This document shows positions 1 through 64,000 of a DNA stretch of 64,000 nucleotides, in pieces (positions within the stretch are counted from its first letter, which is position 1; the number at the start of each line of letters is the position of its first letter). The position numbers and the translations under genes are program-made. The DNA lies in the NCBI GenBank assembly GCA_024399035.1, contig JAKSID010000004.1, forward strand, positions 1 to 64,000, written 5' to 3'. The notes under the pieces were generated by a model. It had not been told where the DNA came from. It ran no database searches and saw only the letters and a program-made list of their open reading frames with translations. The stretch comes from Fibrobacter sp. (GTDB lineage Bacteria; Fibrobacterota; Fibrobacteria; Fibrobacterales; Fibrobacteraceae).

Positions 1-132
1 CCTAGAATCTGATGTTGGAACAAACTATTTTTGCGAAAAACCCTTGACACTACCCCTCATTACACCAGTAAAAAATGATTTTCTAGTGATATATATACTT
101 TTTTAAGGTGAAAACGAAATCGCAGAAAAAAG

Positions 133-157
133 AAAAAGGCGGATAAACCGCCTTTTT
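133..157 (-). terminator. Rho-independent terminator
   Basis: A 10-bp perfect stem (AAAAAGGCGG / CCGCCTTTTT) with a 5-nt loop lies just past the stop codon of the minus-strand gene ending at 177. The flanking A and T runs make it potentially bidirectional. Confidence 0.85.
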
Positions 158-176
158 AGGGATTAATTTGACCTGA

Positions 177-647
177 TTAGGATTCTTCTTCGTCCTCATC
201 CAGTTCCCAGATGGAACAGCCCTTTTCGGCCGCGAGTTCTGCGTCGCACTTGGGAATATCAATTTCATCTACGTACTTGCCGATAAAATCTTTCTTGCAA
301 CGGTCGATTTCATTCCAGTCGGAACGAATGACATAAACCAACAGACGAAATTCCTGGTACATGTCAGAATTCTTGTCGTTATAGAAATCTTTGTATTCTT
401 CGCTTTCGTAGGTCGGATCGGGGATGTTTTCTGGGGTAAAATCACCCTCGAGCAGGGTCTCGTAAAGACTTTCACCCACATTGAACATGATTCCGCAGTT
501 TTCGACCTCGGTTACATCAAGGAAACGGGTCTCGCCATTTTCGGCTTGGAGTTCGACCTCTGCAACCACCCATTCGGGGCCCGGACCACAAGGGCCAACG
601 TGTCCATTAATTTCGCATTTGATGTCTTTGATCAGGTATCTAGCCAT
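177..647 (-). CDS. Acidic hypothetical protein (156 aa)
   Basis: I do not recognise this soluble, strongly acidic protein. It has no signal peptide or membrane segment. It opens with a beta-rich half containing a Gly/Pro-rich loop (GPCGPGPEWV) and ends in a run of Asp and Glu. The start is well supported: GGAGG lies five bases before ATG at 647. It is a single-gene unit with its own terminator. An intergenic gap of about 135 bp separates it from the restriction-modification operon upstream, which is more A+T-rich. Function unknown. Confidence 0.75.
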   Translation of the reverse strand: MARYLIKDIKCEINGHVGPCGPGPEWVVAEVELQAENGETRFLDVTEVENCGIMFNVGESLYETLLEGDFTPENIPDPTYESEEYKDFYNDKNSDMYQEFRLLVYVIRSDWNEIDRCKKDFIGKYVDEIDIPKCDAELAAEKGCSIWELDEDEEES

Positions 648-782
648 TATAGCCTCCGATTGAATTGTTTACGGTTATAATATAGTATAGGGTAGATGTC
701 AGAAAATGGCATCGTAATGAGATTTTTAATGTATGAGTAACAAATAATCGGAAACTTTCATATCATTTGTCGATGGCATACA

Positions 783-1601
783 TCATTTAAATAGACCGGT
801 ATCGCATTCATTGATTAAATTATTTCTCAATAATCGTTCAACATATTTTTCTCTACTTTCCTCTGCCATTAAAAAAAACATTTCGAGAAGCTCATGTTGA
901 TTTTTTTCGTATCTATTAAAAAAATATTGTAAAATGGAGAGTGTTGTGAAATAAATTTTATAATATGATGTTGTTGGAAATTGACGTAATTTTTCAACAA
1001 GTGCGTAAACGTCATTTGTCCCTTTTTTGGGAAGTTTTTCAAGTACGATAAGACCACACTCAATTTTGTTTACAGTATTTCTAGAATTATATGATATAAG
1101 ATTTCCGATCAACCTTCGACAACACTCTAATGAATCGTTATTTATATCTGTTTCGACAAAGCATTCTTCTCCGTTCTCATTACTTATGTATCCGTCAAAT
1201 CGTAAGTTTTTATTTAAATTCGTATTTGCGGCAAAATCAAAAAGTGAATTTAGGTATGACATGGCGATGACGTTCGCAACATTATTTGCTTGAATCATGT
1301 CCTGCGGCATTTGAGTAGTTACGCTTATTGTCGCGTCTGCTTCAAATTCTAGATTTTGTTTTGAACATTTTTTTACGCATAATCCACAATATAGACATCC
1401 CATACGTTTTTCTTTTGGGGGAATTTTTACGTCTATATATCCCTGTTGCAGTTGCTCATTAGAAGGTTCATTTGAAATAAATTTTATGGGGCAGGTATCT
1501 CTGTCTGTACTTAGATTATTTCTAGTAATAACATCGTTTCTAGCACATGTTTTTTTATTGCATTTTTTGCACTTGATGGTGTCCAATATTTTGATATACA
1601 T
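783..1601 (-). CDS. Cysteine-rich 4Fe-4S ferredoxin-like protein at the end of an R-M operon
   Basis: The protein has about 272 residues. Near the N-terminus is a CxxCxxxxC cluster (CKKCNKKTC), followed by a ferredoxin-like CxxCxxCxxxC (CLYCGLCVKKC, about residues 70-80), so it probably binds at least one Fe-S cluster. The C-terminal 180 residues are helical and unrecognised. The start was moved from 1622 to ATG 1601. A GGAGG site lies six bases upstream, inside the last codons of the preceding restriction gene, and that gene's stop ends one base before this ATG. The tight coupling puts it in the restriction-modification operon. A Fe-S protein is unusual there; it could be a nuclease subunit, a sensor or a DNA-binding cofactor. 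Function is inferred only from motifs and context. Confidence 0.75.
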   Translation of the reverse strand: MYIKILDTIKCKKCNKKTCARNDVITRNNLSTDRDTCPIKFISNEPSNEQLQQGYIDVKIPPKEKRMGCLYCGLCVKKCSKQNLEFEADATISVTTQMPQDMIQANNVANVIAMSYLNSLFDFAANTNLNKNLRFDGYISNENGEECFVETDINNDSLECCRRLIGNLISYNSRNTVNKIECGLIVLEKLPKKGTNDVYALVEKLRQFPTTSYYKIYFTTLSILQYFFNRYEKNQHELLEMFFLMAEESREKYVERLLRNNLINECDTGLFK

Positions 1602-1602
1602 G

Positions 1603-3270
1603 TCAGGCCTCCGCAAAACCATGAGATTTTAGCAGTGTATTTAGATCAACGTTTCTTTTTTCCCATATGACATTTACTGCCATTTTAACGAGAGTTTGTA
1701 CATCCAGTGCAATCAGATTGATATGAACTTCTTGGAAACATGAATCGATAAAATCTTTCAATTCTGTGATGTTTGTTGGCGCGGTGTATCCTACTATCAA
1801 GGAAGCGTATTCTAAATCATCTTTTGTTTTGAAGGTTAGTATTTTGTTCTCAACAGCCTGTCGAAATCCTTTTAAATTATATGTTGGAGTTTCTGTATAG
1901 GATTTTATCTCTACGGGAATATCATGTCCATTATATTCACACAATGCGTCGATTCGTCCAACCTCGCCTTTGCATGTTAAACCGATAATTTTGAGCAAGG
2001 ATTGAACGAACGGATAAAAACGAGATTTTGAGTATTTCTTACAAACATCAATGAAATTGTTTTCTAAAACTTCACGTTTTGTTCCCTTATTTTTAGCCTC
2101 AATAATCTGCTCGATTAAATTGTCTTTTGTAATATGGTTCTTTATGTAAGACGCAAAATCACTCGGCCTTGTATAAACAGGCTTTAAACGGAGTATTTGA
2201 GATGAAACTTGGCTGTTGATGGTGTGTTCTTTCTTTTTTAATGCTTCGGGGGCCTCTCTAATATCTTTTCCTAGAAACCAATTGGCGTTGGTTTCGGGTA
2301 TTAGCTGAAATGGAGAAAAAATATCTTTGTTATTTGTTGCTGCGGTGTCGAAGCCTCCAGCAGACAGTATGTTGTTGTACCCTAAACAACAGATGCTCTT
2401 TTGTTTTAATATTTTTTGCTTTCTAAACTCTGCGGGAGTCCAAAAACGAAATTTCTTCCATTTTTTTTTCACAGAGTCAACAAATTTTTTCCCTTTTTCA
2501 GTACATGTATAATAATTGCTGCCGTTTATCGACAGATTTTCGTTCTCAAGGATTTCACAAACTCTCAAAATTTGATTTATGGTTCTTGTTAAATTAGAGA
2601 GATTCTGAATGGATTCTCCCTTTTGTGTTTTGGGGAGAAAAAGTTCTTTGTCTGAAACGCAGCCTTCCCCTCTTCGTTCTTTTTTCACCATGACGATGAA
2701 GTCGTCGATTTGCTCGATTGAACATGCTGTTATTAACGGCATTTCCTGTACGCTAATCATGTAATCTAAAGATGCTAGCGCATAACAAATTTCATAGCCT
2801 AAAAAACAGTTAAAGGTGGATTTGCAACTGTAATCGTAAATTTCGGACGCCGAAGTAATCCCCAAGAATGCTTCTAATAAAAGCGTGTAATCAGGAATGA
2901 TTTTGCTGTTTGTTGGAAATACTGTATTCAAAACATTCAATCCAAAATCGGTAATTGAATACAGTTCGGAATCATAATCCGTTGCGACCAATCCTAACAC
3001 CCTTAAAATTTGCATTCTCTGCTTTGCGTTTTGCAAAACAGAGTTGTTTCCTTCTTCTATAGATTCGTCATTTACCAATTTGATAATGTCATCACCCATT
3101 TTTCCTGCGCTTGTGACGATATTACCTCTTATGGCAATTTCTGCAATAGCTCTTTTTGAAAAATAGCCGTGCTTGTCTGCAAAGCCTTGCGAAATCGCCA
3201 TATTATTTAGAAGCTGCAAATTTTGCAATATGCTTCCTTGATTCGGTAATTTTAAATAACCATTGCTCAT
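1603..3270 (-). CDS. Probable restriction endonuclease subunit (PD-(D/E)XK-like)
   Basis: This is a 555-residue protein. Its first 200 residues look like repeated winged-helix DNA-binding modules. At about residues 435-465 there is a PD-(D/E)XK-like pattern: an aspartate in GRIDALCEYNG followed by the E-x-K of PVEIKSY. It sits immediately after two DNA methyltransferase genes, three bases from the upstream stop. This matches a restriction enzyme partner. Large size with separate recognition and nuclease parts, plus two methyltransferases, suggests a type IIS-like enzyme with an asymmetric target. The recognition sequence cannot be read from the sequence. Codon use is A+T-rich compared with the right part of the window. 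Confidence 0.7.
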   Translation of the reverse strand: MSNGYLKLPNQGSILQNLQLLNNMAISQGFADKHGYFSKRAIAEIAIRGNIVTSAGKMGDDIIKLVNDESIEEGNNSVLQNAKQRMQILRVLGLVATDYDSELYSITDFGLNVLNTVFPTNSKIIPDYTLLLEAFLGITSASEIYDYSCKSTFNCFLGYEICYALASLDYMISVQEMPLITACSIEQIDDFIVMVKKERRGEGCVSDKELFLPKTQKGESIQNLSNLTRTINQILRVCEILENENLSINGSNYYTCTEKGKKFVDSVKKKWKKFRFWTPAEFRKQKILKQKSICCLGYNNILSAGGFDTAATNNKDIFSPFQLIPETNANWFLGKDIREAPEALKKKEHTINSQVSSQILRLKPVYTRPSDFASYIKNHITKDNLIEQIIEAKNKGTKREVLENNFIDVCKKYSKSRFYPFVQSLLKIIGLTCKGEVGRIDALCEYNGHDIPVEIKSYTETPTYNLKGFRQAVENKILTFKTKDDLEYASLIVGYTAPTNITELKDFIDSCFQEVHINLIALDVQTLVKMAVNVIWEKRNVDLNTLLKSHGFAEA

Positions 3271-3273
3271 ATG

Positions 3274-4101
3274 CTATTCTACATCTATCTTTGTGATTCG
3301 GTTACTTGCAACGTCACACCATCTCTTTTCCAGCTCAATGCCAGTCCATTTGATTTTATGACCTTTTCGATTCAGCTTTTCACAGCAAACGCCGAGTGTT
3401 CCGGATCCATGAAAGGGATCTAAGACTGATCCTGAATATACGCCATCAATCATTGGACAAAAAGCTTTCAAAATCTCGGTTATCAAAGATTCTGGTTTTT
3501 GCGTTGGGTGGTCCGTTCGTTCGTTAGCAAAACATTTCCCTGCTAACGTAGGGAATTGCCAGATGTCTCCGCGCATAGCTCCCTTTGCGTTAGGTTCCCA
3601 GATTTTTTTTACACCCTGGGCAGTTTTGTATTTAATAGGTTTCTTTAGACGTTCGACGCTTTTGTATGGAATTCTAACCTCATCTACATTATAGGTCCAT
3701 TTCTTTTCATTATTTGAAAACCACAAAAAGGGCTCGTATTGCGTTGCAGGTTCTTTTTTGGATCTAGAAAAGCCGTTTTCATAATGCCAGATATTCATTC
3801 GTCTGTAAAATAAGCCGGCATTTATCATTGCAATTTGGGCATAACATATGTAATCATGAATCCCGAACCAAATAATACTTCCTTCTTTTGTCAAAAGTTT
3901 CTTTAGTTTTGCGATTCTGCTGTTTGTTGTTGCCACAAAATCATCTAGTGATAAATCGTCGCTTTTGTTGCCAAAATCTTTTTTTAAGTTATACGGAGGA
4001 TCTGTTAATATCAAATCATACTGATAACCTTCTGCAATGAGTTTATCTAGCAAAGAGTCGGAATCTCCGCATACAACACCGTAGAATTTTTCTTGTTTCA
4101 A
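3274..4101 (-). CDS. DNA adenine/cytosine-N4 methyltransferase, beta-class order
   Basis: This 275-residue amino-methyltransferase carries the catalytic DPPYNL (motif IV) at about residue 33. The AdoMet-binding motif I (VLDPFHGSGTLG) is near the C-terminus at about residue 228. The IV-before-I order is that of beta-class m6A/m4C enzymes. Translation probably begins at TTG 4101, preceded by AAGGA at eight bases. It is the second gene after the controller and is followed closely by the endonuclease-like gene. It probably protects one strand of the asymmetric target while the neighbouring methyltransferase protects the other. Confidence 0.9.
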   Translation of the reverse strand: MKQEKFYGVVCGDSDSLLDKLIAEGYQYDLILTDPPYNLKKDFGNKSDDLSLDDFVATTNSRIAKLKKLLTKEGSIIWFGIHDYICYAQIAMINAGLFYRRMNIWHYENGFSRSKKEPATQYEPFLWFSNNEKKWTYNVDEVRIPYKSVERLKKPIKYKTAQGVKKIWEPNAKGAMRGDIWQFPTLAGKCFANERTDHPTQKPESLITEILKAFCPMIDGVYSGSVLDPFHGSGTLGVCCEKLNRKGHKIKWTGIELEKRWCDVASNRITKIDVE

Positions 4102-4102
4102 T

Positions 4103-5128
4103 TTACTTTTCCTTTTTGAATATCAAAATAAATTGATGATGGATGTTTTCCACATATGCAAAGGGGTAGCCGTATGGCAGGAGTGATTTGTGATTTTGCA
4201 AAAGAATCTTCACACCCTGGAGACTCAAAGTTCCGCCGCCTGGAATCTTGGCGTGGTTGAGTGTTTGTATTAGATCGCTATGGAAGCTGAGGAAGTTTGA
4301 CTTATCTCTAAAATCAGACACTACCAAAGCCATGTATTTGGTAGGACGAATGATTCTTGCACATTGCAGAAAGATATCGTTTGTAAGAATGTTTAAAAAA
4401 TCAGTGTAGCAAGCTACATTGCCTAAATCGTTTTTATCATTTGAATATTGAGTATCAAGATTCTTTGCTACTCGTTCTTTTTTGACTTTTTGATCTTGCT
4501 TATGTAAAATACCCCAGTATGGAGGAGAGGTTACCATAAAATCAAAACTATTTGTATCGAGTTTCTTCAACTCAACACAAGAGTTGCCGTTTATAAAAGT
4601 GTGTTTTTTACTGGTTCCTTTGCCAACTTCTTTTTCAAGACGATCTTTTGAGAGCTTGTAATACTTCGGGGAGAGCTCAATACTCGTGCAGATTCGTCCG
4701 TCAATTTCGCAAGCTTTTGCCGTCGAACCGACACCTCCAAAGGGATCTAGAACTTTCATTCCCTTTTTTGTAAAGAATCGTACAAGGTGCCCTATATCTT
4801 GAAAAGAGTAGGGCGCAGGATGCTGCTTTTCGATTTGAGCGTCTGGACTGTCTGCTCCTAAGCCTTTTTGATAAAGAAAGCTTTTTGTTTCTGGCAGCCA
4901 GTCTTTCCCGGAAAGATCATTAAGGGTATTTCGCTTGTCAACAACACCATCTTTTAGTTGTTTGTATTCTGGTGTCAACATGAACTTTTTTAGCTCATTC
5001 GCCTTGATGAATTTTTTTCCTTTCTCGTTTTCGTACAGTCGAAGTACTCCTGAAGAAAGTAATTTATCAAATGTATGGCGAGATAATTCGCTAATTTCCA
5101 TGGCTTTGTTTTTCGTTAGCTTTTCCAC
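4103..5128 (-). CDS. DNA methyltransferase with TSPPYW motif
   Basis: The protein has 341 residues. After a helix-rich N-terminus of about 100 residues come motif I (VLDPFGGVGSTAKAC) and then the catalytic TSPPYWG, a form common in N4-cytosine methyltransferases. The motif order (I before IV) is opposite to that of the adjacent methyltransferase, so the two are not recent duplicates. I chose the GTG at 5128 rather than the longer frame from 5191. AAAAGGA precedes it by about nine bases, and this start avoids overlap with the upstream regulator. The RBS overlaps that regulator's stop, implying coupling. Confidence 0.85.
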   Translation of the reverse strand: MEKLTKNKAMEISELSRHTFDKLLSSGVLRLYENEKGKKFIKANELKKFMLTPEYKQLKDGVVDKRNTLNDLSGKDWLPETKSFLYQKGLGADSPDAQIEKQHPAPYSFQDIGHLVRFFTKKGMKVLDPFGGVGSTAKACEIDGRICTSIELSPKYYKLSKDRLEKEVGKGTSKKHTFINGNSCVELKKLDTNSFDFMVTSPPYWGILHKQDQKVKKERVAKNLDTQYSNDKNDLGNVACYTDFLNILTNDIFLQCARIIRPTKYMALVVSDFRDKSNFLSFHSDLIQTLNHAKIPGGGTLSLQGVKILLQNHKSLLPYGYPFAYVENIHHQFILIFKKEK

Positions 5129-5144
5129 AATTGTAAATCCTTTT

Positions 5145-5369
5145 CTAAATGAAATCACGAGAATTATCGCTCTTTCGCATTTGAACAACATCTCCTATAT
5201 CACAATTAAGGGCTTCGCATATCTTGTAAATACTTTCCATAGATATAGGACGATTTTTGCTCATTTTTGCAAGTACATTGCCTGTAATACCGGCTCTATG
5301 AATTAGGTCAGTTTTCTTCCAACCTTCGTCGATAAGTTTTTTCCACAATCTGTTGTAACTGATTTCCAT
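5145..5369 (-). CDS. XRE/Cro-type regulator, likely R-M controller protein
   Basis: This 74-residue helix-turn-helix protein is almost entirely a Cro/C1-type domain (helix pair around TDLIHRAGITGNVLAKMSK, then ISMESIYKICEALNCDIGD). It is the first gene of the minus-strand restriction-modification operon. This is the usual place of a controller (C) protein that delays endonuclease expression. An ATAACG ATAACG direct repeat about 20 bp upstream of its start (around 5379-5390) is a candidate binding site. Confidence 0.85.
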   Translation of the reverse strand: MEISYNRLWKKLIDEGWKKTDLIHRAGITGNVLAKMSKNRPISMESIYKICEALNCDIGDVVQMRKSDNSRDFI

Positions 5370-5774
5370 AATTTAACAATATAACGATAACGTGAATAAA
5401 TATAATTAAAAATACAAATTTAATGATTGTTTCAAGAAATTACAAGTGCAAATTAATGGTAAATCATTCGATTATTTGGGGTTTTGGATAAAGATGGTTA
5501 AAAGATGGAAAGGGACTTTCTCACCAATTTTTCCTCGGTTTTAATATCCGCAGAGTATTCAGTCTATCGGGTGAATGTTTTTTTCAGTCTCTTGGCTACT
5601 TCATGTTTGTGGCGCTTTTGTTCGCCACTTACCATATGACAGTAGAAACAGTGTATGGCCAAATGGAAACTGATTGCTAGCGATGGATTTTATGAGAGTC
5701 TTTTTTTTCTTGTTGGTACATTATTGAAAAAAAGTTATTTTTCAATAAAACCGTCATTTTATAGGTATTGAATC
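5370..5774. other. Intergenic region with divergent promoters and an inverted repeat
   Basis: This A+T-rich 405-bp gap lies between the divergent R-M operon and the 882-residue gene. I see no ORF with an RBS. It holds the tandem ATAACG repeat near 5379-5390. Just before the plus-strand gene is a perfect 11-bp inverted repeat, TTATTGAAAAA / TTTTTCAATAA, at 5721-5748. Confidence 0.6.
5721..5748. promoter_or_regulatory. 11-bp perfect inverted repeat upstream of the 882-aa gene
   Basis: TTATTGAAAAA and TTTTTCAATAA are separated by six bases, 27 bp before the start codon at 5775. It could be an operator or an mRNA leader hairpin. The trailing bases are too A-rich for a typical plus-strand terminator. 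Confidence 0.55.
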
Positions 5775-8423
5775 ATGGCTCGCAACATTGACGAATACTA
5801 CAACAAAGTTTTAGACGTTTTAATCAATTCTTTGGATAAAGACAAGGTGCCTACGGACTGGTTCAAAAAGGTAATTGTTCCTAAGGTCCTTTCTGCATCC
5901 TATGTTACCGCAATCCATAAATTGACTGCTTCTGTGAGTGGCAAGACATTGATCCCGGACATGGGATTTGGCGAGTTATACTTCGCAACCAATGATGACG
6001 ATATTGTAGATGCATACTTTATTGATGAATGGCTTAAGTATTCTTCGATTCACGAGAACTTGGTTGTTTCTTTTTATGAATCAAAGTTGTCGTCAAGGTC
6101 ATATGATGGATTAGATAAGTTCAATAGCAGAGATGTTCGCGCAGAGTCGTTTAGTGATGCATCAATCGAACAAAAATATGATAAGATTCTTCTTTACGTA
6201 AAGCTTAATTCGCTCGAAGATCAAATTGCATATATTGACAAATGCTTAGACCTACTTGAAGAAAATGGCATGTTTGTCGTGATTACATCGCTGTTGATTC
6301 TTCAAGATGCTTCTGCTTCGGTACTGAGAAAAAAAATATTACAGAATTTTTCGCTTGAGTTTGTCTATCAAAATTCGAACATTGATACTCTTGGAAAGGA
6401 TTCTCTTCTCCTTATAAGAAAACGAACGCAAACTCCGGGCATTTGTTTAGAGTTTTTAAAACCTCTTGATGTTGCCTGCGATGCTTTTCTTAATAATTCT
6501 GGCGAACATTGGCTTAATGCGAAATCATTTTTTGACCGTTTTGATGTGTTTGATTTTTTTCCGCAATATCAAGAAATACGGAAAATTTGCCAGGATCCAA
6601 ATGTCACGCGTTTAGGAGATTACGCAGAGGTGATTACTGCGGATAAACTTTTTCAGCCTACTACTGAAAAAAACGACAATCCTGTGATTCTGGACATTCA
6701 TCTATTGGAAAACGGGAAGCTATACCAATGCCTTGATAACGGCTATCTTTATTCGACAGGGTGCTATCCTCAGGACATGTTTAATATTGGTGAGGAAAAC
6801 CATTGTTTTATCCAAAAAGACGATTTTATTCTTTTGCAAGTATTTAATAAAACTCGATGGGCGTTTGTTGATAAGGATGTTAAGAACATTTCAGTCGATT
6901 CCCCGACAATCATTATTCGTGCAAAAGATGAGCATAAGCGGAATCTATTGAGATTCTTCTTTGAGAATAGTTGCTGTAGAACCCTGTGTAAAGATTATTT
7001 CATCATCCAAATTGAGTATAATTTTAATGGATTCTATCCAATCAGTGAACGGAATGTTCTCAATTTTGCGATGCCTAGTGAAGAGCTGCTTACGTCTCTC
7101 ATGGAACACTCAGAAACGTCAACCAAGAAACAAATAGAAAATTTATTTGTAATGAATGGTTGGGACGTTGAAAATAATGTGTGCTTTCGAGATCTCAGAA
7201 ATACATCCATCACCAATATGCAGGAATTCATAAAATTTGAATATGACAATTTTGAAGAATGTGCCTATGTTGATTTTGTTTTGATGGAAAAAGGTAAAGT
7301 TAAGGCCTGTGTTCTTGCTGATAATGTTAATGCTGACACGATAAATGATGATGTTTTAAATGGTTGGGATAAAATCCAAAAATTGTCAAATGCAAAATTA
7401 TATCTATTTATTGACCAACAACTGTCAGAATATAAAAACCGAAAAACATACTTGCTTGATCGTATTCCTGCTCCTAAAGGATATAATGTTGCCCACGAAG
7501 CCGACAATACCTTTTTGCTGCAAGTGATGAGGGATAACTTTGAACGTTTGCATCAAAGTACCAAAAGGATTGAAGATAAACTTGATGGAATGATGAATCA
7601 AATTAACGGATGCCAAACCGTTATTTCGAAGCAATTAGAAAGCATTGAAAATAAACAGTTAGAGGCCGGTGAACTTTTTCAGAAGCAAGAAGAGCTATAT
7701 CAAAATCTTTCTGATGCTGTAATGGAAAAGGTTTCCCTAAAGGTTAATAAGCACAGCAATGATTTCGATCTTGTGCAAGATGAACTAAGAAAGAATTTCG
7801 GTGATGTTTGGAATAGGCTTGAGACTACGACTCAGACTTTCCTTGCTTCTGCCAAAATGATGTATCAGCAAACAAGTCCCTATGGTGATGATCTAGATTA
7901 TTCTGGCGTTTGCATTCCAGCAACAAAAGCTCTGGAGGTTGAGCTGGTAAAACGATTTTTGATTGGATTTAAGCAGTATTTGCAGAATAAATTTCCGCGA
8001 GACGGAATGAAATATTACGCTAACTATCCATACAATCTCAAGAAATCAAATAGAGGACAAATTGTTGTAGCTACAGAGCTGACATTAGGATCGGTTCCGT
8101 ATTTATTGTGCTACACGGATAAATATGATAATCGCAGTGATTTTGATTTGCAAAAAGATGAAAATATTCTGTATGACTACTTATCTCAATGTTTGATAAC
8201 AAAGCAGATCGGAAAAAAAGAATTGTTAGAAAACATCATTGCTATTGCAGAACATATTAAGGAAATTACGCGTAAGTACAGGAACCCTGCGGCGCATACA
8301 GGTGGACTGAAAAAGAAAACGGCTGAAGAATGTCTTAATTGTATTACTGAAATTGAGAGCGTTCTGATTAAGCTTTTAAAGTTACTTGATAAGGATCCAA
8401 TAGGATTGCCCATAAAGTCTTAA
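5775..8423 (+). CDS. Degenerate methyltransferase/HsdR-like protein with C-terminal HEPN motif
   Basis: This is an 882-residue protein of unrecognised family. Residues 1-220 follow the layout of an N6-adenine methyltransferase (HsdM type). However, motif I is eroded (DMGFGELYFA where DxxCGSG is expected) and the NPPY position reads LLYVKL, so catalysis is unlikely. Residues 270-440 resemble a target-recognition region. Residues 460-560 resemble an HsdR N-terminal fold (xxGWDVENN, YVDFVLMEKGKVKACVLAD) with the E-x-K lost. A coiled coil spans about 595-700. The C-terminal helical domain contains RNPAAH at about 837-842, a HEPN-type R-x4-H ribonuclease motif. Lying next to an R-M operon, it may be a DNA-sensing, RNA-cleaving abortive-infection protein; this is inference. 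Confidence 0.6.
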   Translation: MARNIDEYYNKVLDVLINSLDKDKVPTDWFKKVIVPKVLSASYVTAIHKLTASVSGKTLIPDMGFGELYFATNDDDIVDAYFIDEWLKYSSIHENLVVSFYESKLSSRSYDGLDKFNSRDVRAESFSDASIEQKYDKILLYVKLNSLEDQIAYIDKCLDLLEENGMFVVITSLLILQDASASVLRKKILQNFSLEFVYQNSNIDTLGKDSLLLIRKRTQTPGICLEFLKPLDVACDAFLNNSGEHWLNAKSFFDRFDVFDFFPQYQEIRKICQDPNVTRLGDYAEVITADKLFQPTTEKNDNPVILDIHLLENGKLYQCLDNGYLYSTGCYPQDMFNIGEENHCFIQKDDFILLQVFNKTRWAFVDKDVKNISVDSPTIIIRAKDEHKRNLLRFFFENSCCRTLCKDYFIIQIEYNFNGFYPISERNVLNFAMPSEELLTSLMEHSETSTKKQIENLFVMNGWDVENNVCFRDLRNTSITNMQEFIKFEYDNFEECAYVDFVLMEKGKVKACVLADNVNADTINDDVLNGWDKIQKLSNAKLYLFIDQQLSEYKNRKTYLLDRIPAPKGYNVAHEADNTFLLQVMRDNFERLHQSTKRIEDKLDGMMNQINGCQTVISKQLESIENKQLEAGELFQKQEELYQNLSDAVMEKVSLKVNKHSNDFDLVQDELRKNFGDVWNRLETTTQTFLASAKMMYQQTSPYGDDLDYSGVCIPATKALEVELVKRFLIGFKQYLQNKFPRDGMKYYANYPYNLKKSNRGQIVVATELTLGSVPYLLCYTDKYDNRSDFDLQKDENILYDYLSQCLITKQIGKKELLENIIAIAEHIKEITRKYRNPAAHTGGLKKKTAEECLNCITEIESVLIKLLKLLDKDPIGLPIKS

Positions 8424-8545
8424 ATATTTGACAAAACAGATGTTTTTTCCCGATAATATGTCAGCTGGGATTGATAATCTGGCTAAAAAGTTCGTTTTCT
8501 CCAGATTTTATATACATTAACTATTGAATTTAAAAAGGAGCTCTC

Positions 8546-9388
8546 GTGATTACCTTGGAAGTTGAAGCTAAGGATTTGGCAAAGGCCATTAAGACTCTTA
8601 AGAAGAAGGAGTCTTACCATCTTGTAATTAAGAATTTTGATGCCAAGACTGAATACAATATGAAGATCGAGGAAATGGCAAATGTGACTTCTGTTGAAGT
8701 TCATTTTGCCAATGGTATTGAAAAAATTACGGCTGATAAGCTTTTCTGTGCCCAGAAGCTGGTGTCCGTGGTGTTGCCCAACTCCGTAAAGGAAATCGAA
8801 GAACACGCTTTTGCTCATTGTTCGAATATTGAAAATGTAAAGATTCCTAAGTCTGTGGAAACTATTGGCAAGTGTGCGTTCGCCTTCTGTGAAAAGTTGA
8901 AGAAAGCCGACCTGCCTGCTGGCCTTAAGGACTATGTTGGTGACATTTTCCTTTTGTGCAGCAGCCTTAAGAAGATTGAAATTCCGGCATCTTGCAAGCC
9001 TGAGTGTTTTGGTATTCCGGGTTGTTCTAGCATCACTGAAATCAAGATTCCTTCATCCGTCAAGGAAATCGATCATGCTGGATTCTCCGATTGCCTGGGC
9101 CTGACCGAAATCAAGCTCCCCAGCAAGGTGACCATTCTCAGGGCTTATGCTTTTGAACGTTGCAAGAATCTTAAGAAACTGACTTTGCCCAAGGGCCTCA
9201 AGAAGATTTATCATCATGCCTTCTCTGATTGCGAAAGCCTTACGACTTTGAAGATTCCCGAAACTGTTGTCCGCTTAGAACATCATGCTTTCGTAAGGTG
9301 CAAGAATTTGCAGAAGTTGTACTTGCCTAAGCATCTTTCTGCAGAAGATTTGAGCATCCCGCCTAAGTGCAAGGTGATTAGCTACTAA
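8546..9388 (+). CDS. BspA-like leucine-rich repeat protein (LRR_5)
   Basis: The protein has 280 residues. After an N-terminal segment of about 55 residues it consists of roughly ten 23-residue repeats of the BspA/LRR_5 type (I-x-I-P-x-S-V-x-x-I-x-x-x-A-F-x-x-C). There is no signal peptide or anchor, so it appears cytoplasmic, unlike many surface BspA proteins. Start is GTG 8546 with AGGAG five bases upstream. A strong terminator follows, so it is monocistronic. Likely a protein-interaction scaffold; partner unknown. Confidence 0.85.
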   Translation: MITLEVEAKDLAKAIKTLKKKESYHLVIKNFDAKTEYNMKIEEMANVTSVEVHFANGIEKITADKLFCAQKLVSVVLPNSVKEIEEHAFAHCSNIENVKIPKSVETIGKCAFAFCEKLKKADLPAGLKDYVGDIFLLCSSLKKIEIPASCKPECFGIPGCSSITEIKIPSSVKEIDHAGFSDCLGLTEIKLPSKVTILRAYAFERCKNLKKLTLPKGLKKIYHHAFSDCESLTTLKIPETVVRLEHHAFVRCKNLQKLYLPKHLSAEDLSIPPKCKVISY

Positions 9389-9400
9389 ATACTGCAAAGA

Positions 9401-9427
9401 CCTCTCCCTTGTGGAGAGGCTTTTTTT
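9401..9427 (+). terminator. Rho-independent terminator
   Basis: A 7-bp stem, CCTCTCC / GGAGAGG, with a CTTGT loop is followed by C and seven T. It lies directly after the LRR gene and separates it from the ATPase/TOPRIM pair. Confidence 0.9.
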
Positions 9428-9450
9428 ATTAGAAAGTTATATTTCCAGAT

Positions 9451-11070
9451 ATGAAAAAACTGAAGTCTCTCGATATCAAGGGCCTGTTTGGCCTGCATGA
9501 TTATAAGATCGATTTTGAAAAGAAGAATGGATACACCATTTTTGCCGCCCCTAATGGCTATGGCAAGTCTACCATCCTTCAAATTTTGCGTTCCATTGCC
9601 AGTGGTAACTATTTCTTCTTTAATGAATTGGTTTTCACTTCGATCCATCTCGAATATACCGATGTTGAAAATGACAAGGAATCCGAAGTTCGCTCCTTGG
9701 ATATTGTAAGGCATCCTGTTGATTCCAAGTCGGCCAATGACTTTATGGATAAGATGAGCTGGAACGGTGTTGATTTTTCGGAAGGAGAGACTCCCGCCGG
9801 CGGCATGCTCCAGTACTTTATCGAAATTTGCTATTTCTCGCCGAACTATAGTGACAAGGCTGCTCAGGGATACAAGTCAATCCGTTTTTCGAACAGAGAT
9901 GTTTATGAACTGGCGGATATCATCAAGGAAGAAGATACGGGCCTTAAACGAGTTTATAGCAGTAATGAGGATGAAATCAGGTTTGGTTCCAGCTATTGTA
10001 CGGAATTGCCTTACTGGAGATACAAGGACGACGACCGTGAAATGAGTTTCGCGGAAGTATTTGGCCAATACAATTTAAGCAACTATTTCCACAAGCCATT
10101 TTGGGAAGGTCCTTTTGCGGGATATTATGACCTAATGCACTCTACATCTTTTGAATACTTGTATGTAGACGCTAATCGCACTGTGTATACGTCTTCGAAT
10201 AAGGGCAAAAAGGTTAATGCCGGTACTATTGCGCTGCTGCTGCACGATCTTGGTAAATTTTATTACCAAAAGGCAAAAAATATTTCTGAACAAAATTTCG
10301 AAAGATATCCCCAAAGTGTTCTTGAACTTTTGAACTCAAATCCGGATAAAGAGAAGCTTCGCGCCGAAGTTTTGGCACTGATGGATATGTATGCCAAAAT
10401 GAAGGAACGTGGTCATATGTATGGAACTTTTGTTCGTGGTGGGACATATGATTCCTATCACGTTAGTGATGAAATAAAGGAAAAAGTAGACAAGGGCGAG
10501 CGTATTGATTTGGGCTATCTATCGGATAATTGCAGTATCAATACCTTGGCATTTTACAAGGTGCTGTTGGATAATTTCATTGCTGAATTGAGTGTTTATA
10601 ATCCAATTGTCGAACGCTTAGAGTACTATCATAAGTGGCTTAAAGAATTTTTCCATAGTGTTAAAATATGGCCGACACTTAGTGGCTTTATTACGGATTT
10701 ACCGGAAGATGCTGCGCTTTATGAAGAAGAGGAATGGCGTTCCTATTTGGATTTAAGGAAGCTTTCCTCGGGTGAGAAGCACCTTGTGATGTTGCTAGGC
10801 ATTCTATCGGTGTTCAAGAATAAACGAGCTGCAGACTGGAATTTTGATTATCTTCAAAAGGACAAGTTCTCGTTCTTTGATTTCTTGGGCGACGCATTGA
10901 TCCTTATCGACGAACCCGAAATTTCGTTGCATCCCACATGGCAAGAAAAGCTGGCGGAATTCTTCTGGGATTGCCATAAGGATGGCGGCAACGAATTTGT
11001 TTTCGCGACCCATTCGCCTACGTTCGTAAGTAATCGTTGGAAAAACGTGATTGAACTTTCCCACTTGTAA
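9451..11070 (+). CDS. ABC/SMC-type ATPase, AriA-like (PARIS-like module)
   Basis: This 539-residue ATPase has Walker A (APNGYGKST, about residues 30-38), an ABC signature (LSSGEKHLVMLLG, about 430), Walker B with catalytic Glu (LILIDEPEISLHP) and an H-switch (ATHSP) near the C-terminus. This is the AAA_15/OLD-like arrangement. The next gene, nine bases downstream, encodes a DUF4435/TOPRIM protein. In PARIS systems AriA ATPase scaffolds hold the AriB nuclease until a phage anti-restriction protein triggers release. The assignment comes from domain pairing; other ATPase-DUF4435 pairs exist and the protein is on the long side. Nearness to an R-M operon would suit an anti-restriction sensor. Confidence 0.75.
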   Translation: MKKLKSLDIKGLFGLHDYKIDFEKKNGYTIFAAPNGYGKSTILQILRSIASGNYFFFNELVFTSIHLEYTDVENDKESEVRSLDIVRHPVDSKSANDFMDKMSWNGVDFSEGETPAGGMLQYFIEICYFSPNYSDKAAQGYKSIRFSNRDVYELADIIKEEDTGLKRVYSSNEDEIRFGSSYCTELPYWRYKDDDREMSFAEVFGQYNLSNYFHKPFWEGPFAGYYDLMHSTSFEYLYVDANRTVYTSSNKGKKVNAGTIALLLHDLGKFYYQKAKNISEQNFERYPQSVLELLNSNPDKEKLRAEVLALMDMYAKMKERGHMYGTFVRGGTYDSYHVSDEIKEKVDKGERIDLGYLSDNCSINTLAFYKVLLDNFIAELSVYNPIVERLEYYHKWLKEFFHSVKIWPTLSGFITDLPEDAALYEEEEWRSYLDLRKLSSGEKHLVMLLGILSVFKNKRAADWNFDYLQKDKFSFFDFLGDALILIDEPEISLHPTWQEKLAEFFWDCHKDGGNEFVFATHSPTFVSNRWKNVIELSHL

Positions 11071-11078
11071 GGACCTTT

Positions 11079-12119
11079 ATGTCAGAAGATGTTCTAGAAG
11101 AGGAAATCGAAATCCCGAAGGATACTCTCCTTTATCGTAAAGGTAGGGCGGCTTTTGTGGTGGGCGAGTTGTTGATGCGTAACAAGTCTGCAACAATTTT
11201 TGAAGGCTCCACGGATATCAAGTTTTACAGTCGGTTTATTGAGAACGATCCAGAAAAGCCCACGCGAATGTGTTGCCATGCAAAGGGCCGACCCAATGTT
11301 GAAAATGGTATAAGTATTTACCGTGACGCTCTAGAGGGTGCAAAGGAAAATGGTTACAAGGAAGGTTACACGGGTGTTAGTTTTTGCCTGGACCGTGACT
11401 ACGACGTTTTCCTTAAAAAAGATGTAATCAAGGATCAGTTCGTCCATTATCAAATGTGGCGTAAAGAAGGCGATCCGTTAGCAGGCTACAATGATTTGGA
11501 AGGATTTCTGTACAAGACAAAAGCTTTGGCATCTGTTTTGAAACACTTCGGTATCGATGCAAAGTATGCCAGGGATTATAGGGATGCTATGGTTGAGGCC
11601 TGCAGCTATATCGGTGTCTTTAGAATTGCGAACCGAATGATTCAGGGAGAAAAGCCTTCTCCCGTGCTTCTCAATAACCATAGCGGTGAACTTGATGTTG
11701 AATGGTTTTTAAGTAACGAATTTATCAAGATTGATAAACGTTCTGTGGAAATCGATGGCGAGAATTTTTATGACGTGGTTTCTGCTAAGATTCTCAAGGA
11801 GAACATCTTGGAAGAACGTGTTCCTGCAATTACGGAAGCCTTGATTGCAGCGAAAAAGTTGCTGGCCGATGACTTTGAGCCTGGCCTGAGATATTGCCGT
11901 GGCCATGACTTGTCCGAGGTTCTGTTCGCCCTTCTTTTGAAGGAAACGGAATGCGAATCTTACCCTTCAAGTATCGGTGATGTAGAAACCGTACTTTACG
12001 AGTTACCGCCGCACCCTAGCGATGAACGAAACAATGTTCTGTCGCTAGTGCAGGGTTACCCCATTTCCAAGGATTTTGACAAAAAGATCTTTGAAGAGTA
12101 TCTGCAAGGGAAACGGTAG
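11079..12119 (+). CDS. DUF4435/TOPRIM-domain effector, AriB-like
   Basis: This 346-residue protein shows TOPRIM-type acidic motifs: the Glu of ATIFEGSTDIKFYSRF (about residue 46) and the D-x-D of CLDRDYD (about residues 103-109). That matches DUF4435 nucleases. It lies nine bases after the ATPase gene and is surely co-transcribed. In PARIS, AriB cleaves host tRNA after activation, causing abortive infection. The same role here is inference from family and context. The gene ends two bases from the convergent gene at 12122. Confidence 0.75.
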   Translation: MSEDVLEEEIEIPKDTLLYRKGRAAFVVGELLMRNKSATIFEGSTDIKFYSRFIENDPEKPTRMCCHAKGRPNVENGISIYRDALEGAKENGYKEGYTGVSFCLDRDYDVFLKKDVIKDQFVHYQMWRKEGDPLAGYNDLEGFLYKTKALASVLKHFGIDAKYARDYRDAMVEACSYIGVFRIANRMIQGEKPSPVLLNNHSGELDVEWFLSNEFIKIDKRSVEIDGENFYDVVSAKILKENILEERVPAITEALIAAKKLLADDFEPGLRYCRGHDLSEVLFALLLKETECESYPSSIGDVETVLYELPPHPSDERNNVLSLVQGYPISKDFDKKIFEEYLQGKR

Positions 12120-12121
12120 GG

Positions 12122-12706
12122 CTATCCCCTCACTCTAAACTTCAAGGCGCCGATCAGGTTCTTGCAGATGAGTGTGCCCCATTGTTTTTTCATAAAGTTG
12201 TTGATGATCTCGGGGGCGTTGGTGAGCAGGTAGTTTGTTGCCAGCTGGTGGCCGAAGGAGCCGATGTTCACTCTTTCCTTCGCGTTCTCCACGATCAGCC
12301 TAAAGAGCTTGTCGGTATCCACCATAGTGTGGTCCTCGTTCAGCAGGTTTATCAGAATGTGCTTCGGGTGCGCCATCTTATCGCTGTATTCCATCAGGAG
12401 CATGGTGGGCGTGGCGGGTATCTTCGTTATCCCGAATTCCTTCTCGAACTTTATCAGAAAATCGATGTAGCCCTCTTCGAAGAACGAGGGATATTCCTTA
12501 TCCGTTGATAGACCTGGAATATAGAAGTTGATGTTGGTGCCCGAGATTTCGTTGTACCGGATGATACTTTGCTGCAGTGCCTTAATATTCGAACTGTCGA
12601 TCTGGCTAAAGTTGACGAATAGTACGCAAATTGTTGTTTCGGTCAGCTCAGTTTCGAACTTTTGAAGCAGTTTCTTGAAATGGGTGAAATTGTAGGTGGG
12701 AATCAT
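12122..12706 (-). CDS. Hypothetical protein (194 aa)
   Basis: I do not recognise this soluble alpha/beta protein of 194 residues. It starts with MIPTYNFTHFKKLL and ends with a basic tail (FRVRG). There is no signal peptide, membrane segment or clear catalytic motif. It converges on the DUF4435 gene with two bases between stop codons and no visible terminator, so the two transcripts probably overlap. Its coding character (few shadow stops, reasonable composition) supports a real gene. Confidence 0.65.
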   Translation of the reverse strand: MIPTYNFTHFKKLLQKFETELTETTICVLFVNFSQIDSSNIKALQQSIIRYNEISGTNINFYIPGLSTDKEYPSFFEEGYIDFLIKFEKEFGITKIPATPTMLLMEYSDKMAHPKHILINLLNEDHTMVDTDKLFRLIVENAKERVNIGSFGHQLATNYLLTNAPEIINNFMKKQWGTLICKNLIGALKFRVRG

Positions 12707-12820
12707 AAAAACAAATGGATTAAGTGAATCTCGGAATTACTTTATCAAAATAACTAATAAATTCCGGAACCTCAACCGTTTTTCTATCTTTCCCTGCGAA
12801 TTTATCTGTGAGGTTGGATA

Positions 12821-13663
12821 ATGAAGAATCTTTTGTGGATTTTGCTTTCTATGGTCGCCACTTTGCTGTTTGTGGCTTGTGACGACGACGGCGCCAGTGC
12901 CAAGAAATCTGACGACGGCGAGGAAGTCGCCCATGTGGTGGACACCCTCTACGTGTTCAGCAAGGATACGGTCTATTCTGTCGCGAGGGATACCGTGTAT
13001 TCCGTGAAATATGATACGGTGTATTCCGACGCCAAGGATACGGTTTACTCCGTCATTAAGGATACCATCTATTCTGATGCAAAGGATACTGTGTACGAAA
13101 AGGGCCTGGATGGGGAAAGCTGCTCTGTAGAAAGTTCTGAAGGCGGTGCGGTGATTGTCTGCGGACAGGATACCGTGACCGTCGATAATGGCAGCGCATA
13201 TTTGAAGGATACGGCTTGCGTTTACGTGGAAAATAATAGTAGTAGAGTGTCTATGAAGTGTGGGTCGAAATATGTTTATTTAATGAAGGCTCCAGTAGGG
13301 GGGCTAAGCTGTGAATCTAACGATTATAGCATTTTTTGTCATAGTGAGGATGGGCAAATTTATTTACAAATGTGCCATGATTATTGTGGTGGCGAATGCT
13401 ATCGTAGTGACAATTATTACTGTGTGAACGGGAAAACTTATTCAAAGTCTGCTACTATTGGATTTACAAACTCATCTGGTTCAACTGTGAGAATTAATCG
13501 TTATTGGTCTTGTGGAGATTACATTTACGACCTTCTTCCGACTGCAATCAAAGAACTGTATGACAAAAGACTTTGTGTTGGTGGGCTTACCTACGTTTGT
13601 GAGAATCCGTTAACATTAACAAACTGCGAATATTACAACATGAATTCATATATTGTGAAATAA
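12821..13663 (+). CDS. Secreted lipoprotein with DTVYS-type repeats
   Basis: This 280-residue protein begins with a lipoprotein signal peptide; the lipobox FVAC places the lipidated Cys at about residue 20. It is followed by an acidic linker. Residues 42-95 hold about seven 8-residue repeats built on K-D-T-V-Y-S. The C-terminal part is rich in cysteines and aromatic residues (about 15 Cys), suggesting a disulfide-bonded extracytoplasmic domain. GAGG precedes ATG 12821 by seven bases. Such repeats suit a flexible stalk to an exposed domain. Function unknown; surface or outer-membrane location is inferred. Confidence 0.8.
   Translation: MKNLLWILLSMVATLLFVACDDDGASAKKSDDGEEVAHVVDTLYVFSKDTVYSVARDTVYSVKYDTVYSDAKDTVYSVIKDTIYSDAKDTVYEKGLDGESCSVESSEGGAVIVCGQDTVTVDNGSAYLKDTACVYVENNSSRVSMKCGSKYVYLMKAPVGGLSCESNDYSIFCHSEDGQIYLQMCHDYCGGECYRSDNYYCVNGKTYSKSATIGFTNSSGSTVRINRYWSCGDYIYDLLPTAIKELYDKRLCVGGLTYVCENPLTLTNCEYYNMNSYIVK
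12946..13104 (+). repeat. Degenerate 24-bp coding repeats (KDTVYS)
   Basis: About seven tandem units encode (S/K)-x-D-T-(V/I)-Y-S within the lipoprotein. The DNA units (AAGGATACNGTNTANTCN) are diverged, so this is an old array rather than a recent slippage tract. Confidence 0.8.
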
Positions 13664-13692
13664 AATCGCAGAATGGCCTTGATAAAAAAAGT

Positions 13693-13718
13693 CCTCCCTT
13701 TTGCCGGGAGGTCTTTTT
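13693..13718 (+). terminator. Rho-independent terminator
   Basis: CCTCCC / GGGAGG stem followed by T-rich sequence, 30 bp after the lipoprotein stop codon. Confidence 0.85.
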
Positions 13719-14162
13719 CCAGAGATTTTATCAATGGTGATTTTCAGGATGTCCTGAAGAAAGTCCTTGGCCACATCTACATTGCTGAACACCTTAGTGA
13801 ATATACCGGAGCAAAGTACACCGTGAAACCGGAGTAATGGAAACCGGCGTACCGGTCAAACGGAAACCGCGTCCCTGAAAATGCAGTTGACTCACATTTT
13901 GTGATTTGCTTTTGGCTGGATAAGACCTGCATCTCGCATTCGCATATACATGCCGCCTTTGGATATGCTTGTTTGCGAATGGCTCGCGCGAACAAGATTA
14001 AGAATCCCGCGCGGTCCCAACATTCTGAATTGAGCAAAAAATAGAACTATCAAAATGGTTTCCTTGAAGTCGGTATTGCGGTTTCCTCCATTCCGGACTA
14101 GCGGTTTTTTCTAGCCGGAATATTCAAAATGAGTGATCCCTGATTGCGGACTTTGACTGTAA
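13719..14162. other. Intergenic stretch with no supported gene
   Basis: About 440 bp with only short, poorly composed ORFs. Some phrases look like decayed transposon or coding remnants (repeated ACCGGT-type words around 13815-13860), but nothing could be assigned. It leads into a truncated PIN-domain remnant. Confidence 0.5.
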
Positions 14163-14297
14163 GCGAGTGCGATTTTTGCAAAAAGTGATTATTTTATAAC
14201 CACTGATTATCGGTTGCTAAAGTACAAGTCGGATGACATTAGGATTATTGATCCTATACGATTTGTCCTGGAATATGAGTTGAGGGATTCACTATGA
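14163..14297 (+). pseudogene. C-terminal remnant of a PIN-domain (VapC-like) toxin
   Basis: An open stretch without a start codon, bounded upstream by TAA, encodes 44 residues that read like the end of a PIN domain (AKSDYFITTDYRLLKYKS, then IRIIDPIRFVLEYEL). The TTD triad is the conserved PIN C-terminal acidic site. Its TGA overlaps the ATG of the next small gene (ATGA), the usual coupling of toxin-antitoxin pairs. The 5' two thirds of the toxin is missing. Confidence 0.65.
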
Positions 14298-14497
14298 CTT
14301 CTGCGGAACTTTTGGACAAGGGCATGCGCTGCTTGCGCGAACACTTGGGCGTTGTCGATGCTGAACAATTCATTGCGACTGTGTTGCGTGAACGTTTTGA
14401 CTACACAAAATGGCAACGCGAACATTTTGACGGAATGTCCCTAAACGAGCTGAACTCCGCCGCAGTAGACTACGCCAAGAAAACAGGGAAAACCTGA
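14294..14497 (+). CDS. Small antitoxin-like protein (67 aa)
   Basis: This 67-residue protein (starts MTSAELLDKGMRCLRE; ends VDYAKKTGKT) has AGGGA six bases upstream of ATG. Its start codon overlaps the stop of a PIN-domain remnant. By position and size it is most simply the surviving partner of a decayed PIN toxin. It has no recognisable HTH or ribbon-helix-helix pattern. Its 3' part is duplicated almost exactly at 17689-17818. It is followed by the island's hairpin repeat. Confidence 0.7.
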   Translation: MTSAELLDKGMRCLREHLGVVDAEQFIATVLRERFDYTKWQREHFDGMSLNELNSAAVDYAKKTGKT

Positions 14498-14586
14498 AAC
14501 TTTTCGGCAATCGTAACCACCACGCGATCTTAGCAACAAGAGCGGACCACGGCGTTTTTTTTCTCTCAACACTGTCGAGAGTTTTT
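14368..14586 (+). repeat. 219-bp direct duplication, copy 1
   Basis: The segment from inside the 67-aa gene through its 3' hairpin repeat and terminator is repeated, with only a few differences, at 17689-17907. The copies are direct and flank both DUF1016 genes. Confidence 0.9.
14505..14562 (+). repeat. Cassette-associated 3' hairpin repeat, copy A
   Basis: This is the first of four full copies of a ~45-50 bp element. The core is CCACCACGCGATCTTAGC... followed by AAGAGCGGACCACGG and a T run. It can fold as an outer CCACC/GGYGG stem and an inner CTTA-GNNA-TAAG hairpin. This copy has CAAC in place of CGAT at the inner loop. It lies directly after a plus-strand gene and may act as a terminator. 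Confidence 0.85.
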
Positions 14587-14932
14587 TTGACACTTTACTG
14601 TCAAAATCTTTAATTATATTTATCCCATAATTCATCACTCCTTGCGACAGTCGACATAGACTTGCAAAAGTCCGTACGTGCATTCGCGGCAAGGTTCATT
14701 AACCATCTGGTTGATGTTGTTGGATAGCTGGCAGGAGACGCAGCCTGCTCAAGAGCGTGAGATCGCCGAAATGTGCATCGCGCCAGGTAACGCCGAGGAA
14801 GACCCTCGCCAACAATGTGGCTAGAACCTCCAATCTCTACGCAATGTAGGGAACATCTTTATAATCAAAAAGAATGCTATCGACCATTTTCCCGGCGTGG
14901 GGAAATGGTGGTTTAAACGTACGGAGAATATT
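14563..14932 (+). other. Leader region of the first DUF1016 gene
   Basis: This 370-bp gap begins with a CTCTC/GAGAG terminator. A perfect inverted repeat then overlaps a TTGACA -35 box (TTTTGACA / TGTCAAAA, 14585-14606), with TATATT at 14615-14620 although the spacing is long. The remaining ~300 bp contain no supported ORF. Confidence 0.55.
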
Positions 14933-15970
14933 ATGACAAAAAAGATTGTTTTGCAGGTAGAATCTGAATATGGTGAAATTCTGCAACAGGCTGTTGCAGT
15001 AATTAAACAGGCTCGTGTAAACGTTGCTCGTCAACTAAATATTGGCGAAAATGCCGCTTATTGGGAAATCGGGAAAGTGCTGCATGAACGCAAACTCGAT
15101 AGTAAACATGGAAATTCTGTTGTTCGTCGCCTTTCTGTAGATTTAAAGGAACATTTTCCGGATATGGGGGTGTCTCCAAGACAACTCTGGAACATGAAAA
15201 AATATTATGTACGATATTGTAACTCCGCTGAAAAAGTGCTACGGAGCGTAGCACTTTTGACATGGGGGCAAAATCTTTTTCTTTTAAGCCAAAATTTTGA
15301 CGACAATCAAATCCTTTTCTATGCAAATGAGTGCGTTGCCAAGGGATGGACGCGTGATTTGCTGATGAACGCCGTGAAAATGCAAATGTATGAACATGCT
15401 GCTCTTAACCGCCCTCAAAACAACTTCAAGGACACGCTGCCTGAAGGTCAGGCGGAATTTGCGAACGAAGCATTCCGCAGCACTTATAACCTGGGTTTCC
15501 TTGGAATTACAGAGCCGGTAATGGAGTTAGAACTGGAACGAAAACTTGTTGAAAAGGTTAGACAGTTCCTTTTGGAACTTGGAAAGGGCTTTGCCTTTAT
15601 TGGAAATCAGCATGAACTGGAATTCAACGGGAAAGCAAGCAGGGTAGATATGCTTTTCTTCCATAGGCAACTGAAATGTTTGGTGGCAATTGATTTGAAA
15701 GTGGGTGAATTTAAGCCGGAATATGTAGGCAAGATGAACTATTATCTTTCATTGCTTGACCGCCTGGAGCGCGGGGAGGGTGAAAATCGTTCGGTCGGTA
15801 TTATTCTTTGTGCAACAAAAGATAATGTTGAAGTTGAACTTTCGCTCGATGGTATTGGCAAGCCAATTGGAGTTGCTGATTATCAATTGCTGTTGCCAAA
15901 GGAAGAACTGCAGAAAGTTCTGGCTGACGAAATCAAGTCTTTCAAAGAAGTTGAACGTTTAACGCATTAA
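14933..15970 (+). CDS. DUF1016 (YhcG-type) PD-(D/E)XK nuclease-family protein
   Basis: This 345-residue protein has an N-terminal DUF1016_N winged-helix region (ENAAYWEIGKVLHERK; SPRQLWNMKKYY) and a C-terminal PD-(D/E)XK fold. In the fold, the D of ASRVDMLFFHRQLKC and the D-x-K of VAIDLKVGEFKPEYVGKM are visible. The family is often found in accessory islands and next to type I R-M genes; its biochemical role is not settled. ATG 14933 was preferred over 14897 because GGAG lies seven bases upstream. It is preceded by a TTGACA palindrome and followed by a hairpin repeat. It is a distant paralogue of the next gene. Confidence 0.88.
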   Translation: MTKKIVLQVESEYGEILQQAVAVIKQARVNVARQLNIGENAAYWEIGKVLHERKLDSKHGNSVVRRLSVDLKEHFPDMGVSPRQLWNMKKYYVRYCNSAEKVLRSVALLTWGQNLFLLSQNFDDNQILFYANECVAKGWTRDLLMNAVKMQMYEHAALNRPQNNFKDTLPEGQAEFANEAFRSTYNLGFLGITEPVMELELERKLVEKVRQFLLELGKGFAFIGNQHELEFNGKASRVDMLFFHRQLKCLVAIDLKVGEFKPEYVGKMNYYLSLLDRLERGEGENRSVGIILCATKDNVEVELSLDGIGKPIGVADYQLLLPKEELQKVLADEIKSFKEVERLTH

Positions 15971-16002
15971 GACCTTAGTTTTTTTGATGGAGAGTAGATT
16001 CC

Positions 16003-16055
16003 CGGCAATCGTACCCACCACGCGATCTTAGCGATAAGAGCGGACCACGGTGGGT
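16003..16055 (+). repeat. Cassette-associated 3' hairpin repeat, copy B
   Basis: A full copy 32 bp after the first DUF1016 gene. It preserves CGGCAATCGTA on the left, the CTTA-GCGA-TAAG inner hairpin and the ACCCACC/GGTGGGT outer stem. It has no downstream T run. Confidence 0.85.
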
Positions 16056-16147
16056 CTTGATATTTTACGTATAAATTACAAAATGACCCTTGCCAGCGTT
16101 TTATAAATAGCTAACATTCTGCCTGACGTACGAAAAGTATCTCTATG

Positions 16148-16178
16148 ACATCTGTGAAAAACAGGTGTTTTTTTTTTC
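16148..16178 (+). promoter_or_regulatory. Terminator-like hairpin directly upstream of an RBS
   Basis: ACATCTG / CAGGTGT with a 7-nt loop is followed by ten T, ending three bases before AAGGAG of the second DUF1016 gene. An intrinsic terminator placed in a leader suggests attenuation or insulation from upstream transcription. Confidence 0.65.
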
Positions 16179-16191
16179 CAAAGGAGATACT

Positions 16192-17334
16192 ATGCCCAGA
16201 GAGAACTCGGCTTTGAAAAAGTCTGACGACAAGTTGTTCGTCAATGATTTAGGAACCATCGTTTCCACTGCCCGCGACATGAGTTTCCGTGCGGCGAACC
16301 TTATGCAGGTGGCATGCAACTGGCTTATCGGCTGGCGCATCGTGGAGCAGGAGCAGCAGGGAAAGGCCCGTGCGGGTTACGGCAAGCATGTGATTCAGTT
16401 GGCGTCGGAGTCGCTGACCGAAAAATTCGGGAAGGGGTTTTCTGTTCCCTCGTTGAAAGGTTTCCGAAAATTCTATTTGATTTTTAAGAATGCTCGAATG
16501 TCCCATGCTCTGCCAGTTTCGTTCGTTAATTCGCTGTCTGAAAAAGGGCAGGCATTGCCTGCCCTTTTGAAAAACGATGAAATTGGGCAGGCTTTGCCTA
16601 TCCAATTGTCCTGGAGTCATTACGAATGCCTAATCCGTGTCGCCGATGAAAAGGCCCGCCTGTGGTATATGCAGGAGGCTGCCGCCGAGCAGTGGGATTA
16701 TCGCACGTTGAAACGTAATATTGCCTCGCAGTATTATTATCGCCTGGTGCAGACTCCTAAGAACAAAAAAGCCGTTGTGGTTAGGGAAATGAAATCCCTT
16801 ACAGCGGATTACCAAAAAGAAAAATCTCAGTTCATTAAAAATCCCATGATCGTGGAATTTCTTGGTTTGAATCAAGATGCTGCATTTACAGAGACAACAC
16901 TTGAGAATGCCATCTTGAACCATCTGCAAAAATTCCTCATGGAAATGGGCAAGGGCTACGCGCTGGTAAGTCGCCAGCAGCATATTCATACAGAAGAAGA
17001 CGACTATTATATAGATCTGGTGTTTTATAACTACATGCTCAAATGCTTTGTGCTTGTAGATCTCAAGACCCGCAAGATTTGTTACGAAGATGTTGGGCAG
17101 ATGGATATGTACTTGAAACTTTATGACACCCACAAGCGTTCCGAAGGTGACAACCCTACCATTGGCGTTATTCTTTGTTCCGAAACGAACGGGGATGTGG
17201 CGAAATTCTCCACATTGGCGACGAATAAAAGAATGTATGCCGCCAAGTACTTGACCTACATGCCGTCTAAAGAGGTCCTTGCCCGCGAAATAGAAATGCA
17301 AAAAGAAATCTTTGAAAAATCGGCAAGATCCTAA
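16192..17334 (+). CDS. DUF1016 (YhcG-type) PD-(D/E)XK nuclease-family protein, second copy
   Basis: This 380-residue protein has the usual DUF1016 layout. The N-terminal helical domain (NWLIGWRIVEQEQQGKARAG) is followed by the LSWSHYECL motif at about residue 145. The C-terminal nuclease fold shows DDYYIDLVFYNYMLKCFVLV and the D-L-K-T-R-K of the DXK site. Start ATG 16192 has AAGGAG five bases upstream. It matches the family better than the preceding gene, so the two probably arrived separately rather than by local duplication. Confidence 0.9.
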   Translation: MPRENSALKKSDDKLFVNDLGTIVSTARDMSFRAANLMQVACNWLIGWRIVEQEQQGKARAGYGKHVIQLASESLTEKFGKGFSVPSLKGFRKFYLIFKNARMSHALPVSFVNSLSEKGQALPALLKNDEIGQALPIQLSWSHYECLIRVADEKARLWYMQEAAAEQWDYRTLKRNIASQYYYRLVQTPKNKKAVVVREMKSLTADYQKEKSQFIKNPMIVEFLGLNQDAAFTETTLENAILNHLQKFLMEMGKGYALVSRQQHIHTEEDDYYIDLVFYNYMLKCFVLVDLKTRKICYEDVGQMDMYLKLYDTHKRSEGDNPTIGVILCSETNGDVAKFSTLATNKRMYAAKYLTYMPSKEVLAREIEMQKEIFEKSARS

Positions 17335-17377
17335 AATAGAACTGATATGCCAAAGACGCCGAAATCTAAATTTTTTT

Positions 17378-17402
17378 CTCTCTCCAGTGGTGAGAGTTTT
17401 TG
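17378..17402 (+). terminator. Rho-independent terminator
   Basis: CTCTC / GAGAG stem with a 7-nt loop and trailing T run, 45 bp after the second DUF1016 gene. The same type of stem follows repeat copies A and D. Confidence 0.7.
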
Positions 17403-17408
17403 TCTTTT

Positions 17409-17627
17409 TTATTTTTCCCAGTGACCTGTTTTAGAGGGGCCTTTCCATTTGTAACCGAGTTTTTTGAGGTCTCTAATAATCGTTCTTTTGGATACGCCTG
17501 TTAGCGCGGCCAAATCGGCCTTTGAAATGGAAAGATTTGACTCTACGACTTGTTTCAAACACTCTAATCGGTTGTTTTGGGTGACATTTTGGGTGACATG
17601 GGTGACATTTTGAGGGTCATCCTCTTT
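17409..17627 (-). pseudogene. C-terminal fragment of an AlbA_2/Schlafen-type regulator
   Basis: This start-less frame (TGA just upstream, TAA at 17409-17411) encodes about 70 residues. A VTQNVTQN-type linker is followed by a wHTH (ISKADLAALTGVSKRTIIRD) and the ending LGYKWKGPSKTGHWEK. This is the usual C-terminus of AlbA_2/Schlafen-family ATP-binding regulators. The rest of the gene is gone. It is the only minus-strand gene trace among the repeat-separated plus-strand genes. Confidence 0.65.
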
Positions 17628-17688
17628 TTTTCACTTGCAGGCGTCCATTATGCGCGATTGGGGTATTCGTGAGTTGGCGAAAGCGTTT

Positions 17689-17818
17689 ATTCATTGCGAC
17701 TGTGTTGCGTGAACGTTTTGACTACACGAAATGGCAACGCGAACATTTTGACGGAATGTCCCTAAACGAGCTGAACTCCGCCGCAGTAGACTACGCCAAG
17801 AAAACCGGAAAAATCTGA
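17689..17818 (+). pseudogene. Truncated duplicate of the 67-aa antitoxin-like gene
   Basis: It matches the 3' 43 codons of the gene at 14294, with a Thr-to-Ile change at the end. The native 5' end is missing. A GTG at 17669 could give a short fusion peptide, but there is no RBS of note. Confidence 0.75.
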
Positions 17819-17825
17819 AACTTTT

Positions 17826-17883
17826 CGGCAATCGTAACCACCACGCGATCTTAGCGATAAGAGCGGACCACGGCGTTTTTTTT
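17826..17883 (+). repeat. Cassette-associated 3' hairpin repeat, copy D
   Basis: Full copy inside the duplication, with the consensus CTTA-GCGA-TAAG inner hairpin. It ends in GGCG and eight T. Confidence 0.85.
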
Positions 17884-17949
17884 CTCTCAACACTGTCGAG
17901 AGTTTTTGTCAACAGTTGTTTGCAAAATGTGGTCCAATAGAAAGAACGC

Positions 17950-17978
17950 TTGACAAAACCTTTGTCAATAAATATATT
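17950..17978 (+). promoter_or_regulatory. Sigma-70 promoter with palindromic -35 region
   Basis: TTGACA (17950-17955), a 17-bp spacer and TATATT (17973-17978). The -35 box lies inside a perfect inverted repeat, TTGACAAA-ACC-TTTGTCAA (17950-17968), a likely operator. It drives the NYN gene through an ~85-nt leader. Confidence 0.8.
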
Positions 17979-18000
17979 CTTACTACGTAAATAGTTTAAT

Positions 18001-18060
18001 AGATCCATAACGAGGTCCTCCCGACATAGGGGAAGCGACGATGTTATGGATCTTTTTTTT
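18001..18060 (+). promoter_or_regulatory. Structured leader: 11-bp stem and U-tract upstream of the NYN gene
   Basis: AGATCCATAAC pairs perfectly with GTTATGGATCT across a 31-nt apical region that can itself fold (CCTCCC / GGGGA). Eight T follow, and GAGGA of the gene begins at once. It looks like an intrinsic terminator used as an attenuator, or a small structured RNA in front of its gene. Confidence 0.65.
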
Positions 18061-18068
18061 GAGGAAAT

Positions 18069-18779
18069 ATGCGGACGGCAATTCTTGTTGATGGTGGATT
18101 CTACAGAAAAATGGCTACTCATTATGTCGGCCTTGTTCCTGCGCAGAAACGTGCAGAAGAACTTGTTGCATATTGTCGCAAACACCTTGTGCAGAAGGAT
18201 CTGATTGCAAGAACTGATCATGGTAAAAAAAGATTTGAACATTCTGAGTTGTATAGAATTTTCTACTATGACTGTCCGCCTGTGGAAAAAAATGTATTTC
18301 ATCCTTTAAAAGGAACGTCGGTGAATTTTAAGAAGCATCCTACATATTTGTGGATGAGAGAGTTCTTAGAGACTTTAAAAACGAAGAGAAAACTTGCTTT
18401 GCGATTAGGTTTTCTTGCTGCGGATGAAGCTGTCTACAACTTGAAACCCGACGTTGTCAAAAAACTGTTGAATGGTTCGAAGGAACTTTCGAATTTGACG
18501 GAATCGGATTTCTCACTGTCAATGTTGCAAAAAGGCGTTGATATGAAAATAGGCTTAGACATAGCCTCTTTAGCTTATAAGCATCAAGCGGATCAAATCG
18601 TACTTGTTTCTGGAGACAGCGATTTTACTCCCGCTGCAAAACTCGCTCGTCAGGAAGGAATAGATTTTATTTTAGATCCGATGGGACATCCGGTAAATGA
18701 CTTTTTATTGGAACATGTTGATGGCGTTCGATCCTATCATTCAAGGATGGCTGTGGACTTGATGAATGAGGAGTGCTAA
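18069..18779 (+). CDS. NYN (LabA/DUF88-type, PIN-like) ribonuclease
   Basis: This 236-residue protein has the NYN/PIN-like acidic sites. These are D8 in TAILVDGGFY, an aspartate pair in KGVDMKIGLDIASLA (about 157-167) and SGDSDFTPAAKLA (about 183). The fold is complete, so metal-dependent RNase activity is plausible. GAGGA precedes ATG 18069. It has its own strong promoter with a palindromic -35 and a terminator-like leader hairpin. A cassette hairpin repeat follows the stop. NYN proteins occur in antiviral and RNA-turnover settings; the target is unknown. Confidence 0.85.
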   Translation: MRTAILVDGGFYRKMATHYVGLVPAQKRAEELVAYCRKHLVQKDLIARTDHGKKRFEHSELYRIFYYDCPPVEKNVFHPLKGTSVNFKKHPTYLWMREFLETLKTKRKLALRLGFLAADEAVYNLKPDVVKKLLNGSKELSNLTESDFSLSMLQKGVDMKIGLDIASLAYKHQADQIVLVSGDSDFTPAAKLARQEGIDFILDPMGHPVNDFLLEHVDGVRSYHSRMAVDLMNEEC

Positions 18780-18788
18780 TTCGCTATA

Positions 18789-18840
18789 GTACCCACCACG
18801 CGATCTTAGCGATAAGAGCGGACCACGGTGGGGATTTTTT
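18789..18840 (+). repeat. Cassette-associated 3' hairpin repeat, copy E
   Basis: Full copy starting 10 bp after the NYN stop codon. It retains GTACCCACC, the inner hairpin and GGTGGGG followed by six T; the CGGCAATC left flank is replaced. Confidence 0.85.
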
Positions 18841-18853
18841 ATTTGAGTGGTTA

Positions 18854-18882
18854 TTGACAAATTTCTTTATCTAGTGTATATT
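18854..18882 (+). promoter_or_regulatory. Sigma-70 promoter of the RhuM-like gene
   Basis: TTGACA (18854-18859), 17-bp spacer, TATATT (18877-18882), immediately after repeat copy E, so the gene carries its own promoter. Confidence 0.8.
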
Positions 18883-18895
18883 TGTGCAGTAAACA

Positions 18896-18921
18896 TCCGT
18901 AGTTATACGCTTGTCTACGGA
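18896..18921 (+). promoter_or_regulatory. Leader hairpin abutting the RBS of the RhuM-like gene
   Basis: TCCGTAG / CTACGGA with a 12-nt loop. The 3' arm touches AAAGGAG, so folding could limit ribosome access. Confidence 0.55.
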
Positions 18922-18929
18922 AAGGAGAA

Positions 18930-19949
18930 ATGATGGCCAATAGTATTCAAAAACAGTTGCAGTTCCTTATGTACAGCACTCCCGACGAAGAAGTCAAGGT
19001 GAGTGCCTTGGTGAAGGATGAAACCATTTGGCTTACGCAAAAGGCCATGGGGGAACTGTTTGGCTGTTCTTCAGACAATGTTGGATTGCATCTGAAGAAT
19101 GTGTATGAAGATGGGGAACTTTCGAAGGATTCAACTACCGAGGAAATCTCGGTAGTTCAGCAAGAAGGTGCGAGATCTGTCAAAAGAAAAATAGCGTTCT
19201 ACAATCTCGATGCCATCATTTCTGTAGGTTATCGCATCAGTTCCGCCCGGGCAACCCAGTTCCGTATTTGGGCGACTGGCATTCTCAAGGAATATATCCG
19301 CAAGGGCTTTGTGCTGGACGATGAACGCCTGAAGCAGGGTGAAAACGCTTTTGGTGCAGACTATTTCCGTGAATTGCTTGAACGAGTGCATTCGATCCGT
19401 GCAAGCGAACGCAGAATTTGGCAGCAGATTACCGATATTTTTGCCGAATGCAGTTTTGACTACAATAAGGATTCTGAGGTTACCCAGGAATTCTATGCGA
19501 CTGTACAGAACAAGTTCCACTTTGCAATTACTGGGCAGACCGCTGCAGAAATTGTCGCCGCAAACGCCGATGCATCCAAGGAACATATGGGACTTCAGAC
19601 ATGGAAAAACTCACCTGACGGTCGCGTGTTGAAAAGCGATGTCGCTGTTGCCAAAAACTACCTGACCGAAAAGGAAATCAGAAGGCTGGAGCGTCTTGTG
19701 AGCGGCTTCTTTGACTATGTGGAAGACCTGATTGAACGAGAGATTCCGTTTACCATGCAACAGTTTGCCGGTGCTGTAAATGAGTTCCTGGAGTTCCGTA
19801 AGTATCAGGTTCTCGAAGGTAAGGGAAAAATTTCTCACGAGCAGGCGGAACGCAAGGCCTTCGCTGAGTATGACGTTTTCAACAAGACGCAAAAGATTGA
19901 ATCGGACTTTGACAAGCTTGTGAAGAAAACGAATAAAGGGCGAAGGTAA
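18930..19949 (+). CDS. RhuM-family protein
   Basis: This 339-residue protein matches the Virulence_RhuM family, with the N-terminal wHTH-like region (ETIWLTQKAMGELFGCSSDN), NLDAIISVGYRISSARATQFR and a helical C-terminus. The family is common in mobile islands and near restriction or Fic/Doc genes; its molecular role is unclear. ATG 18930 or ATG 18933 could be used with the AAGGAG site; the second gives better spacing. Its TAA stop is the first three bases of a half-copy of the island repeat, so the 3' end of this gene appears to have been joined into that element. Confidence 0.88.
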   Translation: MMANSIQKQLQFLMYSTPDEEVKVSALVKDETIWLTQKAMGELFGCSSDNVGLHLKNVYEDGELSKDSTTEEISVVQQEGARSVKRKIAFYNLDAIISVGYRISSARATQFRIWATGILKEYIRKGFVLDDERLKQGENAFGADYFRELLERVHSIRASERRIWQQITDIFAECSFDYNKDSEVTQEFYATVQNKFHFAITGQTAAEIVAANADASKEHMGLQTWKNSPDGRVLKSDVAVAKNYLTEKEIRRLERLVSGFFDYVEDLIEREIPFTMQQFAGAVNEFLEFRKYQVLEGKGKISHEQAERKAFAEYDVFNKTQKIESDFDKLVKKTNKGRR

Positions 19950-19975
19950 GAGCGGACCACGGTGGGTGTTTTTTT
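19947..19975 (+). repeat. Half copy of the cassette-associated repeat, copy F
   Basis: Only the right half (TAAGAGCGGACCACGGTGGG plus T run) is present. It begins exactly at the inner-loop/TAAG boundary and supplies the stop codon of the RhuM-like gene. Confidence 0.8.
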
Positions 19976-20023
19976 ACTATTACCAGGTGGTGGACTTTGC
20001 GTCCGCACTACCAAGAAAAAATG

Positions 20024-20050
20024 AAAAGGCCTCTCAAAAGAGGGGCCTTT
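20024..20050 (-). terminator. Rho-independent terminator
   Basis: AAAAGGCCTCT / AGAGGGGCCTTT stem-loop just downstream of the minus-strand XRE gene. It may also stop plus-strand readthrough from the island. Confidence 0.7.
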
Positions 20051-20078
20051 GGTTAGTTCTGTTCTTCTCTTGCACGAT

Positions 20079-20687
20079 TTATAATCTGCCTAGCAGTTGG
20101 TCTACGCTGTTTTTAATCAGCACTCTGGGGACGTTTATGGTTCCGCCCACGGATATTGGATTGTAGTCCGTTGCGCAGGGGGCTCCCAAGAAGTTTCGCA
20201 CGTGATTCAACAGGGCATCACCTGCGGGCTTATCAGAGTTCATGGCGCCATCATCCAGTTCTCGTTCGCGTTCTTCAAGCTTCGGTAATAGGCTGACTTT
20301 TAAGTCTCTCAGCAGCAACAATATGCTTCCTAGTTCGCGCACCGGGTCTGGCAAGTTGTCTCCGGTGAGCCCTCCTACGGAAAACCTCCAGAGTAGGCAT
20401 GAGATCGTATCGTCGATTTCTCCTAGTTGTCTGCGCAGGATTCCTGTCAGTGAGCTGTCGTCACCCCGGGCCTCGCCGAGTTGCCCGGTAGTGAATAGGT
20501 TCAGGTACTTGACCAGTTCGGCGATGGTGTAATCGCCGTCCTTGGTTTGCTTTTCGATGTTGCTCACCCAGGATTGGGCTTTGCTGAGCTTGGAGGAAAC
20601 TTCTTTTTGGGTAAACTCGCCGGGATAACGCGCGTTGGCGTCTTTGCGGAGTTTTTGAAGTTGGGGGCCTATAAATCGCTCGTCCAT
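20079..20687 (-). CDS. XRE-family regulator divergent from the NYN/LOTUS operon
   Basis: This 202-residue protein has an N-terminal Cro/C1 HTH (GEFTQKEVSSKLSKAQSWVSNIEK, residues about 22-46). A helical C-terminal domain of about 130 residues could sense a ligand or oligomerise. It is transcribed divergently from the four-gene NYN operon across a 138-bp gap that contains the operon promoter and two direct repeats. It is the obvious candidate regulator of that operon. Confidence 0.85.
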   Translation of the reverse strand: MDERFIGPQLQKLRKDANARYPGEFTQKEVSSKLSKAQSWVSNIEKQTKDGDYTIAELVKYLNLFTTGQLGEARGDDSSLTGILRRQLGEIDDTISCLLWRFSVGGLTGDNLPDPVRELGSILLLLRDLKVSLLPKLEERERELDDGAMNSDKPAGDALLNHVRNFLGAPCATDYNPISVGGTINVPRVLIKNSVDQLLGRL

Positions 20688-20739
20688 ATCTATAATATAG
20701 ATATTTTTCTGAAAAAATTGGTGGTTGTGATTTTTTTTG

Positions 20740-20816
20740 TTGACGGAGGTCGAATATTATTGTATATTATTGCCTGTAGCTAGCCAAGTATGGCCTAGCA
20801 TGTAGTTAGCCAAGTA
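20740..20816 (+). promoter_or_regulatory. Operon promoter and paired direct repeats
   Basis: TTGACG (20740-20745), 17-bp spacer and TATATT (20763-20768). Just downstream, GTAGCTAGCCAAGTA (20776-20790) and GTAGTTAGCCAAGTA (20802-20816) are direct repeats 26 bp apart, placed at and after the expected start site. They would suit repression by the divergent XRE protein. The second copy runs into GGAG of the first gene. Confidence 0.75.
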
Positions 20817-20825
20817 GGAGTAACT

Positions 20826-21902
20826 ATGCAAAATTACGAATTTTTCCTTTTCGGCGATTATCTCGCCCATGTGATAAGCCTCCTTCAAAAAAGCAAGGGG
20901 CTTCAGCTTGTTCTTGACAAGCTCCTGGAACATGTTTTCAACCAGGTTAAGCCTTCCGCAGGCGGTCTCCTGCCCACTCGTGGCGCCACGTTCGACGGCA
21001 CTCTTTGCAAATGCTACGTGACCCAGGGCTCTAACAACGATCTAATCAACACTCTGCAACAGGCAAACATTGCCTACGAAAGCATCCCCAGCAATGGCAG
21101 CGGGATGGCTTTTTCCATGCGTGTGAGCGCCAGCGTTATTTCCAAGGGAATTTCCGACATCGTTATCATGGCCGGTCCCGAACAGTCCCTTACGCTGCTC
21201 GGCGAATTGAAGGCTCTGAAACCGGATGCCAATATTTACCTGATTTATCTTTGCGAGACCTACGAGGGCATTTCCCCGGAGGCCCGCCTTGAAATCGAAC
21301 GCAACTGCACAAAGACTTTCAGCCTGGATGCGGTGTGCTCTGATATTTTCAACAGTTCCGCTCAGGCATCGTTCCGAAAGATCGATGCGGCCCTCCCCAG
21401 TGTCGGGCCCCTGCGCACTTTGAAGGCCGCCGTTGACTGTTCTGAGAAGCAAGAAGGCTCTCTCAAGATGGTTGACAGATTCTTTGGCATTGTACGCGGT
21501 GCTAAGGGCGATTTATATTTCAGCATGGATCCTCTTCATCCCTTTACCGCGGCCGACTGTGGAAAGCGCGTTTCCTTTACCGTCGTAAAGCCCCCGAATC
21601 CCTACAGCCTGAGCGGCAGCCGCAGAGATAGCAACGGTGTCGCCGAAAACGTTCAGCTCGTTGATCCCGACGAAGTCGTTGCTGTTGCGGAATCTGCCAA
21701 GGAGCCCTCTCTCGAAGAGCTCAAGGAATTGGTCCGCGGATGTACTCCCCGCGAAAATGGATTTGTACTGATGAGCGAAATTGGCTTGCGCTATAGATAC
21801 AAAGGCTTTGCCAGCTCCCGTTCGGTCAAGGCTATTTTCGCCGAACACGACGACGTGTTCGAAATGACTGACAAGCCCGCACTGTCGATTCGCATTAAAT
21901 AA
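20826..21902 (+). CDS. NYN-like protein with eroded active site, cold-shock-like and LOTUS-like domains
   Basis: The protein has 358 residues. Residues 1-170 follow the NYN/LabA pattern, but the acidic sites are not kept: the usual D-x-N reads FGDY, the K-x-x-D segment reads GMAFSMRVSA and the SGDSDF motif reads MAGPEQ. It is probably inactive as a nuclease. Residues 215-280 resemble a cold-shock/S1-type RNA-binding fold (FFGIVRGAKGDLYF, GKRVSFTVV). Residues 297-358 resemble an OST-HTH/LOTUS domain. GGAG lies close upstream of the ATG. As first gene before an intact NYN-LOTUS nuclease it may be an RNA-binding partner or regulator. The domain calls are pattern-based. Confidence 0.65.
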   Translation: MQNYEFFLFGDYLAHVISLLQKSKGLQLVLDKLLEHVFNQVKPSAGGLLPTRGATFDGTLCKCYVTQGSNNDLINTLQQANIAYESIPSNGSGMAFSMRVSASVISKGISDIVIMAGPEQSLTLLGELKALKPDANIYLIYLCETYEGISPEARLEIERNCTKTFSLDAVCSDIFNSSAQASFRKIDAALPSVGPLRTLKAAVDCSEKQEGSLKMVDRFFGIVRGAKGDLYFSMDPLHPFTAADCGKRVSFTVVKPPNPYSLSGSRRDSNGVAENVQLVDPDEVVAVAESAKEPSLEELKELVRGCTPRENGFVLMSEIGLRYRYKGFASSRSVKAIFAEHDDVFEMTDKPALSIRIK

Positions 21903-22027
21903 GTTTGTACGTAAGAGTTTCCGCCCCGCAAGGGGCTGAACGCTAGCGGCAAGTAGCCGCATAGTGGAAAACCCCATATGGCCATTACGCCATTATGGAT
22001 AACATACTAAAAATGGAGAGTAATATA

Positions 22028-22741
22028 ATGAATATTATGACCTCAATTCACGTTCACGGAAGATCCCGTGTTAAGAAGTGCCTCGTCCTCGTGGATGCAG
22101 ACAACATTAACTACCGCCAGGTACCGGAAATCATTGAAAAAATCGGTCGATCTGCAGGTCCGGTGGAAGTACGCTGCTACGGCGACTGGAATTCCGAAAT
22201 TCTCAAACCCTGGAAGAAGTCTCTTGCTGGTTTGGAGATCACTTACGTCCAACAGGCTCTCATCGGTGGCAAGAACAGCACCGACGCTGGAATCTTTATC
22301 GACGGTTCCGCAGCCATTACCCTCAAGAAGTATGAATCGCTGGCCATTGTAAGCCGCGACCGTGATTTCGTACCGCTGATCAACAAGGCCAAAAGCGAAG
22401 GCATGTTTGTCATTGGCGCAGGTCAAGAACCGGTGTCTAGAGCATTGATCAACGCATGTGACGAATTTATTATCCCGAGCAAGATCTCGCGCAACGAGAA
22501 AGCTCAGTGGGCTATGGACGCCATCTGCACTGCAATCCAAAAGTACGGTAAGGACGGCTTTGCCAACCTCTCCGATATTGGCAACTACCTTCGCTATCTG
22601 GATCCTCACTTTACCGCTCTGTCTCTGGGCAAGAAAAAGCTTGCCGACTTCATTAGCGACTACCCGGATGTTTTACGCATGCGCAGCTGCGTGAACAACC
22701 CTAATACCCGAACCACCACGGTCTACGTAGGCCGAGCATAA
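22028..22741 (+). CDS. NYN-domain ribonuclease with C-terminal OST-HTH/LOTUS domain
   Basis: This 237-residue protein has an intact NYN fold: VDADNIN, KNSTDAGIFIDG and VSRDRDFVPLINKAK supply the three acidic sites. A C-terminal OST-HTH/LOTUS domain (DGFANLSDIGNYLR through KLADFISDYPDVLRMR) follows. LOTUS domains bind RNA, notably G-rich or G-quadruplex RNA, so this is likely an RNA-guided or RNA-selective endoribonuclease. ATG 22028 was chosen (GGAGAG seven bases upstream) over 21995. It is second in the operon, 125 nt after the pseudo-NYN gene. Confidence 0.85.
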   Translation: MNIMTSIHVHGRSRVKKCLVLVDADNINYRQVPEIIEKIGRSAGPVEVRCYGDWNSEILKPWKKSLAGLEITYVQQALIGGKNSTDAGIFIDGSAAITLKKYESLAIVSRDRDFVPLINKAKSEGMFVIGAGQEPVSRALINACDEFIIPSKISRNEKAQWAMDAICTAIQKYGKDGFANLSDIGNYLRYLDPHFTALSLGKKKLADFISDYPDVLRMRSCVNNPNTRTTTVYVGRA

Positions 22742-22752
22742 TCTCATGTACA

Positions 22753-22774
22753 GGGAGGGGGCAAGCCCCCCTCC
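22753..22774 (+). other. G/C-rich hairpin in the operon
   Basis: A GGAGGGGGC / GCCCCCCTCC stem with an AA loop and no T run sits between the NYN-LOTUS gene and the next gene. The left arm is G-rich, which is notable beside LOTUS proteins. It could be a processing or mRNA-stability element. Confidence 0.6.
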
Positions 22775-22869
22775 TATGCAAGGTTCGATCCCTTTGTGAA
22801 TGGGACGGACTTGTTTTTGGTGATGGCTAGTAACTAATCCAGCAGAGCATTTCAAAAAAGTGAGTTTGA

Positions 22870-23556
22870 ATGAAAGACAATATCCTCCAGAGGGTCTATT
22901 TCCCCGATTTCAAGGGCGACATGCAGGGCTTTCGCGCCATGTTGCCTAGTGAGTTTTCTCCAGTAACAGACGCCCAGATTATTAACCACATGGGCCATGC
23001 CAACTCGCTTCAAGGAGTTATCCGAGCCACGGATCGCTCTGAGGCCTTGGTGCACACCGGTCTCAAGGACAGAGGCGGCAAGTATCTTTTCCTTCGACTG
23101 GTTGGCAACAACATGGTCTGTGGCAAGGAATACAAGTATCGCGGCGTCATCAACGAAGATCAAGTAAAGGGACTTAAGAAGTATGGCAGCTTGCCTGCGT
23201 CTCCCTTCGCGAATGATTGTGTTGATCTCAGTTTCCTCCGCAAGATCAGTCGTGTGGAGACCTCCGAGTTTCACTTGTTCCATGATCATGGCGAACGTTG
23301 GGTCGGCGAGTGGGATGCTGACCGTGTCGTAGAAGAGGCTGAAAGCGTCTTGACTAGGCGTTCGAATTCTATTCGTTCCTATTATACCCTGCGCCACGGA
23401 TTTCAGTATCTGCTTCCCGTGAAAGACGGAAGCGTTTTTCTCCTTGGCGTATGGAATGAGGAACCTAGGACCATGACTATTGTGACGAAGCTGACCAAGG
23501 GACAGGCTGACTTTGATCTGATGCTTGGCGATGCAGCCCGCGCCATGGCTGCTTAA
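22870..23556 (+). CDS. Unknown protein in the NYN/LOTUS operon (228 aa)
   Basis: A soluble 228-residue alpha/beta protein that I do not recognise, with no membrane segment. It carries several His/Asp/Cys residues (NHMGHANS, FHLFHDHGERW) that could bind metal, but no known motif is complete. It follows the NYN-LOTUS gene by 128 nt and shares its strand and base composition. The RBS is weak. Confidence 0.7.
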   Translation: MKDNILQRVYFPDFKGDMQGFRAMLPSEFSPVTDAQIINHMGHANSLQGVIRATDRSEALVHTGLKDRGGKYLFLRLVGNNMVCGKEYKYRGVINEDQVKGLKKYGSLPASPFANDCVDLSFLRKISRVETSEFHLFHDHGERWVGEWDADRVVEEAESVLTRRSNSIRSYYTLRHGFQYLLPVKDGSVFLLGVWNEEPRTMTIVTKLTKGQADFDLMLGDAARAMAA

Positions 23557-23604
23557 CATGGCGGAATACAACACAGGTGACAACTAGATAACTGGAGTTG
23601 CAAA

Positions 23605-23970
23605 ATGGAAGAAAAAGTGATTGATGAAAAGGGGGCGGGGGAGGGCGTTGCTTTCCTCCTTGACAGACGCATGCAGATCTCTGAAGATGACTGGCGTCTT
23701 GTGCAAATTTACAACCTTGTGCAGGCAGTCTGTCTGCATGGCGAACCGGTTACGTTTGACAAGGTGAAGATTGATGTCGGTTTCGAGAATCGCAAGGAAT
23801 TCGGCCGCAACAAGAGACTGAGTTTTTCGGATGTCAAGGGAGATATGCTTCGCTTCAAGGTCAATATCGAGGACTGGACTTTTAGCGATATCAAGAGCAA
23901 GGTGAAACATGCCTTTGAAAAGGCTATGAGTCGCCAACACCGTATCAGGAAAGAGTTGAACGTGGCATAA
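23605..23970 (+). CDS. Unknown small protein ending the NYN/LOTUS operon (121 aa)
   Basis: This 121-residue charged, soluble protein is preceded by GGAG eight bases before ATG and followed at once by a strong terminator, so it ends the operon. No family was recognised. A helix of basic character at the C-terminus (SKVKHAFEKAMSRQHRIRK) could contact nucleic acid. Confidence 0.75.
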   Translation: MEEKVIDEKGAGEGVAFLLDRRMQISEDDWRLVQIYNLVQAVCLHGEPVTFDKVKIDVGFENRKEFGRNKRLSFSDVKGDMLRFKVNIEDWTFSDIKSKVKHAFEKAMSRQHRIRKELNVA

Positions 23971-23973
23971 GCG

Positions 23974-24007
23974 AAACGCACCCCTTGCGGGGGTGCGTTT
24001 TTTTTTT
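23974..24007 (+). terminator. Rho-independent terminator of the NYN/LOTUS operon
   Basis: AAACGCACCCC / GGGGGTGCGTTT stem, TTGC loop and ten T, four bases after the last stop codon. Confidence 0.95.
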
Positions 24008-24018
24008 AAGGAGCGTTA

Positions 24019-24171
24019 ATGAAATGCAGGACTCGCTTAAGATACTCCATGTACAAAGCCATGATCAACATCATTATAACTCGTTTCAGGGATATCTGGG
24101 CAAGAAACAGAAAAAGCATGGAAACCTCGAATGAAAGCTACTGCAACACAGCTCGCTCCATCTTGACGTAG
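24019..24171 (+). CDS. Possible small basic protein (50 aa)
   Basis: ATG 24019 is preceded by AAGGAG at an ideal five-base spacing. The frame encodes 50 residues, very basic in the first 30 (starts MKCRTRLRYSMYK). It lies just past a strong terminator and its 3' end overlaps the convergent gene at 24138 by 34 bp. With no promoter seen, this may be a fortuitous frame. Confidence 0.35.
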   Translation: MKCRTRLRYSMYKAMINIIITRFRDIWARNRKSMETSNESYCNTARSILT

Positions 24172-26090
24172 CCTTCGAAAGACTGGGTCGTCAGAGTTTT
24201 TCGTGCGAAGTCGTTTAAGGTTGCGAATATGCAGCCTGCGTCGCTGCAGCTCTCGATCTTCTGGCCGAGATTCTGGTGAAAGCGTCCGCTTTTGGGGCCA
24301 GGAATTTTTCTACCTGCGCTGTTGATTACCGTATGTGCGCCACCGTTCTTTAACAGAACTTCTGTGGTGGGCTGGGTCATCTTGGTAAGGGTGTAGGCCA
24401 GGTAGGCTCCGTCTTTACCCCATTTGGGGTTCAGCAAAAAGTTCACGAAATTTTCGGCCTCCAGCCATTCATGAACGCCGCCGGCACGGATTCCGCTCTT
24501 CTTGATGTAGTTCTTGTGGCTGTTCCAGATTTCCTCGATCAGGTCTTCGCGACCGGATTTCTTGAGGCGGATAAAGAATTCCACGAAACCGTCCCTAAAG
24601 CTTTTGCCGGTGTGGTCGACTACCGCCTGCTTAAGGGCCAAGTGGTCGTTGACGATGTCGATTTCCTTTGCTCGTGAAATATTGATTTCAGGGAGCTTTT
24701 CAAGATTGGCTACGATCTCGGCATTTTTGCTGGAGGATATGGCCTTTGCGTAGCGGCTTAATTTGATGGAGTTTAGCAGGGACTTGATGGACGGTGTCGC
24801 GGCTTTCATGGCAGAACCCACTGCGAAGGGCGCGGCGATCAGGCCAACGTTAATGAGCTGTTCCTTACCGTAATTCTTCCAGGAGGTTTCAACGCAGTCG
24901 TCCGTATAGCACTGCTTGTCGATATGCCTAAAGGTGAGTATGGTCAATTTTGCAGACTCGAATCCCATGATGCCGAAAAATCCAACGACGCAGACGGGGC
25001 CCGTAAAAGGTGCGACCTGAGGAATCAGCGAACTTGCGCAGGCGCCTGCATTCAAGATTGCCGCCCCGGTGATAAACTTCTGGAATTCTTCATCGTATTC
25101 TTCAAGCCATTCTGCCGCTTTTGTACCGCTGATCGCGTTGCCTATTTTTTGAAGGAAACCCAGTTCCATGATTTCGCCATCGACTACGCGGAGCTTTTCC
25201 TCGTTGCCGTCCGCGTCGGTTACCCTAAAGTATTCGCTGAGCCCCGACGTGCCCGCCCATAATCCCTTGATAGTCAGGTTGCCGTCGGTGTTGGGAATGA
25301 ACTCGCTACCGGTGAAAATGCTGGAAAACTTTTCGGAGGTGAGTTCCCCCATGCCTGCGATTTGACCATCTACAAAGTGTCCCGTGTAGGAGTAGAAATT
25401 TCCGACCGTTAACGCTCCGACGCCCTGAGCCATGGCGTTTTCAAATTCGCCGCTATAACGCAAGGTGTCTTCGTCGTGAATGACTGCAAGGCTTCCGGTT
25501 CCTGCAACCTTGCTGTTTCTCATGCCACCGTTATAAAAAGTGTGGTCGCTGTTGTCGAAATATTCGGGAGAGTAGTTCAGGAACTGGGATTCCTCAACGA
25601 AGACGGATATGTCGCCGTCGTAAATGTTGCGCAAGGGTCCAATGTATACGGCTTCGTCGTCTTCGATGGTGCCGCCATTCATTTTACCGAAAAACAGGCT
25701 TTCGTCGGATCCGCTTGCGTAGAAACAGGAGTCGAATTCGTATCCGTTAAAATTTCCCTTATAGAAATCAGAGGTGCTGTCGGAAGTTATCTGCAGGACT
25801 TCTGCGTTTTCATCGCGCATTATGCCGTCTTCGATTTTGCCGCTGTAGGTAACAATCTGCCCCGTGGAGCGGATTTCGGCATATCCGTTCAGCATTTTTT
25901 CGTTGCTGACTTCACCAACAAAGGAGACGCTGACGGTATCTTCTGTGTTAAAGAACATGTTGTCGGCACCGTCGTAAATCTCGGAAAGCGGACCGTAGAA
26001 CTCCAGAGACTTGGTGGAGCTCTGGGCTCCTGCCGTAGTGAGTGCGGTAAAGACAGCGAAGATGAACAGAAATAGATCTCTTGTTGTCAT
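24138..26090 (-). CDS. Secreted/membrane protein with MORN-like repeats and toxin-like C-terminus
   Basis: The protein has 650 residues with a signal peptide (cleavage after about residue 22, TTAGAQ). Residues 25-290 contain repeated YSGKI/FVGEV/YTGHF strands resembling MORN repeats. A hydrophobic block at about 340-385 (ILNAGACASSLIPQVAPFTG) is followed by another near 420, likely membrane-spanning. The C-terminal ~150 residues (starting near GGVHEWLEAENF, then GGAHTVINSAGR and GRFHQNLGQ) have spaced His residues like nuclease-type polymorphic toxin tips. The toxin idea is inference. It is downstream of a 51-residue ORF on the same strand. Confidence 0.65.
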   Translation of the reverse strand: MTTRDLFLFIFAVFTALTTAGAQSSTKSLEFYGPLSEIYDGADNMFFNTEDTVSVSFVGEVSNEKMLNGYAEIRSTGQIVTYSGKIEDGIMRDENAEVLQITSDSTSDFYKGNFNGYEFDSCFYASGSDESLFFGKMNGGTIEDDEAVYIGPLRNIYDGDISVFVEESQFLNYSPEYFDNSDHTFYNGGMRNSKVAGTGSLAVIHDEDTLRYSGEFENAMAQGVGALTVGNFYSYTGHFVDGQIAGMGELTSEKFSSIFTGSEFIPNTDGNLTIKGLWAGTSGLSEYFRVTDADGNEEKLRVVDGEIMELGFLQKIGNAISGTKAAEWLEEYDEEFQKFITGAAILNAGACASSLIPQVAPFTGPVCVVGFFGIMGFESAKLTILTFRHIDKQCYTDDCVETSWKNYGKEQLINVGLIAAPFAVGSAMKAATPSIKSLLNSIKLSRYAKAISSSKNAEIVANLEKLPEINISRAKEIDIVNDHLALKQAVVDHTGKSFRDGFVEFFIRLKKSGREDLIEEIWNSHKNYIKKSGIRAGGVHEWLEAENFVNFLLNPKWGKDGAYLAYTLTKMTQPTTEVLLKNGGAHTVINSAGRKIPGPKSGRFHQNLGQKIESCSDAGCIFATLNDFARKTLTTQSFEGYVKMERAVLQ

Positions 26091-26182
26091 GGGGGTTATT
26101 CCTTTTTGTTGTGTGGGTAAAAAAAGGTGCCCGTTTTTTACTCGCCGGGCCAGCGAGCTCCCCTCAGAGTGCTTAGCAGACC

Positions 26183-26338
26183 CTAGTCAAAGAGGCTGCC
26201 GATGCCCTCCAAGATATCGCACACGCAGTCGCCTGCGAACTCGATGATGTCACCGGCGATATCGAGAACTTCTTCGGGATGGCTGGTGGCTTCGGAGATG
26301 ACTGCGGTCTTAACGATGTTTGCGAGGATTTCAACCAT
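26183..26338 (-). CDS. Small amphipathic protein (51 aa)
   Basis: A 51-codon ORF (starts MVEILANIVKTAVISE; ends ILEGIGSLFD) with AAGGA eight bases upstream of ATG 26338. It has two Cys (CVC) and is acidic with amphipathic helices; no signal peptide. It lies about 90 bp upstream of the secreted 650-residue gene on the same strand, so it could be an accessory or immunity peptide. Evidence is limited to the RBS and composition. Confidence 0.55.
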   Translation of the reverse strand: MVEILANIVKTAVISEATSHPEEVLDIAGDIIEFAGDCVCDILEGIGSLFD

Positions 26339-26385
26339 AATTTATTCCTTTTTATATTGAGTTGATGTTTGTTGAAAAATAGGGC

Positions 26386-27768
26386 CTATGCGGCGTCGGT
26401 GCTTACGCGCTTGAATTCCGCGGCCATGGTGGGGTTGCCCTTGGTGAGCTTCTTGATGGACAAGTCCTCGGCCTTATCGTTAGCAAGGCGCAGGTTGTTC
26501 TCGCTCTTCAGCAGGAATTCCTTGGTCTTGTTCAGGGCGGCAATGGACTTGTCGATCTGATCGATGGCGGAGTTGAAGTTGTCGTGGGCCAGACGGTAGT
26601 TCTTGCCGAACTTGTCCTTGAATTCGTTCAGGCGTTCTTCGAAGTGGGTCACGTCAATGGAACGGTTCTGGGCCTCCACAAGAGCCTTCTTGTAGTCCAG
26701 AGACTTCTTGGAAGTGGTGCAGAGCAACTGGATCAGCGGAATAAAGAACTGGGGGCGGATCACGAACATCTTGGGGTACTTGTGGCACTTGTCCACAATG
26801 CCGTTGTTGTACAGTTCGCTGTCCTTTTCCAGAGTGGAGACAAGTACGGCGTACTCGCAGTTCTTTTCGTTGCGGTCCTTGTCCAGTTCCTTCAAGAAGT
26901 CATCGTTCTTGTGCTTCTTTTCGGTGGCGTCGGCTTCGTTCTTCATTTCGAACATGATGGAAACGTATTCCATGCCGTCAGCGTTGTCGCGGAAGATGAA
27001 GTCGCCCTTGGAGCCGCTGGAGGCGTCGTTGTCCTTTTCGAAGTAGGCGTTGGGGAACATGGGACGCACCTGCTCAAAGGCGTTGTGGCAATGTTCTTCC
27101 AGGGTCTCGCCAAGCATCTTGGTGGACATGCGGACCTTCAGATCCTTGTAGTAGCCAATCTGATCGTCCTTTTCCTTGAGCTGCAGGGCGTAGGATTCCT
27201 TAAGGTTGGTTTCGCTAATCTTCGCCTGATTGATAGCGTTTTCAACCTTGTTCGTCAGGTCCTGGATTTCCATGGCCTTTTCATTGATGAGCTTTTCGCT
27301 TTCCGCCTTGGCCTTAGAAAGTTCCAGTTCCAGCTTAGTGTTGCTGTTCTGAACCTGGTTGCTCAAATCCTGGATGGTAGCATCCTTTGCGGCAACGGCA
27401 TTCTGTACAGCCAGCTGGGTTTCGGCATCCTTCTTGTCGAGGGCTGCCTTCAACTTTGCGATTTCGTCCTTCAAAGAGGCTTCCAACTGAATCAGCTTCT
27501 GCTGATTCTTGTTTTCGATCTTCAGCTTTTCCTGCTGATAGTCAGCGTTGGCCTTCTGAAGCAGCTGTTCCTTTTCGAGGTCGAACTTTTCGCGTTCATT
27601 CTTCAGCTTTTCGTTGTACAGCTTTTCCTTGCCCTGGGCAATGGAGTTCTCGATGCCGGAGGCGTCGATGGCGGTGAGGTTGGCCAGGTCCAGGATGTCG
27701 CCGGCTTCGGCGTTTTCATCGAGAACCAGGGTGGTCTTGTCCTTGACAGTGAACTTGATCTTCTTCAT
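26386..27768 (-). CDS. DUF2130 coiled-coil protein
   Basis: This 460-residue protein belongs to the DUF2130 family. A short N-terminal beta segment is followed by a long Lys/Glu/Gln-rich coiled coil (residues about 45-215) and the conserved C-terminal domain ([29 protein letters not shown]). The core domain resembles a PD-(D/E)XK-like fold (GDFIF ... E-M-K), so a nuclease ancestry is possible. AAGGA lies nine bases before ATG. The family's function is unknown. Confidence 0.85.
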
Positions 27769-27804
27769 GATCTTTTTTCCTTATCTTAATGTTATTTCTA
27801 AAAC

Positions 27805-28542
27805 TTATGCGGCGCTGCGCAGGGTCTCCAGGATGACTTCGGTTTCTTCCTGCGAAAAGCGCTTCTTGGCGACGTCAAAATCGTTGTAGACGGAGCCGCG
27901 GTAGGAGTAGCCTACGGCCTTTGCCACGTCGGTCACCTTGATCTTGCCCTGCTTGGCGGATTCGAGGGCGGCGGTGCAGGTCTTGCTCACCTGGCGGTGA
28001 CCCTCGACGCGGTGGATGACTTCCTTGATGTGATTCTTCATGCGGCGCTGACGGCGTTCCATGGCCTCGCCGTCGTAAATGTTGTCGCGGTCGATTTGAC
28101 TGTTGAAGTTGTAGTCGTCGTCGGAGGAGTGATTTGCGTAGACGGTACGAATACGGCTGAAGGGAATGGTTCCCTCGTTGTAGGCCTTCTCCTGGTTGAA
28201 GGCGGTCATGGCCATGTAGCCCACCTTGGCGAGCACGAAGCTTGCCACGGGGTGCGGGTTTTCCGGGGAGAACTTCTTCTTGTTGACCATCTTGAAGATC
28301 TTGGGGAGGACATCGTTGTAGAGGGTGCCCATGTAGTCTTCGTAGGGGATACCGTTGGGGTTGAAGCCGCCGTGGTACGTTGCGGGGTAGTCTCCGAGGG
28401 CGGAGCGGATGTGGGCCTTCTTGAGGAACGGGTCCAGGGTGGTGTAGAATTCCTCGTAGGCGCTCTGGTCGCCGGCGACGATTCTGTCCAGAAGATCGAT
28501 TTCCTGATCTTTGGTGAGGGGGTAGTCTTTCTTAAACGTCAT
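27805..28542 (-). CDS. Sigma-70-like/ECF-like regulator, divergent
   Basis: The protein has 245 residues. The N-terminus (DLLDRIVAGDQSAYEEFYTT) resembles the start of sigma region 2. The middle contains an ALDYP-like stretch and an FVLAKVGYMAMTAFNQEKAY helix in the place of region 2.3-2.4. The C-terminus (KVTDVAKAVGYSYRGSVYNDFDVAKKRF) looks like an HTH of region 4. It is 36 bp upstream of the DUF2130 gene on the same strand. A second protein of similar plan lies at 39649-40440. It may direct transcription of accessory genes; no anti-sigma gene is adjacent. Confidence 0.5.
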   Translation of the reverse strand: MTFKKDYPLTKDQEIDLLDRIVAGDQSAYEEFYTTLDPFLKKAHIRSALGDYPATYHGGFNPNGIPYEDYMGTLYNDVLPKIFKMVNKKKFSPENPHPVASFVLAKVGYMAMTAFNQEKAYNEGTIPFSRIRTVYANHSSDDDYNFNSQIDRDNIYDGEAMERRQRRMKNHIKEVIHRVEGHRQVSKTCTAALESAKQGKIKVTDVAKAVGYSYRGSVYNDFDVAKKRFSQEETEVILETLRSAA

Positions 28543-28711
28543 ACTCTTATACCATACTTGCTATAATCTTTGTTTCAAATATAGCATAAAAGCTAACGAA
28601 TATATAGCAGGAAAGGTATAATTCTTTGAAAAACCACGAAAACAGCGAAAAAGTGTGATTTACATCACACTTTTGAATGTAAAAACAAGGTTTTTGAGGG
28701 TGAAATCAATT

Positions 28712-28735
28712 ACTTATAGTAAATATGCTATAAGT
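28712..28735. promoter_or_regulatory. Inverted repeat after the TAC module
   Basis: ACTTATAG / CTATAAGT, 8-bp perfect arms with an 8-nt spacer, lies six bases past the SecB-like stop codon. It contains TATGCTATA, also found near 28580 and 30183. Confidence 0.6.
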
Positions 28736-28741
28736 GGGCCG

Positions 28742-29206
28742 CTAATTGGACGCCTTGATGGGCTTGGTCCACGGCAGGATGATCGGCTTGAGCGAAAGAT
28801 TTGCGCAAGCGTTAATGATCCTCGAGCGGAGAATCGGCCAGACGATGTGGTGCAGCTGCTTTCCGACGAAAAAAGTCAACATGTTTCCGTCGTCCAGCAT
28901 TTCCTTTGTCTTTGCCACGTCCTTGGACTTGACGGTGAAGGCGAGAATGTAGGCCGCCTTGAAAAATTCCTGGTCGTTTTCAGAAAAGGTCATTTCGTAA
29001 CGAGGATGGAGCGTGAACAAATCACCGTTGATAACGGGATCGTCCTTTGCAAGACCGATAGAGGTTTTCAGGTTGAGGTTATCGTCGTTGCCGGACCAGT
29101 TTTCTTCGGATAATACTTTTTCGTGAGATTCCAGAAAGCGAATATCTTTGATGTCGTTTAATTCTACAAATATGGAATTCTTTTCATATATCTTTTCGTT
29201 GCTCAT
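28742..29206 (-). CDS. SecB-like chaperone of a toxin-antitoxin-chaperone (TAC) module
   Basis: This 154-residue protein has the SecB fold pattern: beta-rich N-terminal two thirds ending in FFKAAYILAFTV, a helix, then KQLHHIVWPILRSRIINACA and a proline-rich ending (KPIILPWT) like SecB's LPPINF. It is the last gene of the order toxin-antitoxin-chaperone, 15 bases after the antitoxin, with its own GAGGA site. In TAC systems the SecB-like chaperone binds a C-terminal extension of the antitoxin, protects it from proteolysis and lets it block the toxin. No export-type secB context is present. Confidence 0.85.
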   Translation of the reverse strand: MSNEKIYEKNSIFVELNDIKDIRFLESHEKVLSEENWSGNDDNLNLKTSIGLAKDDPVINGDLFTLHPRYEMTFSENDQEFFKAAYILAFTVKSKDVAKTKEMLDDGNMLTFFVGKQLHHIVWPILRSRIINACANLSLKPIILPWTKPIKASN

Positions 29207-29221
29207 TTATCTATCCTCTAA

Positions 29222-29746
29222 TTATCCGCACAATTCTTCATTTGAATTGTCTGTAAAATCAACTGACCATTTTTCTGGATACTGCATTTCTTTTTCAATT
29301 CTGTCTCTCAAAAGATCTTGCAAATAATCAGTAATATCTTTGTTTTCTTTTTCAGCAAGTTTTTTGATATCATCATGTAAATCAACAGGTGCTGTAATCG
29401 AATAATCTCCAAATGCAGAAAAGGCGATTTTTCCTCCAACTGCTTTTGCCAAGGCTGTTAATTGCTTGCATGTCGGATTTGCTCTTGCTGATATTAAACG
29501 GGACACGGCGCTTTGCGTTGTGTTCATCTTTTCTGCAATGTCGCCTTGTTTCATTTTGTTCTTTTCTTTTAATTGCTCGATATCGTCCATAAATACGGAC
29601 AATGCGGAGAGTTCGTCGCTGTTGTCCGGGGTGTTATCGAATTCTTCGTTTTGAATAATTTTTTCTTGATTTCTTTCTTCTAAGATTTTCTCGTCAATGT
29701 TTTTGTCAAGAAATGATTTGGTATCAAAAGTTTGTTGTAAAATCAT
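29222..29746 (-). CDS. HigA-type XRE antitoxin with C-terminal extension (TAC)
   Basis: The protein has 174 residues. The XRE HTH occupies about 65-110 (KMKQGDIAEKMNTTQSAVSR). It is followed by a segment that reads like a ribbon-helix-helix (APVDLHDDIKKLAEKENK) and a C-terminal tail (YPEKWSVDFTDNSNEELCG). In TAC systems such a tail is the chaperone-addiction (ChAD) element. GAGG precedes ATG 29746. It is 20 bases after the toxin and 15 bases before the SecB-like gene. The HTH and RHH-like combination suggests operator binding and autoregulation. Confidence 0.85.
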   Translation of the reverse strand: MILQQTFDTKSFLDKNIDEKILEERNQEKIIQNEEFDNTPDNSDELSALSVFMDDIEQLKEKNKMKQGDIAEKMNTTQSAVSRLISARANPTCKQLTALAKAVGGKIAFSAFGDYSITAPVDLHDDIKKLAEKENKDITDYLQDLLRDRIEKEMQYPEKWSVDFTDNSNEELCG

Positions 29747-29766
29747 TTTTTCCTCACTTACGTGTT

Positions 29767-30168
29767 CTAGGAATTTTCATATTCTAATAAAATTTGTTTT
29801 GCGTTTTCGATTCGGGTCGGCTTTTTCTGGAGAACGACCTCTGCATCGAGAAGGATCATGGTGTCTCTTTCGCTGGGCTTTTTCGAAAAGCAAAAGTAGA
29901 TGCGAACCGCGCCCTTGGGGCTTTCTTTTCGGATGCGCATCACGTACAGCTTTTCTGATAGCTTGCCGATCCTTCCGTTCTCCAGGTAGGCCGTTATGTC
30001 CCTGACGTATTTCAGCCTGGCGAAGAATGCGCGGACGTGCTGGATCGAGTCGCTATACTTGGTGTCTTTCAGGAACTCCGTAATGCTGTCCACTGCGTAC
30101 TTCTTGCAGTAGGGGAGTTCGATCGTGTTGTCACCCGGGCATTTTCGTTTATAATGTATAAAATTCAT
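29767..30168 (-). CDS. HigB/RelE-type toxin (TAC)
   Basis: A 133-residue RelE-superfamily toxin of the HigB/Gp49 type. The C-terminal half has the diagnostic pattern (LSEKLYVMRIRKES, VRIYFCFSKK, MILLDAEVVLQKKPTRIENA). Such toxins cleave mRNA at the ribosome. ATG 30168 was preferred to a TTG at 30177. Toxin-first order is typical for HigBA and TAC modules. TATAGCATA occurs 15 bp upstream of the start, overlapping the probable promoter. Confidence 0.85.
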   Translation of the reverse strand: MNFIHYKRKCPGDNTIELPYCKKYAVDSITEFLKDTKYSDSIQHVRAFFARLKYVRDITAYLENGRIGKLSEKLYVMRIRKESPKGAVRIYFCFSKKPSERDTMILLDAEVVLQKKPTRIENAKQILLEYENS

Positions 30169-30221
30169 GCTACGCAAATAAATATAGCATATTTGATATT
30201 AAATTGGGGGAGAAATATAAA

Positions 30222-30241
30222 AAAAGCCCCTTTTGGGGGCT
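30222..30241 (-). terminator. Rho-independent terminator of the ATPase-HEPN operon
   Basis: On the minus strand AGCCCC / GGGGCT with a CAAAA loop is followed by seven T, ten bases past the HEPN-motif gene stop. Confidence 0.85.
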
Positions 30242-30251
30242 ATATTCAGTT

Positions 30252-31346
30252 TTATTTGCCGTTTAAGAGTTTTTCCACATCTTCTGCTAGACAGTAGTTC
30301 ATGTGGGCAATCGTATTTCTGCATTCATGGAGGAACTCTAGCCGCATGGCTACGTCGCGTGGAACGCTTACATAGCCTTTATTAATCATATAGCAGAATG
30401 TCGATGTTTCCAAATCGAATGGATCTTCGATTCTTTCATCAAAATACTCAATGTTGTTTTTGGCTAGGGCCTCTTGCAGTTTTTCTCTAAACTGGAAAAT
30501 GTAATCAAATCGCTCTTGCTCGATAATGGGGAAAAGAACCTGAATCTGGGCTTTCCAAATGCGTCTGTAGATTTCGTCCTGATTAGAGTTTCGGACGAGG
30601 CTTAGAATATGATCTTCGGCTTCGCCTCGTCGGGAAAATTGACCTTGGTCGGCGATATGCTTTAGCGCATCGTAAAGATAGTCTGTTTTAAAGTCGAATT
30701 CCTCGGCCAGTTGACAGGATACCTCGACGTCTTTTTGGCACAGGCTGGTTAGCATGGTGGAAATGTAGTTCTTCCAGTTGTGGGAGATTTTTTGGTCTCC
30801 TAGGACGAACGAATTAAAAATCTGAACGTCGTAGTCCGATATGTACTCGTCAAAATCTACGACAACGATGGGCTCAATTCTTTTTAGGAATTCAGCTTTT
30901 TTGATTTCTGCGACAAAGATAACCTTGGCGTTTTTAAAGTTGCGATCTTTGATGAGATCAGTCCACTTGCCTTCATTCTCCGAAATCCCTTTTATCCAAA
31001 TGGCTTTGTTGCTTAAGAGATTTTGTTGGCTGATGTACTGGGGGATCGTCTTGTTGCAGGAACTTCGATAACTGGAATCCTCGCACACGACTTTCAATAA
31101 GAAGTGCTCGGGATCCAAGTTGTCGGGATTGTCCGTTTCGTAGTCAAAGAACTTGACAGTGTAATCAAGTTCCTGTTCGATCTTTGACTTGATAATGGAA
31201 CGCATGCTGTCTCTATGAGGCAGATCCGCTGGTAAACGAAGAATAGTGTTCTTCCGGTCAACAGCTAACTCTACGACCTTGTCGGCAAAAGTTTTCGGGC
31301 CGGTAACCTCGTTCCACCAAAAATCACTTTTCGAAAAGAACGCCAT
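30252..31346 (-). CDS. Putative HEPN-motif effector coupled to a large ATPase
   Basis: This 364-residue protein is mostly unrecognised. An alpha/beta N-terminal half has KVIFVAEIKKAEFLKR and IVVVDFDEY, like a degenerate NTPase or restriction-like fold. The C-terminal helical domain ends with CRNTIAHMNYC, a HEPN-type R-x4-H motif (R343, H348) in the last helices. Its ATG overlaps the stop of the 1522-residue ATPase gene (TAATG), so the two are made together, and a terminator follows. By analogy with HEPN effectors in abortive-infection systems, it may cleave RNA when the ATPase is triggered. That role is inference. Confidence 0.65.
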   Translation of the reverse strand: MAFFSKSDFWWNEVTGPKTFADKVVELAVDRKNTILRLPADLPHRDSMRSIIKSKIEQELDYTVKFFDYETDNPDNLDPEHFLLKVVCEDSSYRSSCNKTIPQYISQQNLLSNKAIWIKGISENEGKWTDLIKDRNFKNAKVIFVAEIKKAEFLKRIEPIVVVDFDEYISDYDVQIFNSFVLGDQKISHNWKNYISTMLTSLCQKDVEVSCQLAEEFDFKTDYLYDALKHIADQGQFSRRGEAEDHILSLVRNSNQDEIYRRIWKAQIQVLFPIIEQERFDYIFQFREKLQEALAKNNIEYFDERIEDPFDLETSTFCYMINKGYVSVPRDVAMRLEFLHECRNTIAHMNYCLAEDVEKLLNGK

Positions 31347-34300
31347 TATTTTACTCCTGCCTTTTTCATTTCTGCATCGTTAGTATTGATGAGCTCGTCA
31401 AAGAGTTCGTTCTTGTTCGGACCGATATAATCAATGAATACGCTTCGGCGCATACGGTATTCTTTGTCGACTACGTCAAGAATACCCATGTCAACCATCT
31501 CGCTTAACAGGTTTTCATAATCGGTCTGTTCGCACTTGCTGAGACAGAAAATTTCCCATTCTTCAGCTTCATGCTTGATTTCGTCAACGGAGAATCCAAT
31601 GCGGTTCGTCTTCTTTTCCTGGCTTTCATGGAAAAGAAGGGTGACGAGCCTTGCCAGCATGTAATACTTGTTGTCCAAAACCAAGGAGAGTCGGAACATT
31701 TCCTTGATCTTTTCGATCAGGGCCTGGTCTGCAATAGCCGTGTAGAGGGCGTGATCCTCCAGCTTGAACGGAGGGTTGGAATCGGCCTTGTAATACTGCC
31801 TGTAATTGGAAATCAGCAGCTCCTGTACCAGGATCTTTCCGAAGTACTGGATCATACCGGGGTAGTAGTTGGTATTGGCGAGAATTGTTTCCAAGTACGG
31901 GTATCGTTCTACCTGGAATCCAAGATACCTCAGGGGCTCCAAGATAAGATGCAAAGCATCGGTAGGAAGCAGGGGCTTTACGCACAACGGGTTACCGATT
32001 TGACCGAAAACACCGTTCTTCAACTTGGCGTTTGTCGCTCTGCAAACGTTATGCAGACCGGCAAAGACAAACTTGAACTTGTTGTTTGTGTTTCTTCGGA
32101 GTTCAATGAGCGCAACGATAGGCAGATACTCGTCACTGGAAATGTGCTCCAAGTAGCCGTCTGCCTCATCCAAGAGAAGCAGCATTTCCATAACGGCTCC
32201 CTTCTTGAAAAGGGCTGAAATGCCGTTTGCCAGATCCTTCAGTGTCTTGGCTTCTTGAATAGCCTTTACCGTGGCGTTAGAATTGGTCAGTCGCTCGCAA
32301 ATTTCTGCGCTTACCTTTTCTACAAGGGCGTCTTCTGTCTTGCAATCCTGAATGTTTACGTAGACAGCGACAGCCTTTCGCTTTTCGTCGGTAAAGCGGC
32401 TGCAGGAACGCTGCAGCAGGGCGGTCTTACCTAACTGACGGCCACCATATACAAAGCATGCACCGTCCAAGTCAAGGATTTCCGTCAATTCCTTTTCGCG
32501 GCCAAAGAACATTTCGTCGGTGGTAGCGCCAGAACCATTGGTAAAGGGCTTGTAGACGGTGTAGGGCAAGGTACACTGCAGCAATGCCTTGATTCGTTCG
32601 CTCCTATCGAGCGTGCAAAGGTACAGGATCAGGACCCTGTCAATCAGCAAAAATGGCAGCTGGTTTTCCTTATGGCAATGCTCGGCCAGTTCGCGACGGT
32701 CATTTAGGCTGAGAACTCCATCGTACAGAACCACGGTATACTTAGAAATATCCTTGTCTTCATTAATCGTTTCGACCAATTTCTTGACAGGCATCTTTTT
32801 GCCTGTTAAGCACAGAACGTTCATTAAGTGAAGATTCGTTCCGAATTCTGCAATGGGATGAGCGTATGCCCTTTGGTTCTTGGGGGTTGCCTTGATTTTG
32901 AAACTGAACTGATTCTTGTTCTTTGCTTCATTCTTGGTTGCGTCAAAACCAAGGCCATTGATTACGTAGGATACGTCATAGGCGGTGCCGTACGAAGGCC
33001 AGTGCTTGGTGATGTTTTCGAAATCGTTCCTGCGGATTTCGCGGATATCCTCTGGCAGTCGATTCCTAATGAAATCGTTACTGAAATTCTTCAACGGCTT
33101 TGTGTCGTTCTTTGCGCAGATTTCGTAAAAATCATTGAACTCGCCGGGCTCAGTGAACTTTTCAAAATAGGTGTCTTCACCGCTGATATCGTTAAAGTCG
33201 AGGTCCCTGCGTTCAAAACGGTTCATGTATTCTTCTGCGACTGCAAAATTACCGTCGTTTTCAAAGGAGTTCTGTGCGATCTCGAGGCACTTTTTGAGCT
33301 TATCCTTTGTTTGCTCGTCCATATTGACGTCGCTTTGCAGGATGCTGTCCAATTTTGCAAACTTTTGATCAAGTTGCAAACGGATCTTTTTCTTCTGATC
33401 CCGGATGATTTCGTCCTTTTGACGTTCAAGGGCGTTGAGGAACGACTTAAGGCATGCGTAGTCGCCCAATTCCTTGAAGGAGGATTCGAAATTTGCCTTT
33501 ACGGACTCAATGGATTCCTTGGCGGTTTCGTTAATCTGACCATAGGTATAGGCGTAAACGATGGAGGCGTTGAAGTCCTTCTGTGTTTTATGGACGTAGG
33601 TCTTTTCGGCCTCTTCATACAAGCTGACGTCAAAATCTTCGCCCTTCATCTTGTGAATCTTTTCGAGCAGGCAGATGTTGTCGAACAGTTCAAACGACTT
33701 GTCAGAAATCTCCTTGACAACTGTGTCCAGGTCCTTTTTCGGAGATGTGATGTGCTTTAGAATGTTTCTCCAAGGTTCGTAGAACTTGACGGTGGCAAAG
33801 CGTTCGTCAATCCAGGGAACATCGTTTTCGTCCAGCGAAATAACGCCGGTCTGGAGCAGTTCTCCGTATACGTTGATGTTGGAAAGAGCCTTTTGATCTG
33901 CTTTCAAGTAGTTCTTCAAATAGCAGAGTGCGTAAGCAAGAACCCTGTTCTCGTTGTTTTCCTGCCAGCGGTTGTCGTTTTCAAGCTTTGAAATGGCATC
34001 AAGCAGCTTTGCTCTCAGCTGGATCAGCTTTGTGTTTACGTCAACCTTGTGGTGATCAACCCATTTCTTTATCAGGTTTAATCGCTGGTAGAAGTGATTT
34101 TCAACGCGGTTTCTTTCGTTGTATTTGATGGTTACTTTTTTGCCGGAAATTTCTCGCCATGTGTCGTCGATTACCTGAGACACCTTGTCCTTGTCGATAT
34201 TTGAATTTTCGTCAAGATAATCGTTAAGGAATGACTCCATCTTGTTAAGGGATTCGCTGTCGCTCATTCCGTTGCAGATGAGGTTCATTGTTTCGTAGAA

Positions 34301-35914
34301 AAGGCTGTCCTTATTCGTAAAGCATTTTCCGTACATTTCCGGAAGTTGCTTGATGGGTATGGCTGTTCTGATTTTCTGCAGAGTCCCGCTGGCTTCAGCC
34401 TTCATGTTTTTGAATTCAACTTGCTTCTGCTCTTCGGAGTTAAGGGCAAGCAATGCAGGTTGAGTGATGCCGCAGTGCTTATCCTTAAGGTGATCCCTTA
34501 ACATGCTGATGATTGTCTTGAACTCGCTAAGCTCAGGACCGAAGCTGTCGAAAATGTCTAAAAGTTCTTCTGCTCCAGATTCGAGAGCATAATCGTACTG
34601 TGCAGGAGGAGTGAGCAGCGCCATGATGTATGTGGCGATCAGCAGCTGCTTGGAACACTGCTCATTGTCAGGGAATGCTTCTGTGATGTGCAGAGATGAA
34701 TAGTCGGGATTTTTGTCAAAGAAAATATGCGTTGCCAGCTGGAGTTGAGCTGACAACATCTGGCTTTCGGAGTAGCCCTTTTCAAAGCTTGCGGCCTTGG
34801 CCAATAAGGTTGCCTGCAAGACGGTGTTTTCTTTGGATCCAGATGTAATGAGCTTGTTGATGACGTAGACAAGTTCCTTGTCGGTGGGCTTTCTGTTTTT
34901 AAGCTCGTAGAGTTGGCGCGCAGTGGGGGCATCGTATTCGAGGGGTTCTTCCTCAGACTCTTCCTTTACGGCTTCAACTTTTGCAGGTTCCTCTGCAGCG
35001 GTTTCTTCTTCGACCTTGACTTCTTCGACCTTAACTTCTTCGTTGCTTTCAACTACGGTTTCTTCGATTACGGGTTCTGCTGCCTCTGCAGGTTCTACAA
35101 CCTCGGGCTCTGCAACTTCAGATTCTTCAACTGCGGTTTCTTCGATTACGGGTTCTGCTGCCTCTGCAGGTTCTACAACCTCGGGCTCTGCAACGGTTTC
35201 TTCTTCGACCTTGACTTCTTCGACAACTGGAGCCTGTTCTTCTTTTTCAGGGGTTGCATCGGAGCTAATAGGGCCGTCGGCGTACTTGCCTCTTACCAGG
35301 CCACGCATTACCTTTTGTCCAAAGACATTCTGGATAGCATCCAGATCTTGGTCGCTATGTTCGTCGGGATCGGTATCCATCAGCTTCAGGAAAAGACGGT
35401 TGTTTTCTGCTGCGCCAATAGATTTCTTGATCGTATCCTCATTGCTGTCCTGCAATTGAGAAAGGAGATTTTGGGCGCTATCCTGGAAAGGGGACAATGC
35501 AACGGCATACTCTTCGAGCATTGCCTTAACGTTGATGAATCGAACGAGGGTTTCCTTACAGCAGGCAATCTGTTTCTTTAATCCGTTCTTGCATTCTTCG
35601 CCAACAGCACGGATCATGTCCTTTACAGAAGTGTCTGCAGACTTGGGGACGTTGCCGAATTCCTCGGCAAGGCTGCTCACTGCAGAAAACTGTTCCTGCA
35701 GTTTGTTAATCGACTTGATTGCGCTGTCTACGTCCGATTTCGCAGGGTTGCGAAAATCGCTGATGGTTGCAAGGATTTCGGTTACCTTGCCTTTTACGAC
35801 TTTTTGGCTGTCGTTGTATTCCTTGATTTTTTCAAAAAATGCTCTGGATTCAGGAAATTCGTCTGCACTAAAGTGCATTTCACTTGCGAATCCAATTAAA
35901 TCATCATTAGCCAT
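31346..35914 (-). CDS. Very large STAND-like P-loop ATPase (1522 aa)
   Basis: Residues 1-200 are helical. Residues 205-320 are an acidic Glu/Val/Pro/Ala-rich linker with a 26-residue duplication. Residues 330-1000 are helical and probably repeat-like. An alpha/beta segment at 1000-1120 (KYTVVLYDGVLSLNDRREL) precedes the NTPase. The NTPase has Walker A GGRQLGKTALLQ at about 1155 and Walker B EMLLLLDEADGY at about 1245, followed by sensor-like helices. A wHTH-like C-terminus (about 1400-1522) completes a STAND-type layout. It overlaps the HEPN-motif gene downstream. This is the design of a sensor-ATPase and effector pair; the family was not recognised by name. Confidence 0.75.
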   Translation of the reverse strand: MANDDLIGFASEMHFSADEFPESRAFFEKIKEYNDSQKVVKGKVTEILATISDFRNPAKSDVDSAIKSINKLQEQFSAVSSLAEEFGNVPKSADTSVKDMIRAVGEECKNGLKKQIACCKETLVRFINVKAMLEEYAVALSPFQDSAQNLLSQLQDSNEDTIKKSIGAAENNRLFLKLMDTDPDEHSDQDLDAIQNVFGQKVMRGLVRGKYADGPISSDATPEKEEQAPVVEEVKVEEETVAEPEVVEPAEAAEPVIEETAVEESEVAEPEVVEPAEAAEPVIEETVVESNEEVKVEEVKVEEETAAEEPAKVEAVKEESEEEPLEYDAPTARQLYELKNRKPTDKELVYVINKLITSGSKENTVLQATLLAKAASFEKGYSESQMLSAQLQLATHIFFDKNPDYSSLHITEAFPDNEQCSKQLLIATYIMALLTPPAQYDYALESGAEELLDIFDSFGPELSEFKTIISMLRDHLKDKHCGITQPALLALNSEEQKQVEFKNMKAEASGTLQKIRTAIPIKQLPEMYGKCFTNKDSLFYETMNLICNGMSDSESLNKMESFLNDYLDENSNIDKDKVSQVIDDTWREISGKKVTIKYNERNRVENHFYQRLNLIKKWVDHHKVDVNTKLIQLRAKLLDAISKLENDNRWQENNENRVLAYALCYLKNYLKADQKALSNINVYGELLQTGVISLDENDVPWIDERFATVKFYEPWRNILKHITSPKKDLDTVVKEISDKSFELFDNICLLEKIHKMKGEDFDVSLYEEAEKTYVHKTQKDFNASIVYAYTYGQINETAKESIESVKANFESSFKELGDYACLKSFLNALERQKDEIIRDQKKKIRLQLDQKFAKLDSILQSDVNMDEQTKDKLKKCLEIAQNSFENDGNFAVAEEYMNRFERRDLDFNDISGEDTYFEKFTEPGEFNDFYEICAKNDTKPLKNFSNDFIRNRLPEDIREIRRNDFENITKHWPSYGTAYDVSYVINGLGFDATKNEAKNKNQFSFKIKATPKNQRAYAHPIAEFGTNLHLMNVLCLTGKKMPVKKLVETINEDKDISKYTVVLYDGVLSLNDRRELAEHCHKENQLPFLLIDRVLILYLCTLDRSERIKALLQCTLPYTVYKPFTNGSGATTDEMFFGREKELTEILDLDGACFVYGGRQLGKTALLQRSCSRFTDEKRKAVAVYVNIQDCKTEDALVEKVSAEICERLTNSNATVKAIQEAKTLKDLANGISALFKKGAVMEMLLLLDEADGYLEHISSDEYLPIVALIELRRNTNNKFKFVFAGLHNVCRATNAKLKNGVFGQIGNPLCVKPLLPTDALHLILEPLRYLGFQVERYPYLETILANTNYYPGMIQYFGKILVQELLISNYRQYYKADSNPPFKLEDHALYTAIADQALIEKIKEMFRLSLVLDNKYYMLARLVTLLFHESQEKKTNRIGFSVDEIKHEAEEWEIFCLSKCEQTDYENLLSEMVDMGILDVVDKEYRMRRSVFIDYIGPNKNELFDELINTNDAEMKKAGVK
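35056..35194 (-). repeat. 78-bp in-frame direct repeat in the ATPase linker
   Basis: A 61-bp identical block occurs at 35056-35116 and 35134-35194 (period 78 bp, 26 codons). It encodes the acidic VAEPEVVEPAEAAEP linker. The near-identity suggests recent expansion or contraction. Confidence 0.9.
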
Positions 35915-36008
35915 AATAATGCCCCTTTTTAAACAATATAATCATAAAAAAGGGAGAATGTGTCAAAAATGTTAACGAATTTATACAAAAGGACGGTGTC
36001 ACAAAAAT

Positions 36009-36039
36009 TTGACAACTTGCCTTGGATTGGCGATATAAT
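36009..36039 (+). promoter_or_regulatory. Promoter of the 147-aa membrane protein gene
   Basis: TTGACA (36009-36014) and TATAAT (36034-36039) with a 19-bp spacer. It lies between the longest possible start (35960) and the likely ATG 36068, supporting the shorter protein. Confidence 0.7.
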
Positions 36040-36067
36040 GCATGGAGCTTTATTTTCACGAGGCACT

Positions 36068-36511
36068 ATGCTCAAGTATTTCAAGTCGGCACCGATCTGC
36101 CTTCTGTTCATTTACGCCATGATGTGCTACGGCTACTATGGCGTCCATGTTGTTTTCCGCATGCTCAATTGTGTGGCCGGCGGCAAGATGGTGGTGGGGA
36201 TTGTGACCGCCCTTCTGCTTGGTTTTTCCGCCGCATTCCTGGTGGCGGCCTATCGCGTGTTCTTTAAGGAGAGCCGCTACCTTCTGGGTGCGTCCCTGGT
36301 GTATGCCGGGGCCTTTGCCTGCTGCTGGGTTTACCGCTTTGGCGGATTGCGCCTGCTGTACTGGCTGTTCGCCGACAATGCCGCCCAACGCACCCGATAT
36401 ACCCTGAACTTGTCCGTGTATAGCGACTACTCCGCACTGCTTTTTACCTCCCTGGGCCTTTTGGCGCTGCACTTTGCTGTGCTTGGCGTTAAAAAGCTGC
36501 GGAATCGCTGA
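36068..36511 (+). CDS. Small integral membrane protein (147 aa)
   Basis: Four hydrophobic helices are visible (around SAPICLLFIYAMMCYGYY, KMVVGIVTALLLGFSAAF, LLGASLVYAGAFACCW and ALLFTSLGLLALHFAVL). The ATG at 36068 has GAGG four to five bases upstream and lies just past a promoter; the longer frame from 35960 would start before that promoter. No family was recognised. It precedes the paralogue pair on the same strand by 16 bp. Confidence 0.75.
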   Translation: MLKYFKSAPICLLFIYAMMCYGYYGVHVVFRMLNCVAGGKMVVGIVTALLLGFSAAFLVAAYRVFFKESRYLLGASLVYAGAFACCWVYRFGGLRLLYWLFADNAAQRTRYTLNLSVYSDYSALLFTSLGLLALHFAVLGVKKLRNR

Positions 36512-36527
36512 ACTAAGTCCTATCTCC

Positions 36528-37862
36528 ATGCGCATTAGTTCTAAATCTGTTTTTTCGGCGAAAGAAATGCTGTCGGTTTCGCACTTGTGTATGTGCGAGC
36601 CGTCGGATTTTGCGGACAGGACGTTGCCACCGCCGATCTCCCTGACGATTAATTCGATTCCGGAGAGCTTAAAGTGGTGGCGAGAGGAAAGTAACGAAGA
36701 AGAGCGTAGCAGGGTGCACCGTTTTTTGGACGGGCAAGAAATTATCCTGGAAGGATGCTCCTTGAGGTTTGTCGTGCCCGACAATGCGTGCAGTGATTCC
36801 GACGAGGCTGTTCTAGATTATCTGCTTAACTTCGACAAGAATCTTGATGCGGCTTCTAAGGTGAACGACTTGGATGTGCACGTGGAAATCGTTCGGGATT
36901 CTATCCGTGCCTCGTGCAAGCATAGGCGCTTTTTTAGGGGGATGGAAGACAGCCGCAAGTTCTACGTTGATTTTTCCTTGAAGGTCCGCCTGGTTCATCC
37001 CTTGAAGGATATTCCTCCTGCGTATCTCAGCAGACCTTTGTGGATGAGTCATCTTTCAGGCAGCCTAGGGCCTTATGCAAGGTTAAGGATAGTCAAGGCT
37101 TTCGTTTCCGAAGAAGGCGTTTATATTGGCGGGGACTACGATTTTATCGCTAAGAAGCCCTGCACCGATACAGACCGCAACATGATTTTCCGGAGCGAAA
37201 TGAAGCTGGAAAAGGACTTGGTGAACTTCGCCTCTCTTTTGAAGCTGGGTTCCGACTTTGCTGCAGATGCGGGTGACCGTTTGGCATTGTCCAGTGGCCT
37301 GGCAAATTTCAAGTTCAAGTACCGTGGCCCAATGACCTATATCTTTATGTTGTTCGGGCAGGACTCTGCTCCAATCGGGCGTGGTGCCGCTTCAATCGGG
37401 CGTGGCCCTAATCTTTCCACGACGGAGGTCAATGTTTGCCTGCCACAGCTTACCGAAGGCCCCCACTCTATCGTACACGGAATGCGCGAGGTTGCGAATT
37501 ATTGCACCCGGAGTATTGATCAGTGGATTGCCAGCGGCGTTATGAAGCATATGTCTATTGAAAGCGGTGGTACGCGGGTTGCCGTGAGAACGGCTGTACA
37601 GTACGGCGTAATGGCTGGAAAAACATTCGACGAGGTAGTGGAATTCCTGCGTAACTTGTGCGCTTTCCTTAACGCCTATGCAAATTTTCTGGAGTCGATC
37701 ATGGGGGCGGTCCGTAACCATTCCCGTAGCGATAGCACCATTGTTCGAAACTTGTGCGGCCTGATTGCCCAGGCAATGAAGGTTTCGCCGGCGGACTACC
37801 TGGATTACGAGGTGGAACCTATCCGGAAACTCGCTTACTGGTATGTGGTGGGTGCGGTTTAA
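36528..37862 (+). CDS. Unknown protein, first member of a paralogue pair (444 aa)
   Basis: A 444-residue soluble protein that I do not recognise. It shares with the gene at 38234 an early block (EERSRVHRFLDGQEI; cf. EDRRLVYRFLNGETI), a middle alpha/beta region and the ending (KVSPADYLDYEVEPIRKLA; cf. RLSPADFLEHEMPPVKILA). The two are diverged paralogues. A short duplicated phrase, G-R-G-x-x-S-I-G-R-G, occurs near 290-305. ATG 36528 was chosen over 36474, which would overlap the membrane protein gene; no strong RBS is visible. Confidence 0.65.
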   Translation: MRISSKSVFSAKEMLSVSHLCMCEPSDFADRTLPPPISLTINSIPESLKWWREESNEEERSRVHRFLDGQEIILEGCSLRFVVPDNACSDSDEAVLDYLLNFDKNLDAASKVNDLDVHVEIVRDSIRASCKHRRFFRGMEDSRKFYVDFSLKVRLVHPLKDIPPAYLSRPLWMSHLSGSLGPYARLRIVKAFVSEEGVYIGGDYDFIAKKPCTDTDRNMIFRSEMKLEKDLVNFASLLKLGSDFAADAGDRLALSSGLANFKFKYRGPMTYIFMLFGQDSAPIGRGAASIGRGPNLSTTEVNVCLPQLTEGPHSIVHGMREVANYCTRSIDQWIASGVMKHMSIESGGTRVAVRTAVQYGVMAGKTFDEVVEFLRNLCAFLNAYANFLESIMGAVRNHSRSDSTIVRNLCGLIAQAMKVSPADYLDYEVEPIRKLAYWYVVGAV

Positions 37863-37878
37863 TTTTTATGAGCGTTTT

Positions 37879-37909
37879 TTGACAATTTCGCCTGTAAGTC
37901 TGATATATA
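37879..37909 (+). promoter_or_regulatory. Promoter before the coiled-coil gene
   Basis: TTGACA (37879-37884), 19-bp spacer, TATATA (37904-37909), five bases upstream of GGAGG. An internal promoter for the last two genes of the group is possible, but the short gap to the start codon makes it uncertain. Confidence 0.4.
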
Positions 37910-37925
37910 GTTTGGAGGTCTATCA

Positions 37926-38231
37926 ATGACGAATGAAAATATGAAAAACAATCTGGAATTGGAAAAATGGGAACGTGAAGTGGAAATGGCTATCAAGAAA
38001 GTTGCCGAGGCAAAGTCCCGCCTTTCCTCTGCGCTTTGTAATCGGGACAAGATGCAATTGCGGTGCGAAGCGTTAAAGTTCAATCTTGAAAAAACACAGA
38101 ACGAATTGAAAGCCGCCGAAAGCGAGTATCAGGAGTTTGCAAAGTTTGTCGAGGAGTTTAATCTTCGTGTTGGCGCCCTTGAAAATCGCCTGGCGGAACT
38201 CAAGGCTCGTACCGAAAATGTAGGTGGTTAG
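37926..38231 (+). CDS. Coiled-coil protein (101 aa)
   Basis: Nearly the whole protein is one coiled coil with heptad spacing (ELEKWEREVEMAIKKVAEAK through VGALENRLAELKAR). GGAGG lies seven bases before ATG. It sits between two diverged paralogues, two bases ahead of the second, suggesting it bridges or oligomerises them. Function unknown. Confidence 0.8.
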   Translation: MTNENMKNNLELEKWEREVEMAIKKVAEAKSRLSSALCNRDKMQLRCEALKFNLEKTQNELKAAESEYQEFAKFVEEFNLRVGALENRLAELKARTENVGG

Positions 38232-38233
38232 TT

Positions 38234-39562
38234 ATGCCGGTCACCAAGCACGGTATCTTCTCGGTTGCCCGCACCATTGTGTGCGGCGCCAATTATTTTG
38301 TCAATGTATCAGACTTCCGGAATACGGGTGGGCCGTCTATTTTCAATGGCGTCGCGCCCTTTTCTACGAACTGGCACACTATTGTAAATGAATATTCTGC
38401 TGAAGATCGCCGTCTGGTGTACCGTTTTTTGAATGGGGAAACGATACAGATTGAAAACAACTGGGTGGAACTTGTGGTTCCTGGGTCTAGCTGGACTGAC
38501 GATCAGTTGTTGAATTATCTGGTTTACAGGAACTCCAACTTCGGGCTGCTCCAGTCGCTAATGAGTCAAGAAGTACGGGCTAACATTGTGCCGGGTTCTT
38601 TCAAGTTGGTTCGTAAGTTTACTGGTCGCAACAAGATATGGGGCAGTTACCGTAAGTTCGAGATTGCCTTTAGTACCTGCTTGCGTCTTATGAATGCCGT
38701 ATCGGACTTTACTCGCGAGGAGCTTGAAAATCATTTCTGGCCCGTAAAGGATAATTCGCCCCGTCATCAGCTTGATGAATGGCGCATTGCCAAGGCACTT
38801 GCCAGTGATGTGGATGGGTTGTACTACAGCAAAACCCGTCTTTTCCTGGCCAAGGCGCCCACGACTGACGAGGAATACGACCGCATTGTCATCAGCGAGC
38901 TGAAAGCTTACGATGGTTGCTATCTTCGTAACTTGTTCAAGTTTTGTTCCGACTTTGGCCCTACAAAGGAATGCCGCAGTACTCTTGCTGAAGGCGCCAA
39001 AAAATTCAAGCTGGTGGCTGATTATCAGGAAGGCCGGATTACCGATTTCTTTGGAGACCTTTCAAAGTCGGGCTGGAGTTCCGTAGGTGTCAGGATTCCC
39101 CGTACCGATGAACGCCCCTGGTGTTTTGTGAACAATGTACGTAAGGGTACGGCGGCCTGCCGCGAGGAGATGAGCCTTTGGCAGCAAAAGGGCGAGGCGG
39201 AATCGGTCCGGATCAAGTTCGGCTGTTTCGAGATTGATGTCAAAGCCAATGAACGCACCCCCAATCGATACGCCAGGTACCTAGTGTATGACAACCACAT
39301 GAAAATGTCCTATGCAACGCAGTGCCTTACTTCGAAGGAGTCGCTCCCGATTCTAACGGAACATCTGGAGACCTTGTGCAACATGCTGGAACATCTGGCG
39401 AATTTTGTGGAGCAGCTTTTGGCTGGAACCCGCAATATCCAGGTTATGAACGAGAACCTCGGCAAAAGAATCGTGGAGGGCGTAAGGCTTTCGCCGGCAG
39501 ATTTCCTGGAGCACGAAATGCCCCCGGTCAAGATCCTTGCCCAGCATAGCCTCGTCGGATAA
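38234..39562 (+). CDS. Unknown protein, second member of a paralogue pair (442 aa)
   Basis: A 442-residue soluble protein, paralogous to the gene at 36528 over its whole length though strongly diverged. The shared blocks are near residues 55-100 and at the C-terminus. The C-terminal ~90 residues form a helical bundle (LEHLANFVEQLLAGTRN). The gene begins two bases after the coiled-coil gene and is followed by a terminator. No catalytic motif or known family was recognised. Confidence 0.75.
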   Translation: MPVTKHGIFSVARTIVCGANYFVNVSDFRNTGGPSIFNGVAPFSTNWHTIVNEYSAEDRRLVYRFLNGETIQIENNWVELVVPGSSWTDDQLLNYLVYRNSNFGLLQSLMSQEVRANIVPGSFKLVRKFTGRNKIWGSYRKFEIAFSTCLRLMNAVSDFTREELENHFWPVKDNSPRHQLDEWRIAKALASDVDGLYYSKTRLFLAKAPTTDEEYDRIVISELKAYDGCYLRNLFKFCSDFGPTKECRSTLAEGAKKFKLVADYQEGRITDFFGDLSKSGWSSVGVRIPRTDERPWCFVNNVRKGTAACREEMSLWQQKGEAESVRIKFGCFEIDVKANERTPNRYARYLVYDNHMKMSYATQCLTSKESLPILTEHLETLCNMLEHLANFVEQLLAGTRNIQVMNENLGKRIVEGVRLSPADFLEHEMPPVKILAQHSLVG

Positions 39563-39570
39563 CGAAAAAA

Positions 39571-39592
39571 GCCCCGGTCTTCGGGGCCTTTC
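39571..39592 (+). terminator. Rho-independent terminator
   Basis: GCCCCG / CGGGGC stem with GTCTT loop and short T run, nine bases after the paralogue-pair operon. Confidence 0.85.
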
Positions 39593-39648
39593 TAAATAGT
39601 ATCAATCTAAATGTAGGGTGCGAACTTTTTTCGCAAGTAAATTTGCCG

Positions 39649-40440
39649 TTATTCGGCGTAGTGGCGCATGACTTCGTTGAAGTTGTCGCGGTCTTCGTCA
39701 TTCAGGTGGACCATGCACTTGTTTGCCCAATAGTAGGCGTCGGTGCGGGGGTCCTTCTTGGCCTTGGCGGAGGTGTACTTGCCCTGGTTGCGGATATCTG
39801 CGGACTGCATATATTCGCCCACCTTGCGCATGGTGTTCTTTTCACCTTCGGGTTCGTTGCTGACTTCAAGGTAGCCCTTGATGAAGGTACTGGTCTTTTC
39901 GTCCTCCGCATTCTTCTTCACCAGGTTTTCCACCAGCTTTTCCAGTTCCTGCTGCTTGCGTTCGCTCAGCTCGGGATTGTACATCAGGTCGCGATAGGCC
40001 TGACATTCCACGATGTCTTCTTCGCTCATGTCGAGGCCCTTTCTGGCGGACGTTTCCTGCAGTTCGCTGAAGGTGGTGGTCGTTTTGCGGTATTCCTTTT
40101 CTTCGTTCAGCACGTCCAGGGCGCGGAAGTCGATAATGGTACGCAGATAGGCGAGGAAAGGCAGCTTTGCTGTCTTGGAACGGGCCTTGAAATCGTAATC
40201 CATTACGGCCTTGTAGTAGTTGATGTAGATTTCGCCAGAGTGGCTGACGAACTGGATGAAATTGCGGCTCCAGTTGTAACCCAGCTTGCGGGGGGCACAA
40301 CCGATGGCGCTGAACTTGTGCTGTGTCATGACCGGTTCCAGGTAAATCATGAACAGAATTTTTGCCGCGTCTTTCATGCCTTGCTGGGCAAGGTAGATGT
40401 AAGCGCTCTCGTAGGCGGCGGTCATTTCTTCGAACTTCAT
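39649..40440 (-). CDS. Sigma-70-like regulator (263 aa)
   Basis: The middle part (KLPFLAYLRTIIDFRALDVLNEEKEY, written here in part: LRTIIDFRALDVLNEEKEY) resembles sigma region 2.3-2.4. The C-terminal ~100 residues are charged and helical, with a possible region 4 (KVGEYMQSADIRNQGKY). It resembles the protein at 27805-28542 in plan but not closely in sequence. It is expressed from a promoter about 400 nt upstream, giving an unusually long leader. Assignment as a sigma factor is tentative. Confidence 0.5.
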   Translation of the reverse strand: MKFEEMTAAYESAYIYLAQQGMKDAAKILFMIYLEPVMTQHKFSAIGCAPRKLGYNWSRNFIQFVSHSGEIYINYYKAVMDYDFKARSKTAKLPFLAYLRTIIDFRALDVLNEEKEYRKTTTTFSELQETSARKGLDMSEEDIVECQAYRDLMYNPELSERKQQELEKLVENLVKKNAEDEKTSTFIKGYLEVSNEPEGEKNTMRKVGEYMQSADIRNQGKYTSAKAKKDPRTDAYYWANKCMVHLNDEDRDNFNEVMRHYAE

Positions 40441-40840
40441 ATATTCAATTTTCTCGTTCTGTTGACAGTGATGTGTGGGGCAATCTGTCGCTGTCGATTG
40501 CGAGGCAGGACGTACTCAAAAACCAGGGTGGCCGTCACCGGCTTTCCCAGCTTAATCTTCGTGGCGCCAAGTACGTTTGACGACACGAAGAAACACGCAC
40601 TTTCGTGCGTTAACCTCCAACATGCTTTCGCATGCTTTGCAACAACCAGCGGGCTCTAGGCCTTACTGCCGGGACTCCAGAAATCCCGGGGATTTAACGG
40701 ATGTAGTAGGGCAACATTGCCTTACTATTCAATTATAGTAAATTCAACTGCCGTTGTCAGGTCAGAAAATGACACAAAAAATTTTTCTGTGAATTTTCTG
40801 TGGATAGACTGATAGCAGTTTTTTCTACAAATGTGACGAT
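40441..40840 (-). ncRNA. Putative long structured leader RNA
   Basis: Between a strong minus-strand promoter and ATG 40440 lies about 400 nt with several hairpins: ACGCAC-GAAA-GTGCGT (40595-40610), CATGC-GAAA-GCATG (40621-40634), CCGGGA/TCCCGG (40669-40689) and AGTAAGGCAA/TTGCCCTACT (40705-40726). Two have GAAA tetraloops in the minus-strand RNA. A short open frame running into the gene start may be remnant coding sequence. No known riboswitch class was recognised. Confidence 0.45.
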
Positions 40841-40873
40841 ATATTATATCGTGAAATTTGGCCAAGCTGTCAA
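40836..40873 (-). promoter_or_regulatory. Promoter with palindromic -10 region
   Basis: On the minus strand: TTGACA (40873-40868), 19-bp spacer, TATAAT (40848-40843). The -10 lies in a perfect 17-bp palindrome, ACGATATATTATATCGT (40836-40852), a likely repressor site. Confidence 0.7.
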
Positions 40874-40906
40874 AAAAATTTTTCTTTTTTTTGCGAACGA
40901 TACAGT

Positions 40907-40946
40907 TATATAAGTGACAACGTTTTGACGTTGCCTTACTTATATA
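40907..40946. repeat. Large inverted repeat between convergent/divergent signals
   Basis: TATATAAGT / ACTTATATA (9-bp arms) enclose a second stem CAACGT / ACGTTG, 13 bp past the DUF4153 stop. It may terminate the DUF4153 transcript. TTGCCTTACT occurs here (40931) and again at 40717, flanking the promoter. Confidence 0.65.
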
Positions 40947-40958
40947 CGTAATCAATAC

Positions 40959-42626
40959 TTACTTAAATATGTAACCGTGGAGGCTACCATAGTTCTCGTC
41001 CTCTTCGCCTTCGATGAACTTGAAGAAGGCTTCGGTCAGCACCAGGGTCTCGGAACCGTTGTCCAGCACAAGGTGCGTGGGCTTTTCCTTTTTCACAGAC
41101 ACAGCGTCGGTTGTAGTGGGGCTCGCGACGGTGGTGTCTGAGATGTCAGAGGTGCCTGCGTCGGCTATGGCTTCGGCATTATCCTTGTCATTGTCTTTGC
41201 CGGACAACAGACTTACGGGTACAGTAAAGTGCATAAAGGTGCTGTCGTCGTCGCTACGGCTGGGCTTGACCTTTATGAAGATGGTGTCGCCTGCCAGCGA
41301 AACTTGTGTGTACTTCAGGTGGGTATTATACAATTTCTCTACGGTACGGCGGTTGGCCGGTATGGTAATGGGATTGTAGTCGTCATTATCGAACTCATAG
41401 ATCTTGGTCCTAGTCTTTTTTTCAGCTTGTTCCGCCTCGTATTTTTCTCTTTCCTGGAGGCGTTCCACTTCTCTTTCAATGCGCTTTTCGCTGGTGAGGT
41501 AGGTGTGGGCGGAAATCTTGAATACGTTGACAGGGGAGAAGGTGGAGATCAGGGCTACAATGATAAGGCTTGCCAGAGTCCACCAGATTTTCTTTTTGAT
41601 GCGGGGGATCAGCAGAATAATCAGTGAGGCGAGGAGCCAAATGAGGGCTGTAATGATGTAGAACGCGACAAAGTGTGCGTTGGGGCCGGCGTCGGTAAAG
41701 ATATCGCTAATGCCCCATGCGGAAATGAATGTCAGGGGGATGGTGACCCAGGGGACCGATTTCAGGAATGCCTTGTCGAAGTTGTCCTTGAAATGGCCGG
41801 GATACAGAATGCCGCAGATGAGGATGGTGCTGATGACTGCGGCAAGGGCCATGAATCCAAGGGCTCCAAGGTCACGGACTTGAATAGCGTAAGCGTACAC
41901 GAAGAATATGTACACTATCAGCACCGGCATGAACAGGAGGTGAATGGTGTTGCTGAAGTACCTGCTGACCTCGCTGTTCTCGTTGGGCTCATTCAGGTTG
42001 GGGAGGCTTGCGAAGTACAGGATGGGGAACACGATGCAAAGGCAGATGACGCCTGTGTCGAAGAAGAACAACTCATCATGAATGGGAGGTTGCAGAATGC
42101 TGGCGCAAACGGCAAGGACTGCCATTGCTCCGTAGAACAGCAGGGTGATGATCGTAGAAGTCAGGAAGGATTTGGTCGATTTCCCGATGAAGTTCCACAG
42201 GGGAAAGTCGTCTTTGTCTTTGAAGAAGGGCACGATGAGGGGGCTCAGTACCACAATGGCGCTCCAAACCACTGACTGGGCGATAAAATGCAGGTTGTCC
42301 AGGTCGCCGTTGGCGATATAGCCTGCGGTTAGTGCCAGCAGTACGGCCTCGGAGACGCCGGTAATGATCCAGCCGGTCTTGGGGGAGATGTCCTTGGCCT
42401 CTTGCATTAGTTTGCAGGTCGTGGTAAGGAATATGGAGAGGGCGGAGAAGGTGATGACCCAGATGAAGAACTTGGGATGGTCATGGACGAAGCCTTGGAT
42501 GTCGATGGTCCTGACGAGGAACATGGAGTAGAGGGCGGAGAAGGCTCCAAAACCCATGGGCAGGGGGAAACGCTTGAAAACGTTGGATATCTGGGTGGGG
42601 TACTGTTTGATTTTTGTAAAGTCCAT
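40959..42626 (-). CDS. DUF4153 integral membrane protein
   Basis: This 555-residue protein has about ten to twelve hydrophobic helices in the first 380 residues (FPLPMGFGAFSALYSMFLV and onwards). A charged linker (EREVERLQEREKYEAEQAEK) and a soluble C-terminal domain containing a low-complexity Asp/Ala/Thr stretch follow. This is the DUF4153 layout; the family is common in Bacteroidota-related lineages and has no established function. The start codon lies close to the divergent nhaA gene (134-bp gap). Confidence 0.8.
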   Translation of the reverse strand: MDFTKIKQYPTQISNVFKRFPLPMGFGAFSALYSMFLVRTIDIQGFVHDHPKFFIWVITFSALSIFLTTTCKLMQEAKDISPKTGWIITGVSEAVLLALTAGYIANGDLDNLHFIAQSVVWSAIVVLSPLIVPFFKDKDDFPLWNFIGKSTKSFLTSTIITLLFYGAMAVLAVCASILQPPIHDELFFFDTGVICLCIVFPILYFASLPNLNEPNENSEVSRYFSNTIHLLFMPVLIVYIFFVYAYAIQVRDLGALGFMALAAVISTILICGILYPGHFKDNFDKAFLKSVPWVTIPLTFISAWGISDIFTDAGPNAHFVAFYIITALIWLLASLIILLIPRIKKKIWWTLASLIIVALISTFSPVNVFKISAHTYLTSEKRIEREVERLQEREKYEAEQAEKKTRTKIYEFDNDDYNPITIPANRRTVEKLYNTHLKYTQVSLAGDTIFIKVKPSRSDDDSTFMHFTVPVSLLSGKDNDKDNAEAIADAGTSDISDTTVASPTTTDAVSVKKEKPTHLVLDNGSETLVLTEAFFKFIEGEEDENYGSLHGYIFK

Positions 42627-42760
42627 GGAGGGATAAATAGAAAATTCGGCTTATCAAGCCCGAGTTTTGCCAAATGTTTGCACGATTTCCTCAACTTTTT
42701 TCTGGAAATAGATTATTTTGTAATATGAAAGGCTGAAGAAACCATTAACTATAGGTAAAT

Positions 42761-44122
42761 ATGTCCGCAAAGGTAACTAGCAGCGATCGCGTCGAAGATT
42801 TGTTCCCGGAAACCCCGGCCCGCAAGATCTTTACCCCTATTGAACGTCTCATGCAGGTGGAAACCACCGGTGGTATAGTTCTTATCATCATGACCATTGC
42901 CGCCCTCCTTTGGGCCAACCTTTCCCCGGAGTCATACCACCATGTTTGGCACTTGCCTTTTGCCGTGACCATCGGTAGCTGGATTGGTTCTGCCGACCTG
43001 CACTGGTTTATTAACGACGCCCTCATGACCATCTTCTTCTTCAACATTGGTCTTGAAGTGAAGGGCGAAATGACCTACGGCGAACTTCGCGACCCCAAGG
43101 CGGCCAGCTTGCCCATTATTGCGGCTGCCGGCGGTATGCTTTTCCCGGCCTTGATTTACCTGGCTGTTAACGGCTTGACCGGTACCGACGCCGCCCGCGG
43201 TTGGGGTATTCCCACTGCAACGGATATTGCCTTTGTGGTCGGCTGTATGGCGATCCTCGGCAAGAAGGTGCCCCATGCTCTCCGCGTCATGATCTTGACC
43301 TTGGCTATTGCCGACGATATCGGCGCCATCCTCGTGATTGCCATCGGTTACCCCAGCGGTGACGGTTTGAACTTCGCCGCCCTCGGTACTGGTATCGCCC
43401 TGCTGGTGCTTATCAACGTGCTGTTCCGTATCGGCGTCCGTAACTTGTTCCTCCACGGCATTATCGGTGTGGCCGTCTGGGCATTCTTCGTGAAGTCTGG
43501 CGTGCATCCCACCATCGCCGGTGTGCTTCTTGGCCTTTCTGTTCCTGCAAAGCCGGTGGTTACCAGCGGCAAGATCCGCAACTTCGTTGCTGGCGCAGAT
43601 CATGTTCTCTCTGGCGAAAACAAGGACGAACACGAAAAGTATCGCGTATTCTCTCTCTTGACCAAGGCTTCCAGCGAAAGCATTTCCATGCAGGAACGCC
43701 TCTTCAAGCCCCTGACCCCGTGGATCAACTTCTTCATTATGCCTCTCTTCGCCCTTTCCAACGCAGGTGTGGAAATCAAGCTGGGTGGCGTTGAAGTTCC
43801 GGTCATGGGCGCTGTGGCCCTGGCCCTGGTCTTCGGTAAGCCTATCGGTATTTTCCTCTTCAGCTTGCTGTCTGTAAAGCTTGGCATTTCCAAGAAGCCC
43901 AGCTACAGCTGGAAGATTCTCTGGGGCGGTGGCATGCTGGCCGGTATCGGCTTTACCATGGCATTGTTCGTTGCAAGCCTCGCCTTCGACGTGGGCGACC
44001 GTCAGGACTCCGCAAAGCTGGGTATCTTGCTGGGTTCCTTCAGTGCCGCAATCCTGGGCACCATCTACATGAGCTTGGTTTCTAAGCCTAGCAAGGATGA
44101 ACCTGAGGAAGGACACCACTAA
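42761..44122 (+). CDS. nhaA: Na+/H+ antiporter NhaA
   Basis: A 453-residue antiporter exchanging 2 H+ for Na+ across the inner membrane, used for sodium and pH homeostasis. Family marks are clear: FFNIGLEVKGEM, GWGIPTATDIAFVVG (TM4 region) and the paired aspartates of LAIADDIGAILVIA. About twelve membrane helices are present. The central loop (residues about 265-310, with KDEHEKYRVFSLLTKAS) is longer than in E. coli NhaA. Monocistronic, followed by a palindrome and terminator. Confidence 0.97.
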   Translation: MSAKVTSSDRVEDLFPETPARKIFTPIERLMQVETTGGIVLIIMTIAALLWANLSPESYHHVWHLPFAVTIGSWIGSADLHWFINDALMTIFFFNIGLEVKGEMTYGELRDPKAASLPIIAAAGGMLFPALIYLAVNGLTGTDAARGWGIPTATDIAFVVGCMAILGKKVPHALRVMILTLAIADDIGAILVIAIGYPSGDGLNFAALGTGIALLVLINVLFRIGVRNLFLHGIIGVAVWAFFVKSGVHPTIAGVLLGLSVPAKPVVTSGKIRNFVAGADHVLSGENKDEHEKYRVFSLLTKASSESISMQERLFKPLTPWINFFIMPLFALSNAGVEIKLGGVEVPVMGAVALALVFGKPIGIFLFSLLSVKLGISKKPSYSWKILWGGGMLAGIGFTMALFVASLAFDVGDRQDSAKLGILLGSFSAAILGTIYMSLVSKPSKDEPEEGHH

Positions 44123-44180
44123 GATGTCATCCACTTCGTGGACAAGTCTTTCTAAGCGCTAAAGCGCTAAGAAATGCTTC

Positions 44181-44201
44181 ATCCCGGGCTTGACCCGGGA
44201 T
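44181..44201. repeat. Perfect 8-bp inverted repeat (ATCCCGGG type)
   Basis: ATCCCGGG-CTTGA-CCCGGGAT in the intergenic space after nhaA, resembling widespread REP-like palindromes. Confidence 0.7.
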
Positions 44202-44215
44202 CTCCTTTAAAGAGC

Positions 44216-44238
44216 GCGGGCTCCGGCCCGCTTTTTTT
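44216..44238 (+). terminator. Rho-independent terminator of nhaA
   Basis: GCGGGC / GCCCGC stem with TCCG loop followed by seven T. Confidence 0.9.
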
Positions 44239-44247
44239 ATGCCCTGA

Positions 44248-44287
44248 TGTCATTGCGAGCCTGCGAAGCAGGCGTGGCAATCGAAGC
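44248..44287. repeat. REP-like element, copy 1
   Basis: TGTCATTGCGAG...GTGGCAATCGAAGC, with a CCTGC/GCAGG inner stem. Related copies occur at 51028 and 56444 with different centres. It overlaps the longer reading frame of the next gene, which argues for the later start at 44310. Confidence 0.85.
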
Positions 44288-44309
44288 AAATCTTTCTACG
44301 TTTCTATAC

Positions 44310-44690
44310 ATGCCGCACTTTGTCTATATGCTTAAATGCGCGGGAAACCGTATCTACACGGGCTACGCTGTCGACGTAGAGGCCCGCTTTAAGCAGCATG
44401 TGTCGGGCAAGGGCGCTCGCTTCACCAAGGCATTCCCGCCAGAGTGTATCTTGCGCACCTTCGAGCTGAATTCCAAGGAAGAGGCCCTCCGTCTGGAAGC
44501 CAGAATCAAGATGCTGGACCGCCCCCATAAGGAACTGCTGGTCGGTTTGTCTGGTTCGGATTCTGCCGACGCCTCGGGCAGTACCGCTGCCGCGGAATCC
44601 CTAGTCGCGCAGCTTATGGCTGGCTTGTCGGAAACTCTTCAGGAGACGAAGGCCCGCGCTAAAAAGGCACGCGCAAAGAAAGGGGACTAG
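44310..44690 (+). CDS. GIY-YIG nuclease-domain protein (UPF0213/YhbQ type)
   Basis: This 126-residue protein begins directly with the GIY-YIG fold (FVYMLKCAGNRIYTGYAVD, then RFKQHVSGKGARFTK). It ends with an Ala/Lys-rich tail (ETKARAKKARAKK). The family is small, stand-alone and of poorly known function, possibly acting on damaged DNA. ATG 44310 removes a REP-derived N-terminal extension. Its 3' end overlaps the convergent XRE gene by four bases. Confidence 0.88.
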   Translation: MPHFVYMLKCAGNRIYTGYAVDVEARFKQHVSGKGARFTKAFPPECILRTFELNSKEEALRLEARIKMLDRPHKELLVGLSGSDSADASGSTAAAESLVAQLMAGLSETLQETKARAKKARAKKGD

Positions 44691-45028
44691 TCCTCGGACA
44701 GTGCCTTTTTGCGGCAAGCTTTTTGGTAGTCTTCCCGAGCTTTGGTCTGGTCGGCGAGAACCTGGACCTTTCGTTTTTCGGCTTTATATGCATCAAACAG
44801 CTCGTTGAAAAAATCACCGGGTCTCATATCCAGATTTTCAAGAACCCTGAAAACGGAAAACAGGCTGGGCGTTCTTGTTTCCGATTCCAAATTGCTATAG
44901 ACCTGACGAGTCATGCCGGCTTGGTTTGCCATTTGAGTTTTGTTCAAATTAAGCGATTCGCGGAGCCTACAGAGGTATTCCGTAAACATCTCGTCAAATT
45001 TCAGCTCTTCATCGGTTTTTTCTGCCAT
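44687..45028 (-). CDS. XRE-family transcriptional regulator
   Basis: A 113-residue protein with a Cro/C1 HTH at about 18-70 (LNLNKTQMANQAGMTRQVYS, then PSLFSVFRVLENLDMRPGDF) and a charged C-terminal tail. It is a single gene, convergent with the GIY-YIG gene. The target is unknown. Confidence 0.88.
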   Translation of the reverse strand: MAEKTDEELKFDEMFTEYLCRLRESLNLNKTQMANQAGMTRQVYSNLESETRTPSLFSVFRVLENLDMRPGDFFNELFDAYKAEKRKVQVLADQTKAREDYQKACRKKALSED

Positions 45029-45145
45029 GGGGTCATTGTTAAAAATTTGCCCCTTTTAGTAGCGCAACCAAATGGTTGCACTTGAAAAATTTTACATGAC
45101 CACCTAAAGCAATTTTACAAGACGATTTAGGCTGAATTGAATCTA

Positions 45146-45931
45146 TTAGGAGATGATCAAATCTACGATCAGGTAGATTGCCATGGCGATGCTACAGACG
45201 CTCACGAAGTTCTCGATGAACTTGTTGCCTTTTTTGCGCTGGAGTGTGCTGCCCAAGTAGCCGCCCACCCAAGCGCCTGCCGCCATAACGATTGCGACGG
45301 GCCAGTTGATTTTGCCGGCGACGCCTAATGCCACGGTGCTAATCACGAGGAAAACGGTGGTGAGGGAGTTTTTCAGCGCATTGACATGTATTGGGTCCAG
45401 GCCCGTGTAACGCGTAAGGCTAAAGATCTGCACAAAGCCCACGCCCACCTGAATGATGCATCCGTAGATAGACACCAGGGCGAATCCGATGGCGCCGCCG
45501 ATGGTCAACTTCTCGGGAGGCGTTGCTGGAGGCTTGCCCAAAATATCCTTGCGCAGGCGCCCCATGATTACCACCAGGCAGATGACCACAGCAAGCATCG
45601 CCTGGAAAGCCTTGTCCCCGATGCGTACCAAGAAGCACACACCGATCAAGGCGCCCACCACCGACGGGATAAGCAACTGCATAAAGATTTTCTTGTTCAG
45701 GTAGCCATGCTTTGCCAGGTTGTAAACTGAGCTAATATTCCCGATGATAAGGCCGATGCGGTTTGTTCCGTTGGCTACTGTCGGCGGGATGCCCAGAAAA
45801 ATCAGGGCGGGTAAACTCAGGGAACTTCCGCCACCTGCGATGCTGTTGATAAGGCTGACAATGGCGCCTAGCACAAAGAATGCCGGGTACTGGCCGTAAG
45901 TCCACCAGTCACCTAGAGCACTTGGTTCCAT
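45146..45931 (-). CDS. TauE/SafE (TSUP) family anion exporter
   Basis: A 261-residue membrane protein with about seven to eight helices and the family signature SLINSIAGGGSSLSLPALI near the N-terminus, repeated in degenerate form in the second half (HVNALKNSLTTVFL). TSUP proteins move sulfite, sulfoacetate or other small organic anions; the substrate here cannot be told. It lies three bases after the lipoprotein gene at 45935, in a run with the PBP gene. Confidence 0.92.
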   Translation of the reverse strand: MEPSALGDWWTYGQYPAFFVLGAIVSLINSIAGGGSSLSLPALIFLGIPPTVANGTNRIGLIIGNISSVYNLAKHGYLNKKIFMQLLIPSVVGALIGVCFLVRIGDKAFQAMLAVVICLVVIMGRLRKDILGKPPATPPEKLTIGGAIGFALVSIYGCIIQVGVGFVQIFSLTRYTGLDPIHVNALKNSLTTVFLVISTVALGVAGKINWPVAIVMAAGAWVGGYLGSTLQRKKGNKFIENFVSVCSIAMAIYLIVDLIIS

Positions 45932-45934
45932 TTA

Positions 45935-47314
45935 TTAGTCTAGCTCCTTTTTCAAGAAGATGATGTTGTCCATCACCGTCTTGATTTTTTCGTATTCCGG
46001 ATATTCATCGCTGCATGCGTTCAATGCGCCGATGGCTTCCTGAAGAATCTGCTTTTTCTTTTCGGCGTTCTTCTGCTTGGTTGCCTTGGCGTACTGTTGA
46101 GAAGCATACTTGCGTTTTTCCGTACAAACGACATCTGCTAGTTTCTGATATTTTTCTGCGGCCTGCTGGCGGAGCTTGCTTGCCTTAAGCCTTTCGACGA
46201 GAACCTTTGCCTTGGCGTAGGACTTCTTTTCGATCAAGGTGTCGACTTCTGCCAAAGCCTTTTCCGGGTCGTTCTTTTCCCAGTACTTTTTGTCTTCGTC
46301 GCTAATGGAATTTTCAAGTCGCTGAATGTAGCCGATCATTTTGTCGATCTGCAATTCGTTTTCGAAATCGCGATAGCGCATCTTGAATTCGTTGGCTTTT
46401 TTCAGGGCTTCGTCAAAGAGCGCCTTGCCTTCGGCCAATGCGAGAATAGCTGTCTTTTCGTTGAGGGCCTTGCCGATGGTGTTCTTGTAGGCAATGTCCT
46501 TTTGCTGCTTGGCGAAGTTGATCAGGGAATCGCCCGGAGCGAGAGCAATAAGACTGTCGGCGGCTTCGGCCACAAGGCTGTAGGCGGCGTTCACGCGGTT
46601 CATGTTCTTGATTTCGAGAATCAGCGGTTCAAACTGCTTGGCGCGTTCGGCGTTGCTCATTCCAAAAACGTTGAGCAAGGAATCGGCGCGGTCAACCCAT
46701 TCGTTCCACAGGGGCTTAAGAACGCGGAATCGCTGCAGGTAGGCCACGGCGCCATCGATGTTGCCCTGCTTGAACATGGTGTCGGCATAATTGAGAATGT
46801 CGCTAATGATGTTGGGCACAGCAGTGTATGGGTCCACGGGCACCAAGGTCAAGGGCTTGGACTCGGACTGTTCAGCTTGCTGCTGTTCCGGAACTGTTGC
46901 CGAGGGCTTGGTTTGTGCGGGTTGCTGGGCCTGTGCTGCAGGCTGTAGACTCGGCTGTTCTGCGGGCTGTACTGCGCGCTGTGCGGTCGTGGCGGCGGGT
47001 GCCGTGGATGACTGTGCAGGAACTTGCTGCGTGGTCTGCTGTGGCTGTGCCAAAATTTCTTCAGTAGAAGATACGGGAACAAAAGTCTGGGTTGCAGATT
47101 CCACGGCAGGGCCAGCTGCAGTCTGGACTGCGGACTGTGCGGAAGTCTGTTGTGCTGCGGGTGCGCTAGTTTGTGCTGCGGGTTGCTGCTCGACGTTTTC
47201 GGGCACGGCGCTTTCCGGTGCAACGCAAGGAGCGGGCGCCTGGGTACATGCGTCAAAGAAAGTCGCTGCAGAAACAGCAGTCAAAATCTTAAGGAGATTG
47301 AGCTTCTTTTTCAT
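45935..47314 (-). CDS. Putative lipoprotein with Ala/Gln/Pro-rich linker and helical domain
   Basis: The protein has 459 residues. It has a signal peptide with a Cys at position 23 (FFDAC) that may be lipidated, though the lipobox is weak. Residues 25-155 are a Gln/Ala/Pro/Thr-rich low-complexity linker. The remainder is a long helical region with TPR/YfiO-like spacing (ADTMFKQGNIDGAVAYLQRF). It is three bases downstream of the class A PBP gene, whose C-terminus has the same Ala/Gln/Pro composition. A cell-wall-spanning or PBP-associated role is inference. Confidence 0.75.
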   Translation of the reverse strand: MKKKLNLLKILTAVSAATFFDACTQAPAPCVAPESAVPENVEQQPAAQTSAPAAQQTSAQSAVQTAAGPAVESATQTFVPVSSTEEILAQPQQTTQQVPAQSSTAPAATTAQRAVQPAEQPSLQPAAQAQQPAQTKPSATVPEQQQAEQSESKPLTLVPVDPYTAVPNIISDILNYADTMFKQGNIDGAVAYLQRFRVLKPLWNEWVDRADSLLNVFGMSNAERAKQFEPLILEIKNMNRVNAAYSLVAEAADSLIALAPGDSLINFAKQQKDIAYKNTIGKALNEKTAILALAEGKALFDEALKKANEFKMRYRDFENELQIDKMIGYIQRLENSISDEDKKYWEKNDPEKALAEVDTLIEKKSYAKAKVLVERLKASKLRQQAAEKYQKLADVVCTEKRKYASQQYAKATKQKNAEKKKQILQEAIGALNACSDEYPEYEKIKTVMDNIIFLKKELD

Positions 47315-47317
47315 GGA

Positions 47318-50300
47318 CTACTCCATATCTGCTTCGATAGGAACGAATGCACTCTTGCTGTTAAATTCTGCGGGCAGATCCCAGTCGTCGTCCTTAGGCA
47401 TACTCTTGACAGTTTCGGTTGCAGGTGCTGCGGCGGGCTGAGCAGTTGCGGGCTGCGGAACTTCGGTGGCCGGCGCTGCGGCGGGAACTGTCGCTGCTGC
47501 GTCAGTAGCAGGCTGTGCGACGGCCGCGTCGGAGGCGGGCTGGGCAGTTGCGCCTGCGACAGGTGCGCTTGTTTCGGCGGGCTGTGCAATTGCTGCACCG
47601 TTTGCGTCAGTAGGCTGAGCTGCTGCTTGTGCGGCAGCTTCGGGAGCAGGCTCTGCCACTGCACCGCTAGGCATAGGCAAGCTAATCATGATACCGCTTT
47701 CTGCGGCGGATTCTGCTGCACGCTCCTGAACCTGGGGCGGAGTGAATCCCGGCACATCAAGCCAAGGCAGCGGGCGGCCTTGGGCACCTGCGCCTGCAAT
47801 TGCCAAACCGGTCATGGGGTCCACCGTAAGCTGGCCGCGCTCATTAGCAAAATTCAGGGGAACTTCGCCTGCTGCAATCATGGAAATATCCAAGAAGTCC
47901 AGCTTGTTGGGGGTTCCGAGAATTTCGATTTCTTCCTTGGCGAATGCGGCCCACTGGGGCAAGCCACCGCTGGCGCCTGCGATTCGTGTACGTCCGGATT
48001 TCAAGGGCTTGTTGTCGTCAAAGCCTACATAGCTACCGATGGCCACCACAGAGTCCAGGCCCAGTCCGTTCTTTTCGCTAACGTAGGTGGGCAATGCACC
48101 GAGGAATGCCACGTTACGGTAGTCGTTGGTGGTACCGGTCTTACCCAGGGTGGGGTAGCGCAAGGTGGTTCCCTTATCCGGAGAAGAAATTGTCATGCTG
48201 CTGTACTGGCTACGTGCAGTACCGTTCACAAATACGGAGTGGAGCATCACGCCCATCTGGGTGGTGACGGTGTCGTCAAGAACGGTCTTGCTTTCCACCT
48301 TGTTCTTAAAGATCACCTTGCCATCGCGGTTACGAATTTCCTTGATGAAGCAGGGGTCGGTCCAGTCGCCGTCCTTGCACTTGAACACCTTGCCGGTAAG
48401 CAGTGTCTGGTAGGCGGTGGAGATTTCTGCCAAGGTAATTTCGTTTACGCCCAACGGCATACTGAACACTTTCTGCAACTTCTGGTGAATACCGATTTCC
48501 TTTGCGAAGCGTGCGTATTCAGCCATGGACAAGGAACGCTTGAAGTCGGGCCAGAAACGGATGTGGTCTGCGTCCAGGTAATCGGCCTGGTCGTCCACCG
48601 GTTCGATCATGGTGCTAAGGCGCTTCAGGTCGGCAATGGTCAGGTCGCCATAGACCTTCAGTGTTTCCATGGGCGGCAGGGAGTTGGCCATGTCCGGATC
48701 CAGGTTCATAGCGTCGCGGGCGCGGAGAATCTGTTCGTAGTTCTTGTAGTTGTGATTGATGAACTTAATGATGTTGGCGTCTTTCTTTGCCTGCTTCAGT
48801 GCTACGTCATTGTAGGTTCCGTAACGCAGGTTCGTCAAGGCGCGTGCGGCGTTATCGCGGCCTTCGTTCTTCATCATGTCTACCAAGGATTCCTTCGCCT
48901 TGGTAAATTCAATTTCCTTCTTGATCTCTTCCTTCATGGTCAGGCCAAACTTGTCGCGGAGTCGCACAAAGTAGGCCTTGTATTCTTCTTCCGCCTCGCG
49001 AGCGTATCCGTTCTGTGCGGCCACTTCCGCAAACTCGTCGGGGCTGAGTTTATCAAGCAAGTGCTCCAACAACCAGATGCTGGCGATGTTTTCGGAACGT
49101 GTGGTTGCCCATGCGATGCTTACCACTTCACCCTTGTTCTTGTGGTCCGGGCGCGGGAAGTAGAACTGATTCACGTACTGGAATACGTTGTAGTCGTTTT
49201 CCAGCGGGTCAAGGTAGTTCCAATGATGCTGCAGTGCAAGTGCGTAGAGCAGAGGCTTCCAGCTGGAGCCCAACTGACGCAGTGCCTTAAAGCTACGGTC
49301 AAAACCAGTGTTGTGGAAACCGCCCTGGGTTGCAAGCACGTTACCGTTCTGGATAGCGAACAAGCCGCCCTGGAGAACAGGTTCTGTTTCAATCTGGCAG
49401 GGAGCGAATCCGTTGACCAAAGTTTCGCTGGTGACGCTCACCAAAAGGATGGCGCCTTTCTTCAGCTGGCTGCCCAAAAGCTTGCTCACGTCGATGGGTT
49501 TCTTCGGATCACTGCTAGCCTTCTTTGCAAATTCCTTGACGGCTTCTTCAGAGACCATGCCCTTCAGCTGGCCAAAGCTCAAAGTCAATGCCTTGAGGCG
49601 TCCCAAGGAATCAACGTAAACGCTGTCTACAGAACCGTAGAGATAGTCGCCCTTGCGAGCGCTCTGCGCCTTGCTGGGGAACTGGGACTTGGGCAAAACG
49701 AAACCGCCCAACTGCATCTGGAGATTACTGATGTTTGTCTGCAGGGCGCGCTTTGCGGCGTTCTGGGACTTTGCATCCAAGGTGGTGGTAATGGAGAGCT
49801 GAGCCTTGCGCCAGTCTTCGATACCTTCCTTTTCGAATTCTTCCTTGAAGAAGTCATTGTCCAGTTTTTCTTCGATGCGTTCAAGAATGGTGCTCACAGT
49901 AAAACGGAAGTTGCCGTGGTTGAATGCCAACGGTTCGGCCAGAGCCTCGTCCATTTCTTCCTTGGAGATGTATTCCTCTTCTACCATTCGGCCTAGAACG
50001 TATCTCAAACGTTCCTGGCCACGGACGATTGCGCGTTCGCGACGTTCGGTGCTGCGCTGGATAAAGGGGTCGTAGTTGAAGGGGCCTTTCACGGAGCCTG
50101 CGATAAATGCGCATTCGGCGAGGGTCAGGTCCTTCAGTTCCTTGTTAAAGAAGTACTGTGCGGCAATGGCCACGCCCTTGCCAGTACCGGAAACGTGGAA
50201 CTGGTTCAAATAGAATTCCAGGATGTCTTCTTTGCTAAAGTGCTTTTCCATGCGGAGGGCGTTGATCAGTTCCTTGCCCTTTTCCTTGATGGAACGTTCT

Positions 50301-50728
50301 TCGCGGCCGAAGATATTCTTGACGGTTTGCTGGGTCAGGGTAGAACCGCCCTGACGCATGTGGCCCGCCTTGATGTTCGAGGCCATGGCGCGGGTAAAGC
50401 CGTATGCGCTAAAGCCATTGTGGTGCCAGTAGCCGGCGTCTTCGGCTGCGATCAAGGCGTTCACAATGTTCTTGGGGATGTCGCCGTACGGAACGTACAC
50501 GCGATGGTTTGCGTCAAAGAATGCGCCGAGGAGTTCCTCGCCGTCGTTGTAGTACACTCGGGTTTCGCCAGAGAGTACCTGCAGGATGTTCTTGCGGTTG
50601 AACTGGTTGTCGGGATCCTTCTCGGGAAGGACCTTGAAGACCAGGATATAGACCGGGATGCAGCAAATGATGCCCACGAGGGCGAATGCTGCCACGATTT
50701 TAAAGAGTTTTTTTAGAAGACGCATCAT
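47318..50728 (-). CDS. Class A penicillin-binding protein (PBP1A type)
   Basis: This 1136-residue bifunctional peptidoglycan synthase has one N-terminal membrane anchor (IVAAFALVGIICCIPVYILV). The GT51 glycosyltransferase follows, with EDAGYWHHNGF and the RQGGSTLTQQTVKN motif. The transpeptidase has SSWK (serine nucleophile), SEN and KTGTTNDYRN. The last ~130 residues are Ala/Gln/Pro-rich and not part of the enzyme; they mirror the linker of the adjacent lipoprotein. An unusually long insertion lies between the SSWK and KTG regions. Essential cell-wall growth enzyme in the periplasm. Confidence 0.95.
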   Translation of the reverse strand: MMRLLKKLFKIVAAFALVGIICCIPVYILVFKVLPEKDPDNQFNRKNILQVLSGETRVYYNDGEELLGAFFDANHRVYVPYGDIPKNIVNALIAAEDAGYWHHNGFSAYGFTRAMASNIKAGHMRQGGSTLTQQTVKNIFGREERSIKEKGKELINALRMEKHFSKEDILEFYLNQFHVSGTGKGVAIAAQYFFNKELKDLTLAECAFIAGSVKGPFNYDPFIQRSTERRERAIVRGQERLRYVLGRMVEEEYISKEEMDEALAEPLAFNHGNFRFTVSTILERIEEKLDNDFFKEEFEKEGIEDWRKAQLSITTTLDAKSQNAAKRALQTNISNLQMQLGGFVLPKSQFPSKAQSARKGDYLYGSVDSVYVDSLGRLKALTLSFGQLKGMVSEEAVKEFAKKASSDPKKPIDVSKLLGSQLKKGAILLVSVTSETLVNGFAPCQIETEPVLQGGLFAIQNGNVLATQGGFHNTGFDRSFKALRQLGSSWKPLLYALALQHHWNYLDPLENDYNVFQYVNQFYFPRPDHKNKGEVVSIAWATTRSENIASIWLLEHLLDKLSPDEFAEVAAQNGYAREAEEEYKAYFVRLRDKFGLTMKEEIKKEIEFTKAKESLVDMMKNEGRDNAARALTNLRYGTYNDVALKQAKKDANIIKFINHNYKNYEQILRARDAMNLDPDMANSLPPMETLKVYGDLTIADLKRLSTMIEPVDDQADYLDADHIRFWPDFKRSLSMAEYARFAKEIGIHQKLQKVFSMPLGVNEITLAEISTAYQTLLTGKVFKCKDGDWTDPCFIKEIRNRDGKVIFKNKVESKTVLDDTVTTQMGVMLHSVFVNGTARSQYSSMTISSPDKGTTLRYPTLGKTGTTNDYRNVAFLGALPTYVSEKNGLGLDSVVAIGSYVGFDDNKPLKSGRTRIAGASGGLPQWAAFAKEEIEILGTPNKLDFLDISMIAAGEVPLNFANERGQLTVDPMTGLAIAGAGAQGRPLPWLDVPGFTPPQVQERAAESAAESGIMISLPMPSGAVAEPAPEAAAQAAAQPTDANGAAIAQPAETSAPVAGATAQPASDAAVAQPATDAAATVPAAAPATEVPQPATAQPAAAPATETVKSMPKDDDWDLPAEFNSKSAFVPIEADME

Positions 50729-50868
50729 ACTAATTTAAATGTAGAATTTTTGGATTTTTGGGGCTCGCTATGTAAAAAAAATGGGGGTTTTGGGGCATTT
50801 TTCGGGAATTATGGGCCGCTCCCCTTGAAAAATGGCTGTATTTTTTCTAAAATCTGTGTCCCCAAGAT

Positions 50869-50957
50869 GGGAAGATGGCCGAGCTGGCCGAAGGCGCGTC
50901 CCTGCTAAGGACGTATAGGACTTAATCCTATCGCGAGTTCGAATCTCGCTCTTCCCG
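50869..50957 (+). tRNA. tRNA-Ser(GCT)
   Basis: A 7-bp acceptor stem (GGGAAGA / TCTTCCC), D-arm (GCCGAGCTGGCCGAAGGC), anticodon stem GTCC/GGAC with loop CTGCTAA (anticodon GCT at 50904-50906), long variable arm (TAGGACTTAATCCTA) and T-arm with GTTCGAATC. Discriminator G at 50957; CCA is not encoded. Confidence 0.97.
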
Positions 50958-50965
50958 CTGAAAAG

Positions 50966-50996
50966 CACCCGAGTCGAAAGGCTCGGGTGTTTTTTT
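50966..50996 (+). terminator. Rho-independent terminator of tRNA-Ser
   Basis: CACCCGAG / CTCGGGTG stem followed by seven T, nine bases after the tRNA. Confidence 0.95.
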
Positions 50997-51027
50997 GCTC
51001 TGCGCTGCGTCGCCCTACGTTTTTTTC

Positions 51028-51061
51028 TGTCATTGCGAGGCGAAGCCGAAGCAATCGAAGC
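51028..51061. repeat. REP-like element, copy 2
   Basis: TGTCATTGCGAG...GCAATCGAAG with a short centre (GCGAAGCCGAA). Confidence 0.8.
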
Positions 51062-51065
51062 GTTT

Positions 51066-51106
51066 TTACGGGAACCAGATCCCTTTTTTGCCCATTTTTC
51101 CCGTAA
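51066..51106. repeat. TTACGGGAA inverted repeat, copy 1
   Basis: Perfect 9-bp arms TTACGGGAA / TTCCCGTAA around a 23-nt T-rich centre. Confidence 0.8.
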
Positions 51107-51265
51107 TTTTACGAACAAAGTATTGAATTTTTGGAAAAAATCCTAAAAATTACCCGGTTCCAACCCAATTTTTACCCTGGATCACGGCCGGATTGCCCAT
51201 TTTCCCTAGTCTTTTTTGGCAAATCGTGGTTTTTGGACCTATTTTGTTACAAACAAAGTAATGAT

Positions 51266-51307
51266 TTACGGGAACAACCCCCCTTTTTTAGACCATTTTT
51301 CCCGTAA
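51266..51307. repeat. TTACGGGAA inverted repeat, copy 2
   Basis: Same arms as the copy at 51066, with a similar centre containing CCCTTTTTT and ACCATTT. Confidence 0.8.
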
Positions 51308-51452
51308 AAAGGGCTGTTTTCCCGAAATTATCCCCCGGTACGGCCTTAATGTCCGCTTTTTTGCTCAAAAATCCACTTGTTACAAAGATTTTCTTGACTT
51401 TTAGCTTTAGATTTGCGATATTATGGGTGGGATTAATCATAAGGAGTTCCTC

Positions 51453-51773
51453 ATGAAGGCTTTAAATTTTATCGCAGGTGTTGCTCTGGGTGCAGCCGCT
51501 GCCATTATCGCTACTAAGAAGTTCAAGGTTGGTTGCTGCTGCGAAACTGCAGACGCCGATGCCGCCAAGGAATCCGATGACGCTGCCGACAGCCTCCGCG
51601 ACTCCGTGGAAAGTCTCCGTCAGGAACTGAACTCTCGCATCGAGTCTGAACAGACCTATGCTGCCCAGTGCGACGAACTCAAGAAAGAAATGGCCAAGAA
51701 GGATGCCGAAATCGACAACCTGAAGAACGTTTGCGACAAGCAGGCCGGCCAGATCAGCAAGCTTGAAAAGTAA
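51453..51773 (+). CDS. Membrane-anchored coiled-coil protein (106 aa)
   Basis: A 106-residue protein with an N-terminal membrane helix (NFIAGVALGAAAAIIATKKF) of the YtxH-like type. A CCCE motif and a coiled coil (SVESLRQELNSRIESEQTYA onwards) follow. ATG 51453 has AAGGAG six bases upstream and was preferred over 51423. It is followed by its own terminator. Function unknown; probably an envelope-associated stress or scaffold protein. Confidence 0.75.
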   Translation: MKALNFIAGVALGAAAAIIATKKFKVGCCCETADADAAKESDDAADSLRDSVESLRQELNSRIESEQTYAAQCDELKKEMAKKDAEIDNLKNVCDKQAGQISKLEK

Positions 51774-51809
51774 TAAATAGCCCTTTTTGGACTATATGCC
51801 CAGCAAATT

Positions 51810-51831
51810 GCCCCCGTTTGGGGGCTTTTTT
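51810..51831 (+). terminator. Rho-independent terminator
   Basis: GCCCCC / GGGGGC stem with GTTT loop and six T, between the coiled-coil gene and the lpt operon. Confidence 0.9.
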
Positions 51832-51848
51832 ATTTGTACATTGTAGTT

Positions 51849-52529
51849 GTGGCACGAATTTTGCAAGAACATTTTTTTCGAGCAAACCTGTTGGTGGTTC
51901 TAGCGGCTTTTGCGCTGCTGGTGTTTTCGGGCTGCGAAGAGATTGAAGAGGAAAAGCCCTGGATCCAGGTGGAACGTCCGGACATGCTCTTTACGGACAC
52001 CACCCTCATCGACAGTTACGACAAGGGTGTGCAGGCCTGGAAGCTGAAGACTGCTTATCTTGAACGCTGGGGCAAAAAGGACTTGGTTTTTGTCCGTCCG
52101 GTTTTTGTGGACATTTATGATTCTGTGGGAGATCGCGTTGCGTTCCTTCGAGCTGACTCCGGCCGACTGGACATGAGTTTCTCCTACGTTTACGCCTACG
52201 GTCACGTTTACGCCCTTACGCCTAAAGGCGCCTCGGTTCGTTCCGACTCCTTGCTGTGGAACAAGAGGGACAACCTGGTGCGCACCGAAAGCTACGTCCG
52301 CGTTGTCAGCGAAGATGGCGACGTGCTGCAGGGCAAGGGCTTTGTCAGCGACGCCCACATGGACAACTGGCGCATTCTTTCTAACGTCACCGGTATTTTC
52401 CAGGATGCGGCAAAGCGCCTGAAGGACGAGGATAAGAAAGAAGCGGACGCCATCGAGACCCGCGATAACAGCAATCAATCGGGTAATTCTCAGCCGGGCG
52501 CGCCTCATCCTCGCGCAGGAGGGCGCTAG
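51849..52529 (+). CDS. lptC: LptC-like lipoprotein
   Basis: A 226-residue protein with a lipoprotein signal (LVVLAAFALLVFSGC) and a beta-rich domain like LptC, the inner-membrane-anchored periplasmic component of lipopolysaccharide transport (FLRADSGRLDMSFSYVYAYG, VRSDSLLWNKRDNLVRTESY). Most LptC proteins use a membrane helix; the apparent lipidation here is a lineage variation. The start is uncertain: GTG 51849 was chosen because the longer TTG frame begins in the preceding terminator's T run. It is directly upstream of the OstA-domain gene and lptB. Confidence 0.85.
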   Translation: MARILQEHFFRANLLVVLAAFALLVFSGCEEIEEEKPWIQVERPDMLFTDTTLIDSYDKGVQAWKLKTAYLERWGKKDLVFVRPVFVDIYDSVGDRVAFLRADSGRLDMSFSYVYAYGHVYALTPKGASVRSDSLLWNKRDNLVRTESYVRVVSEDGDVLQGKGFVSDAHMDNWRILSNVTGIFQDAAKRLKDEDKKEADAIETRDNSNQSGNSQPGAPHPRAGGR

Positions 52530-53984
52530 TTGCTGTGCCGCAGTCTTACATACAACGGCTCTGCGCACGAGTTCCCAATGGTGCGCAAGTTCCGTGCCAT
52601 ATTCCTGTTGGCTTTGATGGTGCTTGCGCTGCTGTTCCCGGCAGAGGCGTTGGCACAGACGTCCCCGCTGATTATGAAGCATGCGGATAGCTTGGCGGTG
52701 GCCCGCAAGCGTGGAACCTTGGTTCTCCACGGGCGCGTTCATTTTGTCCACGACAGCGTGCAGTTCAAGACCCAGCGAGCCATCTGGAACAAGGATGGCG
52801 AGGTGGTCCAGTGCGAGGGCGGTTTCAAGTTCATGCATCCGTCGGGATTCATGGATGCCGACCGCGGCGTGTACCAGAAGAAGCGTAACATTGCAACGGC
52901 TACGGGCAATGTGCATGCGGGCGACTCGGCCCATACCTACTACATCACCGGCGAACACCTGCAGTACGACCGCGAACTCGAAATTCTGAACATCACCGAA
53001 AAGCCTGTGCTGTACCAGTTCGAAAAGAAGAAGGACGGCACGGAGGATTCTGTGGTGATATCTTCTAGAAACATGGTCTATGACAAGGGCAAGTCCCTGG
53101 CTACGGCCCACGGCAACGTGAAGATTGCGCAGAAAGAAGTGACCATTTACGCAGATATGATGACCTACAATCGTGATAAGGATTTTGCGGAGGCCTTCAA
53201 CCACGTGAAGATGGTGCAGGAGGATATGGTGGTCACCTGCGATACAGGCTATTTCGATCGCAAGAACAACTGGATTTCTATGAAGGGCAATCCCACCTGT
53301 GATTTGAAGGGCTACCACCTGACGGGCGACTCCATTTTCCTGGTGCTGGATTCTACGGGTAATTCCTTGAAGTCGGCTTTGGTGATTCGCAATGCTCACG
53401 GCGTGCAGCAGGAAGACCCCAAGGGCCGCAATCCAGGTCGCGTGACTGAAGCCTTTGGCGACACCTTGTTTGCCCAGTTCGAGAACAACAAGATTGAACA
53501 CTTGTACGTGAACTTGAATGCCCGTGGTTTCTTTTACGAGACGGACCTGGAGAACTACAGGAACCTGATGGACGGTAACCGCCTGGATATGTTCTTTAGG
53601 AAGGGCAAGATGGACCACGCCGTGGTGGCGGGCAAGGCCCAGAGCACCTATTTCTACGTAAAGAACGACCGCTCCGTTTCGGGCAAGAACGAGGCCACCG
53701 GCGATACGATCCACATTACGTTCGACCCCAAGAAAAATGCGGTCAAGTCCTTGCGTTTGTTGGGGAACCCCACCAAGGCAAGTGGCCGCTACGTGGACAT
53801 GGAAAAGGAAAATCGCAACAAGGCCGCTGCCCAAAAGGATTCTTTGGAAAATAAAGCTTTAAAAAAAGAAGCTTTGACAAAATCCGAAGAAAAAAAAGAT
53901 ATAATACAAGAGACCGATCCGGTTATCAGAAAAGGTCGCAGACGTAATAGAAAAGTCGACGGATCCGTGGAGGCAAAGAAGTGA
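52530..53984 (+). CDS. lptA: OstA-domain periplasmic LPS transport protein (LptA-like)
   Basis: A 484-residue protein with a signal peptide ([20 protein letters not shown]) and repeated OstA strands ([52 protein letters not shown]). It is over twice the length of E. coli LptA and carries a basic C-terminal tail, so it may form a longer periplasmic bridge. AGGAGG positions a TTG at 52530; an ATG at 52578 is also possible. Its stop overlaps lptB's start (GTGA). Confidence 0.85.
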
Positions 53985-54718
53985 AAAACCTAGTTAGCAC
54001 GATTCGCACCGAAAAACTTCGTAAGGTGTACGGCGGTCGCCAGGTGGTGAGCGACGTTTCTATCCGTGTTTCCCAGGGCGAAATTGTTGGCTTGCTTGGG
54101 CCCAACGGTGCCGGCAAGACTACGTCTTTCTATATGATCGTGGGCATGGTTCGTCCGGAATCTGGCCACATTTTCTTGGACGACATTGAGATGACCGACA
54201 AGCCTATGTACAAGCGCGCACGCCTTGGGGTAGGCTACCTCCCTCAGGAAGCTTCGATCTTCCGCAAGCTCAGTGTTGAAGACAACATTATGGCAATCCT
54301 TGAAACCCAGGACCTTAAGCGCCGTGAACGCAAGCTCCGTCTGGAACAGCTCCTGGAAGAATTCAAGATTACCCACATTCGAAAGACCAAGTCCATGAGT
54401 TGCTCCGGTGGTGAACGTCGCCGTTTGGAGATTGCCCGTGCCTTGGCTAGCGACCCCAGCTTCCTTTTGCTGGATGAACCTTTTGCAGGTATCGACCCCA
54501 TTGCGGTGGCCGATATCCAGTCCATTATCTCTGGCCTTAAGGACAGGGGCATGGGTGTACTTATTACCGACCATAACGTGCGTGAAACCTTGTCCATTAC
54601 GGACCGTGCCTACATTATGTACAAGAGCCAGGTGTTGACCGAAGGCTCTTCGGAGTACTTGGCAAACGATCCTGAGGCAAGGCGCATTTACTTGGGCGAT
54701 AGCTTTAGACTTGACTAG
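53981..54718 (+). CDS. lptB: LptB, LPS export ABC ATPase
   Basis: This 245-residue ABC ATPase powers lipopolysaccharide extraction from the inner membrane with LptFG. Walker [11 protein letters not shown]-loop [15 protein letters not shown] (a typical LptB sequence), signature [16 protein letters not shown], Walker [13 protein letters not shown] and switch His (TDHNV) are all present. Start is GTG 53981, overlapping the stop of the OstA-domain gene; rpoN follows, as in many Gram-negative genomes. Confidence 0.97.
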
Positions 54719-54726
54719 GTGTATTG

Positions 54727-56433
54727 ATGGCGATGGAATTAGGAATCAACTTAGGCAATAGCCAACGATTGGAACAGACGCTGTCTCCGCAGCTTCTGCA
54801 GTCTATCAATATTCTCCAGAAGACTTCCCTGGAAATCGAGACTGCCATTAAGGAAGAAGTGGAAAGCAATCCGCTTCTGGAACTTGATGACAACGTTCCC
54901 GAGGAGGAACGCGAAGTTCGCGATGATGAACTTCCGGAATCCGGTTCTGAACTTGTGAACGACGCAGGCTCTGATTACGACCCTGACAACAGTTTTGACA
55001 ACGGCTCTTTGGATGACAGCGCCATGTTAGATCGTGGACTGCTGGACAATCCTAACGAAGGCGACCTGAATTACGAACGTTACTTGAGTGACGGAACTTC
55101 CGACGAAGACGCTCCCTTTAAGGATTTGAACGTGGCTTCCAAGGATGCGGACGAGGAATGGGATCGCCCCATCAAGGATAACGGCAAGAGCTTGCAGGAA
55201 CAGCTCCGTGACCAGCTGATGCTGTGGTCCGGTACCCGCGAATTGCTGGAGCAGTTGCGTGAGTGCGGCTGCACCGAAAAGCGTTTTCGTTCCCTGGTGG
55301 AGTATCTGATTGACTCTGTCAGCGAACAAGGTTTCTTGCAGGACTCCGCGACACAGGCTGCGGAATTACAGAACGACTCCGGCCTGATTCCTGTGGCCAC
55401 CGCCGAGAAGTCCTCCGACGAGTACATCAACGAAATCGAGGCCATGCTCCGCGGCGAGATTCCGCTGGAAGAAACAAGCGTCCCTGTGCGGGAGGCCGTA
55501 CACGTGTTGCAAGGTTTCAATCCCCGCGGTATTGGCGCCCGCAATCAGCGTGAATGTTTCTTGATTCAGGCTTACGCACTCCCCAAGTTCCCGGAGCTTG
55601 GCATCAAGATTCTGGAGAACTGCTACGAGGATTTGCTCTCGCTGCGTTATGCAAAAATCGGCAAGGCTCTTGGCGCCTCTACAGAAGAAGTGCAGAAGGC
55701 TGTGGCAAGTTTCGCCAAGCTGAACCCCCATCCGGGTTTCCAGCTTTCCAACGCCCGCGTCCAGACCATTTCCGCCGATATGAAGATTGTGGAAAAGCGC
55801 GGCAAGTTCGAAGTGGAAGTGACCCGCTCCACCACCCAGAAACGCCTGCGCATCAATCAGACCTACAAGTCGATTATCGACGACAAGAGCTCCCCGAAGG
55901 AAGCCCGCGACTTTGTGAAGAACCACTTGAACAAGGCCGTGGAATTCATGAAGGCTCTGGACAATCGCTACTCCACCATGGAGCTGGTGATGCGTGCTAT
56001 TCTCAAGCGCCAGAAAGAGTTCTTCTCTCAGGGCCCCGCGTTCCTCAAGCCCATGATTCTGCAGGATATCGCTGACGATGTCAATCGCGATGTAAGTACC
56101 GTGAACCGCGTTACCAACGGCAAGTTCGTGGATACGCCTTTCGGTGTGTATGAGCTTAAACGCTTCTTTACCTCGGGCATTAAACAGAAACCTGATGCAG
56201 GTTCCGCCGAATCGGGCTCCAGTGCCGACGAAGAAATCCTTGGCTCCGCCCAGGTGCTTGACGCCATGAAGAAGATGATCGACGAAGAGAACAAGAAGAA
56301 GCCTCTCTCCGATCAGGCTATTTCTGACAAGTTAGCGGAAATGGGAATGAAGGTTGCCCGCCGTACCGTTGCAAAGTACCGCGAGAACTCCCTGAAGATC
56401 CTCCCCGCCAGCCAGCGTAAGCAAATTAAATAA
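54727..56433 (+). CDS. rpoN: RNA polymerase sigma-54 factor RpoN
   Basis: A 568-residue protein. The N-terminal activator-contact region has the Gln/Leu-rich helix (LEQTLSPQLLQSINILQKTS). An acidic linker spans about 55-140. The core-binding domain and HTH region (FLKPMILQDIADDVNRDVST) follow. The RpoN box is ARRTVAKYRENSLKI near the end. ATG 54727 (or 54733) is likely; the TTG before it is less so. It needs AAA+ activators, none of which is in this window. Confidence 0.97.
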   Translation: MAMELGINLGNSQRLEQTLSPQLLQSINILQKTSLEIETAIKEEVESNPLLELDDNVPEEEREVRDDELPESGSELVNDAGSDYDPDNSFDNGSLDDSAMLDRGLLDNPNEGDLNYERYLSDGTSDEDAPFKDLNVASKDADEEWDRPIKDNGKSLQEQLRDQLMLWSGTRELLEQLRECGCTEKRFRSLVEYLIDSVSEQGFLQDSATQAAELQNDSGLIPVATAEKSSDEYINEIEAMLRGEIPLEETSVPVREAVHVLQGFNPRGIGARNQRECFLIQAYALPKFPELGIKILENCYEDLLSLRYAKIGKALGASTEEVQKAVASFAKLNPHPGFQLSNARVQTISADMKIVEKRGKFEVEVTRSTTQKRLRINQTYKSIIDDKSSPKEARDFVKNHLNKAVEFMKALDNRYSTMELVMRAILKRQKEFFSQGPAFLKPMILQDIADDVNRDVSTVNRVTNGKFVDTPFGVYELKRFFTSGIKQKPDAGSAESGSSADEEILGSAQVLDAMKKMIDEENKKKPLSDQAISDKLAEMGMKVARRTVAKYRENSLKILPASQRKQIK

Positions 56434-56978
56434 AGTTTCTTTCTGTCATTGCGAGCCCGTAGGGCGTGGCAATCGAAGCTCTGTTTACCTCAGCGTTTAT
56501 GAGATGCAAAGGGGTTACCACCCCTTGGCGAAATCGCCAAGTACTAGGCTCAGTTATGCGCAAATAAATTTGCACGCAACATTCGCCCTACGTACTTGTG
56601 GAATCCCCACTCACAAAAGTCCGCTAACACGGACTTTTTCTCGTGTTTGAGGGCAGGTAAACCCGCTCCTCAAGGGGCCCCTGCCCCTAGTTTGCAAAAG
56701 CAATACTAACCTGTGGTAATGTTCTGACCTGCTTGCGGGTGGCCAGGGATGGGGAGGGTGCAGGGAGGGGCCCGGGCGGCCTTCGCAACTTTGAGCTGGG
56801 GCCCCTCCCGCATAAAAAACGTTTTTTAATTTTTTGAAAATTTTTGTTCCAAGTTGGAATATGGTTTTTGCCAAAAAAATCGCCGGCCCTGTTTTTTCCT
56901 AAAAAAAAGATGTATATACTCTAAACGTGAGGCAGTCAGCCTCGCAGACATTCACTTTTTTCTACGGAGGATTTTATT
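56434..56978. other. Intergenic region upstream of hpf
   Basis: About 545 bp with no supported gene. It contains a REP-like element (56444-56479), G/C-rich hairpins around 56650-56700 and 56740-56810, and a TATACT box (56915-56920) that probably serves hpf. Confidence 0.6.
56444..56479. repeat. REP-like element, copy 3
   Basis: TGTCATTGCGAGC-CCGTAGGGCG-TGGCAATCGAAGC, 11 bp past the rpoN stop codon. Confidence 0.85.
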
Positions 56979-57296
56979 ATGGATATTCAGTTTTCTGCTC
57001 GTCATTTTAACGCATCTGCTGGTCTTCAGGATCGCATCCAGGAAGAAATGGACAAACTCGCCAAGTTCTATCCGAATATCACCAGCGCCTCCGTCGTCCT
57101 TGACCATGAAGTCGAAAATCGCCGTCATTGCGAAATTACCGTGAACATCGTTGGCTCCCAGGTTGTGGCTTCCGCCGACGAAGAAAACATGGGCAAGGCT
57201 GTTGATGTGACCCTCGAACGCATCAAGACCCAGCTGAAGAAGGCTAACGATAAGCAGAATGACCATCGCGCACAGCCCGTATCCGATGTCGTTTAG
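56979..57296 (+). CDS. hpf: Ribosome hibernation promoting factor, short form
   Basis: A 105-residue HPF/RaiA protein (starts MDIQFSARHFNASAGLQDRI; conserved CEITVNIVGSQVVASADEEN). It binds the 30S decoding region and lowers translation in stationary phase. It lacks the long C-terminal dimerisation domain. GGAGG precedes the ATG. Position after rpoN matches the proteobacterial rpoN-hpf-ptsN order, but here hprK follows. Confidence 0.95.
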   Translation: MDIQFSARHFNASAGLQDRIQEEMDKLAKFYPNITSASVVLDHEVENRRHCEITVNIVGSQVVASADEENMGKAVDVTLERIKTQLKKANDKQNDHRAQPVSDVV

Positions 57297-57330
57297 TCCA
57301 GTCGCTCCAAAAATTGTATAATTTTGGAAT

Positions 57331-58362
57331 ATGGCTGAATCAAGACTGAAAGATATTAAGATCCTGCACCGAGAACGTTTCTTGGTGCGGGACTTTTTTT
57401 GTCGTTATGGCAAAGACCTGCAGATGGCCAACCATTCTGCAAATGACTATCTAGACACTCCTATCGCCGAAAGCGGCATCCATCGCCCTGGCCTGGCCAT
57501 GGCGGGCTATACCTCGGTTTACAGTTCCCATCAGATCCAGGTCATTGGACATACGGAATGGAACTACCTGGAATCTATCGGCCCCGAAGGACGTGCCAAG
57601 GTTTTTGAAAACCTCTCCGTTTTCAAGTCTCCCATGTGGGTGGTGACCCACGCCCAGCTGCCTCACCGCGAACTTCGCGAGATGTGCGAAAAGCAGGGCA
57701 TTCCTCTGTTCACCACCACCTTGCATACTTACGAATTTATCAAGCTTTCTCAGCGCATCCTCGAAGAGTTCTTTGCGCCTCACGCTGTTATCCACGGAAG
57801 CCTTGTGGACGTTTACGGTATCGGCATGCTCTTTGTGGGCGACAGTAACGTGGGTAAGTCTGAATGTGTTCTTGACCTTGTGGAAAGTGGTCACCGCATG
57901 GTGGCCGACGACGTGGTCCACATCAGTAACGTGGGCCGCTCCATTATCGGCCGCCCCGACCCGCTGATCAAGCACCACATGGAAATCCGCGGCGTGGGTA
58001 TTCTGGATATCCGTTCCATGTTCGGTATCCATGCGATCCGCAAGCAGAAGAAGATTGAAACCATCGTGGAACTGCAGCAGTGGCGCCAGGATGGCGGTTA
58101 CGACCGCACGGGTCTTAATGAGCAGGAAGAAGTCATCATGGGCGTTAAAATCCCTAAGGTGGTGATTCCTGTGGCTCCGGGCAAGAACTTGACGGTGATT
58201 TCCGAAGTCATTGCCATGAACACCTTGATGAAAATGAATGGCCAGAACGTGGCTGAGGACTTCAACGAGGCCCTTATGCAGAAGATTAAGGCCAAGGCTA
58301 AGGGCGAGTTCGTGGATGATTTGCTAGATTTCGATCCACAGAACTGGTCTTACTATGAATAG
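57331..58362 (+). CDS. hprK: HPr kinase/phosphorylase
   Basis: This 343-residue protein has an N-terminal DRTGG-like domain and a C-terminal kinase domain with P-loop GDSNVGKSE (usual form GxSGxGKSE), VADDVV, the family signature EIRGVGILDIRSMFG and the PVAPGKNLTVISE segment. It phosphorylates a seryl residue of HPr to link carbon supply to regulation. No HPr or EI gene is nearby. It starts 34 bases after hpf and overlaps the MCE gene by eight bases. Confidence 0.92.
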   Translation: MAESRLKDIKILHRERFLVRDFFCRYGKDLQMANHSANDYLDTPIAESGIHRPGLAMAGYTSVYSSHQIQVIGHTEWNYLESIGPEGRAKVFENLSVFKSPMWVVTHAQLPHRELREMCEKQGIPLFTTTLHTYEFIKLSQRILEEFFAPHAVIHGSLVDVYGIGMLFVGDSNVGKSECVLDLVESGHRMVADDVVHISNVGRSIIGRPDPLIKHHMEIRGVGILDIRSMFGIHAIRKQKKIETIVELQQWRQDGGYDRTGLNEQEEVIMGVKIPKVVIPVAPGKNLTVISEVIAMNTLMKMNGQNVAEDFNEALMQKIKAKAKGEFVDDLLDFDPQNWSYYE

Positions 58363-59272
58363 ATTCGTCAGGCTCGTCAAAGAAAACGTAATTCCCTCGA
58401 TTATCTTTTCGATACTCGTGGTTTCTTGCGCTGGAGCTTGGTATCTGCTTCATCCGGCTAGCCCCCATCACGACCGTTATTCCTTCGTGGTGGCTTACGA
58501 CGCTATCGGTACCCTTTCTCCGGGAAACCCGGTGGAAGTTCGCGGTATCAAGGTGGGCGAGATTACCAAGGTTGAATTGACGGAAGACGCTGTTTATGTG
58601 ACTGCCCGAGTCCTGTCGACCACCAAGATTCCCGATAACTCCGAATATCGCTTGATCAACTCCGGCCTGATGGGTGAACGCGAAATGTGCATTCTGACTG
58701 GCGACAGCCCGGACATGATTCATGATGGTGATACCTTGAAGGGCCATTACGACGAAGGTACTTCTGGCGTGGTGAAGAGCCTGCTTGCCGCAGTGGACGA
58801 CCTTGAGGACGTGATGGATACCTTGAACTCCTTCATTGATACCTTGACTGTGGGCTCTACCGGCCAGCGCATCAAACGAATCATTACGAAGGGTAAGAAA
58901 CTGGTGAAGGTCTCCAAGGCCGATGTAAAGTCCTGGCTTGGCGAGGCAGAAACTGTTATTGACGACTTGACTGGGGCCCTGGAAAAGACCAAGTCTACTT
59001 TGAACGACGCCGTGGCGAAGGGTGAAGCCAAGGTGGATGATGTGAAGGTTCTGATGGACCGCGCCGATGCACTTTTGAAACAGTTGGATGGAATGAAGGG
59101 CCAAAGTGAGAAGCTTTTGTCCCAGCTTTCTGAACAAAATAATAGTGCCGGTCTGATTTTAGCTGAAAATGGCGAGTTTGTTAAAAAAATCGATAAGCTG
59201 GCTCGTTCCGCCGATGCGTTGATCGTCGACATTAAGAAACATGGCCTTAAACTGAATGTTGATATTTTTTAA
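58355..59272 (+). CDS. MCE-domain (MlaD-like) protein
   Basis: A 305-residue protein with one N-terminal membrane helix (NVIPSIIFSILVVSCAGAWY). The MCE domain (YDAIGTLSPGNPVEVRGIKV, about residues 45-125) is followed by a long helical tail. MlaD-type proteins hexamerise in the periplasm and carry phospholipids between membranes with an ABC transporter. The MlaEF partners are not in this window. The start overlaps hprK, suggesting coupling. Confidence 0.9.
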   Translation: MNRFVRLVKENVIPSIIFSILVVSCAGAWYLLHPASPHHDRYSFVVAYDAIGTLSPGNPVEVRGIKVGEITKVELTEDAVYVTARVLSTTKIPDNSEYRLINSGLMGEREMCILTGDSPDMIHDGDTLKGHYDEGTSGVVKSLLAAVDDLEDVMDTLNSFIDTLTVGSTGQRIKRIITKGKKLVKVSKADVKSWLGEAETVIDDLTGALEKTKSTLNDAVAKGEAKVDDVKVLMDRADALLKQLDGMKGQSEKLLSQLSEQNNSAGLILAENGEFVKKIDKLARSADALIVDIKKHGLKLNVDIF

Positions 59273-59356
59273 AAAATATTTTCACTTTGTAAAAAAAAAG
59301 AATAGTTTGTAGTCTATTAGTAGAAGATAGACCCCCTAACAACCAAGGAGTTTACC

Positions 59357-59830
59357 ATGGCCGAGAAGAAACCCGTAAAGATGAGCGATGCAGATCTTAA
59401 GTTCTTTGAAGAGATGCTTGTTGAAAAACGTCGTGAGTTGGTGACCGCCCAGAGCGAATCCGACAAGGCCGAAACTTTTAAGAGTCAGATGCAGGCTGGC
59501 GACGGCGGCGAAGCCGGCAACAGCGCTGATTTGGCTACTGACTACAATGCACTGGAAACCAACTTTGAACTTGCCGCACGCGAAGGCAAGTACCTGGTCT
59601 ACCTTGAAGAAGCTCTCAAGCGCATCAAGAAGGGTACTTTCGGTATTTGCAAGGTTTGTGGTCAGCTGATTCCCAAGCCCCGCCTGATGGCAGTGCCTAC
59701 TGCGACCAAGTGCGTGAACTGTAAGGAAGAAACCAAGCGCAAGGAACGCGAAGACAGCCGTTTGGAAATGGCCCGTCTTTTGGCTGAAGAACAGCGCAAG
59801 GAACTCTTGGCTCGCAATTCCAAGAAGTAA
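59357..59830 (+). CDS. DksA/TraR-family zinc-finger protein
   Basis: A 157-residue protein with an N-terminal coiled coil (LKFFEEMLVEKRRELVTAQS) and a C4 zinc finger (CKVCGQ ... KCVNC). This matches DksA/TraR proteins, which enter the RNA polymerase secondary channel and modulate rRNA promoters with ppGpp. The C-terminal tail (LAEEQRKELLARNSKK) is longer than usual. AAGGAG precedes ATG. Confidence 0.92.
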   Translation: MAEKKPVKMSDADLKFFEEMLVEKRRELVTAQSESDKAETFKSQMQAGDGGEAGNSADLATDYNALETNFELAAREGKYLVYLEEALKRIKKGTFGICKVCGQLIPKPRLMAVPTATKCVNCKEETKRKEREDSRLEMARLLAEEQRKELLARNSKK

Positions 59831-59869
59831 AGCGAATATGGGTGAACGTTGCCGAGTTGTGCAACGGAT

Positions 59870-59902
59870 AAAGACCTCGGATTCAGTCCGGGGTCTTTTT
59901 TT
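59870..59902 (+). terminator. Rho-independent terminator
   Basis: AAGACC-CGGA / TCCG-GGTCTT stem with seven T, 40 bp after the DksA-like gene. Confidence 0.85.
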
Positions 59903-59945
59903 AACCTCTGCCTCCTTGGGAGATAATTGCAAAAAAAACGGGTTT

Positions 59946-59986
59946 TTACGGGAAACTAGTCCGTAATTGCACTGTTTTTCCCGTAA
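59946..59986. repeat. TTACGGGAA inverted repeat, copy 3
   Basis: Same 9-bp arms as at 51066 and 51266, 8.7 kb away, so it is a dispersed element. Confidence 0.8.
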
Positions 59987-60029
59987 TTTGGACTTTTTCT
60001 ACATCGTTTTCGTTGGAACGGAGCGTCTT

Positions 60030-61142
60030 TTAGGAAGCGAAGAATGTATCGGCAAGTTTTGCGCGGAAGGCGTGGATGCGGTCGGCGTTGGGTTCGCGGT
60101 GGGGGTACGTAAAATTGCTGAGGAGTACAACGGCGGCGCCCTGGTCCGGGTCGGCCACAATGCTTGCTCCTGTAAAACCGGTTTTCCCGAAGGTGCGGGG
60201 GGAGACCTTGGTTCCCATGAACTTGGCTGCGTTCAGCTCCCAGCCAAGGCCGGTACAGTCGCCTGCAGCGCCTGCGGGGCAGTGGCCGTAGGCAGGATTG
60301 GTGAAGGCGTTTGTACTTGCAAGCTTAAGGATGCCAGCGGGTGCGACTCGCTGGGCGTTGGCGCCGCCGAGTTCGCTGCCTTCGCCTGAATTGCAGACGA
60401 CACCGTCGTTCAGCATCATCTGGACGAATTTAAGCAGGTCGGGCACGCAGCTGAACATGCCAGCGCTCCCCACGGGGAAAAGCTTTCGCAGTACCCAGGC
60501 ACTTTCGTCGTGAATCTCGCCTTGGATTTCCCTGCCTCTGAAACTGCAGATTTCCGTGGGCATGATCTGTTCCCTCGGTACAGGGTTCTCGGGGCGCGTC
60601 ACCGGGTCCCAGCCACTGCGGGTCATGCCAAGCGGCCTGAAGAATCGTTCTGCACCCTGCTCCTGTAGGTCCTTGCCCGTTAGGCGGCAGAGAATCATAC
60701 CCAGCAAAACGCTTGCGGGGTTTCCATAGTTAAAGGCGTTACCCGGCGCGGCAGAGAACTGATACGTATACAGGGCATTCAGAATGCCCTCGGGCGGCAG
60801 CTCCCTCAAAGTCTTCATAGGCACGCGGTAGTCCAGGCTATGGGTCAGCAAATGGAAAATGCGGATGTCTTCTCGATAGTTTGTTTGTAACTCGGGAATG
60901 AAGTCTACAACCTTGTCGTCTACAGAAAGCTTGCCTTCTAGAATGTAGCTGAGGGCCAGCGTGGAGGTGGGGCACACCTTGGTCAGGGAGGCAATGTCGA
61001 AAACCGTATTTTCGGGGGTGTTCAGCGCCACAATCTGGCTGGTTCCATCGGGCAGCAGAAATCCTGCCACGGCCTTGTTGAAAACGCCTTCGGTTTCCGC
61101 TTGTTTCAATAAATTTTGGATTTTTTCAAGGTTGAAAATCAT
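60030..61142 (-). CDS. Beta-lactamase-fold serine hydrolase (PF00144 type)
   Basis: A 370-residue protein with the class C/PBP4*-type triad: SLTK (nucleophile serine, about residue 52), YGN (about 139) and KTG (FGKTGFTG, about 330). No signal peptide is seen, which suggests a cytoplasmic esterase or peptidase rather than a secreted beta-lactamase. It is divergent from the histidine kinase gene. Substrate unknown. Confidence 0.9.
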   Translation of the reverse strand: MIFNLEKIQNLLKQAETEGVFNKAVAGFLLPDGTSQIVALNTPENTVFDIASLTKVCPTSTLALSYILEGKLSVDDKVVDFIPELQTNYREDIRIFHLLTHSLDYRVPMKTLRELPPEGILNALYTYQFSAAPGNAFNYGNPASVLLGMILCRLTGKDLQEQGAERFFRPLGMTRSGWDPVTRPENPVPREQIMPTEICSFRGREIQGEIHDESAWVLRKLFPVGSAGMFSCVPDLLKFVQMMLNDGVVCNSGEGSELGGANAQRVAPAGILKLASTNAFTNPAYGHCPAGAAGDCTGLGWELNAAKFMGTKVSPRTFGKTGFTGASIVADPDQGAAVVLLSNFTYPHREPNADRIHAFRAKLADTFFAS

Positions 61143-61214
61143 GCTACGAAAATAGAAATGTTTTGGTAAAACTTATATTTAAGAGGCGTGAGTTGGAGGG
61201 CTAAGGTTTAAGTA

Positions 61215-63803
61215 ATGAAAAAGCATTTGGGAACAAACGAAAATGTGATGTGGATCCAGTATGTATTCAATGTGCTGGGAATCTTTGTCAGTTTTGCTAT
61301 TTTAACGTATTTCTCGTTCCAGTCCATTACTAACATTGCAAAAGACGACGCCAGTGTTGCTGCCCAGTCTGCCATTGAATCCGATGCGGAAATTTTAAAC
61401 AATATTCTCAGTGAAGGCCAACATCAGTTGGATATAATTTGTAGGCTTACGGAGTATATCTGGCAAGAACAACGAACTATTGCTGAGGTGGAATCCCTGT
61501 TTGTTCTTGAAACGGAACGTTTCCGTGCTGATAAGAATCCCAACTTTTCTGTTCTTTTTGGCGTAATTGGTAACCATTTCGTGGATGGTGGCAAAAGGGT
61601 CCTTGATCCAGGTTACGATCCCAAGAAGAGACCTTGGTACAGGTCCGCCGTTAGAGCCTTGAATAACGATGCCCATCTTTCTTTTTTTGTGGATCATAAC
61701 AACGGCTCCAGGCTGGTGACCCTGAGTAGGGCATTGTCTGACAAGGAAAGCGTGGTTGCCTTGAATCTTTCGCTGGAGGGGGTGAGAAACATTTTCAGTA
61801 CACGCTGGGATAGCAGAACCCGTTGGATGGTTTTGAATACATCCGGTGATATTATTGGCCATTACGACGGATCCCAGATTGGTGAAAATTATTTGTCGAA
61901 CAAATATTGGGGCACCGATAACGAGGAACTAGCCCGTAAGGCTCTCCGTACCGCAAACGAAAAAGTGCGCGTCGTTCAGGTTGGCAAAAACATTGTTGCC
62001 TATGTGGTTCCAATTCATAATCAGTGGTTCCTCGTAAAAATGTACGACAAGACCCATGTGGCAGACGATGTGCGTTGGACTACTACCCGCAACATCATGG
62101 TGGCTGTATTCCTCTTCGTGCTCATGACTTTGTTCTTTACTTTGATTTTCTTTAGACATCGTAAAATGGTCAAGGCAAATCGAGTCAAGAGATTTATTCG
62201 TGCTAAGATGGACCACGAAATGCATGCAGCTATCAATGGTATCCTTGGCATGAATGCTGTGGTGATGAAATCCATTCATAACGAAGATGCCCGTTCCTTC
62301 TCCGAAGGTATCCAGTCGGCAGTGCGGGGCTTTGATTCTTTGCTTAAGGATGTTCGCGAAATTTCCAACAACGAAGGCACGATTCATGTGGAGGAACAGG
62401 AGTACAGCCTCTTTGAAATTCTTGCGGAGTGCTACAAGACGATTCTTCCGAAGGCCCAGATGAAGAATTTGCAAGTGACCTTCGAATGTTTCCCGGATAT
62501 TCCGTCGGGCATGTGGGGCGATTCCTTCCATCTTCGTCAGGTTATCAATAATCTTTTGACCGATGCGGTCCAGCGTACGGAATCGGGTAGCATTTGGCTT
62601 TCTGTAGACGGTTTCTTGGAACCTAGACGCCCGACCAGTGTAGAAGATCATTTTGTACTGCAGTTCTCCATTCGAGATACGGGAACCAGTGTGGAAAGGG
62701 GCCGCGGCTCCAACGTGGACGAATGGACCGATGCCAGTGCGGAACTGTGCCTTGCAAAGTTGGTACTGGATGCCTGTGGCGGCGAATTGATGATTAAGAG
62801 TCGCTATGGCGAAGGTACCACCTTTATGGTGTCCTTGCGCCAGCTGGTTTTGAATAAGGCCCCCATTGGTGATTTTGAAACCAGGTACAATAGTCTTGCC
62901 TTAAAGGATAGCCAGAACGTCTCCATGCTGTTTGCCCCTGCTGCAAGAGTGCTTGTGGTAGATGACTTGGAAACGAACCTGAAGGTGGTTTGCGGTTTGC
63001 TGAAAGATACCAAGATCCAGATTGATACGGCGGTTAATGGCCCCCAGTGCTTGGAACTTGTGGCCAGCAAGCATTACGACTTGATTCTTCTGGACTACTC
63101 CTTGCCTGAAATGAACGGTGTGGAAACCTTTGACCGTATGAGGAAGGTGGGCGCAAAGCTGAACAAGGATACCCCCGTGATTATGGTGACCGCAGAGACC
63201 GTGGACTTTAAGGATTCCTTCTTGAAGATTGGTTTGACGGACTACATGGTGAAACCTTACTTTGAAAAGGACTTGCTGAGAATGTTGGCTTGGTACCTGC
63301 CCAAGAATCTGGTGCTTACCCAGGACGACCTGCAGGAGTTCCCGCAGAAGGAAAAAACCAAGTCTGTTGCAAAGACTGTGAAGGTGGAAGTTATTCCCGA
63401 AGAGGATGAGGAAATTGTTTTCCATTCGATTCTTACTCCGGAAGAAAAGCTCAATGTGTTCAAGGATGCTTTGGATGTGCAGAAGGGCCTGGAATACTTC
63501 TCCCGTGATGTACGCTGCTATTACGAAGTGGTGAAGGAATTTGCCCACGAAGACAAACGCCATGGCTTTGATAAGACCTTCCAGATGAAGGACTGGAACA
63601 ATTATCAGATTTTGATCCACTCTGTGAGTGGCATGGCCCAGGCTATCGGTGCAAGCGTGCTGGCCGCAAAGGCGCAGGTTGTTGAAAAGGCTTGCAAGGA
63701 TTACAAGTTCGATGAACTCAATGATTTACACCAGGCCTTTATTGCAGCCTATGTGGAGACCATTGATGTGATCAACAAGGGAGTTGCTGGTTATGAAGAT
63801 TAA
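61215..63803 (+). CDS. Hybrid sensor histidine kinase (Cache-HisKA-HATPase-REC-HPt)
   Basis: The protein has 862 residues. TM1 is at about 14-36, then a periplasmic Cache-like sensor (about 40-290, with DPGYDPKKRPWYRSA) and TM2 (about 297-318). HisKA carries the phospho-His in MDHEMHAAINGILGMN. The HATPase shows NNLLTDAV (N box, altered), RDTG and ACGGELMIKSRYGEG. The receiver domain has VVDDLETN, LLDYSLPEMNG (phospho-Asp) and KPYF. A C-terminal HPt domain has its His in ILIHSVSGMAQAIGA. It can thus run a full internal phosphorelay. Its end overlaps the next gene by 11 bases. Confidence 0.93.
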   Translation: MKKHLGTNENVMWIQYVFNVLGIFVSFAILTYFSFQSITNIAKDDASVAAQSAIESDAEILNNILSEGQHQLDIICRLTEYIWQEQRTIAEVESLFVLETERFRADKNPNFSVLFGVIGNHFVDGGKRVLDPGYDPKKRPWYRSAVRALNNDAHLSFFVDHNNGSRLVTLSRALSDKESVVALNLSLEGVRNIFSTRWDSRTRWMVLNTSGDIIGHYDGSQIGENYLSNKYWGTDNEELARKALRTANEKVRVVQVGKNIVAYVVPIHNQWFLVKMYDKTHVADDVRWTTTRNIMVAVFLFVLMTLFFTLIFFRHRKMVKANRVKRFIRAKMDHEMHAAINGILGMNAVVMKSIHNEDARSFSEGIQSAVRGFDSLLKDVREISNNEGTIHVEEQEYSLFEILAECYKTILPKAQMKNLQVTFECFPDIPSGMWGDSFHLRQVINNLLTDAVQRTESGSIWLSVDGFLEPRRPTSVEDHFVLQFSIRDTGTSVERGRGSNVDEWTDASAELCLAKLVLDACGGELMIKSRYGEGTTFMVSLRQLVLNKAPIGDFETRYNSLALKDSQNVSMLFAPAARVLVVDDLETNLKVVCGLLKDTKIQIDTAVNGPQCLELVASKHYDLILLDYSLPEMNGVETFDRMRKVGAKLNKDTPVIMVTAETVDFKDSFLKIGLTDYMVKPYFEKDLLRMLAWYLPKNLVLTQDDLQEFPQKEKTKSVAKTVKVEVIPEEDEEIVFHSILTPEEKLNVFKDALDVQKGLEYFSRDVRCYYEVVKEFAHEDKRHGFDKTFQMKDWNNYQILIHSVSGMAQAIGASVLAAKAQVVEKACKDYKFDELNDLHQAFIAAYVETIDVINKGVAGYED

Positions 63804-64000
63804 TCTTGGAAAGAACAGACTCCCCGAAAGAAAAGAAGAAAAATCCGGTGACAAGAGGGGCTATAGACTGTCCTTTAGTCTTGGCACTGAATTCCGCGGA
63901 TTGATCAACGAAATCCTGGCCCTTAATGCCATTGTGCTCAAGGGCGTGGAAGACCCGGTTCTTAAACGCTACTCCAACAAGATCCAGAACGCCAGCCGAG
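63793..64000 (+). CDS. Histidine-kinase-like protein, 5' part only
   Basis: The gene starts at ATG 63793, overlapping the kinase stop, and runs off the window; 69 codons are visible. The segment SLGTEFRGLINEILALNAIV aligns with the DHp region of the upstream kinase (MDHEMHAAINGILGMN), but Thr replaces the phospho-accepting His. It may be a pseudokinase partner or an HPt/response-type protein. The rest is needed to decide. Confidence 0.6.
   Translation, partial: MKINLGKNRLPERKEEKSGDKRGYRLSFSLGTEFRGLINEILALNAIVLKGVEDPVLKRYSNKIQNASR

Follow-up and report, generated by a model that had tools for sequence, protein, structure and literature searches.

A predicted catalytically inactive restriction-modification scaffold joined to a HEPN domain in a rumen-type Fibrobacter

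Introduction

What could be the role of a protein that carries the outlines of a methyltransferase (MTase), a target-recognition domain (TRD) and an HsdR N-terminal region, each with an eroded catalytic motif, and that ends in a HEPN motif? The gene for such a protein lies in a stretch of 64,000 nucleotides from a rumen-type Fibrobacter, the whole of which is referred to here as the window. An earlier note, made from the sequence alone, had taken the protein for a restriction-modification (R-M) scaffold put to a new use, as a DNA-binding sensor coupled to an RNase, and had suggested that it may back up a divergent R-M operon next to it. We followed up this reading with searches for relatives, domain-by-domain alignments and structural models.

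Results

An intact fusion gene in a low-GC region

The reading frame begins with ATG and runs without stops through 882 aa in the window sequence, it is single-copy in the 2.94 Mb source genome, and the domain order that had been proposed for it holds (Table 1). The intact frame and the conserved HEPN site described below led us to reject the status of a pseudogene; that of an active type IIG enzyme was rejected as well, since the protein has neither of the R-M catalytic sites. No Pfam, NCBIfam or PHROG model matched the 882-aa protein significantly, and its top match was the PADLOC MTase model mad2 (2e-4, residues 132–201).

The GC content is 38.5% at positions 1–13000 and 36.0% in the fusion gene, compared to 49.1% in the remainder of the window. 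The order in this region is the divergent two-MTase R-M operon, the fusion gene and, about 1 kb downstream of it, a PARIS-like ATPase/AriB pair, for the ATPase of which the PtuA model scores nearly as well as AriA (8.5e-20). The low GC content and the PARIS-like pair indicate that 1–13000 is probably an acquired defence island. The fusion gene is divergent from the R-M operon, as the earlier note had it, across a gap of 583 bp.

Within that operon, a 74-aa XRE-like helix-turn-helix frame (5145–5369, minus strand) overlaps the first MTase gene at its called start, which suggests that it encodes a controller protein and that the MTase starts later. The 555-aa protein (1603–3270, minus strand) gave no curated family matches; it has a weak winged-helix match and a PD-(D/E)xK-looking stretch, DALCEYNGHDIPVEIK, and is probably the restriction endonuclease (REase) of the operon. 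The last gene (783–1622, minus strand) encodes a 279-aa protein with CxxC cysteine clusters and only faint 4Fe-4S matches.

Table 1. Features of the fusion gene and of its surroundings in the window
Feature	Residues	Position	Strand	Evidence
882-aa fusion: predicted dead N6-MTase, TRD, HsdR-N-like, coiled coil, HEPN		5775..8423	+	
N6-adenine MTase-derived region, predicted catalytically dead	1-225	5775..6449	+	hhalign 96.7% to five intact MTases over residues 150-221
Motif I remnant KTLIPDMGFGELYF	57-70	5943..5984	+	alignment with five intact N6-MTases
Motif IV position KYDKILLYVKLNS	134-146	6174..6212	+	alignment with five intact N6-MTases
HsdS-type TRD	253-436	6531..7082	+	via L006 and split1
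HsdR-N (PD-(D/E)xK)-like domain	437-565	7083..7469	+	split1 HSDR_N_2, 28.0 bits, above cut-off; alignment
Long helix, presumed dimerising coiled coil	579-657	7509..7745	+	secondary structure in low-confidence AF2 model
HEPN domain	661-872	7755..8390	+	weak Pfam matches dominated by HEPN families across 16 members; RnlA Z 10.8 (low-confidence model)
K718-A-L-E721, aligned with RnlA R255 and E258		7926..7937	+	
HEPN catalytic motif R836-N-P-A-A-H841		8280..8297	+	R, N, A, H invariant in 16/16 modules
BspA-type LRR gene, possible partner		8546..9388	+	LRR_5 1.8e-52
PARIS-like AriA/AriB pair		9451..12119	+	PADLOC AriA 8.5e-20, AriB 2.6e-5
Divergent R-M operon: two MTases, 555-aa putative REase, 279-aa protein; not conserved		783..5191	-	context

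One fused relative and one split version

Among 168 genomes of the phylum, the sole other relative was found in a Fibrobacter succinogenes MAG (L006, the same locus as L002). This protein of 859 aa shows 28% identity over the whole length and has the same domain order, a dead MTase and an intact HEPN motif, reading KYRNKAAHTD near the C-terminus compared to KYRNPAAHTG in the window protein. Every domain is retained, with identities of 34% in the MTase, 31% in the third domain, 32% in the HEPN domain and 21% in the TRD, the most divergent of the long domains, as expected of a recognition domain. The 14 kb read around the L006 gene contained no R-M genes.

A scan of genome contigs with the full 882-aa protein returned nothing, and one with the HEPN alignment returned only L006 and a match in Clostridium thailandense (L007) that proved to be spurious and antisense. 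Scans of viral contigs yielded no accepted relatives; their one match, L039, was rejected as a phage protein in which RNPAAH occurs by chance. No relatives were present in phage records, the plasmid search found Priestia only, for the HEPN module, and sequence searches of the PDB gave nothing useful. The earlier note had named, as contrary to its reading, homologues in which the MTase motifs are intact and R-x4-H is missing; these were looked for and did not occur.

A search of Bacillota genomes with the HEPN alignment recovered a 294-aa coil-HEPN protein (L011, here split2), which starts with a coil similar to residues 579–657 of the window protein. Directly upstream of it, overlapping by one base (TAATG), lies, in the neighbourhood read (L045), the gene for a 491-aa protein (here split1) with the domain order N6_Mtase (40.6 bits, cut-off 20.4), Methylase_S (48.2, cut-off 22) and HSDR_N_2 PF13588 (28.0, cut-off 25). 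Split1 matches the L006 protein (BLASTP E 1e-18 over 293 aa) and the alignment of the two Fibrobacter proteins, A5 (hhalign 93.8%); its MTase is without motif I altogether, the frame upstream being closed by stops. Judged from these comparisons, split1 and split2 are a split version of the Fibrobacter fusion, and their arrangement as two genes suggests that the scaffold and the RNase act together. In the HEPN tree the Fibrobacter and split versions do not group together, so that the fused and split forms may have one origin or their pairing of scaffold and HEPN could be convergent.

The split pair lies beside a type I R-M operon (L045), the genes downstream of it encoding an MTase-TRD fusion, HsdM, HsdS and an HsdR-like protein. 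The MTase-TRD fusion (L045:6998–8875) is a homologue of the dead scaffold (27% over 320 aa); DFPF replaces NPPF in it, and it is possibly impaired itself.

Erosion of the methyltransferase and nuclease motifs

A profile of the window protein and L006 found real N6-MTases, and the MTase region of L006 matched a PHROG DNA methyltransferase (2e-6) and mad2 (4e-7). Compared with five intact N6-MTases, motif I of the window protein (IPDMGFG) keeps GxG and has lost the acidic residue, so that only P..GxG is left. At motif IV, the stretch YDKILLYVKLNS has LYVKL where the intact enzymes have NPP[YF]; its L006 counterpart is FDRIILFPIGS. [DNS]PP[YFW] is likewise absent from the motif IV equivalents of L006, KFDRIILFPIGS (FPIGS), and of split1, DYKIIVLEIWPE (VLEIWPE). 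The target-base loop, which extends for about 25–35 residues after motif IV in the five intact MTases, is deleted in both the window protein and L006. Neither of the features expected of an active N6-adenine MTase, [DNS]PP[YFW] in motif IV and an acidic residue together with GxG in motif I, is found in the window protein. The loss of catalytic motifs from a retained fold indicates that the MTase region is a scaffold, in agreement with the erosion that had been claimed for it.

The TRD was recognised in the window protein only by alignment with L006 and split1, the window sequence itself giving no model match and hhalign of its TRD against two HsdS proteins being negative (5.7%). Several type I specificity models match L006 at 222–430 (best, Specificity_I, 4.7e-8), and Methylase_S matches split1 (1.8e-12), so the HsdS-type TRD of the earlier parse is borne out through these two proteins.

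For the third domain, hhalign against one HsdR-N was also negative (0.3%). The HsdR-N-like assignment, which direct tests had not shown, gains its support from split1 as the split form of the fusion: the PF13588 match aligns with the window domain as PDIVL..VEIK (split1), VDFVL..VLAD (window) and SDLKL..VVAR (L006). The D..ExK of the nuclease is intact in split1; the window protein keeps D500 and has ExK replaced (VLAD, 513–516), consistent with the claim of an HsdR N-terminal region with an eroded catalytic motif.

A HEPN domain with its predicted RNase residues in place

The coiled coil of the earlier parse is matched by the long helix in a low-confidence AF2 model. The full-length AF2 model was unusable (pLDDT 33.7), and the HEPN model, built from two sequences, reached a pLDDT of 55.6 overall and of about 57–83 in the core helices.

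Sixteen HEPN modules with various N-termini and about 20–35% identity to the window HEPN were aligned (alignment A7); two module relatives without the histidine, L012 and L013, were left out. S710, E721, R836, N837, A840 and H841 are invariant in all 16, D708 is nearly so, and position 718 is K or R in 15. The invariance of R, N, A, H and E721 across 16 divergent modules places the R-NPAA-H motif beyond chance. For L014, L016 and L024–L027, the scored search stretch covered the first half only, and thus the motif was not what found them; L012 and L013 were matches of this sort too. R-x4-H is conserved in all 16 aligned modules, and the motif that the earlier note had described is present, with R836 and H841 as the correct numbering in place of R837 and H842. 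HEPN domains are defined by R-x4-6-H, a polar residue after the R and an upstream acid (PMC3710099). The window HEPN has R-x4-6-H, the polar residue and an upstream conserved acid, E721; on these residues it keeps the full predicted RNase set, and RNA cleavage is predicted.

Scans of the individual members gave weak matches to the HEPN-family Pfam models RiboL-PSP, RnlA, Swt1, DUF4145, MAE_28990, Apea, Cthe2314 and Abi_2, with sub-threshold scores such as 1e-4 for RiboL-PSP, 1e-3 for MAE_28990 and for DUF4145, and 2e-3 for RnlA. To judge the four-helix HEPN fold, the low-confidence HEPN model was compared with known structures; with VIA-align, RnlA was its best natural protein (Z 10.8 over 126 residues, a designed bundle also reaching 10.8); the sacsin HEPN gave Z 7.7, and helical bundles give a high background Z. 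Foldseek on the same model returned no E below 0.001. In sequence alignment, R255 and E258 of RnlA fall on K718 and E721, a correspondence that is suggestive only, hhalign against single-sequence RnlA being not significant (E 0.1). We take R255, E258, R318 and H323 to be the catalytic residues of RnlA, and the PDB title of an RnlA structure names R318A.

The HEPN module and its neighbours elsewhere

The HEPN module (residues 661–872) is also found in Clostridia and other Bacillota, where it follows glycine-zipper regions, REC domains, TPRs, zinc-ribbon/TM segments and coils. Its defence-related neighbours are type I R-M (L045), Gabija and a type III REase on a Priestia plasmid (L003), cas1 with a CRISPR array (L042), and E1/JAB, that is, ThiF/JAB genes (L046); at L041, L043 and L044 it lies beside genes without an obvious defence role. 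The module is common to many uncharacterised architectures and has no Pfam coverage above threshold.

At L042:3911–9129, cas1 comes straight after a Gly-zipper-HEPN gene, together with a CRISPR array that has at least 21 repeats with a spacing of 71–76, and no cas gene besides cas1 was recognised in this stretch. L014 and L024 have a response-regulator receiver-like domain fused to the HEPN module, an unusual REC output. An HNH-endonuclease gene adjoins Gly-zipper-HEPN genes in two Bacillota genomes (L041:4771–5652 and L043:8277–9032).

The fusion is followed directly downstream by an LRR_5 gene in each of the two Fibrobacter genomes (L006:7478–9352 in the F. succinogenes MAG). The window genome has one such gene and the L006 genome two, and 38 of the 168 genomes in the phylum have any; adjacency in both by chance would be about 1e-6, if independent. 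With n=2, the LRR gene as a partner is a lead.

Discussion

By its sequence, the 882-aa protein is an R-M scaffold (MTase core, TRD and HsdR-N-like domain) that has lost the residues for methylation and DNA cutting, with a coiled coil connecting it to a HEPN domain. We give roughly even chances to the explanation that it serves as an abortive-infection sensor-effector in a single chain, with the HEPN RNase gated by the inactivated scaffold. The cleft of TRD and MTase would still bind its DNA motif where this lacks modification, as it would on phage DNA entering the cell; binding would rearrange the coiled-coil dimers, and two HEPN domains would then form an active metal-independent RNase, cutting host and/or phage RNA and stopping growth or phage replication. 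Self DNA would be spared if the motif were methylated by some cellular MTase, or if several bound sites were needed. In this chain we infer the binding of DNA (or of a DNA mimic), the coil-mediated dimerisation, the RNA cleavage and the abortive outcome. Of the earlier idea of a DNA-binding sensor on an RNase, the architecture stands, having been met fused twice and split once, and the DNA binding and RNase activity are the inferred part.

The same anatomy would be predicted if the scaffold were an integrated decoy, baiting Ocr-like anti-restriction DNA mimics of phages so that binding of the mimic, not of DNA, releases the HEPN RNase. The attraction of this reading is that the DNA-binding surface of type I MTases and of PglX is where Ocr binds (PMC11341690); bait needs just what is seen, a scaffold kept while both catalytic sites are lost, and Ocr triggers PARIS, a PARIS-like pair lying 1 kb downstream of the fusion. 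However, DNA specificity would account for the divergence of the TRDs no less well, and for this Fibrobacter host no anti-restriction protein of a phage is known; we consider the decoy unlikely, if worth keeping in mind. The neighbouring R-M complex might instead keep the fusion inactive until a phage disables that complex and so releases it, for which PrrC is a precedent (PMC3710099). The divergent operon in the window and the type I operon adjoining the split version would suit such a guard, which is nevertheless quite unlikely: the 14 kb read around L006 are free of R-M genes, and the window operon belongs to a different type, with two MTases of the N6_N4_Mtase family, a separate REase and no subunit expected to assemble with the scaffold. 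The suggestion that the fusion backs up the neighbouring operon is weak in view of the same L006 surroundings, and retains the split version beside its type I operon in its favour.

Two other readings shift the function within the locus. The HEPN domain might be a dimerisation or RNA-binding domain of a DNA-bound regulator and not an RNase, given that some HEPN families are non-catalytic (PMC3710099), that L012 and L013 are without the histidine and that other module members are fused to REC domains; the invariance of E, R, N and H throughout A7, including all members with R-M parts, makes this very unlikely. Equally, the LRR protein might be the real sensor or an antitoxin, with the dead R-M part merely localising the RNase on DNA. 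Both Fibrobacter genomes have an LRR_5 gene, rare as these are, next to the fusion, but in opposite relative orientation and with LRR proteins of very different lengths, and the split version has no adjoining LRR gene; we regard this reading as a long shot.

The loss of both R-M active sites beside a kept RNase site points to sequence-specific or decoy DNA sensing that is coupled to RNA destruction and would involve neither DNA cutting nor methylation. A decoy, if true, would be a bacterial counterpart of the integrated-decoy immune receptors of plants, in one polypeptide. The two-gene Bacillota form is a tractable pair.

Several known systems share parts of this design. PrrC/RloC anticodon nucleases resemble it in that PrrC is likewise a HEPN RNase in an R-M context (the type Ic R-M PrrI), and a suicide response to phage DNA or anti-restriction is proposed for both; they have an ABC ATPase domain, whereas no ATPase model matches the 882-aa protein and its regulator is a dead MTase-TRD-HsdR-N part in the same chain. 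RnlA/LsoA (RNase LS) provides the low-confidence HEPN fold match, with K718/E721 against R255/E258 and R836/H841 corresponding to R318-x4-H323, though the sequence relation is weak; the fusion has an R-M-derived N-terminus in place of the RnlA-type N-terminal domains, and no RnlB antitoxin gene or small coupled gene was seen next door. All three subunit types of type I R-M (HsdM, HsdS and HsdR) are present in the order M-S-R(N), but in a single chain, with the catalytic residues of M and R lost, no helicase, and a HEPN added. The DUF499-HEPN (BREX-related type-1 BR) systems also place a HEPN RNase in an R-M-like system with an N6-MTase, but on an AAA+ ATPase, the MTase being a separate protein (PMC12839542). 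PDC-M09A-type Gly-zipper proteins (a PADLOC candidate; L010, L027) share the C-terminal HEPN module and have a glycine-zipper region where the fusion has the R-M scaffold.

The link between HEPN and R-M is thus already known, from PrrC and from DUF4145 and DUF499 fusions. A survey of the superfamily had R-M-linked HEPNs fusing to endonucleases, helicases and ATPases 'but not to the methylases' (PMC3710099), and our literature searches found no published description of a methylase-scaffold/HEPN fusion of this kind. The methylase-TRD-HsdR-N scaffold carrying a HEPN is therefore a new variation on the known HEPN/R-M theme.
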